Shown here one piece after another: positions 1 through 64,000 of a DNA stretch of 64,000 bases (within the stretch, counting starts at the first letter, position 1; the number at the start of each line of letters is the position of its first letter). The stretch is from positions 353,073 to 417,072 of the forward strand of contig JAIWWG010000021.1 of the NCBI GenBank assembly GCA_025435555.1. The letters run 5' to 3'. The notes beneath the pieces are model-generated. The model worked only from the letters and a program-made list of their open reading frames with translations, had not been told where the DNA came from and did no database searches. The translations under genes were made by a program, and so were the position numbers. Origin of the DNA: Chytriomyces cf. hyalinus JEL632 (taxonomy: Eukaryota > Chytridiomycota > Chytridiomycetes > Chytridiales > Chytriomycetaceae).

Positions 1-3000
1 CTTCTTGCTCATCTGAGTAGGCGAATCTTCGGCGCGGGTAGACGTGAGGCAACCCAATCATCGGAGCAATAAGATAAGCGGATTCTACGGGCTCAGGTGA
101 TTCGCTTGAGCTAGCAGTGGCGCCATTGGTTTTGTGTCGGTGAAGAACAAGATTCCAGAATTCTGACTGGAACTGCTTCAAAGACTCCCATTCTGATTTC
201 AGCATTTGCACTGAATTGTCCTCTTCGCCCATTCGGGTGTAATTTGAAGTGAATGGGAAAATGTCAACTTTGGAGGGTGTAGACTGGAAGAATATTGGGA
301 ATGACGGTATTTCGTCTGTGGGAATTGGCTTTGCTGTTACGATTGCAAACGTTCGTCGAGGTTCGTTGGAGGGCGGATATGATTGCAGAGCATGGTAAAA
401 GTGATTCTCCTGGCCCTGATTGGAGGCATCTGAAAAAAGTCCTTGAAAGGCGCAAACTGGCGGATTTCTGTTTCGCGTGTAGATCTCTGCCTCAGGGCCA
501 AGAACGAATACTGTGACGAAAACTGAAACTTCTTCTTCTGAAATTTGAAACGGCTTGTTGTCCGATTGTGAGGATTCCGGCACAAATTCGTCCACAAGAC
601 CCTTCCAAAGGACAGATTTCGACAAGCACTTTGGAATTTTCCGTCGATGCGCAAACAGAGCGTCCTCTTTTCCCTCTCCAGACGCCGGATCATACACGAA
701 AAGTTGTTGCGCGCCATTCGACTTTTCTTTCTTTTCGCCTCGCGTCAGCTCCAATAACTCTCGAGCGAACGAAAATGTGCGACTGTGATTATTTTTGCGG
801 TTTTTCTTGTATGCGGGCAGCAAATGATCGTTGAGCAACCCACATCCATGGAGATACCGGATTGCTTCGATACCCGCAGATTGCATTGCTGCCTTTCGTG
901 TAAAGCGCATGGATCCCACAATTTCAACAGTCTCCTTGTCGTTGATTTCTGCATCTGACGGCGACTGAAGAAGAACGGTGAACACAAATCCTGACACAGA
1001 TGTCTGACGAGGTAAAGCAATCGATTCTTCATCGAGCCCGGCAGATTTCCACAAAAGCCTTTGTTTTTCTTTGCGGCGCACATATTCATCCCACCCATCA
1101 ATATTCGTATCGCTGTTTCCTTCAAGAAGAAGGCGATATTCTGGCTTTCCTCGAAACGCTCGAGATAAGACACCATTCACTCCAGACAACGTCGCAACGC
1201 TGACACCAGGTGCCCCACTTTTACGTGCGATCGAGTAAACATCTCCCGATCCAACAAACTCTGAAATAAGACCATTGTCCTCTTCGCCTCGAGAAACAGA
1301 TGCGGCATTTGATGCATCTTCCGTTGCAGGCATCCGCGAGACAAGGGCTCGTGTCATCATTTCGGCGGCTTTTGCGTGGGAGATTGTTTCGACTGCGTGG
1401 GTATCGTTGCGCCGCACCAGGATTATATATTCGCTGCCGCGGACATCGCGCGCTCGTCCACGAGATTGCACGTAGCCAGTATTGGATCGAAACAAGTCAA
1501 AGATAATGATGAGTTTGCACGCGGGTCTAAATGCCGAAAAAAGGATCAGCCAAGCATTCAGAAAACTACTGTTGACAAGGTCAAATCTAACATATCAATG
1601 CCTTCTTCAGCAACTCTTGTGACAACAAGCAAGTTCACCTCTCCACTGCGAAACTGTTCCAGTGCCTGGTTTTGGATATTGGAGTTCATTCTGGCATGGG
1701 TGCTTGAATTGCTTCCTTGTCCCGTCACAAAACCACATGCAATTCCTGGGAAATGCCGTGGCGCAAGCTGGGCCAACAAGTCACAAAGAGTCGATGCAGT
1801 TGTTCGCTTCTCGACAAAGACCATTGCTCGAAATGTCTTGGGGTTGCTGCGTCCGTCCTTGAATCTCTGCTCGATCAAGTTTATGAGAGACCACACTTTC
1901 GGGCCAATGTCTGAATCCTTCACTTCAGAAAGGTTCGGTATTGAAGGCAGCTCGCCGGTGATGACGGAAACGATTTCTTTTTTCGCCTCCTCATTTGAGT
2001 CTCCTGTTTTCTTCGCCAACCAGGCAAAAAGGTTAAGGAAAGATTGCTGGGTATACATGCACAGATTTATGTATACCTCTTCTCAAATGTCGCGCTTCGC
2101 TAACGCTGGAATATAGACATGAAGCCAGCCTTCCAGCGCACCAAACTCCCAAATCAATCTCAAGATCTTTGACAAGATTCAAGCACTTTTTCACAGAATC
2201 GGCAACGGATACTTCCTCCAACGCCTCAATTCTTTTGAGAGCCGTGACGTAGAAATGAAAGAAAGCAGCAGCTTTGGTTGATCCAGGCTCCAGTGGGTTC
2301 CCGTCGGCAATCGAATCAAATAGCGTGTAACTTTGCGGATTGAATTCCATCAGATACTCTTTTGCTTGCGACACAAAACCGTCAAGGCTGTTTCGATCTG
2401 ATACGGTCACAATTCTGCAGTCCAATGACGCCTGAAGTTCGACGAGCCTAGCTTGCGAGTCTTCCAGTGTACGACTCTTTTGGAAGATGGGGCTCGCAGT
2501 CATTCCAAGAATCTGAAAGTTTTTTTCGTTCTCTGTTGGCATGGTTTTGCGTGTCCGAAAGAAAAGAGATGGTTGACATACCTTCGGACGATCTGGAACC
2601 GGCAATGGATTATAGAACTCATTCATGATGAGCAGGTACGGGTGCGAACCAACAGCATGATGGCATTCATCAAAGACAATCAGGGATAGGTCTGCACCCA
2701 TTTTTAAATATCCGTGCCTGAGCGTGTTTAGCAGAGTCTGCGACATTCGTTAATCAAATGGCCTCGCCTAAAAGTAATGCGGAAGACCAATTACGGCCAG
2801 TTTGATAGTACCTGGGGCGTGAAGACAAGCACGTGGCTGTCTGCAACTTGCTTTCGAAACTGGTCAAACGAGAGCGCCAGAAGAGACCCGGACTGGGATT
2901 CGCGAGTGAATTCGCAAACAATTAGATCGCTGGTGCGGCGCATTTTTTCAGACTGTTGGCGTACAAGGGCAACTGTCGGCGCAACGAAGGCAATCTTTTT

Positions 3001-3300
3001 TGGTTGCCTGGGCGACGAAGCAGAAAACACAGTTTAGGACATACCGCCCCCCACCCCCCCCCCCCCCCCCCCCCCCCCGGAAGATCGCTGCAGTTACCGT
3101 TTAAGCTCGCTGTCAATCGTGTGTTGCGGTGCGTCCGCATCCAAGTTGAGAGCCACAAGCGGCACCGCCATTTTCTCCATCAGAAGAATGGAAACTAGCG
3201 TTTTACCAGTTCCTGTGTCAAGAAAAGCAATGGTGTTGTGTTCTTGCGCTCGCTGGAATAGTTCCAGCTGGTATGGGCGCGGCGTCGGCACCTGTCTCAT
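1..3300 (-). CDS. Dicer-like RNase (N-terminal two thirds; runs off window start)
   Basis: Dicer cuts double-stranded RNA into small RNAs for RNA silencing. The visible 1,009 codons hold the helicase half. Motif I GTGKT is near residues 30-34 and the DECH box near 156-159. The helicase C motif RVAEEGID is near 486-493, and motif VI QSRGRARD near 519-526. A Dicer-dimerisation (DUF283) segment around FTRKAAMQSAG follows near residue 720. Introns at 1527-1576, 2047-2104, 2738-2811 and 3008-3097 keep the frame throughout. The start at 3300 is the Met just before the PYQLELFQRA helicase entry; an in-frame Met at 3381 is an alternative. The PAZ and RNase III domains must lie beyond position 1, so catalytic integrity cannot be judged here. 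The first intron contains a 25-base C run. Identification is firm because motif order and the DUF283 segment separate Dicer from other DExH helicases. Confidence 0.9.
3054..3078. repeat. 25-base C homopolymer inside a Dicer intron
   Basis: Twenty-five consecutive C on the plus strand lie inside the first intron of the minus-strand Dicer gene, so they are a G run in the transcript, between the GTAACT donor (3097) and the acceptor at 3008. Its length should be treated as uncertain because homopolymers are error-prone in sequencing and replication. Confidence 0.9.
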
Positions 3301-3400
3301 TTCTTGGATATTTATACGCCCAACTTTATCCCACGTTGGACAATAAAACAAGCATCGCCGAGATAGCAAAACAACGCGCACAGAGCTTAAAAATGATCTA

Positions 3401-5886
3401 TCACACGATCCGTTTAATCATGTCAAACCGCTCCAAACCATCCAATTTCTCGTCTTTTTGAACAAACAGAATCTCAACATTCCCATTGGACTTCAGGGGT
3501 CCCCTGTTTGTAAATGCTTCCGATTTCGATCCGTTTCCTTTTGCTGCATCTTTCGGCTTGGCTGGGTAAACGACATAACCAGCATCGATAACCAGCGGGG
3601 AGCTAGGTCTGCGTCCGGCTCTAAATTTTGTTGGAGTACTGGGAACTGTGGGAGCAGGGGCGGTTGATGCAGTAGCAGATGCAGTTGTTGGTACCGTTGT
3701 TGCCTCTGCAGCTGAACTGGAAGTCCAATGCGCGCATTTTCGAGCTCCATATCGAATAAGACTGAACCCAATCATAACCTTGATTGTAAAGAGTCTGTAA
3801 AAGATAAGGTTCGACATTAGAAGAAGCAGCATATTCAGCAGAGAAATCACTTACATGACGTATCCAGTCGCAAAAAGAGCAAAGCATTGCGCGACAGCTC
3901 CAATTCGATCCCAACCCCACTGCACAGCTTCCGTATCAGCAAAGAAACTGACTCCAACGCGCTCAAAACATTTCCCAACATCCGAAAACATAAACTCATC
4001 ATCCAATTGCATCGATACGCCACGGACACATGCACCGACTCCACCCATCACCGCATAATACCCACGCGGGAGATTCCAATCTAAATTCCAGGGCATCCGC
4101 GCACAAATCCCGCCACTCTCCTCATGCACACACAACATCTTTCCAGACTCTCGAAACACTCGCACAACAAGACACGCTACAGGAAGCGTGACTAAACCGA
4201 TCCGCCGTGCAACAGTTGTACTTCGCCCCGCTGGATTCGCATGATTCGGGTTATACACGCCATGCGCATCTGCCATTAAATCGCGCGCAAGTGTCTGGCG
4301 ATACTTTTTGTACACGGCGTGAGGCTTCATGTTGTTGAATTTGGTCATGAAGCCATGTTTGATCCAGTCAATTAAGAATTCGGTTGCGAGGATGTAAATG
4401 GCTGGCGTGAGGATAATGTTGATGAGGTTGATTGTTTCTGAATCGGGCGCGAATTGAGACGCGTCTGCGAATAATTGCGCAGGTAATGAAGAGAGTGATG
4501 CGAGAAGCGATTGATCTGATTGAAATGCAGAATAGGCATTTGAAATCAAGGCGGAAACAATTGCGAGTGTTGCCGTTGCTGCGTTTGGAACGGCGACGCT
4601 GAAAAATTGAACAATGGAATGCGTGTTTGCTGCCGTGAACTCAATGTAATTCCGCAGGCAAATGATGACCAGAAATATTGATAACTGGAACCGCTCCACA
4701 ATGTCTGAGAATCAAAAACATCAGTACTTGCTCCTTCACCGATTCTCTGGGCACATACCTCCGCATGAGAGCTGGAACAGAAATTCGCGATCATATTTTT
4801 TAAAAACAAACGCTTTGATTTCGTAAAACTGATTTCCCAGAATCAAACTGAAGAGCGTATTGGACTTGCTGTTGAATGCAATGTTGAGCGCAATCACATG
4901 ATAGAACAGCAACAGGCTATGGCAGAATAGGTAAATAAGCGCGAGTCCAAAGTGAGTTACGCGATTGATGCGACGGACACTTAAAACTTGGATGGGTGCT
5001 TCGGAGGTGCCTTGAAAAAGGCTGTCGAGGATATCATGGCCTAAACTTGAGAGCAAGCTGTTCCCAATCTACAAGGAATTTGCATTGTTAGTCGTGCCAA
5101 TATACTTGTTCCGAGACAGTGGATCACCTCGAGCATGTTATACAAGACATACAGCTTGATGTGGGATTGCCCGCGAACAGAGTGATAGATTCGACTGCCA
5201 TCAATATGCTCCATAAAAAAGCAGCAAATGACAATGAGAAGGCCTTTCATGAGGTCGCATTTTTGGGAAGCTGAAAGCTTTCGTTGCCTGGTGCAAAAGT
5301 AGTTTCGTTCAGTTCGTTTCAACTGGTTTCACGTTCACACAACCAAACACACAGACCTCGCAAATAGGGCCATGCATATTCGAACAGGAAGGATGGTGAA
5401 AATGTACAGCAAAGAGTCGAGGCAGATTGCGAAACCGAATCCCATGAGCTTTTCGAGTTCATACGGCACCGTGAAAAAATGTTCTACCAGTTCCTTTTTG
5501 GTTGAGGCGTTGTTGTAGGGAGCTGGCATGTCGGACCAGTATTCCGGACTTTGAATTTGGCCCTTGAAGAATTTGGTGAAGCGGAACCGGTTGATGATCT
5601 TTACGGTGACAGTTGGAGGTGGATCGGGCTGTGGTATAGGGCTCTGGATGACTGGGTCTGCTGAATGCAATACAGAAGGTGGTTTCGACTCCTCGAGAAC
5701 TGACGGCATGTGATCTGCTATTGACTGGGTTGCTCGTTTCAGGTTGTTCGCTTCTCCCTCGCGCAGTTCCATTGACTGAAGGATCGCGGCAGTATTTGGT
5801 ATCGCTCTGATCTCGTCAGTAGTCGCAGTCGTTGGCGGTTCGGCAGCAGCAGGAACGTCTCCACTTTGAAATGCCGATGTCACCAT
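3401..5886 (-). CDS. TAPT1/EMP65 family ER membrane protein
   Basis: This is a member of the TAPT1 (eukaryotic membrane protein, PF05346-type) family, multi-pass ER proteins. Yeast Emp65 acts in ER membrane protein homeostasis, and animal TAPT1 is needed for cilium/Golgi function. The predicted protein is 747 residues. It has a low-complexity N-terminus, then the family signatures ELVEHFFTVPYELEKLMGFG, MEHIDGSRIYHSVRGQSHIK and ILDSLFQG, a hydrophobic IALNIAFNSK-type segment, and CGDIVERFQLSIFL. The tail is Ala/Thr/Pro-rich with a basic end. Four introns (3795-3854, 4705-4758, 5069-5127, 5288-5356) join in frame. The gene starts only 44 bases from divergent ALG13. A role in flagellum or ER biology here is inference. 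Confidence 0.88.
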
Positions 5887-5930
5887 TGGCTCTTGGATGA
5901 GTTTAAATATTTACGAAACAGTAAAATAAA
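5887..5930. promoter_or_regulatory. 44-bp shared divergent promoter region
   Basis: Only 44 bases separate the start codons of the TAPT1-like gene (minus) and ALG13 (plus). Both promoters must therefore overlap each other or the neighbouring 5' coding region. The interval is AT-rich and shows no obvious TATA box. Both products act at the ER membrane, so shared control is plausible but unproven. Confidence 0.5.
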
Positions 5931-6478
5931 ATGAGCGTTTTTGTGACAGTGGGAACGACGCAGTTTGACGCGCTTGTCGAAGCAGTCACCAGCAAAGCGT
6001 TCATTGCTCGAATCGCAGCAAGCGGAATCACACAACTGACCGTGCAGCACGGAACATCTGAACCACAGAACAATATCATGGAGAATACCCCACTGCGACT
6101 GACGCTCTTTGACTACTCACAGTCACTGCATGAGGTGAATCTGGCGTTCGTTCTCTTCGAAATACACGCAGCTTACACCTTTCCGAATCCCTCACATCTC
6201 TTACCTCTATCCCTCCATCCCTCTGCTGCCAGCACATGTCCACTGCATCCATCGTCATATCACACGCAGGAGCCGGATCGCTCCTCGAGTGCCTACGACT
6301 CAAGAAATGCACGATCGCAGTTCCCAACGCAACCCTGATGCACAATCACCAGGCACAGCTTGCAGACCGCATGCATCAAGACAAGCTGGTGGTCTCTTGC
6401 ATCTGCGATCCGGATTCGCTTGCTGACTTGATTGTGGACAGGAATAAGAACGTGTTGTCGCAGCTGGATCCAGGTTAG
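5931..6478 (+). CDS. ALG13: UDP-GlcNAc transferase catalytic subunit ALG13
   Basis: ALG13 with its membrane anchor ALG14 adds the second N-acetylglucosamine to the dolichol-linked oligosaccharide on the cytosolic face of the ER. The 149-residue product has the family N-terminus MSVFVTVGTTQFDALVEAV, the middle segment LTVQHGTSEP, and in exon 2 the donor-binding run VISHAGAGSLLE followed by PNATLMHNHQAQLAD. One intron (6135-6232) splits the gene in phase 0. The length fits a stand-alone ALG13 without the extra domains of the animal protein. ALG14 is not in this window. Confidence 0.92.
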
Positions 6479-7033
6479 CGACCCCTCCCCTTTGATTTTA
6501 ATTCTGTCTCAACGAAGTTTATATTTGATGCGATGCACCGGCGGGAAACAGGCGCGTGGGATAGAGACAGGGATCCTCTCGCTGGCTCCAGGAACGTCAT
6601 GCGAGTGTTGGAAAAACTTGTTCAGTAAATTGAAATGCATTGGCTCTGAAATAGTTCGGCCTGTTTGCTCTTGTCTGCGTTGAGACGAGGATAACTTACA
6701 GATACGCACCAAGTCCAAACGATGCCTTCATTCGTTATACAACCAGTTTCTAAAGAGTATGAGTAGGCGGCGACAACTTGACGGTTGGAGCCGGGCCAGA
6801 TGTGCTTGATCACTGACTGTTCTGACACGCAATTTTCAGAGCAGCAATAATGGTATACGAATGAGTTCATGCGGGAAAGCTGGGATGTCCCCCATTTGAT
6901 GACTCGTTTTATTGGGGCTGAAGGTAGTTTACTGCAGCTTAATACTGGGCACTAGGAAGTGTGCTGTGTATCCAGCGTGCGCGGACAAAGCTGTTGCTGC
7001 ACTTCCACGTCAGATAAATAAGCGTGATTTGAA
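6479..7033. other. intergenic, no gene recognised
   Basis: About 555 bases between ALG13 and the lipase. Open frames here are short and match no family I recognise. I see no tRNA, repeat or clear regulatory element. Confidence 0.5.
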
Positions 7034-8404
7034 ATGCGGAAAAACTCTGCTTCAAAACCACCTCAAATGATCCCGTACCCCGGCCCACACGCTGTCGGCA
7101 TCGCACGCGTTGAAACCACAGCAACAGACAAGAAACTCGGCGTCCTAGGATGCATGTTTTACCCGAGCCCCGCTCAAACTGCGACAAAATCAAAGTGGCT
7201 CATCGGCCCCACCGGCTTCTACGCCCGTGGGTTCGGGGCATACATTGGTGCGCCACAGTTTCTATCCAACACATTGCTCACATGGCTGCTTGGGGCTGTT
7301 ACGATCGACGCGTGTGTGGAGTCGCAGGCTCGTGATGCTGCAAAGATGCCTGTCGCTGTTTTTAGCCATGGACTTGGTGGTAATCAGACGACGTACTCAG
7401 ATTTGTGTGGAACGTTTGCTTCACGGGGCTTCCTTGTGTTGTCCATCGAGCATCGGTGAGGGAAATCTTCTCACTCATGGTCCCGATCCCACTTATCACT
7501 TTGTCAACTAGGGATCGCTCTGCTTCGGTTTCGGCGAAATCAAACTACACTGAAAAGATTGATTGTAAGAAACCTCAACGCTCTTGCTTGTTTCCTTCCG
7601 AAAACACTTTGTAAGCTGATCATGCAAATCCGACCATTCCAGATCAAAAACCTCCAAAAGACGAGGAGGAGTCACGCCAATTCCGATCCAGTCAGGTCGA
7701 ACAACGAGTATCCGAAGTCAGCGAAGGCTTCCAACTGCTAAGAGACCTGAACGATGGTAAACAGGTCGAGAACCTGCTGGGCACATCTCTGCCTGACTTG
7801 AAGGGCCGCATCGATTTGGATAACTCTGTCATGATTGGCCACAGTTTCGGCGGCGTGACTGCAATCTCGGTTCTTCAGCAACCAAACAATCCCTTCATGT
7901 GAGTCGCGCTGTTTCAGTTTTTCAAAATTTGCTCATCCTTTATCGACCACCCCCAGCGCTGGTATTGTTCTGGATCCGTGGATGTTTGCGCTTTCCAGCA
8001 GAGAACCTGTAAAAGTGCCCGTACTCTCTATTCAATCCGAAACGTTCCACTGGCGTAAAAACATTACCGCATTCCGTGAAATCTGGGATAAATCCACAAC
8101 GCCACCAAATCGCCCATCAAACACATTCACAGTCCTCTACAACACCAAGCATCAAGATGTGTCAGATTTGCTCAGCATTGCTCCATCGTTCCTAAAGAAC
8201 ACTATCGGTCTTGGAAAGTTGGATGCAAAAGTTGTTTACGACGCGTACGATAAAATGTGCAGTGGGTTTTTGAAAAAGGTTCTGGATGGGCGCAGCAAAC
8301 TTGCGGACGAGATTGTGGTTGGGGATGTGGATGCTGCTTTGGTGGTGAAGGACGAGGCGGCGTTCGAGTTTTTAGACACGATCATGGCGCCAGCGAAAGT
8401 GTAG
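7034..8404 (+). CDS. platelet-activating-factor acetylhydrolase-like phospholipase A2
   Basis: An alpha/beta-hydrolase of the PAF-acetylhydrolase (group VII PLA2) family, which removes short or oxidised sn-2 acyl chains from phospholipids. The 392-residue protein starts with the family-like PYPGPHAVGIARVE stretch and has the oxyanion segment PVAVFSHGLGGNQTTYS. The nucleophile elbow is MIGHSFGGVTA (GHSFG, catalytic Ser), followed by GIVLDPWMF (catalytic Asp region). A late His in NTKHQDVSD probably completes the triad. Introns at 7456-7511, 7565-7642 and 7899-7956 all keep frame. There is no obvious signal peptide, so a cytosolic form is likely. Confidence 0.88.
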
Positions 8405-8528
8405 TCTTTTATTTTTATTTTTTCTCGTGACTTGCTTTATTCCGTGATATTATTGTGCTGCATCTTGTTTGATAAGTACGGGATGTGTCTTTGCGACTCT
8501 GCGTGGGCGTCTGAAAAACACTGGGCAC

Positions 8529-8782
8529 AGTAAAAAACGTCATCTCAAATGTGCGACTTGAACCAGAGATGGTGCAATAAAAACTGCGGGAGCAGATGCG
8601 TGCGACAATTTGGTTACCCAAAAGAAGACATGGCGCCCTTGTTGAAAAACGCAAATTTTTTATCAACTTTTAAATGGTGTTTGCCAGCAAATATATCGGA
8701 ACAATGCTCCGAACTCCGGATGCGATTCAGGAAGGATTCGAAGAAAGGGAATGGTGGACAGCGGGTGGTGAGAGGAGCTCAC
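8529..8782. repeat. diverged direct repeat, left copy (flanks the CRN-like gene)
   Basis: This segment resembles 10733-10923 in the same orientation. Shared landmarks in the same order are AGTAAAAAA, CATCTCAAA, GATGCG(T/C)GCGACAATTT, GGT(G/A)TTTG(C/T)CAG and GAGAGGAGC. The copies differ by many substitutions and indels. The left copy lies about 125 bases after the lipase stop and the right copy starts 8 bases after the CRN-like stop, so they bracket the CRN-like gene. Confidence 0.6.
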
Positions 8783-9026
8783 CAAAGAAAAAAGAAAAAA
8801 AGAAAAGGTGCTTTGGAAGTTGTTTCACACACGACCACATTTCGTCCAGTGAGTAGCGAACTCTAAATCGCATCTTCATACGGTCCACCGTCAATAAGCA
8901 GGACGGTGCTGGTCAAGTCCTGAGCAACGTGGTATGTAGCGAGCAGGGGAAGAAAGAATGGCAAGGATCAGCGCGCATATCTGACTGTATTTTTTACCAG
9001 AATAAATACTATTCTTTTTTTTACAG

Positions 9027-10725
9027 TTCTCATTATTGCAGACGCACGCTTCCTCAACGTCAAGTGCAAGACACTTCCGGTCGCTGAACTCAAGGTCATT
9101 GGCATAACACGGTTGGGTGGACTCACGTTGGCTATAAAGGACTTCTTCTCTCTCGGTTGTGGTTGCGGCCTGATCCACCTCTACGACAAGAACAACAATC
9201 GAATCGCGACGTGGGCTCAGTTCAGCAAGCTTCCTGCTGAATACTTCACAGAGGATGGTAGTTTCCTCACCGTTCGGACGTCTCCACCACCATCGATGGA
9301 AGCGAGCAACGTTTCAGAGTTGGCAGCAATAAATACGACGGAGGATGCTCCAAAAAAGCAGCACATCGAAGATTATCTGGATTCTAATATGACTGCTCGG
9401 TTTCAAGCCTTCAACACTGCGCAGGTCGTGGATGGCTGTATCGTCTCGCCGGGACAAGCACTTCTGCCATATCCATTGGAGAACTTTCGAAAGCTCTGTG
9501 TCCGAACTTGCTACAAAGACGTCTTTGATCTGCTTGTTGAGAAAGATAAGAGTGGCTTGGAATTGTTTGCAATCACGGGAACTCCAGGAACCAAAAAGTC
9601 GCACTTCTTCATCTACATTTTGTATCGCTTGCTCAAGCACCAGTCCAGGCGTCCCTCACAGTCTCGCCCAAGCCCTTTAAAATCAAAAAGAGTTGTCCAC
9701 CAAACCAGGAGCCGCCGCTACTGCTTTGACTTGGACAATCAAACTGTTTTTGAAGTCACCAAATGGGACGCGAAGAATTTAGTTCGTCTCTCTGAAACGC
9801 TGTACATCATCAGCGGACGTAATTCTCGAGCCCTTCCCAATTCTTGTGTTACCCTGTTCACTGCGTCTCCTGGGTCGGAAGTATACGATCAATTTAGAAA
9901 ACACGTTCGGTTACTCCGAGCTGATAGTATGTCGCCAAAGTTGTTATTTGGATTTGCCGATTGCCGATTTCCATGATCGACTGCGTAGATATGGTGGAAG
10001 CGCCGAATACATCTTCAATTGCTTTCGTGATGACCTGGAAACAGCTTTGGCGGATCCAGATGCTGCAACACGTGTTCAAAATTATAGAATATGCACAGAA
10101 TCGTATGCGGGATTGCATTTGCTGCTTCACATGATTCCATCTGCAGATGGCCAGTACAAGTACAGTCACGCTGCGTTGGCTTCGAGATATGTCGGCGAGC
10201 AACTCTGGAAGAATCACTCGGAACAAATTGTGGCGAATCTTCAACAAATGATTTCCAACGGTCCATTCGAAATATGGCGCCGTTTGTTTGAGATACGGTC
10301 ACGGTGCTTTCTGCTCGGGTGGAATTAAACTCAAATGTCGAAACTTGGCGACTGGCGCGGTTTCCGAACTGACAGTGGATAAGCTTGATGGCGCCCGAGT
10401 TCTTCTTGGACGGGACCTTTTGCCAAGCTGGCCAATTTTGCAGTATCATCAACGTTCAGATGATGACACTTTCCCGGCAATTGACGCATTGAGTCCACAG
10501 GGAATGTTTCAGTTTACTGTGGGGAATGATCATCGGCCGCAAGACGTCGAGGTTTTGAACCGTCTGTGTGCCTTGTACGACAAACCAAAATTGTACTTTG
10601 TGGTGCCGCCACTTGATTTCAAGAACCTTGTGGAACAAAAATACTTGCAAGCGAAAGGGTGGGGTGATGTGGTGCCAATCGAAAATCTGGAGCAGTATGT
10701 CGTTGAGCTGCCTTTTTCGCAGTGA
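9027..10725 (+). pseudogene. Crinkler (CRN)-like gene, broken
   Basis: Crinklers are modular proteins of oomycetes, chytrids and some other eukaryotes, often with an NTPase core. Here a short ubiquitin-like header region ends in TVRTSPPP near 9290. A P-loop NTPase segment FAITGTPGTKKSHFFIYI follows at about 9565-9620. Later come the RRYGGSAEYIF region (about 9985-10015), SHAALASRYVGEQLW and a C-terminal YFVVPPLDF...YVVELPF module at about 10590-10720. The coding frame changes near 9930 and again near 10290 with no space for an intron. The Walker A sequence has Lys where the family has the Gly before Lys-Ser. A stretch expected between the NTPase core and the RRYGG part seems missing. Either a decayed gene or, less likely, two sequencing indels. 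Confidence 0.7.
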
Positions 10726-10732
10726 CTGAAGC

Positions 10733-10923
10733 AGTAAAAAAGAGCCATCTCAAACGCGTGATCTTGGATTGAGAATATGCCACACGAATTCAGGAACCGA
10801 TGCGCGCGACAATTTTCACAACGCAAAATTATATCAAACGGTTTTTGGTATTTGTCAGTTAAATGATATCAAAAAAGACAGTTTCAGGAAGAAGCTTGGA
10901 GGGAAGCGGGTTTTGAGAGGAGC
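10733..10923. repeat. diverged direct repeat, right copy
   Basis: Partner of the repeat at 8529-8782, in the same orientation, with the same ordered landmarks (AGTAAAAAA, CATCTCAAA, GATGCGCGCGACAATTT, GGTATTTGTCAG, GAGAGGAGC). It begins directly after the CRN-like stop codon. Its last 40 bases overlap the 3' end of the minus-strand F-box/LRR gene. Confidence 0.6.
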
Positions 10924-12228
10924 ATTTCTAACTCTCTGGATTCCTCGACGACAAACAGTTTCTGCAAATGCGCGGGAATGTTGGCGCATTTGCACAGATT
11001 CAAAGCCCTCAACGCGTGTCCTTTCATCTCAGCAATTGCATCCACAACTTCCAGAGTCACCCACGCACATCCGCTTAAATCTAAATTCAGCAGCCTTGGA
11101 CACGATCGCAGCAATGTCAAGATGGAATCTGCGGCTGAAACAAATACCCGTTTCAGGCTGGCATCTGGAACGTCCAGCAGCATGCTTTGATATTGATCCA
11201 ATTCGGGAAAATACGTGTCTGGTTCCAAGGCACTGTGCGCCAAATTCAAACTTTTGAGATTGGGGCATGTTCTTGAGAGGTGGATGAGCGACCCGGCGGT
11301 GACCTTCTTGGGCGGGTTGTGTAAGACGGGAAGCATCCATTCAGCTGTTGATGTATCCCTGTTGGACAGACCAAACCTTTGGAAACGATGGTGCAGATAT
11401 TGCTGAAGCCCTTGCAGCCATTGCAGTTCATCCTGATCCTCCTGAGTGGTAATGGAATCTTCAAACTGATCGCTGAAGATTGAGCGCCTGCCCTCCAGTA
11501 CTGTGAGGCCCTCGTTGGCTGTAATCAATTCGCGAAGACGCCTCCAATTCGGAAAACGCACATGTGCCATTGCTTGAGAAATAGGCAAATTTCTGTCCGC
11601 GTGCAAGCATCCGTAGTACTTATCGGTAAAACTGCCCGATAAATCCACCACCTTGTTTGATCACACGTGAGTTGGTTTCAACAACAGTGAGGCTTTAACG
11701 AGCGCCCGTCGTCACCTGAACAAAGCTTCCAACACCATCACCGAGACTGGTGCTCCCTCTCTCGCCCGCCAGCAGCAGAAAGACGAACTGGGCCCAAGAC
11801 AGCGTCGAGTGCGGCTTGACAACCCTGGATGTTTTAAAGCACTGAATCAGATATTATCTGTCATTTATGGTTGTTCCCGCACAAACCGGTGCAAAACGCG
11901 GCGACCCGCCCGAACAAAGTGGGCGTTGACGGCGCAGATGTCTTTGAGATCGCACTGATTGGTTCCCGCGTCTGTTTATGTTCGTGCGAGTTTTGGTATT
12001 TAAACTATTGAACAACGAAGATGCGCTTAAGGTTGCTGTTTGTGGTGGCTTGCGTGGGTGGTTGTGCAGAAACGGAGAGGAAGCGCACTCACACTCGATG
12101 ATGCGTGTAAGGATCTCGAGAGGGAGAGAAGATATGCTGATGCAGTCGGTGGTGGCGGTGGTTGAGTCTGAGGGCATGACTGGCGTTGATGCTGGATGGT
12201 TTGGTGGCTGCTTGTTCAGTTTATTCAA
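10884..12228 (-). CDS. F-box/leucine-rich-repeat protein
   Basis: Probable substrate adaptor of an SCF ubiquitin ligase. The first exon carries an F-box start (SISSLPLEILTRIIE). An intron beginning near 12110 with acceptor near 11960 leads to the rest of the F-box, read as CDLKDICAVNAHFVRAGRRV. The last exon (10884-about 11655) has leucine-rich repeats of the AMN1/cysteine-containing type, such as LSRTCPNLKSLNLAHSALEP and SCPRLLNLDLSGCAWVT. The exons between about 11660 and 11900 are uncertain because no single frame runs through, so one or two more introns are needed. Met at 12228 is the upstream choice and Met at 12174 is equally possible. The 3' end overlaps the right direct repeat. Confidence 0.7.
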
Positions 12229-12585
12229 AGCTGTTCAAAACAAATGTTCAACGAATCTTCACTCGCTGCGAAGTTTAAACCTCCCATCTACACCGTTTGC
12301 AGCGCCGTCTTTCGCTTCAATGAACGGTTAAAAGTCAATGTTGTGCCTGCGAAAGATGGCCCTTCCCACGCATGTGCGCCATCCCGGTTCCTGGGACTCC
12401 CCTTCCTCTCGCTATTATCAGACCGAGTGTGTGTGAGCACTGTATACACACATCTCCTATTTAAAACGTACGCGAATAAAACGGGCGTTGGGAATCGCGT
12501 TTTCCCGTTTGCTAAACTCACTGGAATATTGTTGAACAGGGACGCAAGAAATTAACAATCGCGGAGACAAAAGCAAAAGCAAGCC
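12229..12585. other. divergent intergenic region
   Basis: About 357 bases between the start codons of the F-box/LRR gene and the transmembrane-SAM gene. It should hold both promoters. I recognise no conserved motif or RNA gene. Confidence 0.5.
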
Positions 12586-14532
12586 ATGTCTGCAGCTGGG
12601 GTGATCTTCAGATTCTATCACAACGCCACGGATCTGGCATGCAACTCAGCAGTGGTGCGCATGGACTACAGTCTGACGGAGACTTGCACCGCCAATGCAA
12701 GCGCCAATGCCCTCACCACCACGAAGTGTAGAGCCAACGAAGAGACCACCGACTCTGCTCGGCACAGTACTGGCTGTGTGGCTCCATCCAACCTTCCCTC
12801 CGTCTATCTCACCTCCTTGGCACTGCCGCTGGTTCTGTTCAAGCAGTTTGCGGACTCGGACACTGCCTGCACCGGGTCAGCGCTTGTCGGCGGGACTCAG
12901 TACCCGGTAGACTCATGCGTGCAAGCGCACACAGAGACCGGATTCCACACCGAGAATGGACGTAAAGTCCAGTCCGAGTATTTGTCAGCCAACGCGTCAA
13001 CGGGCCAGCTTGTGAGGTCTTTCTATTCAGACGATCAGTGCTACAACCACATCAGATCTGTTCCTCTGGATGAAAAGTTGGAAGCATGTCAAGAACACAT
13101 GTCCGCCACAATCATCAACCCGCTCATTTTCGAGCGGACAATCACATATTTAGATGACGCATGCACTCAGCCTGGCACGATAGACTACGACATATCAAAC
13201 TTTGTAAGCTGCGTGGATACCACGGACTGCAAAAAAACGGAACAGGGTCGGCAAGAGATCAGTTGCCTGAATCAACCGTCGCTAGGGGATGACGCTGCAA
13301 GCCTCTTTAAAAGCAAACCATACGGCGTACTCGACTACCATCAGGATAAAAACTGCGCAGGACTTATAGGATCCCTCGCACTACTTTTAAATGTTTGCCA
13401 GCCGACTGCAGGAAGAAAGTCGCACAATTTCACCGCGCTTCCCGATGGATCCTTCGTGGGGACATTTTATAAAGCACCAAATTGTATCGGCGAATCAACC
13501 GTTGGTAGATTTTCTCAGAACGGCGCCTGCTCCGGTTTTACACGTCTGACAGTCTTCAATTCTCCATTCAACTTGGGCGGTATGGCCGGAACTGACGCTG
13601 TCGCTGGAAGCAGTGGGAACTCATCAACTACAAACTTGAACCTTGCTCCAATTGTCGGAGGCATTGGTGGTGCGGTTGTTGTTCTCGGAGTTGTTGCCGC
13701 AGTTTTCTACTTCCGCGAAAAAAAGAAACGAGACGCAACAATGAATTTACGTTCATCAGATACCCCGGATACTTCAGGAACTTCAGCTTCTCCACCTCCT
13801 GGCCGGTCGAAACAGCTACCTCTCGTGCTGGGCGGCCCATCTGAGTTTGCAGTTGCACGAGATCCATCCTCCTCACCAACGTCCAAGTTTCCAACCGTTT
13901 ATACACCTGCTACAACGGACGTTATATACCAAGCAACTTCTGTTTCATCATCAGACTCGGACGCGGCGCGTGAGACATATGCCGCCTCCTCCTCCGCCGT
14001 CACTTCAAGACCTGATCCCGAAAAACTCCTGTGCGTCATGCACAAACATATCCTTTGCTCTCGCCCTCACTCTTCCAAGTTTTACTGATACTTATATCTT
14101 CAAAACAGATCCAGGGAAGGTCCACCCTTACCAGTGAAAAGCGCTGCCGAAAACGAACGAACCTCGTTTGTCAATGCTCTCGCGCCAACCACGCATATAT
14201 CTCACCCAACTGCACTCTTTCAGCCAATACACATTGGGGAAAAAGTGACACTTCCCATGGACCCGGCAACCAGGACCGTCGCGGAAGTGGCGCTTTGGAT
14301 CTTTGCTTACGGCGGCACGAGTCTGTCTGCACAAATATCAAAGGAGCACGAGGTGGATGGACGGTCCCTGATGAGGGTCAACACGGTTGAGCTTCTACAG
14401 GTGTTCAAGATTACGAAAATTGGGCAAAAGTTGCGGTTTGAGGAGGGTCTCGAGGAATTGAAGATGAGGAGTGCGGTGTATGGTGCGGGTGGGAAGGATC
14501 GGAGTCCGGGGCCACCGCCGGCTTATAATTAA
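12586..14532 (+). CDS. single-pass membrane protein with Cys-rich ectodomain and cytosolic SAM domain (copy 1)
   Basis: Predicted 622 residues in two exons; the intron at 14031-14108 keeps frame. About 340 residues of Cys-rich, Asn/Thr-rich sequence repeat a pattern like SFYSDDQCYNHI, ITYLDDACTQPG, LDYHQDKNCAGL and TFYKAPNCIGES. One helix follows (IVGGIGGAVVVLGVVAAVFY), then basic residues and a Ser/Pro-rich tail. The C-terminus is a SAM domain (VAEVALWIF, VDGRSLMRVNTVELL, IGQKLRFEEGLEEL). SAM domains oligomerise or recruit kinase modules, so a receptor or scaffold role is inferred. No signal peptide precedes the ectodomain; its paralogue at 31871-33319 has the same kind of start, so this is probably not a missed exon. 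It is convergent with a kexin gene. Confidence 0.8.
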
Positions 14533-14885
14533 TGGATTTTGAGGTCTTGTAACTATTCTCGGACTTTCGGACTTTTTTATTTTTTTATTTTCGCACAAAC
14601 CAACAGAGATTGGCATATGTATTTCAGCTTGTTTGACTAGGGAGAATAAAATGTGGTCAAAATAGAAGAACCGAAATTGTGGAATTGGCAAGAATCATTA
14701 GTGTTTTGGCAATTTTCTCAACCATTCTTCCTCATTAACGGTTTGAAGAAGTTTAGCAACAGCGTGGTAAAATTCTCCGAAATACCAACAACGCCAACGG
14801 CCAGGATTGGAACTCTTTTCCATGAAATAAATGCCCAGTGACGATATTTCCTCAACGTTTATTTATAGTGCCTCAATGAATAGAA

Positions 14886-17681
14886 TCAAAGATTCGACGC
14901 CTGCGTATCATCAAACAGCAAATCATCAACCAAATAACCGCCTTTCCTCAGCTCCTCCAACTCTGCGTCATTTGGCCCTTCGAAATCTTCAAATTCGTCC
15001 AAACTACTGCTGCTGCTTTCATCCCTTTCCCCTACTTCTCGATTCAACCGCTGAAACTCGTAGCTCTCGCCGCTACCGCCAACTCCAGTTGCTCCCATCT
15101 CGTTGTCGTTCATTCTTTGTTGCCGCATCAGGAACCATTCAAAGATTTCAGTGCGTTTGGAGTATAGGTACCATCCTGCACCGCCTAAACCGCATATGAC
15201 GATCAGGGCAATGAACCAAGCCACGCCACTGCGTCCTCCACTGTTACTGGGTTGAGCAGTATCACCCTTTCCGTCTTCTCCTATTGCGCCTGAAGGTGTG
15301 TTGGAAGTTTTGCTCGCATCAGCAGGCTGTGCTGATGCATCAGTAGGGACGGGTACGGTCGGGGGTTCAGCTCCACCACCAACGACATCTGGCTTTTTGT
15401 GAACGGTGCTTGTTTGCTGTGAGCCCCAGAACGTGATGGCTGCGTTCTCAAAAGTCCCCGTAAGGTCAGGAGTTTCTGCATCGCGAATGACAAGTTGCCA
15501 TCTTCCAACGGGGTTTTCGTCCCTGTAGAAAAAACAGGCAAGTTTATCTACCATGAAATTGAATCAAAGAAAGAGCCACTCACCAATGCGCGACAGTCAT
15601 AAACGTCCAATTTGAGTAGCCAGTATCGGATCGATCTCCGTGTCGCTTCACTCCCAAGAAACTCATAATTCCGTTTGGAGAAATCAAATCTACAGCAACG
15701 TCACCGCGTTTCTTGTGCTGAATGTTGATTGTCACGGTAATATGCTCCAGCAGCCCAAAATTCGCTTCTGCCAGAGCGTCGCGCGTAATGTCATAGATGG
15801 CGCGAACATCTTTCCCAGACTCTTGCGGAATCTCGGCAGCGCCTTTCTCATTGGGTGCGACAAATGCAGTTTTGTAGAAAGCGTGCGCGGGGACAGTTTT
15901 CCAAGTCTTTGCGAGTTCGAGGATTGCATACGCGTCCAGTTTGCCATACCCATATTCGTGGCTGTACAGGCGACCAGCGTGGGTTTTGAACCATGACGGG
16001 TCTTTTGTGTTGACTGGCACTGCAGAGCGAACTGTAATGTGCTGATAGTCTCTCCAGGATAGATCGGGCCTGTTTACTTTGTTATTTTTTTCCGCCATGG
16101 TGATGCAGAGGTGGATTAGCATTTCACCTGATGGAGTTGACTAATGCGTAAATTCCAGACGCAAGTGGCGCTGATGCTGACGTTCCGCCGTGAGATTTTG
16201 TGCACAGATCGCCTTCGTGGCCTAATTGCCAATCCGTTGTTGCCTGCAGCGAGAAGTTTTAAAGGACAGTTCAACAACACTAAGACAAACTCACAATCGC
16301 ATCATCATGTCTTTGATTCGCAGACGAGTACATGACAATCATATTTGCCGAGCATGCTTCCGAATAAACAGGGTGTAAATTGTTGCGATCCACGGAGGAA
16401 ACAGTGATCGTATAGATGCTGTTTGTGTATCCGTCAAAGTTGCAATTGTCCCCGGCGGCACCCCCATTTCCACTGGCGAATACAAAAATTGATCCAAGCC
16501 CGCCTCGACCATTCTTGATGCCATTCACAACCGCATCACTCACAATCCGCGGAGGCGCTTCCATAGTCGCGCCATTATCCGTTGGACCCCAACTACATGA
16601 ATAAATATGATTGTCCTGCATTTTATAGTTGATGGATGCAGCTTCATCCGCCTCAGTGAGCGATCCACCCAAGATTCTCACAGCCGAGACTTTTGCTTTG
16701 TACGCAACCCCTACGCCGCATACATTATTTCGAACGGCTGCAACTTCTCCTGCACATCGCGTGCCATGGCGATCTTCGTATGTTTTTGGTATAGGATCTG
16801 GCGTGTGGGCGTTGTAATCGTATGAACCTTCGGCATACTGCGAGTTTTGTATGCATTGTCAATTAAACAAGACACTTAACACGAAAAGGATGCTTACATA
16901 GTTATCTTTAAGATCATTGCTGTTGTAGTTCATTCCATCATCCACAAAGCACACCACAGACCCATTTCCAAATATTCCTGCAACAAATATGCGCTGTTAA
17001 CAAAAGGCCAAAGAAAACATAGTTGTCATGCAAACCTTGGCTCCATGCACCCGTCACATTATGATCATTTCCCACCTGGGAAGGACTGTCGTTGATGAGA
17101 TGCCACTGATTTCCAAACTCTGGATCGGTAATCTCAAACAGCTTCGCAGCCGCTTCTATACGACCCTCATTACCACGTCCCCATAGATGCAAATCATCTT
17201 CCCAAACTTCAGGAACACTCCTTTTCACAAGTCGATTCTTGGGAACCTGCATTTCCGCCCACGCCACATCTGGATGAGTCCGAATGCACTCCTGCACGCT
17301 GTTCATGAGTTCGACCGAGTCTCGGCGCACGGCAACTTGAAAGTAATTGGGCAGCTCGCCCACTGCGCCGATAAACACAACCGTCGGCGCAGATAGATCC
17401 GCGCACGCTGATTCGCTGCGCCGTGAGAGTGAGTCTTGGCCGAGCCATAGTGCCACGTTCGCTGCTCGTTGCGCGAAGGGTGAAGCTTCGTGTGCAAGAT
17501 CGCGGCGAGCTCTGGCGGATGAGTCGGCGGTGGAAGTGTCGCCGTGGATTTGGTATGCAAAGTATGCAAAGTTCTCATGGTCATTTGGCGGTGCGTTTGC
17601 CCAGGATGCAGATGCGGTGGCCATGCTCAGACTGAGCCAGGCGAGTGCATGCAGTGCTTGCATTTTGACGGTTGGTTTCAC
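14886..17681 (-). CDS. KEX2: kexin-type subtilisin protease, copy 1 (long acidic tail)
   Basis: A Golgi-type proprotein convertase that cleaves after dibasic sites. The product is 835 residues in six exons (introns 15523-15583, 16070-16127, 16244-16294, 16838-16897, 16978-17035). A signal peptide is followed by a prodomain with a self-processing KR site (RLVKR). The catalytic residues are all visible: Asp in FVDDGMN, His in DRHGTRCAGE, the oxyanion Asn in ASGNGG and Ser in HGGTSASAPLASG. A P/Homo B domain ends with WTFMTVAHWDENPVGRWQL. One transmembrane helix (about residues 720-742) and a roughly 90-residue acidic cytosolic tail follow. Exons of 80, 543 and 116 nt match those of the second kexin exactly. 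It is convergent with transmembrane-SAM copy 1. Confidence 0.95.
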
Positions 17682-17971
17682 GGAATATTTTCCGTCTTTA
17701 TTTTTATCTGGTTATCCACGCGCTTGATCGACAACAGGGACGAGCTTTTGAAAACGCAATCCCTTGTTCAGTATTTTGCGTGCATGTGGAGAATATATAT
17801 CGTGATTTGAAGTTTTTAAAAATCTAAAATGCGGTTGCAGTCGAGGAGGACGCGGGCTTTCCTTATGATCGAGTGTGTAATCAAGCGGTTGACACCGAAA
17901 GAAACAGAGGATCTTCACGAGAAAATCGTTAAAAATAACAGCGCAAACATTGACAAAACCGTTTGCAAAAA
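17682..17971. promoter_or_regulatory. divergent promoter region of kexin 1 and a secreted protein
   Basis: 290 bases separate the start codons of kexin copy 1 (minus) and a secreted Cys-rich protein (plus). No other gene fits, so both promoters should be here. I see AT-rich stretches but no element I can name with confidence. Confidence 0.4.
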
Positions 17972-18841
17972 ATGAAGCTTGTTTACGACGCGTCCGTCAT
18001 TTTACTTCTCTTGACTCTGCCGCATCTGATCTTGCAGGCTGCGCCGGTTGCTTCAGAACAAAAGCGGGATCAACCGCAAATTTTAAACAGCGTTGGCGAT
18101 GCCTGTGGCAGATTCATAAGCGCAGACAATGATTCCCCGAACGATCCAATCTGCAACCCCGTAAACCTAACGTGTCTTTTGGCGAAACTACCTGACATAA
18201 GGCCCATTTCTCGCGTTAAAGGCGGCTTCACACATCGGGGACGCGGAAACATTTTCCCAGGACGCCGGGATTCAGATCCGCAGGGAAGACTTGGGATCAT
18301 TCGTGGTCACGGCCCTGTACTGCCGCCAAGTGACGATCAAGATCATTCAGGCAATTCAGACGGCTCCACAGGATCAAACTTGCTCTGGGGAGATCAAGAC
18401 TATAAGGATGTGAACGACGTCGTGGCAGCTGAATCGACGCGTTTAGGGCAATGCGTAATCAAGCATGGAAAGCTGGGCGAGGCATGTGGAACATTTGTTC
18501 AGCCGTCGGTTGTGTGCGAGCCCAACCTGGTTTGCGCTTTCGATTTAAAGTATCCACCGCAGAACGCGGAGTATGTCGACTACCAGGAGGACAAGCAGAC
18601 CGCAGAAATCGGAACTGAGATGGTGTCGCCGTCTGCAATAATTGAAGTGCAAGTTGGTGATTCTGGAGAAGTCATGTCTCCTGGGGTCAAAGGGGCGTGT
18701 GTTCCAGTGGTGGAGGCTGTGGGCGGATCGTGTTTTGGAGCCAGAAAGTATCCCCCGCACTGCTCAGAAGGGTTGGAGTGCAGTGTCGGGATTTCCAGTT
18801 TGACTGAAGGTGTGTGCGTGAATGTGACTGCGTCAACGTAA
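17972..18841 (+). CDS. secreted cysteine-rich protein, function unknown
   Basis: 289 residues in one exon from the Met at 17972, chosen because the signal peptide (LVYDASVILLLLTLPHLIL, then QAAPVAS) follows directly; an in-frame Met three codons upstream is possible. A possible dibasic cleavage site (QKR) lies just after the signal, which fits a kexin substrate, and a kexin gene is the divergent neighbour. The body has three spaced Cys clusters: GDACGRF...CNPVNLTC, GEACGTF...CEPNLVC and GGSCFGA...CSEGLEC...GVCVN. This repeat recalls small disulfide (dickkopf-like) modules but I cannot assign a family. The middle is Gly/Asp-rich and probably disordered. Confidence 0.75.
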   Translation: MKLVYDASVILLLLTLPHLILQAAPVASEQKRDQPQILNSVGDACGRFISADNDSPNDPICNPVNLTCLLAKLPDIRPISRVKGGFTHRGRGNIFPGRRDSDPQGRLGIIRGHGPVLPPSDDQDHSGNSDGSTGSNLLWGDQDYKDVNDVVAAESTRLGQCVIKHGKLGEACGTFVQPSVVCEPNLVCAFDLKYPPQNAEYVDYQEDKQTAEIGTEMVSPSAIIEVQVGDSGEVMSPGVKGACVPVVEAVGGSCFGARKYPPHCSEGLECSVGISSLTEGVCVNVTAST

Positions 18842-19511
18842 AATCCGACCATAAAATATATTTATAAACACAAACCACGTTGTCCCTCCAAGACGCGCAT
18901 GGCATCGTCGTCATCGCGCACATTGCAATCGCCGAATGCGGATGCCGCATTCTCGAACGATTCGAGCGCAATGAGCGTGTGGCTGTCGTTAATCGGACGA
19001 GAAGGCGAGGCCGCGCTGAGATGGTGACTTACAATGAAGCATCAGTGGCACCCTCTTCTGACTTCTCGCACACATTCTCTGTATCACAGTCTTTCAGCCG
19101 GAACAGTGGATGCGTCTTCAGAACAAAGCACGCGCGCTCTATTTCTGTCTGCCGTTCCCTCCGCCGACCCACGCGAAACACTTCTCAGCTCCATTCCCAT
19201 ACGCGCATTCCTAATTGTCCATGCCGCACTGGCCGACTGTCAAAGGAGGATCTCGTCCACCACGGAGCATTCCCTTTTTCTTACCACTCACACCAAAAAG
19301 GGAAAGGCGCCAGCCAGCTCGATAATTGCATACCGCGTTGATCTCCGTGCTCAACAATTGGCCACCCTCGTAACTTTACCCGAAAATTTATCAACTGACC
19401 GAAAAGGGCGTCCGATAAATGTCAAGGTTTCTTCAACGTCTGATTTTCGAGTGTTGGTTTGAGCTTATTGTTTCAACCCAGTCACATAGCGCGCTTGGAG
19501 CAAAGTTTTCA
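18842..19511. other. intergenic, no gene recognised
   Basis: About 670 bases between the secreted protein and the large helicase gene. Two overlapping plus-strand open frames of about 150 codons exist but lack family resemblance, and neither has convincing coding character. The helicase promoter should lie in the right-hand part. Confidence 0.5.
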
Positions 19512-22500
19512 ATGAAATCGGAGCCTTCTGAGGAGGACGTCAGTCTTCATTACAAGCGAATGCGGGAATTTTTCAAGTCGCACATTTTGGATGACTCGAT
19601 CGCCTTCGAAAAACTGACAACGACGAGCAACCCAATTGTCCTAAAAGCCCTCAGCGATGCAAGCGCCTGGTTGTTCCCAGATTCCTGTACAGGATGTATG
19701 GTGAGGCATCTAATTGTTCCGTGCATGAAATTCAATAAGTTAAAGATGCTATCCTCCACATCAGAATTATCGGCTACAACAGTCATTTTCGCAGCGACTT
19801 TTAGCCCTGTCAATGACTCCAGATACCCTCGAAGCTCAATCAATACCCCTCAATCAGTCCAAAGCCGAAAAAGACCTCCTTCTTTCTCGCGACGAACAAT
19901 TTTGCCTGTCAAATCTTCATTTTCAATCCCCGACAACGGTCGAAGCGATTCGGCCAATGCTGAAATATATTGCAGCGCGGTTTGACCCTGACGATCCGAT
20001 AGAATTTCATTCGCACATCTGCCGGAGTTTGCATTCGTCTCCAGTTACTCTGAACACTTTGTACTTGCTTATGTGGAGCTCATGCCAAGGCTCTCTCCTG
20101 ATTCAAATAGAAGGAAGAGGAAATATGGGACCACTGAGTGTTTACGATGATGTGAAGGAACCCGAATTGAATCTGCGAGAACGGAAAACACGATCAAAAA
20201 TGTGTGACGTTTCCCTGGATGAATGCGATGTCGAAGTGCAAAATATCGACCATACAGATACCATCGTAAAACTCGAAGACACAGAATTTGATTTGACTGA
20301 ATCTTCAGCTTTGGTCAACATTCGAAAGCAAGCCAGAGATTTGCTTGTTGCCAACCAACAAGAATACACGGATTCGATATTGAAGGCCGCTCCACTTGGT
20401 GCTTTATGGACTTTACATTTGCACGACAAAGCACACTCAACATTGCGAAGAATGGGGAAAAAAAGTGCTGGTTCACTGATTCCTGCCCTCATAAACTTGA
20501 TGATGATCGCGAATGGAATGTGGACATCTGGAACAGCGTGCGCGCTTGTTGCGAAAACTGCCGTTGTGCTTTATGAGGCGAAAGTGCTGGTGAGTATATC
20601 TTTCGAATGTTGCATCAAATTTGTTTTCAAGTGACCTGTTCCACTCTTCAGAATAACCTCCGAATTGTTTGGCAAGTAGATGTCGCGTATCTGGAAGCTC
20701 CGCGATGTTACTCGCAAGTCATCAAAGTCTGGTGCATTGGAAACCATGCACACGTGATAACAGCTGTGAAATATGTCACCGGCGCACAACGAGCGTATTC
20801 CCAGGAGCGAATCAATCGATGCAAAATTCGTAAAGAGGAAAATGGAATTGTGCACCCTGTCATTTTCAACGAGGATTGCCAAGACGGGAAAGTGGATTTC
20901 AAGTTGTCTCTTTCCGAAGATGACAATGACCAAGTCACTTTGCTCAAGATTCACGAAGCATCTGTCACGGCCAAATTTATTCCATTCTCGAAAATGTTTA
21001 TGCGCCTGCTGCTTTCGGGTCCCAATGCGAGTGTGGACTGCGAGTTTCCTTTCGCTGTTAGTGAGCAAGAAGCGGAAATTCTAAATTATGATCGCTCTGT
21101 TATTGTCATTGGTCGATCTGGTAGGCTACAGTTCAACTGCTTTTTCCTGCCATACTGACCTCAACATCACTACAGGAACTGGCAAAACGTCTTGCAGCTT
21201 GTTTCGATTACTCGCCAATCTCCACTCGCGACGTGTAGATTTCAGAATGAATCGAGGATATGTTTCCCAACAAACCTCGTTTATACCCCGACCTCTTCAG
21301 TCAGTCAAAGAATCAACCATGCCGCGAAAGTTTGCTTTCCGCCAAATTTTTGTGACTGCTTCTCCGAAATTCTGCCGTCGAGTGAAAGTGTATTTCAAAC
21401 GCCTCCTGCATTCTGTCGATCCCGGAGATATCACGCTCTCGTACGTGCAAGAAGTTTTGGATCAAATCCTGAACGGCAGCTCTTCTTTTTCGTCAAATGA
21501 TGCAGCGCCGGCCGGAGACGGTGATACCCCAAGTATCGATGATGATGGCCTTGATTATGATGCATCAGAAGCGGTTGATGATGGCCAAGATGTATATTCC
21601 TCGGAAGCTGACTTCAATCTGCCAGATTCGTTTGGAGACTTGCGAGATGCTGATTTTCCTCTCTTTGTACATTACAAGAAACTGATTTCTATGATCCGCG
21701 TTTTTCTTGGCCTGAAAGAGGACGTGGCATTGGTTGAGGAAGATGACGCCGAGCGGAATGTTGACTATGAGCGATTCAATGAAATTTACGCGTCTCTGGA
21801 TAAAAAGTTGTCGAACGGGTTGGACGTCTCGCTAGCATTTAGTGAGATTATGGGTGTCATCAAAGGGCATCAGAGCGCTGCACGGACTCTGTTGGGGACA
21901 TTGTCGAGAGAAGAATACTGCGGAATGAGCACCCGACGGTCTGGGAATGCGTTGCAGAAGGAAGGGGACCGAAATCGAATGTACAACGTCTTTGAAGCGT
22001 ACAACGCAAAGAAGCTTGAGCGGCATCAGTTGTTCGTAAATAAGAAACTGGAAGCGAAATATGTGCCGCGAGAATTTGATGAGCAGGATCGGTAAGTTGT
22101 GTCTCTTCTTAATTGCAATGGAAATGCTATAACGGTTTTTTTTGTCCTCTCGCAGGGTGAACGAAATCAACCGAGTTTTGCATAGGATGACTGAAGACAA
22201 TGATCCAAATCTCTCAGCTATCTTGGTTAACCAAGTTTATTTAGACGAAGTGCAAGATTTAACAATGGCGCAGATATTGCCACTTGTCACTTTGTGCTCG
22301 GACCCTAAACATGGCCTCATGTTTGCGGGAGATACTGCGCAAGTCATTCATCGCGGGTCTGTGTTTCGCTTCCAAGATCTAAGTTCCATGATCTATCAGG
22401 AGCTCATGCCTAAAAAAGCCATCACCGAGGCTCCCAAGCAATTCACTCTCACCAAAAACTGTGAGCGCATTTATTGCGCTTAAAGAGTGCGACTTAACAT

Positions 22501-25500
22501 TCTGTTTCATAGACCGCTCTCACGATGGGATTCTTGCTGTTGCAGCATCGGTCTTGGATATTTTAACTGACCTGTTCCCCAACTCCATCGACAAATTGAA
22601 AAGAGAGGAAGGGGCCATTGCAGGGCCACAGCCAGTTCTTGTGACTGACAGTCAAGGTGAGAACGGAATTGTGGATTTTCTGCGCGGTGGAAAATCTGAG
22701 GGCGAGCCTATCGAGTTTGGCGCTGGTCAGGTTATTTTGGTTCGGTCATTGCAGGAGGCCCTCGAATTGAAAATGGGGTTGACGAAAGGCTATGCGTTGA
22801 TTTTAACTGTCGAGCAGGCGAAGGGTGAGTGGCGTTTTGTTCTCCTTGTTCTACCTCTAAATGGTCAACAGGAATGGAATTTAGTGACGTTGTTCTGTAC
22901 AATCTCATAACTTCAAGTTCTGTATCTGATCAGCAAGTACGTGTTTTGTTGAGTTTGGTATATGTCATCTAATGGACCACTTATGACACAGTGGCGAGTT
23001 TTGTTGAGCCAGATTTCGGAGAGATCGGAGAGCGTACCGAAGTTCGACGTTGAAAAACACAACATTCTTTCTGCGGAACTCAAGATACTATACACTGCTG
23101 TGACTCGAGCACGGTCAAGAGTAAGTTATTGTTGATTACTCGGACTGTTACCATTCCCGTCTAATTGTCATTGAACAGTTATGGGTGTTTGAGAAAGATT
23201 CTAAAAAAAGTGATCCGCTATTCAAGATATGGCGCACCAAAAACCTGGTTGTCACAAGTGACGATGCTCGCTCAGGAAAGTTCACCTCACTGGATTCAAG
23301 TTACGAAGAGTGGACAGCGCAAGGTCGTCGACTCTTTGAAGAGCAGATGTATGCCGATGCACTGCGCTGCTTCCAAAAAGGTTTATCTGTTGCGAACCGG
23401 GGGAATGAAAGTGCAGATACGCTTCAATGCGAGGCAAGACTGAAGCTAGTTGACGCGCGTGCATTGTCTGATGCCACATCGACGGAGGCCAAAAGTCTAT
23501 TTTACGAGGCTGGTGAACTCTTGACAAGGGCCAATCAAATTAGCCGACTGCCTGCTATTCAGCTGATTGAAGCTGCGCAATGCTATGAGGTGCGGTTTTT
23601 TGGTGGTTTGTAAAATTGACTCTCACCGTTTTTTGGATAGATTTGCGAAAAGCATGTGAAAGCAAGCGAAGTCTATGAAATGATTCCAAACCCGCCCAAA
23701 GAAGCCGCCCAATGCTTTCGACGCGTGCGCAAATTCGATCTCGCAGGACAAACTCTTGAGCGGTTAAATGACCTGCCAGGCGCATTGCAAGATTACATTC
23801 AAAGTCCTTCATGCAGCGAAAAGGCACTCAACCTGGTTGCAAGGCTGAAAAAAGCCAATCGGTCGCCTGATTTGTTGACTTTGGAGCAAGTATCGACAGC
23901 GGCGCTTGCAAATCCCCTTCTCAGCAGAAAAGAAAAGGTTACCGCAATCGAAATTTTACCAGATCCTGATATTCGGAAGGGATTATTTCGAAATCAGGGA
24001 ATGTTCTCGGAACTGTCCAAGCTTGCGATTTCGACGCGTGATTATCATTCAGCCGGAAGAGTGATGGACATTGAAATGGGGAACCTTCAAGAAGCTGGCC
24101 GAATTTACAAACGTATCGGTGGGATGACTGGTTGGATGCTTGCATCAGAGTGCCTTGGCAGATTGTTCTGGATCCATGTGACGCCTGCGATTGAAGCAAT
24201 TTTCTGTGGGGATTCGTCAAAGATGGAAGGACTTGATGCTGTGGCCGAAATTGGAAAGAACAGCATTTTGAATGAGTCAATCAAGGAAATGAAAAAGTTC
24301 AAAGCAATGTACGGCAAAACGGATCCTGCGTTCCAAACAGTGAAATGGTTCGAAATCGAAGAAGCCATGGACCCATTCATCAATCGTATGCATACTGTAC
24401 ATACAGAGCGCAACTTTACCGGCTCTTCAATGAGTAACGTGTCAGAAGTCCTTCTGACCATGAAAATCAATGTGGCCCAGGATTTGAAACTTTTTATGAG
24501 ACCAAAACGGTCGCTCGGATTTTCGAACGTAATTGACGAAACTGCTTGGCTGGAAGGAGCACGGTGCTTGGTTTTTCTGCTGCAGTTCGTGGTTGTGGGC
24601 CTCCGCAAGCGTAGTATCACTGCCGGCGTTGATTTGGGCGTTGATTTGGGTCACACCTCTTTACCGACCGGAATGCTCCGCAAGTTGTCGTTTTCCAACC
24701 GAGAGTATTTCTTCAAGCAGGTTGATGCTATGTTTGGTGTGCCCTCGATATATTTCGATTCAAAACGCCTTGTACATCAGAGTATGTTTGAACCGCGCGC
24801 ATTTGACAGTTGGAAAGAAAAGTTTGGAGTTCGTCTTGATGTCTCTCGGCGTGCTATTGTTGATTCAAAAGAATTCTACTCTCTCGCGTCCCAGTCAATA
24901 ACCGCTTCAGTACTCAACCTCTTCAAACTGTTCGTCGAGCATTCCTCAAAATTGGCGTCATTTGGTTCAATCTGCATGCGCATGTTTATGTATAACAGCC
25001 GATGTGCCGTAACTGCCTGCCCGGATGTTCATGTTTCAAGGAAAATTGAAGCAAAGGACTTTACTGAATGCAGAGTGGATGTTATCGCGGATCTCGCACT
25101 TTTATCGGATATTACTTCTGACATACTTTCGAATCGGTCTGCAGCCTTTGAAGAACTCCAAACAAAGTTGCTGCATTGCGTGACGGATACACTTAACTCG
25201 TGGGAATGCCAATCGCAAAATGCATTGCCTCACCGAGCCATGAATTCGATCCACAGTTTTCTTGAGAAAACTATCTTCAGCTGCAGTGCTATTTCTGTTG
25301 TACCGTTCGACGTTGAGAGGTTTCTTGGTGGGTCTTTACTTTTGGGACCGTCAAGATCTCAAGTTTGGGTGGCATCTTTTCACCGAGGAGTGGAAGCAAT
25401 AGAACGATCAGCGCAAGGCAAGGCGAACGAAGAATATCCCAGTCTACAAATCGCCCGTAATATTCTTCCTAAAATTTTTTACTGTGCGACAACCACCGCA

Positions 25501-28189
25501 GTTTTTGAGTTTATCTCCATCGCATCCGAATTGCTGGGAGTTTATTTAAAACCGCGTCAGTACAGCTCTATTGTGAATGGATTGAATGCGCTTTGTACCA
25601 TGGCTGAGTTGCTGATGGTGGCTTTGCTCTCGTCAACGCGTGTTGCATTCATTCTCCCCGAACGCCTTCTGGAAGCAGCCCTCAAGCGGTTTCCTGGAAT
25701 GTTTAATAACTCCATCGAGCACAGGCTGCAAAATCACATCACTTCAGTAATGGAGCGAATTGACGAGCTTTTAGGAATCTACAAAGCCGCCGTGCATGAA
25801 AACGTGCTGCTTCGACTTGCATTCATTTCCATGCTGTTGAACCAGCACAGTAGTGACTTGAAGCGGCCTGCCATTGGGATTCCCGCGTGGGTTACCGAAC
25901 GAGATGCGTGGGACATTTTGAACCGGCTGTCCGTCGTGGAACGGGATGAAATGGTGTTTGTGTGGAGGGAAAAAGTGCGATCGACAGATACACACATGAA
26001 GAATGCGATCTTGGTTTGCTCATATTCATTGCAAGTTCCGTTTTACGACAGTCGAGACGCTACAGCTTTAGTTGAGTCGATTCAAGCCTTAAATTCTGAA
26101 ACGATTGCGGCGATAACTAAAATTAGTGGTGAGTTTTTGTTACAATTTCACTCTCAGTGCTCTGATCAACCTGTCAAAGAATTTCAAGACTTAACCTCGA
26201 AATCTATGGATCTGAATGGCGAAGAAAGAATGTCGGATCCAGCGCCGCCTTGTGATGACGACGCAAGGCCTTCTCCGACCATCGATGCATATTTCGAACT
26301 TAACAAAGCTGAAGCAGAATCAGGAGACGTCCATTCGAAATTCATCCTCGGTATGCTGTACTTGAGCGGATCAAAACAATATCCTCGGGATCCAGCTACC
26401 GCCCTGGCATGGCTCGTGCAAGCACATGCTGGCGGACATTCCAACGCAACCTTGCAACTTGGTAATTTGTTTTTCGAGGGAACTGAATATCCGAAAGACT
26501 ACAAAAAAGCCACGAATTACTATTTGGCTTGGCTGCGTTCCGAAAACACCCTTATGGATTCTAAGAACACGATGGTGCAAGTGAATTTGGGTCGGTGCTA
26601 TTATCAAGGCGGATTTGGGATTCAAAAGAATGTGGAAAAAGCGGTCAAGTTTTTTGATCGCGCAGCGGAGGCAGGAAACTCGAGTGCTCAGTTTTACTTG
26701 GCTGGCTGTTATGCCAGAGGGGACAGCGTACAGAAGGATCAAAAGAAGGCGCTAGCGCTGTATGAAAAGGCATCGCTACAAGGGCACAAGCAAGCTGCTG
26801 CCGTGCTTCGGAAGCTCACGTCATCCGGATCGCCAACTGATGTCAAAACCTTTCCGGTCGGATCCGACTCGGACGACGACATCTCACCTGTTCAGCAGAA
26901 CAAGAATATATCGCTGCTGAGCAAGGATTTATCAAACAAGGGCGGAGTCTCCCAGCAAAATCTCCAATCCATTCGTGAGTTTATTTTTACGTTCTAAATT
27001 CTTAAAATGTGCTCATTCCTCCCGAAGCCAAAAAAGGAAAACCTGCCACATCTGAGTCCGTAAAATTTAGTGCGGATCGATCGGAGGACACAAGTGGCGA
27101 TGAAGATATGCGTCAGTATATCTTCCTTTGTTTCCTTCTTTTCTTGTCCAATGAACTGATGCTAATGTTATGATCAACAGCATTTCTTTTGTCTGATAGC
27201 TCTGATGATGAAAAGGCTCCAAAGATACCATCCAGCAAATCGCAAATGCAAAAACCCCAAGTTGACAGCAACGACAGCAAAAAGGGGCCCGCTCCTTTTT
27301 TGTCAAACAAAATACAGATTCCAGCTGTGCAGTCTGTCAACCTGTCTGAAAAGACCAAACCGCCCGCAAAAACTGAAAATAATTCTTTGCGGAAGCCAGT
27401 CACAGGCAAAAAGGCAGTGACAGTGGAGCCGGGAAAGCCTAGCAAAGAGATTCAGACCAAGAAAGACGCGCAACTTTATGCCCAAGCATCAGCAACTCCC
27501 ATCAAACTAGTTGGCCGCAATGTACTTCCCAAGATGGAGAAACCAGCCGCAACTTTAGCAACTCAAACAAAGGCTGCCAACAAAATATTGAAATGGTGGT
27601 TGGCCATGAAAACGCGTCAGAAACTGGATGGAATCAACAACAGGATGCCACGTATTTTTGCTGCTCTGCGATTATGGCCAAAGTCAAGGAGAGCATACTT
27701 GGACGCGTACTTGAATGATGCCATGCCTGTTTATTTAGAACTGCTGGAAGTGTATGGGGCGCTGGAGAAGCGTTGCGTGATGCCAGCTACCGCTGGCACT
27801 AACATTGATGACATGAAGCTGTATTTTGAAGCGATGTGAGTGCCTTCCATTGTCGCCATTCTCCATTCTTTTTCACTCATTGACTCTTGCTCATCAGGTA
27901 TCTGAGAGAGAAAGCAATCCATCTCATGACAGATTTGGATCCGCATCAAAGTAGCCACTTAATTAAGCAACCATCGGCTTTGAAATCAACTGTTTTGACA
28001 GGAAATGCCGTACTTGAACGCATCAAAGTACTGATTACAGGCGATAGTAATGTTATTGAGAGCCGGGTCGGACAGTCCTCAGCTTCAACTATTTTACCAC
28101 CTGAGGCGCCAGTTGCATCGCCAAACACGGTACCTTCCTCAGCAATGAAAGTAAAGGTGGTTTCCAAAAAGAAAAAGCGCAGAAAGTAG
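19512..28189 (+). CDS. giant UvrD/TRANK1-type SF1 helicase with C-terminal Sel1 repeats
   Basis: Thirteen exons splice to 2,655 residues with perfect frame closure. Introns start at 19701, 20590, 21121, 22092, 22461, 22825, 22937, 23121, 23590, 26975, 27112 and 27836. All superfamily 1A motifs are present: Walker A GRSGTGKTS (about residue 486), motif II DEVQDL (about 824), motif III GDTAQ, YRSHDGI (about 896), motif V EQAKGMEFSDVVLYN (about 1000) and motif VI LYTAVTRARSRLWV (about 1060). This layout matches the TRANK1/fungal UvrD-like family, large helicases of poorly known function. TPR-like helices follow near residues 1100-1250. At about 2090-2265 are Sel1-like repeats (LGMLYLSG, LGNLFFEG, LGRCYYQGG, LAGCYARG). 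The tail is Lys/Ser-rich and ends in a basic KKKKRRK cluster, a likely nuclear signal. Start at 19512 is the first Met of the exon that connects cleanly; the upstream in-frame Met at 19419 is possible. Confidence 0.88.
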
Positions 28190-28606
28190 ACCGTTGTTGT
28201 TGGCTGTGGTGGTCATTTTTTGAACCTGCATGTTGCTATTTTGCGAGTTTTTTTTCGGATATCCAGATGAAGGAGATAATAAATGTAATCCCGTTAAAGT
28301 TGGAATCGCCGATTTGAAGGCATATCATTGCCCGGGAGGACGCGTTAGTTGGTACCCTCTGTAGGGGAGACAAACACAGTGGTATCAAGGCTACTGCGCG
28401 TGTAATGGATTCGCTTCGAACAGTGGTAAAACAGAAGTCTATTTTGTTCGATGGTACTCCGACCATGCCGGCGTGACAAGCAAAATAGGATGTTTGATGT
28501 TTCCCAACTCAGCCAGATTTTAACTTAAATTTCATTCAGACGCAACCACTCCTCCTGAGTGAGTGGACCGACATCCGCCTCGCTTAAGATACCCTCTAAC
28601 GCCAAA
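28190..28606. other. intergenic, no gene recognised
   Basis: About 417 bases between the helicase stop and the start of kexin 2. It is GC-moderate and has no clear open frame or RNA gene. It should include the helicase 3' UTR and the kexin 2 promoter. Confidence 0.5.
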
Positions 28607-31124
28607 ATGCAGATGTGGCTAAGTGGTCTCCTCCACCTCTCGATCCTGACGACGGCGTTCGCAAGTCTCCCCTTCAACCCACACACAGACCCCATCCCCA
28701 GTCACTCACACGACCGCACCCTGAAACGAATCGCATTCAAACTCAAAAATGGGGACACCGAATCCATACGAGCACTCCAAGTCGCCAATGATATGCAAAT
28801 GCAGTTCGTCGGTGCAGTGGGCGAACTGCGCGATTACTTCCAAGTGTCAGTCTCTGTCGAAGCAATGCGGTTACGAAGGAGGGACTACTTGGAGGCGGTT
28901 GAAGGGGGCCAAGCGCGGGACCAGGATCTACATGCGTTTGTGGCAATGTTGGTTGAGCAGCATCCTGAGGTTAGTTGGGCTGAAGCACAGGTGCCAAGAA
29001 TACCGTATGTGCGGAGGAATGTGATTCCGGCAAGGGATCGTATTGATAGTGCGGAGGCAAAGTTTGGAATCCAGGACCCGGATTTCAAGTATCAGTGGCA
29101 TATACTGAATGATACCCCGGGTCAGGTTGGGCATGATCACAATGTGACAGGTGCCTGGGAGCTAGGTAAGTTTTACAAATCGGACCTTGTGTGAGTGTTT
29201 CATACTCATCATCTAACTCATTGCATGAAATTTGCAGGAGTCTTTGGCAACGGTTCGGTTATCTGTATAGTAGATGATGGAGTGAATTACAATGCGACTG
29301 ATTTGAAGGATGCGTATGTGAGTGCTTGAAGCTTGTTTCGAATTTTATTTTTCGAAACCTTAAACGTAAACTCGCAGTACGAACAAGGCTCGTACGATTT
29401 CAACGACCACACGCCAGACGCGGGACCTAAACTCGCTGCAGATCGGCACGGAACGCGATGCGCCGGCGAAATCGTTGCCGCGAAAAACAAGGTTTGCGGC
29501 GTCGGAATCGCGCACCAAGCCAAAGTGTCAGCCGTAAGAATCCTCGGCGGTTCTTTGACAGAAGCCGATGAAGCAGCGTCCATCAATTACAAGTTTCATG
29601 AGAACCACATTTACTCGTGTTCTTGGGGTCCCACGGACGACGGGAGGACCATGCAAGGACCCTCCACCATCGTTGCTGATGCATTTTTGAATGGAGTCAC
29701 GAATGGGCGCAATGGCTTGGGTTCGATTTTTGTGTTTGCGAGTGGAAACGGAGGCGGTATGGGCGACAATTGCAATTTCGATGGTTTCACGAACAGCATT
29801 TACACGATCACTGTCTCGTCGATTGACCGGAACGATAAGCATCCACAATATTCTGAGTCTTGTTCGGCAAACTTGGTGGTCATGTATTCTTCGGCAACAC
29901 AGCGAAATGACGACGCTATCGTAAGGGGCTATTGTTTTTGAGTTGGACAAGATCTAAAACTTGTCCCCCCTCCCCCCACCACAGGCTACAACAGACTGGG
30001 AGCTTGGAAATAATGGCGACATGTGCACAAAATCGCATGGTGGTACTTCAGCAGCTGCACCTCTTGCAAGCGCAATCTATGCCTTGGTGCATTCAATCAG
30101 GTTCGTGTTATTTGCAGGCCAAAGAATCATGATGCTGAAGTTAGAAATAGACCCGATTTATCATGGCGCGATTTTCAGCATTTGTCTGTGCAAAGCGCCG
30201 CTCCAGTCAACACTCAAGACAAGACATGGTTCAAAACGCACGCAGGTCGAATGTACAGCCACGATTACGGATATGGCAAGCTAGATGCCTACGCCATCTT
30301 GCAACTTGCGAAAACTTGGAAACCTGTATCGAAGCAAGTCTCGATAGCGTCTCCCTTCACAGCGCCTGTGAGTACACCTGGGTCCATGATTCCAAAAGAA
30401 AAAGGAGACGTGCGTGTTTTGATTCCCGTAACCAATGGCATACTTCGAGGGGATAATTTTGGGCGACTGGAGCATGTCACTGTGACTGTTAATATCGAGC
30501 ACCCAAGGCGCGGGAGTGTTGTTGTGGATCTTGTCTCCCCGAATGGAATTGTTTCGCATTTAGCGGTTGCACGCTCGTTTGATGATGCCACCACGGGATT
30601 CTCAAATTGGACGTTTATGACTGTGGCGCATTGGTGAGAGATGCAATGCTTGTTTTGTCGATAAGGGTGACCGCTTGTTAATAACTCGGTGCGACAATAA
30701 CAGGGACGAAAACCCGATCGGCGTTTGGCAAGTAGTTGTGTCTGAATACAAAGTGTCAAACGCGCAACAAGGATCGTTTGGCACGTTCTCAACTTTGCCC
30801 CGCGACACTCCCGCATTCGGAACGTTCAACAACGCGTCCATCACATTCTGGGGCTCCTTCAGCAACGAAACTCAAACGTCCCCTGCATCCCACTTGACTC
30901 CGGACCTCCCAGCCACAACTTCAGCATCTGCGCGAGTTCATGTGAAACAAGTGCAGAACGGATACAAGGATGTGAGTGGTTTGCTGTTTTGGGTGTGTGG
31001 GTGTTGTGCAGTTGTGCTCGCGGGACTTGTGTATGTTTTGGTGAATGGTGGTGGCGGTGCCAGAGGGTGGAGGAGTGGCGGGAAAATAGATGGGTTTGAA
31101 GCTGTTTCAGACACTGTTGAATAA
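28607..31124 (+). CDS. kexin-type subtilisin protease, copy 2 (short tail)
   Basis: A second proprotein convertase, 733 residues in six exons (introns 29166-29237, 29318-29377, 29921-29984, 30101-30150, 30634-30703). A signal peptide directly follows the Met at 28607 (WLSGLLHLSILTTAFA), which decided the start over the Met at 28559. The prodomain ends at a dibasic site (YVRR). Catalytic Asp (IVDDGVN), His (DRHGTRCAGE), oxyanion Asn (ASGNGG) and Ser (HGGTSAAAPLAS) are intact. The P domain ends at WTFMTVAHWDENPIGVWQV. One transmembrane helix near the end is followed by only about 25 tail residues, unlike copy 1, so trafficking may differ. Exons 2-4 have the same lengths as copy 1. It is convergent with transmembrane-SAM copy 2. 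Confidence 0.95.
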
Positions 31125-31417
31125 ATTAATGGGCATGTGATTTTTTGCTGGTTTGATTCACTGTCTGCGCCTGGCAGGGATTGTGTCGGATATAGACATG
31201 CTCTCTCGTGTTTAAGTTCAACAAACGTCTTGAGCCATTTGCTTGGTAGAGTCACCGAAGGTATATCTTAAACGAACTTGGCCCCTGAATCATGACATCA
31301 GGTAACGGAAAGAGGTTCAAGAAACGGTTTTTGGTTGCAACTTTGGTGCGTGCCCATGTTACCTCAAAGTAATCAAATTTGTAGCATTATAATTTATCTG
31401 TTTGCATAGTTTTACAA

Positions 31418-31499
31418 GTCCTGTTGGCGGAGTGGTTAACGCGGTGCCCTGCTAAGGCATTGTCCTCTGGACGCGCAGGTTCGAATCCTGTGCAGGACG
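31418..31499 (+). tRNA. tRNA-Ser(GCU)
   Basis: A class II tRNA. The acceptor halves GTCCTGT (31418-31424) and GCAGGAC (31492-31498) pair fully with one G-T, followed by discriminator G. The D-arm has GTGGTTAAC, the anticodon loop is CTGCTAA with anticodon GCT (Ser, AGC/AGT codons), and the long variable arm contains TGTCCTCTGGACG. The T-arm is CAGGTTCGAATCCTG. There is no intron. T-runs follow at 31501-31504 and 31510-31514, as expected for Pol III termination. It sits between kexin 2 and transmembrane-SAM copy 2; no tRNA is visible in the matching gap of the other copy. Confidence 0.95.
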
Positions 31500-31870
31500 C
31501 TTTTGTAAAATTTTTAGGCTGCAATGCGCCGAAGTATTCACGCATTATACGCACTTGAACAGGCGCCGGCGTCATTGAGGTAAAAACTATTATGCAAGAA
31601 GATGCTCCCTTATTCATGCAGCACCAGTTTTTGAGTGGAAGTTTAATGCGTTGTATATTTCAAAGGACGCAGTTTTCAAATGTTTAATGGCGAGTGTACT
31701 GGGGATTCATATTCTGCATAATATCTAAGTAGTCATATATGTGAGGAGGAGGGGTTTAAGGGGATGATGTACCAAAAAAGAATGGCGAAGACATGAAAAA
31801 AACCACAAGGAGGTCCGAAAACATACAAAACATCCCATTTGTTTTTTTCGTACCCTTGTTTTTTTCTCTT
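31500..31870. other. intergenic, no gene recognised
   Basis: 370 AT-rich bases between the tRNA and the 3' end of transmembrane-SAM copy 2. Only short, unconvincing open frames; it probably contains the SAM gene 3' UTR. Confidence 0.5.
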
Positions 31871-33319
31871 TCAAGAAAGAGGAGGGGGTGAAACAGGTCT
31901 AGACCCAGCCGCCGTCAACTCTCGCACGAGTTTCAATTCACTTCTTAATTTGACGCGTTCAGGTTTGGTTTCGAGACCGAGTGCGACCATTTCGGATTCA
32001 TTTAGCTGAAGAAGGTCGCGGCCTTTGATTTGGTGGTCTGGTTTTGTTTAAAGGGGTGTTGAGGTGTTCATTGAGCACGTTTTTTCGAGAGGGTGACGGG
32101 GGAATAATAAAATGAAGGGTACCTTTAAATACGCGCGCAGATGATTCTGGCCAATTGTTGCTAAGCATCCATTGGTACACATCCAAGACGGTCCATTCGT
32201 TGGCGTTGAGAACAAAGCGTTGGTTTTGAGGTGTGGGGGAAACGGGTGCAGCTCCATATGAACTCGCTTGGAGCCGTGCGATTGCAGCAGTTGCGGCGAC
32301 ATCCGACTCTGTAACGAGGATACTGAATCGATCTGGGATCGGTGATGACGATGGGATGGGCGGCAGGGACCTGTTTCTTTTTTTTTGAGTATATTTTGAA
32401 GGCTACCAATAAAAGAAGCTTACGAGATTGAATCATGAGGAGTACGCGTGCTTTTCATTTGAATGTAACTGTGCCTTGCTTTTGAGAATGCGGAAGGGGA
32501 TCGAGTGGCAGCCTTGGAACCGTTGCGCCGTTTGAGTCCGCACCAAATTGCCAAGGCAATTAATATTAGCGCAAAGGTTCCGCCAATGACAGCACCAGCA
32601 ATGACAGTGGGAGAGATGGAAGCCGATGCGTTGCTAGCGTCAGCAGAATTCGCCGAGGGTAAAGTGATGGAAGAAGGACTTGAGGATATCGTTGAAGAAC
32701 TCGCTGAAGCACCAGCCCCAGTCCTAGTTGAAGCACCTCCAGGTTCAACACCCAAAACAGGTTCAGCCAAGAGCGACGCACGCAGCTGGCGGCCACAAGC
32801 TCTCCCCGCGCGGTCCAACTGTGCGGTTGTCAAGATACTTGTGCATTGCAGATCGGCGTACTCTGAGCGCGTGAATGCGGCCATGTCGAATCTTTCTGCG
32901 CGCACAAATCCAGCGCCGCCGTTACGCGCCACGCACGTGTTTGCGGGTATCAGCGATACGGATTCCAGCGCGGATGCGTCGCAGTTTGTGTTTGTTGCAG
33001 CGAAGCGGGACACGGCGATGAGTTGAACTCTGGAAGTGTTTGGATTGGTTGGAGTGTTTGGGTTGTCTGGATTGCTGGCTGGTGCGTTGGTGGTAATGTT
33101 CCCTCCAACAAGCGCATCGATGCCGACACTGGTGCATGTGACTGTCACGCCGCTTGAGCACGCCTGCGGTACACAGACACTGGCACGCGTGTAGTCTGTG
33201 CGCACAGGCCGTTGGGTGCATGCCGTGTCGCTGCTGCTGAACCAGCTTCGGACTGTGAAGGCGGCCGAGTTGCTTTTGTTGGACATGGAAGAAGGGTTCG
33301 ACTGCTCCGCTCGGTTCAA
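31871..33319 (-). CDS. single-pass membrane protein with Cys-rich ectodomain and cytosolic SAM domain (copy 2)
   Basis: 436 residues from 33319, or 425 from the second Met at 33286, in three exons (introns 32038-32122 and 32371-32423, frame verified). Short Cys-containing repeats (SSSDTACTQRP, AATNTNCDASAL, EYADLQCTSIL) are followed by Ser/Ala-rich sequence. One helix follows (AGAVIGGTFALILIALAIW), then a basic stop-transfer and a clear SAM domain: EWTVLDVYQWMLSNNW, then IKGRDLLQLNESEMVALGL and KLRSELKLVREL. A proline tail (PVSPPPLS) ends the protein. The N-terminus resembles copy 1 (FxxSDTAC versus FYHNATDLAC, then a Cys about 18 residues later) and also lacks a signal peptide. The second intron interrupts the SAM domain, which copy 1 lacks. 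Function unknown; receptor or adhesion role inferred. Confidence 0.82.
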
Positions 33320-33417
33320 TTTTTAAAAGGATTTTTTATTGACACTGGGTACGCGACTTTCATTGCTCCTTGTGTCAACGTCCCTCCCTCGCTAGTCCAC
33401 ATATTCGCACGCACCAC

Positions 33418-34701
33418 TCAGGCGACGTGTGTCAGGTCAGCTACTGGCTTACTCTTGGTGTCCACGACAAGCTTGAAAACATCCGGCCGTGCGTAATGTC
33501 CGACGGGGTCAAAGTCCATCTTGGCCTCATGAATTCTGTCCTTGTCAACCACAGCGCACAAAATTCCTCTCTCCCCGAACAACGGACCTGCAAGCACATT
33601 TCCAAGCGGCCCCACAATAACACTCCCCCCAAGAGTCACTACATCCGTCGTACTCATCCCATGCAAACCCGGATACTCTGCCGGATAATCCTCCCTCTCC
33701 GCATACTGATTACACCCAACCACAAAACAACGACCCTCAGACGCGATATGACGCATCGTCGAAGTCCACGACTCTCGCGAATCCGCCGTCGGCGCCACAT
33801 ACACTTCAACTCCCATCGAGTATAACGCCATGCGTTGCATGGGCATGTAGTTTTCCCAGCAGATGCATCCACCGACTCGACCGACAATTGTGTCGACTAC
33901 GCGGATATCTGCGCCATCGCCTTGACCCCATATAAGGCGTTCTGAAGCGGTTGGCATGAGTTTGCGGTGTACGCTGAGCAACTCGCCCGTGTTGGAGATG
34001 GTCAGCGATGTGCAGTACAGTGTTCCAAATCCACCCTTGTTGCTATATTTTCAATGGACCAAGTGAAACGAGTAACACGCGTTAAGCGAAAGAGTGTGTC
34101 ATACAATATTCTTGTAATCACCTTGACCCGTAGGTTCCCCGTTCCGGCCCAGAAACAGGCCCGTCACACCGTTCAACAACACCGACAACTAGAACCACGT
34201 TGCTGTTTCTTGCGGCTGCTCGGATCCGTGACATGATGGGACCTTCCACGTCTGAAACTGGCACAGCAGATTCAATGTACTTGCGGAACCATGCGCGGCC
34301 CTGTTATAATATATTCCTTTTGCGGTTGAGCATTCCACAAATTGCAATCCACTCCCCCTTCCCTCCCTTCAAGAATAAACGACTTTTTTCACCTCATCCG
34401 TGCGGCTTCCAATGCGAGCTCCGAAGTCATGGTCACGTGGATACGCCGACAGAAAGGCTTCCGGGAACACGACAACAACGGGCAAGTCGAGGTTAGCAGC
34501 ATTTGGCTGTGATCTCGCTGTTTTTTTCATGGTTGGATCAAGTGCTTGTTAGTTTGGGGTGTCTTCTTTGCGTGAGTGTAGAGAAAGGGTTCAACCTGCT
34601 TCTGCTGCCGTGACTGTGAGCGCCTCAAGTTTGGACAGACTTGCTTCGAGGTCGAATGCGACTGGCGCGTCTTGCACTGCTGCGATGCAGAAGCGTGGCA
34701 T
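33418..34701 (-). CDS. nitrilase family C-N hydrolase (nitrilase/cyanide hydratase type)
   Basis: Hydrolyses nitriles to carboxylic acids and ammonia, or related C-N bonds. 344 residues in four exons (introns 34043-34121, 34301-34392, 34518-34595), a normal length for branch 1 nitrilases. The triad is visible: Glu in VVFPEAFLSAYPR, Lys in VHRKLMPTASERLIWG and Cys in GGCICWENYMP. The segments APTADSRESW and EGRCFVVGCNQY match plant and fungal nitrilases rather than amidases. Whether it acts on cyanide or organic nitriles cannot be read from sequence. No targeting signal seen; likely cytosolic. It lies 65 bases downstream of, and in the same orientation as, the hexosaminidase. Confidence 0.93.
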
Positions 34702-34766
34702 TCCGCTTCGTTGTTGAGTCTTTATTTCCACTTAAATTTTATAACAATTTGTCAGCATTGGGTTGA

Positions 34767-36956
34767 TCAAAACGGATACGGCACACGCTCCGGATCAACG
34801 TGTTCAAGAGCATTGGTTTCATACAACGCTGCAATCGCGCAGTAATCGCTGCTGTCCACTGGATTCCCAGCAACAACCCACTTGGCATCCCCACGCTGCC
34901 AATCCGCTTTTAAATTCTCAACACCGTCACACAGTTCAGGTCGGTACACCATTCCTTCGTCATTCCCCAGGTATCCCAACTCCGCAGCATCAATTCGCGC
35001 TTCATTTATAAGCGAAGCGCGGAACCGTGCGAGTCTGCGACCTGTTGATACAGCATCATACGAAGCGGAATCATACGACCACAGCCGCTCCGCAATCGCG
35101 CTCAACCGTGGGAACAGATATCGATCCAAATTGTTTCGTTTAACAGTTTCACTCCATAACGCGCCAAATCCGCCTTGAATCACGGATGCATCCGAGAGTC
35201 CTTGAAGTGGGTCAAATTTGTACATGGTTTCCCATGTATGCCAACGCCCGGGGAATGTAATAAATCCCGGGATATCGTATTTTGTTGCGGGGTTTGTTTT
35301 TTCAAATGCAGTTTGGCAGTGTGCTGCGGAGGGGGAGCAGTCCATGTACCATGTGTCACTGGGACCAACCACAATGTTCTTGAAGCCTGCGTTTCGTGCT
35401 GATTCCACGCGTTGGATGCTTGGAGATCGCCAGATGGATATAATTGATTCTTTTGGGACCAAGTCTCCGACACCATAGTCCTGTAAAAAATGGTTCCATC
35501 GTTTGTTGATCTCCGTGAAAAAAAAAAACGACAACATTTTTGCCAACAACAAAACATACCTCAACAATTTCATCCCACGCAGCATACATTTTCCCATTCT
35601 TTTCCAAAATCCCAGCCAACTGCACCTCAAACTCTCGCATAATTTTCGTCAAATTCGCCTTATCCGTCTTTACAGCATCAGCAACATCCGTATACGCATT
35701 CGCAGGGACTTCATCATGACCCACATGCAGCACGGGATCTTGAAACCAGTTGCCAACATCCGAGATCAAGTCGTCAATGATTTGCATCGTGCCTCCTTCG
35801 CGTGGATCCAATTGACCGCAGGGTGCTTGGTAACAGAATTGTGTCCACGGGGTTGCATTCCATCGCGTCTGTATCAGAAAAAATGCGCGAAATTAAAATC
35901 AGTGTGAAATGAAGACGTCTTGAAAGAAAGAGTGGAGGGGTAATACCACAAGATGCTCCGAAATATGACCAAACACGGCACTATGCCCGGGCAAATCAAA
36001 CTCTGGAATCACTCGAATATTTCGCTTAAACGCATACTCAACCAATTCCAACACATCTTTCTTCCGATACACTTTCTGCGTGCCGTTCTTGTACCGGTAC
36101 GCACCGCGTTCAGCCATCACCGGGTACATTGGCCAATCAATGGGGAACGAATGCGAGTCGTATATATGCCAATGCAGCACGTTCAGTTTTGAAATGAACA
36201 TTCCGTCCAAAATTCGTTTCAAGTCTGAGACGGGGAAAAAGTTGCGCGCCGTGTCGAGGAGGAGGCCGCGGTATCGGAACCGTGGTTTATCAGTGATTTT
36301 TGCGTAGAGTAAGGAGCCGTTGGATGTAATGAGTTGAGAAAGTGTTTGGAGGGCGTATGTTGCTCCAATGTTGGTTTTGGCTAAGTGTCAGTGTTTGCTT
36401 TTGTGAATAAGATTGAAAAAGACAAGAAAAAACCCGTTCAACCTTGAATGAAAACGCCTGTTTCTGACACTGTGAGGGAGTAAGATTCGTCCGCGTTGGG
36501 CAACTCTTTTGCGTTTGTGATTGCTGCAGAATCGACAGAGATGGAGATTGGAAACGGCGCCAAAGTTGCATTCATGCGGCTGCTGCCGGTTTTAGCGGCA
36601 AGAGAGCGATGCAGTAGACGCAGAGCGGATTCTGTCAGCGACGAGTCCAAGTTCGATTGGGCGATAACGAATGATGAGATGGCGGCTTGCCCGTTTCCGT
36701 CCACCTGTGTTTTTCAAGCATCGTGGCACAGTGTTTGAGTGTTTAGAGGTTGCATTTCTCTCGTTTCATGTCAATGAACAGTGCGCACAACGTGAGCAGG
36801 CTGGGGCCACAAGTAATCTACAGGCGTGAGTGGCTGAAACGACGGACCCGCTGAAGGCCGAAACGTGCCCGTCATTACTACCGCCACTGCGACGAGGACG
36901 ACAGCGACAGCGCCCGCCAAGAGTCCCGTGATGGCGAGTTGGCGTTGGGAGAACAT
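34767..36956 (-). CDS. GH20 beta-N-acetylhexosaminidase, membrane-anchored
   Basis: Removes terminal N-acetylglucosamine or N-acetylgalactosamine, for example from chitin oligomers. 641 residues in five exons (introns 35511-35559, 35869-35946, 36381-36442, 36705-36779). The N-terminus has a hydrophobic segment (LAITGLLAGAVAVVLVAVAV), a signal anchor or long signal peptide. The GH20 domain shows RGLLLDTARNFFPVSDLKRI, SKLNVLHWHIYDSHSFPI, IPEFDLPGHS and the catalytic Asp-Glu pair in HVGHDEV. WRSPS and the late GALWSE stretch also fit the family. The family usually has HxGGDE, so the His before Asp-Glu is a mild variation. A role in cell-wall chitin turnover or extracellular feeding is inferred. 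Confidence 0.93.
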
Positions 36957-37149
36957 GTGTGTGAATTTCAAGAATTTGAAAAAAAGTTTTTAAAGAGTGT
37001 GGGATTGGGAAAGCAGCCACTTGCAAGTGCTGCGGGGAACCGACACACGATGTTTTCCGCAGTTTTCGATGCGAGGTCATAAACTGGGGGGAGACATTTG
37101 GTCTTTGTTTTCGCCAACACAATAGGCTCCTTAAAAATCAAAACCCAAA

Positions 37150-38205
37150 ATGGAGAGCAGCAACATCGACGGTCCAAACAGCAGCCACAAGCGGCGACAA
37201 AAACGGGTCACCATGGCAGCAGCTTCGAAAGATGGAGGATCTGCAAAATCAAGGGATGGCGCCAGGAGGAGTCCATTGGAGGATAAGCTGGCGACTCTCT
37301 CAGTTCTGGATCAAGGTGTCAATGAGGGTACGGGGGACAGCGATGCCAGTAGTGGTGGTTCTATGAGCGATTTACCGCGTTCTGATAGTTTGGACGAGCA
37401 GCAAATTAGTCGAATCTATCGATTGCAGAAGGTGAGGTGGCACAGCATATGTAACTCTTCAAGCTCAAATCGCACTGAACAGATATTCGGATCCGTCCAT
37501 CAATCCTTCAAAACGCGCGAAACAGCACTAGCATACTTTACCAAAAACAAACCCCACCCAGAATACGACATTATAAAATGGGAACTCATTTCACTCGCAT
37601 ACTGCGTCGAACTCTGCGTAAAGTACGAAGAACACGTCCTCACACAAGGTCGTAAACTATTGGAAACTGTACCAGGCATTTTAACGCGGTTATCGGCGGA
37701 ATCTGAGACGGATCAGATGCATGTGATTGTTCTTCCTGCGCGTAAAGTTTGTAAGGAGTCTGGGCAGTTGCAGTGGCTTGCTGTTGACGCGGATCCTCGG
37801 ATTCTGGTTGTTTCGAAAACGGCGATTGAGAATGAGACGAATTTGAGAATTCTTTCGGAGCACGGGGAAGTGTTTGCGGAGCTGTGGAAAATGTATAGAG
37901 ACGGTGGCGCTGAGGATGGGTTGGAGTCTATCCATGGGATGCTGGAGTCGCTGACACTGCCGCCGGTTGAAGCGCTCCCACCTGTCAAGCAACGCTGCGC
38001 AATCCTTAAGAGGCTGATGACGTTGTCGAGTAATGCTAATTTTGCAGGGTTTGAGAGGAGGTTGGCGAAGGACTTGTTTTGTTCAGATAGATTCGGGGAT
38101 GGCGCGGATAGCTGGATTTTCTCGTTCATGATTTGGAAGTGCGTGCATGAAGTCCACGGAGATAGACTTTCGCGAGAGGAACACGTCTCACGCGGTCAGA
38201 AGTGA
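37150..38205 (+). CDS. unknown protein with basic, Ser-rich N-terminus
   Basis: No family recognised. The open frame is 351 residues, but 37432-37482 looks like a 51-nt in-frame intron (GTGAGG...AACAG). Removing it joins RLQK to IFGSVHQSFKTRE and leaves 334 residues. The first 85 residues are Lys/Arg/Ser/Gly-rich and probably disordered. The rest looks like an alpha-helical globular fold (AYCVELCVKYEEHVLTQGRK, WLAVDADPRILVVSKTAIE). It starts 193 bases from the divergent hexosaminidase and converges with an F-box gene. No signal peptide or membrane helix. Confidence 0.65.
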   Translation: MESSNIDGPNSSHKRRQKRVTMAAASKDGGSAKSRDGARRSPLEDKLATLSVLDQGVNEGTGDSDASSGGSMSDLPRSDSLDEQQISRIYRLQKVRWHSICNSSSSNRTEQIFGSVHQSFKTRETALAYFTKNKPHPEYDIIKWELISLAYCVELCVKYEEHVLTQGRKLLETVPGILTRLSAESETDQMHVIVLPARKVCKESGQLQWLAVDADPRILVVSKTAIENETNLRILSEHGEVFAELWKMYRDGGAEDGLESIHGMLESLTLPPVEALPPVKQRCAILKRLMTLSSNANFAGFERRLAKDLFCSDRFGDGADSWIFSFMIWKCVHEVHGDRLSREEHVSRGQK

Positions 38206-38359
38206 GAATTAGAACTTTTTATTTTCAACAACAATATCGCATGCATGATCCGCCCCCCTTCAAATAAATTGAAAGGGGGGATCCCTGGAGTATTTGTGGG
38301 TCGTTTTTTTTTTTTGGTTTTGCGACCCCCCTCCCCAGTTTCCCATTTTTTTCTTTGTT

Positions 38360-39217
38360 CTACGCGGGCTGATGGAATATTGCCATATCATTCTGCATCA
38401 GAACTCCCCAATCCTTCTCTCGCGAAATGCTCAGCGCCGGATACTGTTCCACTTGCACATCGTTCGCATAAAACCGCCACTTCATTGAATGCTCCCCTTG
38501 AAACATGGCAGACTTGTAGCTGTAGTCAGTATTGAATTTAGCGTGTGATTTGACATCCTCTGGCCAGTGCTTCATTCGGAATTCCCATTCGATATTGCAC
38601 AGTTCGTCTTTGGTTAAGATGATGCGTTTGGCATCGAGTTCTGCGATAATGAAGGAAGCTTTCCAGTGTGAGCTCCATTGGATGCCTTGTTGTGGTGGTG
38701 AATGGATGGGAAGGCTTGATAGCAGTGCTTTTACGAGATCGCTCTTGTCAAAGAGACCTTGTAAAGGGAAAAGGAGGTTAACCCAGCTGACAGCATTGGT
38801 TGAGATCGTCTGCGGCAATGTGGGGGTAATAGTACCTCGAATATCCACTTTCCGTGCCTTAAGAATCTCCTTAATCTCGCGGACGGAAAGAGTGGGAACC
38901 AGCGAGGTGTAGTCGACACGCGGGTGCAGTTGAGGTTCAATGTTCTTTTTGGAGGACCACCGCAGATGGCAGAGCGTCTTCCAGATCAGTTCATCGTTTG
39001 CAGCGCTGTACCAGGCCTTGTTGACGAGAGCGCTTCGAGCAAGTGTCTTTGGAGCTGTTGGGGTGTGAGTGTGTGTTGGTAACAACGTTAGTTCTGTTGG
39101 GAGCTAGCGTTGAGGATGCCCAGACTAATGGCGTGTACCTCGCAGGAATCCGAGGACTTTGACGCTCAGCTCGCGAGGCAGGTTCCCGACAATGTCCTTC
39201 TGATTCGACTGCAGCAT
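38360..39217 (-). CDS. F-box protein
   Basis: Probable SCF ubiquitin-ligase substrate receptor. The F-box starts within exon 1 (VGNLPRELSVKVLGFLR) and continues after an intron (about 39061-39138) with PKTLARSALVNKAWYSAAND and a conserved Trp (IWKTLCHLRW). The downstream 180 residues include a SAP-like motif (SVREIKEILKARKVDIRG), and two Trp-rich stretches (WSSHWKASFIIAELDAKRI, MKWRFYANDVQVEQYP) that suggest a beta-rich substrate domain I cannot name. Start at 39217 is the Met closest to the F-box; the in-frame Met at 39463 would overlap the divergent promoter region. Confidence 0.75.
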
Positions 39218-39599
39218 TCGTTGGAACTTTTTGATTCGAAATAATTCGAAATAATTGTGCGCATTTGTGTGCTTAATAATAAATAATACCGCTTGTTTTA
39301 TCGGGCACCTTCCGTTCAGAGTATCGGGTATCGGTGTTGATGGATCCAGTGTTGATGTGGGATGGATGAATGTGTTGACAGTTGCTGCGTTGACGGATGC
39401 TGTCTTGGTAGTCCCTGTGTCGATAGTAGCTGTGTGGATGACTGCCTGCCAGTCTCTCTTCATGCCAGTCTCTCGCTTTCCTGCTTGCTTGGTTACTTGC
39501 GGCCCCCTAGTTACATCTCTTTTTTATTCCCTGAAAACGCCAATCTCTGAAAATCCCTGCACCCGCGTCTTCAAAAAAAAAAAGCTTCATCTTGTTCGG
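39218..39599. promoter_or_regulatory. divergent promoter region of the F-box gene and the receptor-PDE gene
   Basis: 382 bases between the two start codons. It contains a run of short TGTTGAT/GTTGACGG-like repeats at about 39330-39450 (for example GGTGTTGATGGATCCAGTGTTGATGTGGG, quoted in two parts as GGTGTTGATGG and AGTGTTGATGTGGG). No named element recognised. Confidence 0.4.
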
Positions 39600-42500
39600 A
39601 TGAAGATCTTGCCTCGCGCTTTCGATGTCCTCGATGACATTATGTCAGATACTCTGCTGGCTTATAACTGCAACAATGAAGGAAAGAGACTCTCTCAGGG
39701 TCGGCGAGGAGTTCAGTTCACCTGTCTCGCGCAACGAATAGTCTTGTCAATACTGCTGTGTTCTGTGATACTGTCTGTCGAGGCAGCTCCATCGAATACC
39801 AGTGCACTGATAAACATGCGAAAACGCGCGGAGGAGAACACAATCCCGACACGCGTAAAGACACTTCAGAATACCTCCATACCAACCATCTCTCTGTACT
39901 TTCCAATTCCTGAATTGAGCGATCGTTGGGCGGCTCTCGTTTCGACGCTGTACATGGCGGCAGATGATTTGTTTGAAACGGATCCGAATCTGTGGGTGGA
40001 CATTCGTGTTTCACGGATACTGAACAGGACTGATGCGTTTGAAGAAGCTGAGGATGCTGCTCGGAGCGACGGTTTAGCAGGATTTCTAGGTATGAGCTTG
40101 CTGGCGTATGTGGCAGTATTGCGTGACTTCGTTATCTCAAACACTTTTGATCAGGTGATGCCATGTACGCCGAGGTAGCGCAAGTCGCTGCGCGATTTCA
40201 GATTCCAATGTGCGAGGGAATGGGTGCGTTGCGATGCTTCTGATCAGGCGATGGGGAGTCATTAACAACATCATGGCAGATACTCGGTCGGAGCTGTCTG
40301 ATCGTGGCAAGTATCCCACACTGTTTCGAACGATCCCGTCTGCGGAGAGCGAGCTGGCTGCCATGTATGCGTTCGTTCGGTACCTGGGATTCAGCAAAGT
40401 TGCGGTCGTTCCGTCCGATAATGACACTGGTATTGCTTTTGTGCGGGGCCCGTTGAAGCTCATTTCGAGATAAAACTTTTTTTTTCCATTTCACAGATAC
40501 GAGTTCAGTTTTCATTATGGCATCCAAATACAACCTCAGCGTGCAGGCGATGTACTTGGAGCCAGAGACGGCGACGGGATGTGCGCGCATCGAGCAGAGC
40601 CTGCGAGCAAACACCGCCGCCGATGCGCTGGTTGTTGTCCTCATTCTGTCGAAACACTTTGCCGCAACCTGTCTCGAAAGCCTTGCTGCGAATACAAACT
40701 TGGCAAAGAAGGCGACGTGGGTTCTGGATCAAGCAGCAATGTCTGTGGTTTCTTCCGTCAAGGCTTCGGGCATGTTTGCCGTGTCGCGGATAGAAGGATC
40801 GGGGGAGGCGTATGCGAACGTGTTATCGAAATGGCGGGATCCTGCGTATCAGTCGAGGTTTTTTTGTTGGCCTTTTCATCTGTATATATTGGGGGTGTAG
40901 AAACTGATTGTATTTCTCAGGTATCCCCACATTTCAGCTTTTGACGTCCCGCCTGCCGGCTTCATGTGAGAATGGCTGTCTCGTAGAAAAGTGAACCCTT
41001 CTAACTATTTACCGCTTTAAAAAGGTTTGTTCGATCATGTCTCGAAGTCATGATCAACGGCTTCAACCAGGTAAAGCTGTCTGCGGCCTTTATTGCCAAG
41101 AATGCTGACGCGCGTGTTTCACAGAAACTGTCAGAGTCTGGTCTGCAGAGCGTCGTATCTCGACAGATGAATGTGCCAGCTGACTTTACATTTCCAAGTC
41201 TGGTAACTTCGACCGGCAGAATCGACTTCCGCCCTGGCACAAACGATCGAGCGGGGTAAAACTTTCCTTTCCCCAATTTATTTCCCAGGGTTCGAAACCC
41301 AAAAACTGAACTTATTTTTTTTTCTTCAAGCTCATTCAATATCCATTATCACAACGGAACCAGCTTTGTCCTTGTCGGTGTTTTGAACGAGTCGATGCAG
41401 ATTGATCTGCGACAGAGTCTTGACACGTTTGGATGGGTGAACGCGTCGGCTCCGAGTGTTGTTGGAGGCGAGGCGGGGCGAAGTAACGCGTCGCTGGCGA
41501 CAGGGCTTTCTGTTGGTGGCGGAATATTAATTATCGGACTGGCTGTTTGCATATACTATCGATGCCGTGCTGCGAGGTCTGAGCTAAACAAGTCGACTGA
41601 GGAGGAGGAGGAAGTTGGGCTTCAGAGCAATGGGAATAATATTGGGATTAGCGTATGTTGCTTCTTCTTCAGATGTTATTTATTCTGATTATTTTCTGCA
41701 GGTCAGCGGCACAGGACAACAAGCGTTAAACATTCTGGCTCGCATGAAAGAGCAAGACCAAAAAAGGAACAGACCATGTCTCACAGATTTCCAAATCCAA
41801 ATCTTGACGGACGCCCTCACTTCCGGAGGAAACTCTGCGTACGATCCAACTTTTGAACTGTCACCAACGAACGGCCCACCAGTCGACGCGGAACTGCAAG
41901 AATTTCTTATGAACACCATGCTGGCAACGGGCAAACGGAGGACCGCAGTCGATGGACATTTAATACCTTTATCCACTGCAACTCTTAATGTTGCCCCGTC
42001 TACTCCGATACCCTTACAAGATGATGAACCTCCACCTGTGCCAGGGTTGAGTAGAGAAAAATCCTTGTTCAAACAACTGAAAAGCAGTGCACATAGTCTC
42101 GTATCAAACCGATTACACGACCCCGAAGCAGGTACCCGCGAAGGTTCAGAAGCTGCATCCCCGGAGGGCCCGCATTTCAAAAGCGACCGAACCGAAGAAT
42201 TAAAACACGCCTCTGCAGCCAAATTTGCAATGAAACGAGAATTTTCAAACGAGAGTTATCTATTGGCTGGAACTGTTACACGTTCAAAGACTACAAAAGC
42301 TGGAGCGCTCAAGTCTTTAAATTCTCAGCAACCGAGTTTGGCGCGGAGGATTTCAACTTTCGCGACACATGCGTTTAGCCCTGCTGCTGGTATGACGCCG
42401 AGTCCTGTGAAAGATTCAATGGAACCAAAAGAGTTTGCCATGTCGCCGCTTTCTTCTTCAGTGTTTATTGCGGTGCCGGATTTGAATCGACCGTATTTTG

Positions 42501-44095
42501 AGAGCAAGTTTATGCAGAATGCGACGGAAGATTTGCAAACGATTTCAATGTCGCCGATTAATGATTATTTAAATTCTGCGTGTTTGACTTGGGGGATAGG
42601 TAATTTTATGTGTATGATCAACGGTGAACTTGGGGAGTTTTTGACGTTATTCGTTGTTCTTCGTTTTAGACATGTTTAAATTGTGCGATTTGTCTGAAGG
42701 TCATCCGCTCTATTTCAGTGGAATGTGGATTGTGGAGAAAACAGACTTTCTGGACCGATACAGAATAGGAACTGGGAAATTCAAAAGCTGGCTGTTGGTA
42801 AAAAAACAACAACACCCTTTTTTCTCTCGCACGAATGCTAAAAAAACTTTACCAAATTATCCAAAAAAAGATGATGGAACGCGAATACAGTCCATTGCCA
42901 TACCATAACCGACTACATGCGGCAGATGTACTTCAAGGATTCAATTACATGGCGTTCCATGGACAATGGGCGTCCGCGTTCACGCCGATTGAAAAGTTTG
43001 CAGGTCTTTTAGCTGCGATTGGGCATGACATTGATCACACGGTGAGTAGATGTGATTCGCTTTTAAATGTGCGGTGTGTTTTCGATTTTTTGCGACTCAT
43101 ACATTTGTTTCAGGGGTTTTCCAACCAATTTCTCGTTAAATCGCGGCATCCCATGGCGATCATGTATTCTGATTCTTCCGTCAATGAGTTTCATCATTCA
43201 GCGCACATGTTTACTACAACGCTCGAGTCTGAGAGTAACATATTTTCTGGATTTACGGTTGAAGAGTTCGAGGAAATGCGGCGTATTGTGATTAAACTGA
43301 TTGTTGCAACGGATATGGGAAAGGTGAGAGAAAAGGGATCTTTTTTTTTGTCCAATGCAGTGAGAGTATGGGCGTGCTAACAGTTGTTTTTTTTTCTAGC
43401 ATTTTGAAATCATGTCGAAGTTCCAAACAAAAATGGCTGCGACCGGTTTTGCGAAATTGGATACGCAGGAAAACCGGCTTTTGGTTTTGGAGATTGCGTT
43501 GAAATGTTCGGATTTGAGCAACCCTTCGAAACCGCAAGATATTGCTGTGCAGTGGTCTTTTTGTATTATGGAAGGTGAATATCAATCAATGCGCTAGCAA
43601 TTACATCGGAAGAGTGCTGACGTAGTTTTTTTTTATTTGAAGAATTCTATCGCCAAGGTGATGAGGAAAGAAAACATGGACTGCCTGTGAGCAATTTTAT
43701 GGATCGACAGAACCCGAACGTTGCCAAATGCCAAGTGAGTTGTGCTCATTTGTTTTTATAACCTCAAATAACTCATATGAAATTGTCGTTAGATTGGATT
43801 CATTGATCTTCTCGTGGCACCACTATTCAACACATGGATCTCCTTCAACCGCGATGACGACACAAACAATGCAACCATGCGATCAAATATATCCCACAAC
43901 AAAAAACTGTGGCAACACGTTTCTGCGTCTTCAAAGCAAGAATCCGGGTCTGCACGGTCAAACGCAGTTTCTTTGATTGCCAAAAGTCTTTCGTCGATTG
44001 ATCCTGGGAGGGGAGGCGGGCCGCCTGAAGTTCCTCAGGTGCCTGATATTTTTGTGATACAGGGGTCGGAGAGGAGCATACCCGTTTTAGAATAA
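39600..44095 (+). CDS. receptor-phosphodiesterase: class I periplasmic-binding-fold ectodomain, one TM helix, cyclic-nucleotide PDE
   Basis: Predicted 1,214 residues in 14 exons with frame closure. A hydrophobic signal (about residues 43-62) precedes an ANF-receptor/LIVBP-like ligand-binding fold. It includes ELSDRGKYPTLFRTIPSAES, GFSKVAVVPSDNDT and, before the membrane, SFNIHYHNGTSFVLVGVLNE. One helix (GLSVGGGILIIGLAVCIYY, about 506-528) leads to a 330-residue linker and a class I PDE domain (about 855-1165). Its metal-site motifs are YHNRLHAADV, GHDIDHTG and LKCSDLSNP, and the purine-selecting Gln is in KCQIGFIDLLVAP. The PDE should hydrolyse cAMP and/or cGMP in the cytosol. The proposed intron at 42798-42870 is GT-AG but has a poor acceptor and drops about a dozen helix residues; a homopolymer frameshift there is the alternative. 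Introns begin at 40090, 40224, 40430, 40858, 40966, 41256, 41653, 42600, 42798, 43042, 43324, 43575 and 43735. Confidence 0.85.
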
Positions 44096-44355
44096 AAAAT
44101 ATGTTTAGGGATAAAAACAAAATATGGATAACGCGTGGATAGGTTCAAGCGCGATAGCTCTAGGCAATATTTTTGAGGCGCGTAATTCTGTTTTGTGATT
44201 CGAGGATCTGTGGAAAATGGCAGCTCTCTTCCCAAACTCAAGTTTTATTGAAATTTTTATCACACTGTGCAATAAATACTCTTTCTGAGGTTGTCTACAA
44301 CGAGGTTCTGGTAAAAAAACTTGGTCGATTTCGCACGTCGCTTTTTTTTTCCTGT

Positions 44356-46766
44356 TCATTCTTCTGCCGTGGTGCAGCAGGAAAATAGGCCTGACCAGAA
44401 CGCCTTCCATTTTGAGACTTTCTTTTTCTCTGTTTGATTCCGAGCACCTTTTCCTTGGGTATCGCCGAGTGGGGATGTTTTGGTGTCTGTTGTGGATGGG
44501 AGAGCAGCGGCGGCGGCGGTAGCAGCTTTGGGTGCATCTGCTGCTTCCTTCATAGTGTTCTTTTGTACGCTGACTTTTGGAGATTTACCGTATCCATCTT
44601 GCGGATCCGGTGAATCTTTTGCAGCATTATTATTAGACTGACTTGCTTTCAACGCGTCTTTTGAATCTTGAACAGACGGAACCATGCTTTGTTGCCCCCC
44701 TTCAGTTGGTTTCCCTTTCAACGGAGAAGTGCTAACGTTCCTGTCCAACATGTTGTTTGAATTTGGGGCTAACCCTTCATTGTTTGAGTTGTGTACTGCG
44801 GCTGTGGATGCGTCGACGACTTTTCTGGCGTCGGTTGCGCGTTGGCGTTCTTTTTTGGAGCGTTGGTGGTCGAGTTCGAGCATCCAGTCGTAGACTCCGT
44901 CGTCTATGAGGCCGTTCTTTGCGAGGACTGATGTTTTGTAAAGCGTGAGAGAGTGGATTAGTGCAATCACTTTCTTTATAAGGACACACACACAGACCTT
45001 TGTTCATTAGCCCTTTCAAATACTCGTAATCCGGTTCAGCGTCAAACTTTAAATCACGCACGTAATTCTGGTAAATGCTAAACTCTTCTGGATGCCCTTC
45101 ACACAGTTCCTTGATGGGCGTGCTTTGTTTCTTTTCGCCAATCTTTTCGTATTTTTGTTTGTTTGTGGCAGCTTTGAGTCCTTGCCATGGTAACGAGCCG
45201 CGCAGAAAGTAGAAAAATACGTGGCCTAGTGCTTCTAGGTCGTCTCTCCTGGATTGTTCTGGTGTGAGAGAGAAGGAAGTTTCTTTGAGTGAACTGCTTT
45301 GAGGTGCCCCATGGAAAACAAAAAACTCACCGCGTCCAAGGTGGGTATTTACACTCATGTATCGAGCTGTTCCGCTCAAACTCTTTTTCTCTCGGTACGG
45401 AATGTGCGTTTTTGTTTTGGGGTCGCGGTACTGCTTTGCCATCCCAAAGTCGACCATGTAAACAAGAGAGGATGGGTGTGGATGACTTGGGCTGTGGGAT
45501 TGTAGGATAGGAACTGGTTCTGTATGTGTGTAAAAAAAGTCAGCAAAGTCTGCTGCTGATACTACGTGTGTGATGTGAGTGTACTTGCCGTATCGGGATA
45601 GACGGCCAATTAAAAAGTTGTCGGGTTTAATGTCTCTGTAGATTAAGTTCTTTTCATGGATTGTTTGAACGCGTGTAATCTGTTTGAGGTTTTTTTTTAA
45701 GGCGTGCATTAGTACAGCTAGTATCACAGAGGTGGGGTTGTTACCATTTGCTTCGCAACCATGCACGCTGTTTTCACTGAAAACTTGCGGTGACATAAAT
45801 CAAACATGTCTTCCAGAGACGGTCCAAGTAGATCAATACATAAAACATTATGTAACCCTTCCTGTCCAAAGTAGTATGCCTGTGGGATCCCAAGGCTGTT
45901 TGCTAGCAACCGGTATGTTTTATATTCGTCGCGTAGTTGAGGAGCGTCGCTTTTCCGTGGCTCGAATTTAATTGCGATTGGTAGATTTGTTAAAATGTTG
46001 AGACCTATTGAAGAAAGTATGCATCAGATCATGTGTGTGTGTGGGTGAGAAGGTAAGACAAAAAAACGAGGCTACCTTCATAAATAACACCAAAGGAACC
46101 CTCTCCAATCTTTTTGCCCACTTTGAAGTGAGTTCCAACCATGTTGTTGTTGTTATTGTTGTTGTTACTTAGACTGCCTTTGGACCCATTCAGCTTACTG
46201 CTGCTTCCACCGTTGGCTCCAGCTTGAGAAGGATTTGCGTGATTTTTAATCGCAGCAACTGCAGCCGGTTGCGGATTTTGACTGGTCGATTTCAGTTTTT
46301 CTCTCGTTTCGGCTGTTTTAGAATTCCGCGGTTCCGGAACGCTTTCTCTTCTCACCACACCGTCTCCGGCTGTAGCAGCTGCAGCATCGTCACGCTTTCT
46401 TGTCGATTCCCGAGTCTCCATTTTAATAAATTCTGCAGATTTAGGCGTATTGATTTCGGTCTGCGCGCTGTCGAGTCTGACTTGTTGGGTATCAAGATTT
46501 GGTTTTTGAGATAACCCTGAAACGCGATTGCTATTGTTTGTGCTGCGGACTGTTTCTTGTGGTTGATATGTGCTAATGAGTGGGCGTGTGGAGGCTTCGT
46601 CGGTTAATATGCTGGATGGGTCTGCGCGGGAGCCGTCTGATGTGACTGATACGGGAGATTTTTGGGGGGGTTCAGTGGCGGCTTGACTGTGGTTAAGTTC
46701 TACGGCGTTGGAGCTTGTCGATGTGATTATAAATGGTGGGAGATTACTGGTGGAGGTTCCAGTCAT
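44356..46766 (-). CDS. casein kinase 1, Yck/gamma-like, with C-terminal CC motif
   Basis: Ser/Thr kinase of the CK1 family. The N-terminus is a roughly 210-residue disordered Ser/Thr/Asn-rich extension. The kinase starts at [18 protein letters not shown] and continues in exon 2 with the ATP-site Lys in [11 protein letters not shown]. Then come [16 protein letters not shown], the catalytic [31 protein letters not shown] and the CK1 signature [19 protein letters not shown]-terminal stretch reads [17 protein letters not shown]. Yeast Yck1/2 end in palmitoylated Cys-Cys; here the Cys pair is eight residues from the end, so membrane anchoring is likely but not certain. About six introns; their exact edges were not all resolved. 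Convergent with the receptor-PDE. Confidence 0.92.
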
Positions 46767-47544
46767 TGAGCAAAGGAAGGATCGGGTGTTTCTTTTTCTT
46801 CAATCGCTTTTGGAGTCGCGTTTTTGTTGGGTTGGAAGTTGTGTGTGAGTGTTTGCTTCCAATTGCTTGTTTTAGTTGATGTTTGATTTGGTCAGGGTAG
46901 TCTGGGAGGTTGCAGAGTTGTCTAGGAGCGAGCAAAGCAACGGCACGGATCGATTTCTAGGATTGCAAAAGCAACGGCACTTGAACGGTGGCGGCAATTA
47001 AAGACGACGGGGAGTAGTCTTAATGGAGAAGCGCCCTTTGTTCGAGGTGAATTGTCAGACCTGGGTGTTGCGATGCAAATCTTTCCCCCTTTTGAAATTT
47101 AAAATCTTTGGTTTTATATTCGATCGAATATTAACGTCGAGTTAGTTTCATTTTTATTCTGGTCGCGTTATTTTTGAAACGCGTCGCGTTATTTCCATGT
47201 CCGATAATGTAATGAATTTTCGTTGATGAAAACGCGTGGGCAGCACCAACACAGTCATTACTCTTTCACAGTCTGATCTTCTTTATGTCGCTGTTGCCCT
47301 TATATACTATCGCAAAATCTCAAGTGTTTCGTCACAGACTCGCTCTCTCGGGCGTTATAAATGCAACCAATGTGGCAATGAAAACAACACAGTATGCTAA
47401 TAATGGTGTATAATTTATTTATTTTTTTGTCAACAAAAGGAATTCTTTACATTTAACAAACGCGTTATCGAGAGAGTTGCATTTCCCCAACTCGACAACA
47501 GGCGTGCGGGAAAACTAAAAAAAGAAAAGAAAAGAAAAAAAAAA
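46767..47544. other. intergenic, no gene recognised
   Basis: About 780 bases upstream of casein kinase 1, including its promoter. The part at 47090-47430 is AT-rich and contains two close copies of GTCGCGTTATTT (about 47162 and 47183), with ACGCGT between them. No open frame of note. Confidence 0.5.
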
Positions 47545-48384
47545 TCAATCCGAGTCGCTGTCAGAGTCTTTTTTTTCATCCTCAGAGCTGTCAATGTCCG
47601 TAGAGTCTGCTTCAGAATCATCTTGACGCGTTGCAGGAGCACTCTTTTTCAACAAGCAGCGCGTTTTTTGGACGGGCGGCTCGCACTCTTTATAGTCATA
47701 ATCGCTGCTGTAGGTATGACCCAAGTTGAGCAAAGTTCTGGAACTGCGCGTGATGCCGGCAAAGGAATTGTTGCCGCTTTGGAAGCCGAGTAGGCGGGAG
47801 GTGGCGGTCTTGACGTCGTTTTGGAGGGATTCGACGATAAAAAATTTGGGAGTCGGTCATAACCTCTTGATCACTGACAAAGGGGTTTGGTGAAAAGAAA
47901 GATGGCATAAAAAATCACCTTCAAGCTTTTCAATAGTTTCTTTTTGTTGTACCGCAGCGCTTTGTATTTCAGCGTGCACGTTGGCGATATAGACACGGCT
48001 TTTACGTTCCTCGAACAGTTCAGTTTGCAAGTGCAACAGTGTGGCTTCCATGCTCTCAAGTTTCAGTAGATTGACACATCTAAAGTGGTTCTTAGCGGGG
48101 ACCGAGCGGCGGTGGAACGCAAAGGAGATGTTGTGTGGCGCTGAGAGAGCAGCAGATTCCTGTTTTTCAGGGATAACTTGCGGACTGGAGCGATAAGAAT
48201 CCGGCCAGATATTGCAGGTGAAGTTGGTTAAAATCAGGACTCACGTTTTCAATTGGCGTATCGTTAAGCTTGCTGGAGGAGTAGCGGGAACGTTGGAGTG
48301 TTTAAACGGATCTACGAGTAGACGCGCGATTGACGGAGGCTGTCTACTGCCGGGTTGGGCAGACAGGCCAACGTAGATTGGCAT
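47545..48384 (-). CDS. small coiled-coil protein with acidic tail, unknown
   Basis: No family recognised. Exon 1 starts at 48384 (MPIYVGLSAQPGSRQPP) and joins, across an intron of about 60 nt ending TATCGCTCCAG, to a second exon. That exon contains the helical, Glu/Gln-rich stretch LHLQTELFEERKSRVYIANV. The last exon has LQNDVKTATSRLLGFQSGNN and ends in an acidic Ser/Asp/Glu tail (DSTDIDSSEDEKKDSDSD). The join between exons 2 and 3 (about 47850-47915) is unresolved: acceptors with a clean AG lead to other frames, so either a small exon was missed or there is an indel. Confidence 0.5.
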
Positions 48385-48499
48385 GATGAGGCTTTTCCTT
48401 ATGCGGGGAAGGGATTTTCAGGTGTGTGTGGCTGTTCAAAGGATTTTTTTGTTCAACGGATTTTCAACGCGTCGAACAGTAACAATGAAAAAAGAAAAT

Positions 48500-49845
48500 C
48501 AGTTTATCACTCCAGATTTGTGGGACTCAATAAAATGGCAGTCGGAATATCGATGCGAGGATTGAACCTGAAAACTTATTTTTGGTCGCACTTTAGCGTC
48601 GTCATTTGCATGCATTGACCAACGGATTTCGGCATCGGCCCTTCCAAATCGCTGTTGCTCAATAACGAAGTTTACTGCTGCGTTAATCCCTCCAAACATA
48701 TCGGGTACCTTTCCTGAAAGCTCAGTTTTCTCTGCAGACGCAACTCGACCAAACTTGACCAAACTTGACCAAACTCGCGAAAACACGTAGGAATAGACCC
48801 AGTGAGTTCGGCACTGGATATATTGAGCACCTCGAAAGTTGACCCCGTTTTGCAAAAAAAACTGTCGGGGTATCGAGCCGCCCAACGTACGCACGACTGA
48901 GATTCAATTTTTCTTGCCCAGCTCTGCCAACTTCAGTTTCACGCCTTGTGTGATTACGAAATACGCGGGAACGAGAACGAAGCTGACCGTTAAAATCCCG
49001 GCATGTCAGTTGGACCTGCCGAAATGGAAATGTATTTACCGAGTTGATAAATTTCGGGACGGGAAGCCCTTCAAATCAGGCAAAGCCTCGTTGATTGCCG
49101 TGAGAGGATTGGCTGGGGAACAGTATTTGAGAGGTGAAACGGCTCAGCTTCATTATGAAATTGCGCGCCTAGTTCTTTGCACGTTCGACAAGAAGGTTTA
49201 TCCAAAAGGATGCGTTGGGCGTAACTAAAACAAAAAACTTGCGCCGTGTTTGGAGGTGTTCCCAGTAAGAACGACGCCAATCAAATTCGAGAAGGAATGC
49301 GCAGTCAATAGGACGTGGCACACTCGGTGGTACTTTGCGACACTGAAGGGGCCAAGCTGAAGAAGGATTTGCAACAGCACTTTGATGGGCAAGTTGAGCA
49401 GCCCCAGATTTGCTTTTTTTTTTTTTTGGGTTGGTGTCCGAAACGTGTGATAGCCGTCTTTGCACTGGGAGAACGAAAAAAGAAACCGGCTTCCGGGTGC
49501 ACCGTCGCAGAAATGGCTGATGGGGAACAAGTGGTATAATAGCAAGAGATTCCACTCAAGTCCATCGCCCCAACAGTGGCACCTTTTTTTTTTTACAAGG
49601 TGGCTGGCGGGTGTGCGCCAAAATCGGAAGATAGTGATTCTCTGATAAGCTGAGGAGACTTGTCCCTGTGCATGAACAGGCACCGCGCGATGGCATATAC
49701 ACAACCCCTTATGGCATATGACTATGCTGAATAATTGGTAAAAATGGAAGAGAGTCTGGGTCCTCAAGGATTGGTGTAAGTCAGGCACGTGTGGTTGTTG
49801 TTGTTGGTGTGAATGGGGACGATGCCCGGGTTGGGTTAGATGCAC
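48500..49845 (-). pseudogene. probable decayed F-box/LRR gene
   Basis: On the minus strand at about 49240-49420 a frame reads NLPIKVLLQILLQLGPF, then SVAKYHRVCHVL, a good match to an F-box. About 600 bases further along, at about 48600-48730, another frame contains ELSGKVPDMFGG, which resembles a plant-type leucine-rich repeat. Between them the frames are broken. A 10-bp tandem repeat (TTGACCAAAC, about three copies near 48750-48780) interrupts the block. I infer an inactivated F-box/LRR gene; a multi-exon active gene cannot be excluded. Confidence 0.3.
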
Positions 49846-50498
49846 ACGTGGGAGTGCATTTGGGGCGAGTGCACGCTCTTTGCGTCAACTTACAAGCCCT
49901 GTTGGGTGCAATGAAATTATTTGGGAAACTTCCAATCAGCACGCACAATGCACGCGTGCGTGTCAACAGCAGCAAACAACAGCTGGAACCACCAGGGCAA
50001 CATCAACAGTAAATGAATAAACGCAGCAGTTGCGAGTGTGCATTCTCCTCCAGTCGCATTCGAGTATTGTCCTGTATGCAGCTAGATCTGCTGCTTCCAG
50101 AAACACAGGTGACCATGAATGGAGGCACAAAGGCGGCTTGGATACAGCCATGATCATGGAAGAGAGAGCGGGAGAGAGAGAGAGAGAGACAGGGAGACCG
50201 AGCGAGAGATGTGTGTGTCAATGAGCACAATGCAAAAGAAGAGAGATGATTAGGGTTGTGCAATGATTGCAATGGCCAATGTCCGCGCACTGCGTTCTCT
50301 CCACGCACGCACTTCACACGTACTGTACACGCACTCTGTACACGCACTGCACACGCATTCGTTGCACTTCAGTGGACACTCCGTACTCAAATGTACCGTG
50401 TTCTCTGAGCTGGTGCGACGCTCTCAGCTCAAAAAGACGGAAACCCTGCCCCCTCAATTATGCGGGACCGATTAAAACATACCCAACAGCAACAAGCC
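49846..50498. other. low-complexity intergenic region upstream of a 7TM receptor
   Basis: Contains a GA-rich microsatellite (50161-50190) and CACACGCACT-type repeats near 50320-50360 (ACACGCACTCTG, ACACGCACTGCAC). No gene recognised. It should include the receptor promoter. Confidence 0.5.
50161..50190. repeat. (GA)n microsatellite
   Basis: An interrupted GA repeat of about 30 bases within the intergenic region before the 7TM receptor. Confidence 0.85.
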
Positions 50499-51769
50499 AT
50501 GCCGGCATCGTCCCACAGCGCATTCACAACTGCTGCTGTGCTGCTGCTGTTGACTGCAGCCACGGCTGTGTCCGGCTCACCCGCTGACTCTGGCACTGCA
50601 GACAGCAACAGCAACAGCAACAACAACATGAACAACATGGGCATGGGACCAGGACCCGCCACCTGGAGCACAGAGGCCAGCAAAATTGTGTTATGGGGCA
50701 GTGTTTTCCCGACCTACGCGTGCGGCGTCTTCCTCAATGGTCTCATTCTGTTTGTCATTCTCTACAACCGACGAACACTGCTGCTGCATCGTATCGACTT
50801 TGTCTACTTGTTCCTGCTGTCTGTCTGCATGCTCTTTTCTGTCGTTTTTACTGTTCGCTTTGTTGTCTCCATTGCGTACAACTTTGAGGTTGAGGATAAC
50901 GATGTCTTTGCACGTGTCGTTGCTGCCGTCACTTCCGTTTCCATTGTGAGTAACCCCAAGTCATTCATTCATTCGTAACTCCACTGATACCACCGACTAT
51001 TTCTCGGACAAACACAGTTCTTTATCTTTACGGCCAACGTGTTTCTCGCCGCCGAGCGATATTTCACTTTTCGTGAAGTCAGCGACAGACAGAGTCTCAA
51101 GTACTTTGTCTGTCTGGCCGTGCACAACTTTATCATGGCCTGCGCAATCGTTGTCAGCTTTATTTTGTCGGTAATGTCTCACTGTGTTTTTTGTTTTTGT
51201 AAGCAAATTGGGTTGATTTTATTTACACTTTGGTGGTACAGCCTACCACAAACCGAAGCTGGCCTGACGACCCAATCCCACGCATCATTTGGTTCGCTGT
51301 CATCATCTGGTCCTTCCTCCTTGGTTTCGGCCTGATTGTCTACCTCTATTTCTCTACATACCGAATGGTTTCGCGGCAGTTGAAGGATACGCTGTCGAAC
51401 CATAAAATGGATGAATTGCGTATTCTGTTGGAACGTAATGTGTTGAAGAACAGTATCATCATGAGTGCAGCTATTATTGTGTGTTACATGCCAAACGCGT
51501 TATGGCTTGGAGTCAGCAGATTCTTGACGAGAGAGCAGCGAATGCTGGGTCTCAATATTACGTGAGTGTGTTGTGTTTATGAATTTGACGCTTTTTTTTT
51601 TAACGCGTTCGGTGATTTTTATAGATATGAACTGGTTGCGCTGGATGTCATTATAACGCCGTTCCTTTTGCTCTACTTTGTCCCGCCCATTCGAGAGGCG
51701 CTTTCAGGGTTGTCGCGGGGTCGCATGAATGAGCGTTGGGAGGATGACGAGTACCATACGACATACTGA
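50499..51769 (+). CDS. rhodopsin-like (class A type) 7TM receptor
   Basis: 354 residues in four exons (introns 50946-51017, 51171-51241, 51562-51624). A signal peptide (TTAAVLLLLTAATAVSGS) and a short Asn/Ser-rich extracellular N-terminus precede seven hydrophobic segments. TM3 ends in AAERYFTF, the place of the class A D/E-R-Y motif. TM6 has IIVCYMPNALW, recalling C-W-x-P. TM7 has DVIITPFLLLYF, recalling N/D-P-x-x-Y. The cytosolic tail is short. These features suggest a G-protein-coupled receptor. There is no Lys at an obvious retinal position in TM7, so it is probably not an opsin. Ligand unknown. The start at 50499 was chosen because the signal peptide follows it; an in-frame Met at 50460 exists. 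Confidence 0.78.
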
Positions 51770-52126
51770 TTCTCCACACTTTTTTCCCTTTTTTGCGGTT
51801 GTCTTTTGATCTCAATTTCGGTTGCTATATATATCCAAATTTAGATTTTATACACGCGTTTGTTTTTTTTGGTTTTGGTCTTTGTTCATTAGAAGTGGAG
51901 TTTGGGGGATGCTTGGTACCCCTCCCCTCCCAAAACGAGGGGCGATCGTTCGTAAAAAAAATATAAAATAGTTGCAGAATGCAAAATATTACTATATGGG
52001 AGATCTCTTATGACATAGATCTCCCGCGCAGGGCTCTCGAATTTTGTCTGTCCTTTTTCCCTGTGTGTGCCAACATCCATAAATATTTAAATAAAACTTA
52101 AAAATATTGAACACTAAAAACAAATA
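51770..52126. other. intergenic, no gene recognised
   Basis: 357 AT-rich bases between the 7TM receptor and the tRNA synthetase. An imperfect inverted pair at about 51998-52026 (GGGAGATCTCTTATG ... ATAGATCTCCCGC) could form a hairpin; its role is unknown. Confidence 0.45.
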
Positions 52127-53700
52127 ATGAGTGTGACTAGGCGCATCGTTCTCTCTGGGATCCAGGTAAATAACTCCTCTTGTTAGCCATGATGAATGAT
52201 GGGAGAGGGAAGCTGATCTTGTTCACGTTGCTGTGAAGCCAACAGGCGGCGTGCCTCATCTGGGAAACTACCTTGGCGCTCTGAGCAACTGGGTGACCAT
52301 GCAGCCAGCCGTGGATACTCCTGACCACAGAGTTTAGTGTGCATATCGATACCTTATCTCGCATATCTGTCCATTGACCGAAAAACACAAAACGACGTGA
52401 ATTATGCGCACGCCCAGGTGTTTTACTCCATCGTCGACTTGCACGCAATCACAATGCCACAAGATCCCGCCACACTACGCCGCAATATCCACGATATGGC
52501 CGTCTCGCTGCTCTCTGTGGGCATTGATCCCGATCGGGCAGTACTTTTTCGACAGTCTCGAGTACATTTGCATTCGGAACTTGCGTGGATTTTGTTTTGT
52601 AAAACTCCTGTTGCGTGGTTGGGACGGATGCATCAGTGGAAGGTATGTTTTTGTGCGTGCTTTTTTTTTTTTTTTTTTTTTTTTTTTGAGAACTTACGCG
52701 AATTCTTGGTTTCGGGTGGGGAGGTTAGACAAAAATGGAGGCAATGCAGCAACATTCTGGCATTCAAATACCTGCAAATGCAACGCAGGCGGAGGCAACC
52801 TTGTCCCTTCTGAACGGAACAGCTCCTACCGAACAAAACGCGTCAGATGATACTTCCGCAACAAACTCGAATCTGAATACGTCTGGCCCTTGCTTAGGGT
52901 TATTGGCGTATCCCGTTCTTCAAGCGGCGGATATCTTGCTTTACAAGTTTTGTGTGACTTGCTTTTTTTGTTTTTTTGGGTGGTGACTTACTTTGTTGAA
53001 ATTACGTAGGGCGACGGAGGTTCCTATTGGTGAAGATCAAGTCCAGCATATGAATTTGGCGGTTGACATTGCTAGAAGTTTTAATTCGCAGTATAAGAAG
53101 GATGTGTTTACCATTCCTCGAGGCGTTTATGGTATACCCCCCCAAAAAATTCATTTTTTGTTACACGCGTGCGTGTCGCGCGTTTTATCGCACTTGTTTC
53201 TAATTTCGTCGAAATTTCCAGCTTCTGGGACAGCCAAAAAAATCATGTCCCTGCGCGTTCCCACCGCAAAAATGGCCAAAAGCGATCCCAGCGATCAATC
53301 ACGCATCAACCTCGACGACACCCCTCAAGAAATCGTGAATAAAATTAAACGCGCAACTGTCGACAGTATCCGTGGAGTCACGTATGATCCCATCAATCGA
53401 CCTGGTGTTGCAAACTTGTTGCGAATTCATGCGGCTGTTCGGGCTGTGAAGGAACCTGGGAGTGTAGAGTCTACGCCTGAAGGATGTGCTGCAGTTTTTT
53501 CAGAGTATGATAATGCGCGGTTGAAGAAGGTTGTTGGGGAGTGTATTGTGGATGGGTTGAGTGATGTGAGGGATCGGATGGTTCGGTTCAAGAAGGATAA
53601 GGCGTATGTTGAGGAAGTGTTGAGAAAGGGGGAGGAGAAGGCGACTGTTGCGGCTGAACGAACGATGCGTGATGTGAAAAGGGCCGTTGGATTTTACTGA
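52127..53700 (+). CDS. tryptophanyl-tRNA synthetase, bacterial/mitochondrial type
   Basis: Charges tRNA-Trp. 391 residues in six exons (introns 52166-52238, 52332-52417, 52643-52728, 52947-53009, 53132-53221). The HIGH-like motif is split by intron 1: LSGIQ then PTGGVPHLGNYLGAL. Then come YSIVDLHAITMPQDP, RQSRVHLHSELAWIL, YPVLQAADILLYK, VPIGEDQVQHMNLAVDIAR and the KMSKS variant AKMAKSDPSD. This is the bacterial (TrpS) lineage, which serves mitochondria in fungi. The N-terminus before the catalytic fold is only about 13 residues, with two Arg, a very short targeting signal if it is one. Intron 3 contains a 27-T run. Confidence 0.93.
52661..52687. repeat. 27-base T homopolymer in a tRNA synthetase intron
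   Basis: A run of 27 T lies in intron 3 of the tryptophanyl-tRNA synthetase gene, between donor and acceptor, and may serve as an extended pyrimidine tract. Exact length is uncertain. Confidence 0.85.
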
Positions 53701-53798
53701 GAATATTTAAATAAAGACAGATGCTCCGCCACCGTTTATTATTTGTCTTTTTCTCTCTTCGCCACCAAAGCGGCAGAAGTGCCCCACCACTTTTTTTT

Positions 53799-54857
53799 AT
53801 GGCCCCCAACACCGCAGACATGGGTGACGATATCGCAAACATTCTCGAGAGCCTGTCAAACCAAGCGGATCATCATGCGGACAAAGTGAGCTACATGCGA
53901 CATCAACCGCATCTGTCGCTATCCTCGCCGGGTGATGCTTGCTTGACCCCGTCCGACGCAGAGATTCTCGACAAGTCTTCCATGTCCAGCAACACTGAAA
54001 CGGCTTCAGCAACGTGTCGGTTTGCAATCTTTGGAGGCAAACGCCGCATAGTTGATGACCAACAAAAGGCTGGACAGCAACAACAGCAACAACAACAACA
54101 ACTTCAACCCGCCAAGGCTTCTTCAAACATTTGCCGTTTTGATTTCACTGCGTTGGGCCTTGCATCCAACAAATCAATGGCATCCATGATTGCGGGAGTT
54201 GTCGTGGACAAGGCAGCAGTTGCGTTTCCTTCTGCTTCTGTGGATCAAGTTTTGCAACAGCAGCCATCGACTCTCTCGATTCCGGCAACGAATAATACCC
54301 CATTCACGGCTCTTGCGCCTTATAGCAATGCGTACGCTCAATTGTTTGATACTGGGTTCTTGAATCAGACGCCAACGACGACGAGTGAGGAGAATTCATC
54401 TTTTCATGTTGTTCAACATGGAACGACGGGACTTGAAAATCCGCCGGCGTTTACGGCGAGTGTTCAGTTCCCGATGCAGTCCATGACTGGAATACCCAAC
54501 CCCAACAATAATAATGGAGTCCATGCCGCACAACCGAATCTTCACCACTACGCTGATCTATTCATATGCCCCTTCCCCGGCTGCGGAAAACAATTTGACC
54601 GCAAATTCAATTTTGAAAAACACTGTAAAACGCACGACGAGCATCGACCGCGGAATTTTGTATGTCATACCTGTAACAAGTCGTTTTTACGCGCGTATGA
54701 TTTGAAACGGCATACCGAGGCCCATCAAGATGTTGAAGCTGTGGGACCCGAGTATCAATCGCGGATTGTGTGTGAGCATTGTGGGAAACGGTATTCGAGG
54801 CCGGATGCGTTGGTGAGACATTCGAGGATTTGTAAAGGGGCTGTGAGGGGGTCTTGA
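53799..54857 (+). CDS. C2H2 zinc-finger transcription factor
   Basis: 352 residues in one exon from the Met at 53799; an in-frame Met at 53721 would add a hydrophobic stretch unlikely for a nuclear protein. The long N-terminal part is Gln/Ser/Thr/Asn-rich, including a run of Gln, typical of an activation region. Near the end are three C2H2 fingers: FICPFPGCGKQFDRKFNFEK, FVCHTCNKSFLRAYDLKRH and IVCEHCGKRYSRPDALVRH. The last finger's final ligand is a Cys (HSRICKG), that is C2HC. Target genes unknown. It is convergent with the MHYT gene. Confidence 0.9.
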   Translation: MAPNTADMGDDIANILESLSNQADHHADKVSYMRHQPHLSLSSPGDACLTPSDAEILDKSSMSSNTETASATCRFAIFGGKRRIVDDQQKAGQQQQQQQQQLQPAKASSNICRFDFTALGLASNKSMASMIAGVVVDKAAVAFPSASVDQVLQQQPSTLSIPATNNTPFTALAPYSNAYAQLFDTGFLNQTPTTTSEENSSFHVVQHGTTGLENPPAFTASVQFPMQSMTGIPNPNNNNGVHAAQPNLHHYADLFICPFPGCGKQFDRKFNFEKHCKTHDEHRPRNFVCHTCNKSFLRAYDLKRHTEAHQDVEAVGPEYQSRIVCEHCGKRYSRPDALVRHSRICKGAVRGS

Positions 54858-54997
54858 TTGGTGTTTGTTTGTTTTGTTTGGGAGGGGGAGGGGTACTTTT
54901 TTCTCCCAGTGCGGATTGCGTTATTAAAGAAAGCAAAGTGTTTGTAAAACTGAGATGTCATGCGTTTTATTTAGGCCAGCTGTTAAATAACGATGGG

Positions 54998-55024
54998 AAA
55001 AAAAAAAAAAAAAAAAAAAAAAAA
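54998..55024. repeat. 27-base A homopolymer
   Basis: A run of 27 A lies in the convergent 3' region between the zinc-finger gene and the MHYT gene. A retroposed poly(A) tail is possible, but I see no recognisable retroelement or target-site duplication next to it. Confidence 0.85.
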
Positions 55025-55219
55025 GACGAGCACAGCTACTGGATCAAACGTGAGGAAAACTTGGTCTGCGCGAGTTGTTTGAATTCAGAGCACTTCCCCT
55101 CGAAGAACCGAAAGCAGCCTGCGCACGAGCACGGTACAGATTCAAAACAAGGTCATTGTCCTGTCGCAGCACTGCCTCTGACACAATGTTGATGATGACC
55201 TGTAGTGGTTTTTTGCGTT

Positions 55220-56852
55220 TCATACGTTAACTCCTTCCCGAAACGAACTTTTTTGGTAAAGGGCAACAAAACGAACCTCGCAGTAAAGAATCACTTCTGC
55301 CAAGTGAACAGGCTCAATGTATCCACTGGGATCGAAATCGGGGATATGGTTGACCGTGTATGAGACTGCAGCCATACCTGTATAGTGCATACCATTGACG
55401 GCAACTGCGATAATCACTGCAGCCGCGTATTTGACAACCTCGTAAGGATAGTATGGCAGGATGCGGAAAATAATAAACATTCCTGCGGTAGCCGCAACGA
55501 CAGCAATCACGACCGAAAGAAAAACAACGACAGGGTTGTAGATTTGCTCTGCTTGCATTCTCATGGATAGCATTCCCATATAATGCATACCCAAAACCGC
55601 GAGAGCGATAAAGAAGCCGGAGATGATGATTCTCCAAGGTTTTTCAAACAGAATCAGAATGTCTATGGTAAGCTCTAGTTCTGCTGTTTCATGATGTGCT
55701 GATTCTAGCTGAGTCATGGATTCTTTATCCTTGCGAGACACGGAAATGCGGTCTCTGTTTGGAAGGGCGGGCGCAACGTCGTAACGAAGCGACATATCTG
55801 AATTTAGCACGCCGATTGGATAAAGTGGCATGTGCGGTGGTGGAATTTTGGGCTTTGGAAGTGAATCGAACCCTCTGGCAACCCAAGAAGCAGGCGATTT
55901 GCCAGTGTGTGCATGACCACCTAGATCGCTTGAACTTCCCGCCTTTTCATGTGATGCTAGCCGGGACATGCTGAGAAACGACGACTTTATGCTAGGAATC
56001 TTCAAGTTGGTGGTGCTTCCGGGAGTTTGGGGCGGCGCCGGTACTTTGGATTCGTCTGGAAGAAGGGCGGCGCTTTCAACGATAGCCTCCATTGGGTTAT
56101 CAAAATCGGCAGTTGGTTTTGATTCGTGAATCACTGGAACATGTGCTCCAAGCGGAGTGATGGGTCCACGCGTAGTTCCACTAGTCCTTGGCAAAGCAGC
56201 AGCGGACGATACATGTCCCACAGTGATTGTCTTGATGGTGGGCCCACCCTTTTTCAGCCTTGCTTCCGCCTTCTTTTTGACGGCCATCGTTTTGGCAACT
56301 GCGCGAGCCATGATGCGTTCAGCCAGTTTGGTTCTGTCGTGGACGATCGAGTTCCAGTGTTCATCTTGGCTTGCAAAGTAGAAAGCCCATAGAATCGTGA
56401 CGCTGCAGAGGATAGCTGACAGTACCGTGTACCCGTACTCGAAGTAGATTGGAACGCGTGCTCCTGTGTCGTGGATATGAAGCGTGATGGCAGTCATTCC
56501 AACAAAGTGCATAAAAAAGATGGTCCGGATGGACAGAGAAAGCGACGACAGCAGCAGCAGAGTTGCAGAGTAGAACTTGGACAGTGGAGGATCAACGCTG
56601 GTTTTTTTTTTGTGTGGGGAACGGGATAAAAGTCAGTGCGTGACCGCGCATGAATTCTGTGGTTTTGTTTGAATGATGACACAATAAGTTTTTTTTATAC
56701 CGTGCACGGGCCTCGTTGAGCAGGATCGTGTACATGGCGCCGGCATACGATATTGCGATGGAGACAATGATGGTTACAGCATTCCATTGCGTGTTGAGAG
56801 GGTCCTCGTGGAACTGCGCGAGTGTTGAGTTTCCGGAGTCTGGGGCAATCAT
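55220..56852 (-). CDS. MHYT-domain membrane sensor protein
   Basis: 509 residues in two exons (intron 56598-56700). MHYT domains are multi-pass modules, best known in bacteria, proposed to bind copper and sense O2, CO or NO. The motif occurs three times: MHFVGM (about residue 80), MHYMGM (about 386) and MHYTGM (about 453), each at the start of a membrane helix. Between the first and second lies a roughly 250-residue Ser/Pro/Lys-rich hydrophilic insertion. Bacterial MHYT proteins usually carry GGDEF, EAL or kinase domains; here no output domain is visible, so the long insertion may be the signalling part. The start at 56852 gives an extracellular NSTLAQF segment before the first helix. Confidence 0.87.
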
Positions 56853-57343
56853 TTGGGTCCCCGAAGTTGGGGATTTTCAAACTTTTCTTGCGGCTCAATG
56901 AATGGTTTCCTACTATTTTATACATGTACACACTTTCACACTAACTAAAAGATCGGAAGACTTGCTGGCTTTTAGTCCGACTGCGCTTGAAAGGAAAAAT
57001 GCTGGTGCAAAAGGCGTCTTGTATATGTATCTGATCTACGTACCTGCGCCACTGATTTGGTGGACTGGATATCAAGCTACGCGTGTGTTGGTTGTTGCAG
57101 CACATGTATCTTGTTCGGTACAAAGACTTGGCGGCTACTTCAACACATCCTTTAAAAAGCAATGCGCATTTTATTGTCGTGTAGTTTTTATTCTCAGAAC
57201 AAGTTAAGAATTTTTCTGCGCATCCGGATTGTCAGTCTTTCATCGCCAACAGACGCGCTTTTCAAACGATACAAACGCGCCCAACTCAACCAGAGTCAAG
57301 AGCAAAAGTAAACCTCGATATTACCTCTCTATCACGGCAGACG
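56853..57343. other. divergent intergenic region between the MHYT and K+ channel genes
   Basis: 491 bases between the two start codons, holding both promoters. No RNA gene or named motif recognised. Confidence 0.45.
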
Positions 57344-59994
57344 ATGGACATCGGAACAGCGTCAGCATCTCCAAAAGTGGACAAGGGCGCTCTACTGCCC
57401 ACAGAGCAGTGCGAAACATGGACGGAAATCATTCAAAGCTTCTATCTCATCCCAGAGGGCCCGTTCATGGCAAACTGGGACCGAGTCATGGTGTTTGCCA
57501 CGCTGGTCAACTGTATCATTGTGTCGTTCATGGCCGCTTTCCAACAAATTACTGTAGCCACGTTCATTTTAACGTACTTTATCGACTGCTTATTCATCGG
57601 CGACGCGTTTGTCAAGTTTCATGTCGCGTATCTTCAAGGAGGGTTCTGGGTCGTCTTCCCGCGCGACATGGCCTGCAACTATATGGCATCCAGAGAATTC
57701 AAGTACGACATCATCTCACTGCTTCCTTTGGATATCATTGCGGTCATTTGGGGCGTTGGCACTGAAGACTCGCTGCACCATTTGAGCGTGATCCGCCTCG
57801 TGAAAATGATTCGCGGAATCCGCATCTTGTCCTACTTTTACAAACAAGAAAAAAAACTGCACGCGACCATGTTGCTTCAAATTTGCAAATTTGTGAGCTT
57901 CTTAATCATGTTGATACACAACATTTCGTGCATCTGGTTCTCGTTGGCTTGTCCGCGTGGGAACCCCGAGAGTTGCAGGTCTACTTCGTGGGTAACGCTG
58001 GATGATTTGACGCCTGATGAGTCTTATCATTTTACTTCGACTTTGTATATTTATTCCACGTATTGGTCAGGTGAGGAACGCGTTCGCTTTTTTATATTTT
58101 TTTTAGATGATGGCTAACAAAAAAACTTGCAAACCAGTCGCTACGATGGCGACAGTCGGTTATGGAGATATACGACCCGAGAATGATGCCGAAAGAATAT
58201 TTGCCATCTTTGTCATGACCTGCGGAAACTTCTTTTTCGGATACATTTCAGGTGAGGCAACCAGATTTGAAAGGCGATAAATTCTAACTCTTCCCTGCAT
58301 AAAAAGGAACCATTGCATCTGCGCTGTCCAACATGGACTCCAGACGTGTTTCCTACCAGCAAAAAATGGATGCCGTTCGCCAGTACATGAATGACCGTAA
58401 CATGGACGCTGACATGCAAGAGCGCGTTTTGGATTACTACGATTATGTGTGGGAGAGAAACAAGGGTATCGATGTTAGAAATCTGTTTGACGATATGCCG
58501 AGCACGTTTAAAGGAGAAGTAGCGTTGAGTCTGAACAATGCCATTATTGACAAGGTGCAATATTTTATTTTATTTTAAATTCGTTGAGTTTCCTGCTTTT
58601 GCTCATCACACAAATCCAAACAAACACAAGGCAACCATTTTTAGAAAATGTTCAAACGGGTTTCGACGCCAGATTGCGATTCATATGAAGCTGTACCTGT
58701 TCACTGCGAATGAATACGTAATTCATAAAGGCGACTTGGGAGTTGAAATGTTTTTCATTACTCAAGGGAGAATTGATGTCTATGCGAGCGAGGATCTGAG
58801 AAGGCCAACGTCGTCGCTGATTGAAGGCGCTCATTTTGGTGAGTGGTAGAACCCCCTTGCAAGGGAAGTGAAGACTTGGAATACTAAACCCAAAATGTTG
58901 CAAAATTCCAACCAGGCGAGTTCCAAATCATTCTCGCGTATAGACACGAGTACTCTGCACGAGCAGTCTGCAACACGGACATTTACGTTCTTAAAAAAGA
59001 GGATCTTGACATGGCCTTCTCCTGCTACCCCGAGGACAAGGACCTCGTCCGCCAAGCAACCGAAGACCGCTACAAACAAGCGCAAAGCGCCAAAAAATCA
59101 CGAAAAGCCAAAATGGATACGGACCTAGAAGAAGACGACAGCCTGACTAACATCCATGCTGCCGCACAAGCAGCATTGAGCTCCTCCACTGTCAACAAAG
59201 GGGGTCGGCGTCAGAGTTTGAATCCGTTGGCATTTTTCAATAAGGAAAATAGTCAGAGTAATGGGACGGGGTTGAATCAGAATAATAATAATCAAGGGTC
59301 TATACCGGATCTTGCGATGGCTGGAACTGCTGCTGCTGCTGCTGCTGCGCGACCTAGCCTGATGCACGTGTTTCAAAAACGCCGTGCAAGCGCAATGCCA
59401 GGCAGTGACGGAGAAAGCATGCCAAGAGCAACGTCTGCAGTCAACGCGAGTCAAGTCATGAGCGGCAGTTCCTTGAAAAGAGAGTCCAAAATCGATGTGA
59501 CTGAATCGAGGGTGGATGGAACTCCGAAAACATCCGTCGTGACCAAATTTGGGCAAACCTGGGCAAGCGGTACTGGAAGGAAGGGAAGCACAGATTCGCG
59601 GGGCCCTGAGACAGATGAGACGCAGAAATCGAAAGCGGATCTGACGAGGAAAAGCGCCTCGGCGTTGGTTCCGATTACGGAGACTCTAAACAGTAGTCAG
59701 ATTTCTGTGCAGTCTCGGCATAGCGTCCCTGCAGTCATTTTATCACCGGACGCGCAAGTTGCGGCTGTTCAAGAAGTTCAGGATGCGAGTCAGACCCCAC
59801 CGGTTCAGGCAAAAAGCGGCATTCTTCGACGGACCAAATCATTACGAGGTACAGAGCAGGTTGGGGTCGCTCCCCCCATGCCCTCAAGCCCGTCAAGTTC
59901 CCATCTCTCAAGGGAGCCGGGCAGTCAGGTTCAGTCCACCATCCAAAACGCAGATAATCCGACTGGATCAACACAATCAAAGCCTTCATCATAA
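57344..59994 (+). CDS. voltage-gated-like K+ channel with cyclic-nucleotide-binding domain
   Basis: 791 residues in five exons (introns 58071-58137, 58252-58306, 58555-58630, 58839-58915; frame verified). Six membrane segments include an S4-like helix (RLVKMIRGIRILSYF) with several basic residues. The K+ selectivity filter TMATVGYGD lies at about 245-253. A C-linker (LPSTFK-like DMPSTFKGEVALSLNNAI) and a CNBD follow, with EMFFITQGRIDVY and EGAHFGEFQIILAYRHEYSA, whose following Arg matches the phosphate-binding cassette. The C-terminal 290 residues are low-complexity Ser/Thr/Gln with an Ala run. The architecture matches the CNG/HCN/EAG superfamily; a related channel in Blastocladiella zoospores acts downstream of a light-driven guanylyl cyclase. 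Opening by cAMP or cGMP is inferred. Confidence 0.92.
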
Positions 59995-60374
59995 AGGAAG
60001 CCTACCTTCTTTTACCAATGGACGGATACGGTTGTATGTTTTGATTCTTTTTTCCAGAATAGTAAATTCATGCGTGAACGTGGTTCTATGCATAACCTCT
60101 TAAACCATTAAAGATCATCGCGTTGGTGTGAATGTCTCTTTCTTTATCGACTTCTGTTAACGTGAAGCCAAACAGAGAGTTGAGCCTGAGATTCAACAGC
60201 CCACTTATTGCTGAGGATGTGAGATAAACCCAAGCTGGTTGAGTTGGTGTCGGGTACAGCAAATGGAATCAGGAGTTTATGAAATACGGGGCAAGCAATT
60301 TGAAACATGTAGGGGAAACTTTATTGACCAAAGAAAACTGGGAATTGAGAAAAATGAAACGCATGCCACTTCTT
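59995..60374. other. convergent 3' intergenic region
   Basis: 380 bases between the stop codons of the K+ channel (plus) and QCR2 (minus). No open frame or repeat of note. Confidence 0.5.
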
Positions 60375-61854
60375 TCAAAGCTCATCGGCATAAGGCAGCT
60401 TTGATAAATCACCGTACGTCACAACAGAGGATTTAGAAGAAAGTAAAGCCTTGGCAGCTTGAGCAACATCCTCCTTCGACACTTTGGAAATTTCCTGGGC
60501 CAGTTCTCCAACAGTCATAAATCCATTGCCTCCTGCAAGGACTTGTCGTCCAATGTCTGCAATCAGGTCGTCACGATTTACGCTCACTTCGGCATCAACA
60601 ATTGCTGCTTTTTTCGCGCGGGATAGATCGGCATCGTTGATGGATGCGACGGAGTGAATCGCGGCGATTGAACGATGAGCGACACTTTTCACGTTTGCGG
60701 CGTTGCCCTTGATGTAAAGTCCAAAAAGCCCCGCATCCGTGTATGACGCGTTAAATGCAGTAACATCCGTCCCCGGGGCAGCAGCTTTCGCGAGAAGACC
60801 CGTGGCTCCGCTCGTGGATCCCCATTTAAGACGCTGAGTTCCATCGAGAACTGCGCGGAGAACCAAGGAAGTAGCATGTGCATGGATATTGGTGAAAGCT
60901 TCAGATTTGAAGCCAATGGCGACGTGAGATGGGCCGGACCCGCTGATACGAGTTTCTCCACCAAAGTACGCGGATGCTGGTGAGGGCGCGGCTCCAGACG
61001 TTGATGGAACGGCGACGCCATCAAATGACGAGTTGACGAGTGCTTCCAATTCATCGTGTGCAACACCGCTTCCAACGATGGCAATCTTTTCGGCGGTAAA
61101 GTGGGCAGAAGCAAATGCTTGCAAGTCTGATCTTTTCAAGTTGTTCAAGGCACGGTCTGTTGCGAAAAGCGAGTTTCCGAGACCTCGACGGAACGCAATG
61201 TGATGAAGAGTGTCCAAGACACGGGTAGTAGGGTTTGCGAGGGATGCGGCAGTTTCATCTGATACGCCTGGAAGCGCATCCAAGAATTCGTATGGTTGGA
61301 AAGATGGGTTGAAGACTTGGTTAATCAGACCGGGGACAACATCAACACTAGTGCGTGCGTTTAAAGTTCAGGAATGAATTGCAATCATCGCTTTTGAAGA
61401 CAAAAACGTACAGATCGTCTCGGAGAAAGTTGGATCCAATGATGATATTTTCGCGAGACACTGACGTATACAGCGTGTTTCCACGGAATTCGAATTCGCG
61501 ATAAGTGCGGACAATGTTATCGCCTGGTCGTGCCTGTGGTGCCAAGGGTAAGTTGGTGTTCACACGCACATGTGCAACTCAAGCAGCCGTGCTCACCCGC
61601 ACAAGCGACGCCTTCAACAGGTGCGCCACGCCTGGAGATTCTTCGTGTCTCGAGCCAGCGCCGATCACAAGAGCGAGCGAGGAGACTGGACCGCGTCCAT
61701 CCAGCGTGGCCACAGAAACGCCGTTTGAAGCCTTTCCGAGAGACTTGACCGACACTGGTGCTGTGTGTGGCTGGTCGCCTTTGCGGTTGTAGCCAACAGC
61801 AGACGCTGGAACGGCAAGACGCCTGGTTTGGTTCACGACTTGTGTGGAGAGCAT
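60375..61854 (-). CDS. QCR2: cytochrome bc1 complex core protein 2
   Basis: Core subunit of respiratory complex III in the inner mitochondrial membrane. 450 residues in three exons (introns 61348-61411 and 61534-61596). The N-terminus is Arg/Val/Ala-rich (TQVVNQTRRLAVPASAVG), fitting a mitochondrial presequence. The M16 peptidase fold is recognisable: SSLALVIGAGSRHEESPGVA, REFEFRGNTLYTSVSRENI and HIAFRRGLGNSLFATDRALN. The zinc motif HxxEH is replaced by AHLLKAS. That rules out an active processing-peptidase beta subunit, and the lack of the Gly-rich loop argues against MPP-alpha. Hence core protein 2. Confidence 0.9.
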
Positions 61855-62290
61855 TGCAAAAGTGGTGAAAAAAGGAAAATGGATTTACCTGATGTCTCGT
61901 GTCTGATGCATCACGATTCTCTTTCTCGTTACCATTCTCTGATGCATTATGATCCTCATGCCGGACTGAGGCGTTGGAGTGCACCAATTCATGCTGACAT
62001 CAACGCAGTTTTGATCAGTTGCGAATGGCTCGGATCGACAAATGACGTTCGTGTATTTCGGAACCGTAGAAACTCAAAATATCGGTTAAACGCGCGCACC
62101 ACCACTAATGAAATGGAGAGACACGTGAGACGCGTTTGTAGATGAGCAAAATCGTATCTTTTATGGGGAAAATGTGAATAGTAAAATGGGAATTTTTTTC
62201 AATAAATAGCCCGATGCCAATCCCACGCTCGCATGAAATTCATGCCTGAAATTGCAAAAGAAATTCGGACACTGATGTGAATGCAGCAGC
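61855..62290. other. intergenic upstream of QCR2
   Basis: The QCR2 promoter should lie here. A plus-strand open frame crosses 61765-62145 but overlaps QCR2 exon 1 antisense and resembles no family. The last ACGCGT of the window is at about 62131. Confidence 0.45.
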
Positions 62291-62531
62291 AACGTCTCTT
62301 CTGAACCAACTACTTACATGCTGTTTGTGCACCCAACTCAGATGCAATTGACAAGTGAACAGAAAAGTCAAGTGCACTGTGAATGGGGACTCGTGAACCA
62401 GCAGAGTTGTATCGGCAGAATGACTGCCTTGAGCACAGCGTTTAAATGTGATATTGCAACAGTGAAGGTATTTCCAATCCCATTTATTCAGCGACAAAGC
62501 ATAATTGAGGTGTGCATTGTTAACGAGTGAG

Positions 62532-63029
62532 TTTCAGAATTACATCAGCAACCATCAGCAGAAGAAAAGAAAAGCTGCCAATGTGGCTATTCTGCCTGCA
62601 GTGGGATCAGAACCCACCCGTGTTCAGCAACTTGAGGAGAATCCCTTGATCCCCCATCAGCATGAACTCAATGACATCCTCATACCAATGCCTCGCAAGG
62701 TGCACATTGTTGCCTCAGAAAAGATGCCTGGCTACCAGATGTTTCTGCATGACCTTGGGAAGGAGCTTAAAGGTAAGACAGCTGAATGATATCTTTTGAC
62801 AGCAATAACAACAGATGCAAATAAAGCACTGAAGCAAGATGACAGCCAGGCCAAACTGATTCAGATCAATGAGTTTCAAATGGTCACCTCAGATTCTGGT
62901 AAATGGGTGGCACTGAGTCAAAATGAGCATGATGAGTATGCAGCAAGGGCACACAGGGAGATGTTGGCAAGTAAAGAAAATGTTGATTCCACAGGAGGAA
63001 GCATTGCAGAAATACAGGAGGCACAGTGA
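62532..63029 (+). other. weak HMG-box-like coding remnant
   Basis: Two plus-strand frames read KMPGYQMFLHDLGKEL (about 62722-62770) and, after a stop and frame change near 62790, GKWVALSQNEHDEYAARAHR (about 62900-62960). The W-x-x-LS-x-x-E-x-x-x-Y-x-x-A spacing is like helix 3 of an HMG box. A join would need an intron of only about 30 nt, so a decayed or non-coding piece is more likely. Tentative. Confidence 0.25.
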
Positions 63030-63840
63030 AAGGCTTATTCAAACATGCTTGGTGGAATAAGAAATTTTGGTATGTTGCGAAACAAGCTTTGATTGTGTTG
63101 ATGTGCTGAAACCTGCTTTAGTGAAGACTGGTGGAACTCACATTGGTGCTTCAAGACTGCCATGTGAATTGGATGACAATTGCCGCATTCTCACTGTGGC
63201 TGCTGGAGATTTAGCTGAACCAACTACAAGATGTCGGTACAAATGGTGGCAGCATGCTGTACGAGAGTTTGTGACTTGAGGACAAGGTGCTACAACGATG
63301 ATTTTGGTCTAAGAAGATGTTTATTTGCCTTGTGGAAGCTCTACCATTTATACTCTTTGGAATAGAACATGAAAGAATCACTCATGGGTGGAAAATTGTG
63401 GGTATCTCCCTAGTTTTCTATTTTTTCACGGTAGAAATTATAAAGAACCGAGATGGAAAACCCCCAAACGCCCCCAAGGACTGCTGGGCCTTTACCAATC
63501 CTAAAAGTTATTGAATATCAGTCTCAAGTGATAGAGCACTGTTTACTTCAATAAAGGTTAATTCTCCCTGATTCATCTCTTATTCTCTACTGCAGATAAA
63601 GAAGAGTCCTGCACCTCACCATTCCACCAACCTTAATGCATATGGGCATGAATTATGACATTGAGTAGGGTAAATGTCTAGTTGATACTATAACAAGGAA
63701 TGAATACACGAATACTCGTATTCTATAAAGGGTGCAGACTTGTAGATGATGATAGCTTATTCTACTACATGATTTCAACTATTCTTGCTCTGATCAAGCA
63801 AAAACATGGTTGAAAGTAATTGTTTGGAATTCATATGATT

Positions 63841-63905
63841 CTGGCTTAGTTGTTAAGGTTCGCGACCAAAGACCCACAGGTCACTGGTTCAACCCACACT
63901 GCTGC
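63841..63905 (+). repeat. tRNA-derived SINE-like head
   Basis: TGGCTTAGTTG at about 63843 matches a Pol III A box, and GGTTCAACCC at about 63887 resembles a B box, spaced about as in a tRNA. Flanking arms do not form a clean tRNA cloverleaf. An AAGAAGAAGAAG simple-sequence tail follows about 45 bases later. This fits a short interspersed element more than a tRNA gene. Confidence 0.4.
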
Positions 63906-64000
63906 CAACTTCATGCAGCTATCTTCTGATCTTTATAGAGAAATAAGCAGAAGAAGAAGAAATAGAAATCAACTTGGAAAAGTATTCTATTGCTACTTTT

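Follow-up and report, generated by a model that had tools for sequence, protein, structure and literature searches.

Results and Discussion

The stretch of DNA that was analysed (the window) comprises 64,000 nucleotides from Chytriomyces cf. hyalinus JEL632 (contig JAIWWG010000021.1, positions 353,073 to 417,072), and between positions 39600 and 44095 of its + strand we modelled a gene of 14 exons encoding a product of 1214 aa; all features of this gene that are described below lie on the same strand. Exons 1–5 (39600–40089, 40155–40223, 40280–40429, 40497–40857 and 40921–40965), exons 6–10 (41025–41255, 41331–41652, 41702–42599, 42670–42797 and 42871–43041) and exons 11–14 (43114–43323, 43400–43574, 43643–43734 and 43793–44095) form a spliced frame that starts with the ATG at 39600, contains no internal stop and closes with a stop codon ending at 44095, and the 13 introns are all of the GT-AG type with a length of 49–76 nt. 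The start codon is uncertain, because 41 residues precede the hydrophobic leader, which is long for a signal peptide, and because the reading frame continues upstream without a stop as far as 39255 (ORF 39255–40178). Exon 6 holds an in-frame 54-nt stretch (41071–41124, GTAAAG...CAG) as a possible further intron, and leaving it out, with the ends also trimmed, changed the best E value of the PDB search only from 4.6e-7 to 3.2e-7. Codon-usage scoring marked seven segments of the window, among them 39618–40109 and 41627–42580 of this gene, and was set aside as its training set contained exons of the same gene.

Two Pfam rows above the cut-off were obtained for the whole protein, namely ANF_receptor (PF01094, aa 166–336, E = 4.6e-14, 52.7 bits with a cut-off of 25.4, profile positions 61–226 of 353) and PDEase_I (PF00233, aa 909–1133, E = 1.7e-78, 264.1 bits with a cut-off of 24.8), the former located before and the latter after a single membrane helix. 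The sole other row was PF07204 on this helix (E = 0.18, under its cut-off), and no 7TM, cyclase or kinase domain was matched by Pfam anywhere in the protein. A first-pass annotation had described a receptor-phosphodiesterase at this locus, with an ectodomain showing class I periplasmic-binding/ANF-receptor features, one transmembrane helix, and a class I PDE with both metal-binding motifs and the purine-site Gln intact. The spliced frame and the Pfam matches place these elements where it had put them, PF01094 supports the type of the ectodomain and PF00233 together with an alignment to PDE4D that of the enzyme. The ANF–one helix–PDE observation is real, and this architecture is supported by the domain searches, the residue checks and the topology test.

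The class I cyclic-nucleotide phosphodiesterase domain extends over 42590..43900 (approximately aa 853–1150), with its Pfam core at 42901–43849. When the inner half of the protein was searched against the PDB, PDE4D was the best hit with E = 2.2e-64, and within the best 60 of 151 rows the bit scores were 221 for PDE4D, 187 for PDE7A, 178 for PDE8A, 176 for PDE3B, 173 for PDE1B and 164 for PDE9A. The alignment with PDE4D shows 38% identity over 293 columns, H910, H914, H950, D951, D1063 and Q1114 are the same residues as in PDE4D, and N1066 and F1117 are also in place. By correspondence with the positions in PDE4D we take H910 to be the general acid, H914, H950, D951 and D1063 to be the metal ligands and Q1114 with F1117 and N1066 to form the purine site. 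Judged from its sequence the domain should be an active enzyme, and its nearness to PDE4 suggests cAMP without fixing the substrate. Members of the PDE4 subfamily carry UCR regulatory domains ahead of the catalytic domain; no Pfam match to these UCR domains was found in the whole protein or in exon 8 alone.

The ectodomain of the ANF_receptor or class I periplasmic-binding type spans 39879..41424 (approximately aa 94–480, introns included), and its Pfam-matched core is located at 40160–40795, with the flanks of this core placed by spacing only. In the PDB search the best hit of the outer half was mGluR2 (4.6e-7) followed by mGluR3 (best 60 of 90 rows), and further rows belong to ectodomain proteins of taste T1R, other mGluRs, GABA-B and CaSR (best 60 of 90 and best 60 of 84 rows). 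The ANF match is mainly carried by exon 3, as aa 186–236 alone reach PF01094 at E = 2.5e-9, and the pieces from exon 1–2, exon 4 and exon 5–7 each gave no Pfam match on their own. The N- and C-terminal pieces of the ectodomain found no relevant match in the PDB (one irrelevant row, E = 0.19), the NCBIfam search of the ectodomain gave no match, and hhalign against LivJ/LivK from E. coli resulted in a probability of 0.3%, with 20 shuffled controls reaching up to 2.1%. AlphaFold predictions without alignments showed alternating helices and strands at low confidence for exon 4 (119 aa, mean pLDDT 65.1, pTM 0.61) as well as for a part of exon 1 (76 aa, pLDDT 64.8, pTM 0.40). Foldseek searches with these low-confidence folds returned nothing at E ≤ 0.001; the top row for exon 4 was an MBP-APOBEC1 fusion (E = 0.07), with NMDA receptor chains at ranks 21, 32 and 36 (E 0.5–0.8), and the top rows for exon 1 were sugar-binding proteins (E 1.9–2.9). 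The stretches before and after the matched core have lengths that suit the 353-position PF01094 profile. Since the middle of the ectodomain alone matches by sequence, it is the ANF match that we report as found, and from the spacing we infer the complete two-lobe (bilobed) fold.

In the hydropathy plot (19-residue mean) a hydrophobic leader, either a signal peptide or a signal anchor, appears at 39723..39779 (aa 42–60, hydropathy 2.18) and the single transmembrane helix at 41497..41559 (aa 505–525, hydropathy 2.13 for aa 505–523), followed on its inner side by arginines (YYRCRAAR). The plot also shows weaker maxima at aa 278 (1.72) and aa 212 (1.42), both of them within the ANF core, where they fit its buried elements. 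N-glycosylation sequons were counted excluding leader and helix, and they are enriched only outside, with 9 found and 3.3 expected for aa 61–504 (5000 shuffles, p = 0.002) compared to 5 found and 4.9 expected for aa 526–1214 (5000 shuffles, p = 0.57), which gives independent support for an ectodomain outside and an enzyme inside. One sequon of the inner half is located at aa 535. As ectodomain and PDE are separated by a single hydrophobic helix and no 7TM match was obtained, the protein does not have the build of a class C GPCR.

The domains, the intact catalytic residues, the topology signal and the splice model support a receptor phosphodiesterase, and we consider it fairly probable that it is a single-pass receptor under direct ligand control. 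The leader and the ectodomain would enter the secretory pathway, the Venus-flytrap-like ectodomain would face the outside, the one helix would span the plasma membrane and the C-terminal class I PDE would hydrolyse cAMP and/or cGMP just beneath it. An extracellular small molecule would close the ectodomain, probably within a dimer, and this closure would rearrange the two helices, thereby altering PDE activity. Such a path from ligand binding via a dimer rearrangement to a changed hydrolysis would work in analogy to natriuretic-peptide receptors and the rhodopsin phosphodiesterase (Rh-PDE) of the choanoflagellate Salpingoeca rosetta; what we infer here is where the protein resides in the cell membrane, that it dimerises, that a ligand controls it and in which direction, and which substrate it cleaves.

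Helix and enzyme are connected by a juxtamembrane region and a Ser/Thr/Pro-rich linker of approximately 330 aa (41560..42589, about aa 526–852), with a Ser/Thr/Pro content of 29% in aa 620–850, 8 SP/TP sites and one RRIS at aa 771, which by consensus is presumably a PKA-type motif; exon 8 alone contains no Pfam domain. A linker of this length and composition argues against a tight mechanical coupling and leaves room for a model in which the ectodomain would act as a tether and not as a switch. By binding a ligand or the surface of a partner it would place or cluster a constitutively active PDE in one region of the membrane. Local cNMP pools would then be shaped by position, and catalysis would be regulated, if at all, through phosphorylation of the linker. 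The high dark activity and loose coupling reported for Rh-PDE (excerpt of PMC7644710) are also in line with this. However, a ligand-binding-type ectodomain would be superfluous in a mere tether, and the kinase-type motifs are only modestly enriched (2 [RK]Rx[ST] motifs found versus 0.32 expected, p = 0.039), so that we regard this model as rather unlikely.

The receptor and enzyme halves are joined at intron 7 (41653..41701, 49 nt). If this intron stays unspliced the receptor frame gains 11 residues and stops at 41688, the PDE frame offers an in-frame ATG at 41744 in exon 8, and the donor of intron 7 is weak (2.57 bits, second lowest of the 13 introns), all of which would suit two genes, one for a short-tailed ANF receptor without enzyme ending at 41688 and one for a soluble PDE starting from the ATG at 41744. 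Short-tailed ANF receptors without enzyme are represented by the natriuretic-peptide clearance receptor. On the other hand, the two coding regions would be just 55 nt apart, the frames join without a stop, and intron 7 ranks first of 13 frame-compatible GT-AG pairs (40–120 nt, starting between 41560 and 42000 and joining both frames without stop) with 10.94 versus 7.38 bits for the runner-up, using splice-score weights derived from the remaining 12 introns. It counts against this junction that, of 400 stretches drawn at random from the window, 4.5% contain a GT-AG pair with an equally high score. In its favour, CTGAT is found 17 nt before the 3' end of intron 7, the same as in intron 4, and 6 of the 13 introns contain a CTRAY motif. 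As the junction scores highest, carries CTGAT and would otherwise leave only 55 nt between two separate coding regions, a single transcript spanning both halves is likely from the splice signals, and we judge two genes to be improbable. A retained intron 7 would still yield the short-tailed receptor without enzyme.

For a receptor phosphodiesterase under ligand control the nature of the ligand is of interest. Four positions of mGluR2 (Ser, Thr, Tyr and Asp) we take to be the contacts of its amino-acid ligand, and in the low-identity alignment from the PDB search, read by eye, one of these four (Thr) is kept here and the Ser, Tyr and Asp positions differ, which may hint at a ligand that is not glutamate-like. 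That the fusion is real and its ectodomain has lost small-ligand binding, becoming a dimerisation or protein-binding module, would agree with this retention of just the Thr and is nevertheless highly improbable in our view, since lost amino-acid contacts do not equal lost binding, the more so in an alignment of low identity. Peptides are among the many ligands that ANF ectodomains bind.

Among known systems the particulate guanylyl cyclases of animals (natriuretic peptide receptors) make cGMP and combine an ANF ectodomain with one helix and a kinase-homology domain. The chytrid protein is like them in its ANF ectodomain, its one helix and an inner cyclic-nucleotide enzyme, but this enzyme is a hydrolase and no kinase or guanylate cyclase match was found by Pfam. 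It also resembles Rh-PDE from Salpingoeca rosetta in having a membrane sensor N-terminal to the PDE domain, and according to the excerpted text of PMC7644710 Rh-PDE is dimeric and its sensor controls hydrolysis. In contrast, this sensor responds to light, has eight helices and is connected through a linker of 76 residues (excerpt of PMC7644710), instead of the ANF type, one helix and approximately 330 aa observed here, and the Rh-PDE domain has been superposed on PDE9 (same excerpt) whereas PDE4 was top-scoring in our search (best 60 of 151 rows). In oomycetes the GPCR-PDE proteins (GPCR-bigrams) unite receptor and phosphodiesterase in one membrane protein and are treated under cyclic nucleotide conversion (excerpt of PMC6033456), yet their receptor is a seven-helix GPCR and not an ANF ectodomain with one helix; the words 'ANF', 'periplasmic' and 'ligand-binding' are absent from that paper. 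Zoosporic fungi possess GPCRs of the glutamate family (class C), most of the fungal members having an ANF_receptor ectodomain, with 14 members of the family in Spizellomyces punctatus and 78 in Allomyces macrogynus (excerpt of PMC3251606). These GPCRs are a likely candidate source of the ectodomain, even if the seven-helix domain is missing here and an enzyme output replaces the G protein.

In a 2025 GPCR survey of animal relatives (PMC12716839) the words 'PDE' and 'phosphodiesterase' are absent, and our searches of the open-licence PMC literature turned up no ANF–one helix–PDE protein; papers listed for the two domains together dealt with compound-target data, judging by title and the opening of the abstract. 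The closest published proteins that these searches yielded are the oomycete GPCR-PDE and Rh-PDE. The first-pass annotation had stated that it knew of no such arrangement, which agrees with these searches of open papers, but it did not mention the oomycete GPCR-PDE as receptor–PDE fusions. Thus, we have a receptor enzyme of known modules in a combination that we have not found described in the open literature.

Scans for relatives in prokaryote genome contigs gave 7 pattern matches with the PDE domain or ectodomain and 148 matches with an alignment of the present PDE and PDE4D as query, none of them confirmed (0 in both cases), and the scans of viral contigs with the PDE domain or ectodomain gave 0, 3 and 14 matches, again with 0 confirmed. 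As these collections comprise prokaryotes and viruses they are uninformative on other chytrids, and unnoticed relatives may well be present in fungal sequence databases. Within the window no second ANF or PDE domain was found (E ≤ 0.01) in the 30 ORFs scanned, which were taken from 223 ORFs retained at ≥75 aa with those of the receptor-PDE gene excluded. An MHYT protein is also encoded in the window.

On the same strand, 13 kb downstream, an ion-channel gene of the potassium type is located at 57.2–60.0 kb, showing Ion_trans in ORF 57185–58114 (2.1e-12), a TVGYGD pore motif at approximately 58150 as well as a cNMP_binding domain (2.1e-9) at about 58712–59019, with the pieces joined by eye. In the zoospore phototaxis of Blastocladiella, the cyclic-nucleotide-gated channel BeCNG1 lies downstream of cGMP (excerpt of PMC9616733). 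It is conceivable, and we put it forward tentatively, that the ANF-type single-pass PDE works in zoospores under ligand control, where a chemical cue would change cAMP or cGMP and thereby gate a K+ channel of the downstream type; the 13-kb proximity of the channel gene may be coincidental.

Conclusion

Where animals use receptor enzymes in cyclic-nucleotide signalling, an extracellular ligand is linked to synthesis of the messenger. Should RNA and protein data confirm it, the receptor phosphodiesterase from Chytriomyces would represent a new wiring for cyclic-nucleotide signalling, the reverse of the cGMP-making animal receptors. A ligand would be coupled directly to cyclic-nucleotide breakdown without a G protein, and the same ectodomain would be able to drive either sign of the signal. 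A chemically controlled PDE would then stand beside the light-controlled ones, and zoospore chemotaxis would gain a testable molecular candidate.

Results and Discussion

At a distance of 13 kb from the receptor-PDE gene, which is predicted to join an ANF-type ectodomain to a class I phosphodiesterase, lies an ion-channel gene (57185-59991, + strand) with an Ion_trans domain (E-value 2.1e-12), the potassium-type pore motif TVGYGD and a cNMP_binding domain (2.1e-9). It is a candidate for a cyclic-nucleotide-regulated K+ channel. A gene for an MHYT sensor protein (55223-56632, - strand; PF03707, described as 'bacterial signalling protein N terminal repeat', 5.7e-23) is arranged head-to-head with the channel gene. 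Within the receptor-PDE gene itself, exon 6 contains an in-frame stretch of 54 nt (41071-41124, + strand) that starts with GTAAAG and ends with CAG; in the receptor ectodomain, this stretch may act as an intron that is spliced optionally.

Two regions gave S8 pro-domain-like matches, both under the cut-off. In one of them (28559-30634, + strand; 7.2e-5), a candidate for a kexin-like protease, a P-domain of the proprotein-convertase type (6.9e-17) comes after the match; the other is located at 16941-17711 (- strand; 0.0031). Parts of a Dicer-like gene lie at 5-2749 (- strand), with a Dicer_dimer match over the cut-off (2.5e-6) and, both under it, a Dicer_platform match and a ResIII piece. The top PDB match of a nitrilase (33421-34050, - strand) is bifunctional NIT4, a plant enzyme, with 210 bits, followed by other nitrilases with 108 bits.

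For an M16-family protein (60378-61367, - strand), the match to animal entries of cytochrome bc1 core 2 (136 bits) is stronger than that to entries from yeasts (48-87 bits), the origins being taken from the entry codes, and this pattern is consistent with an early-branching opisthokont.
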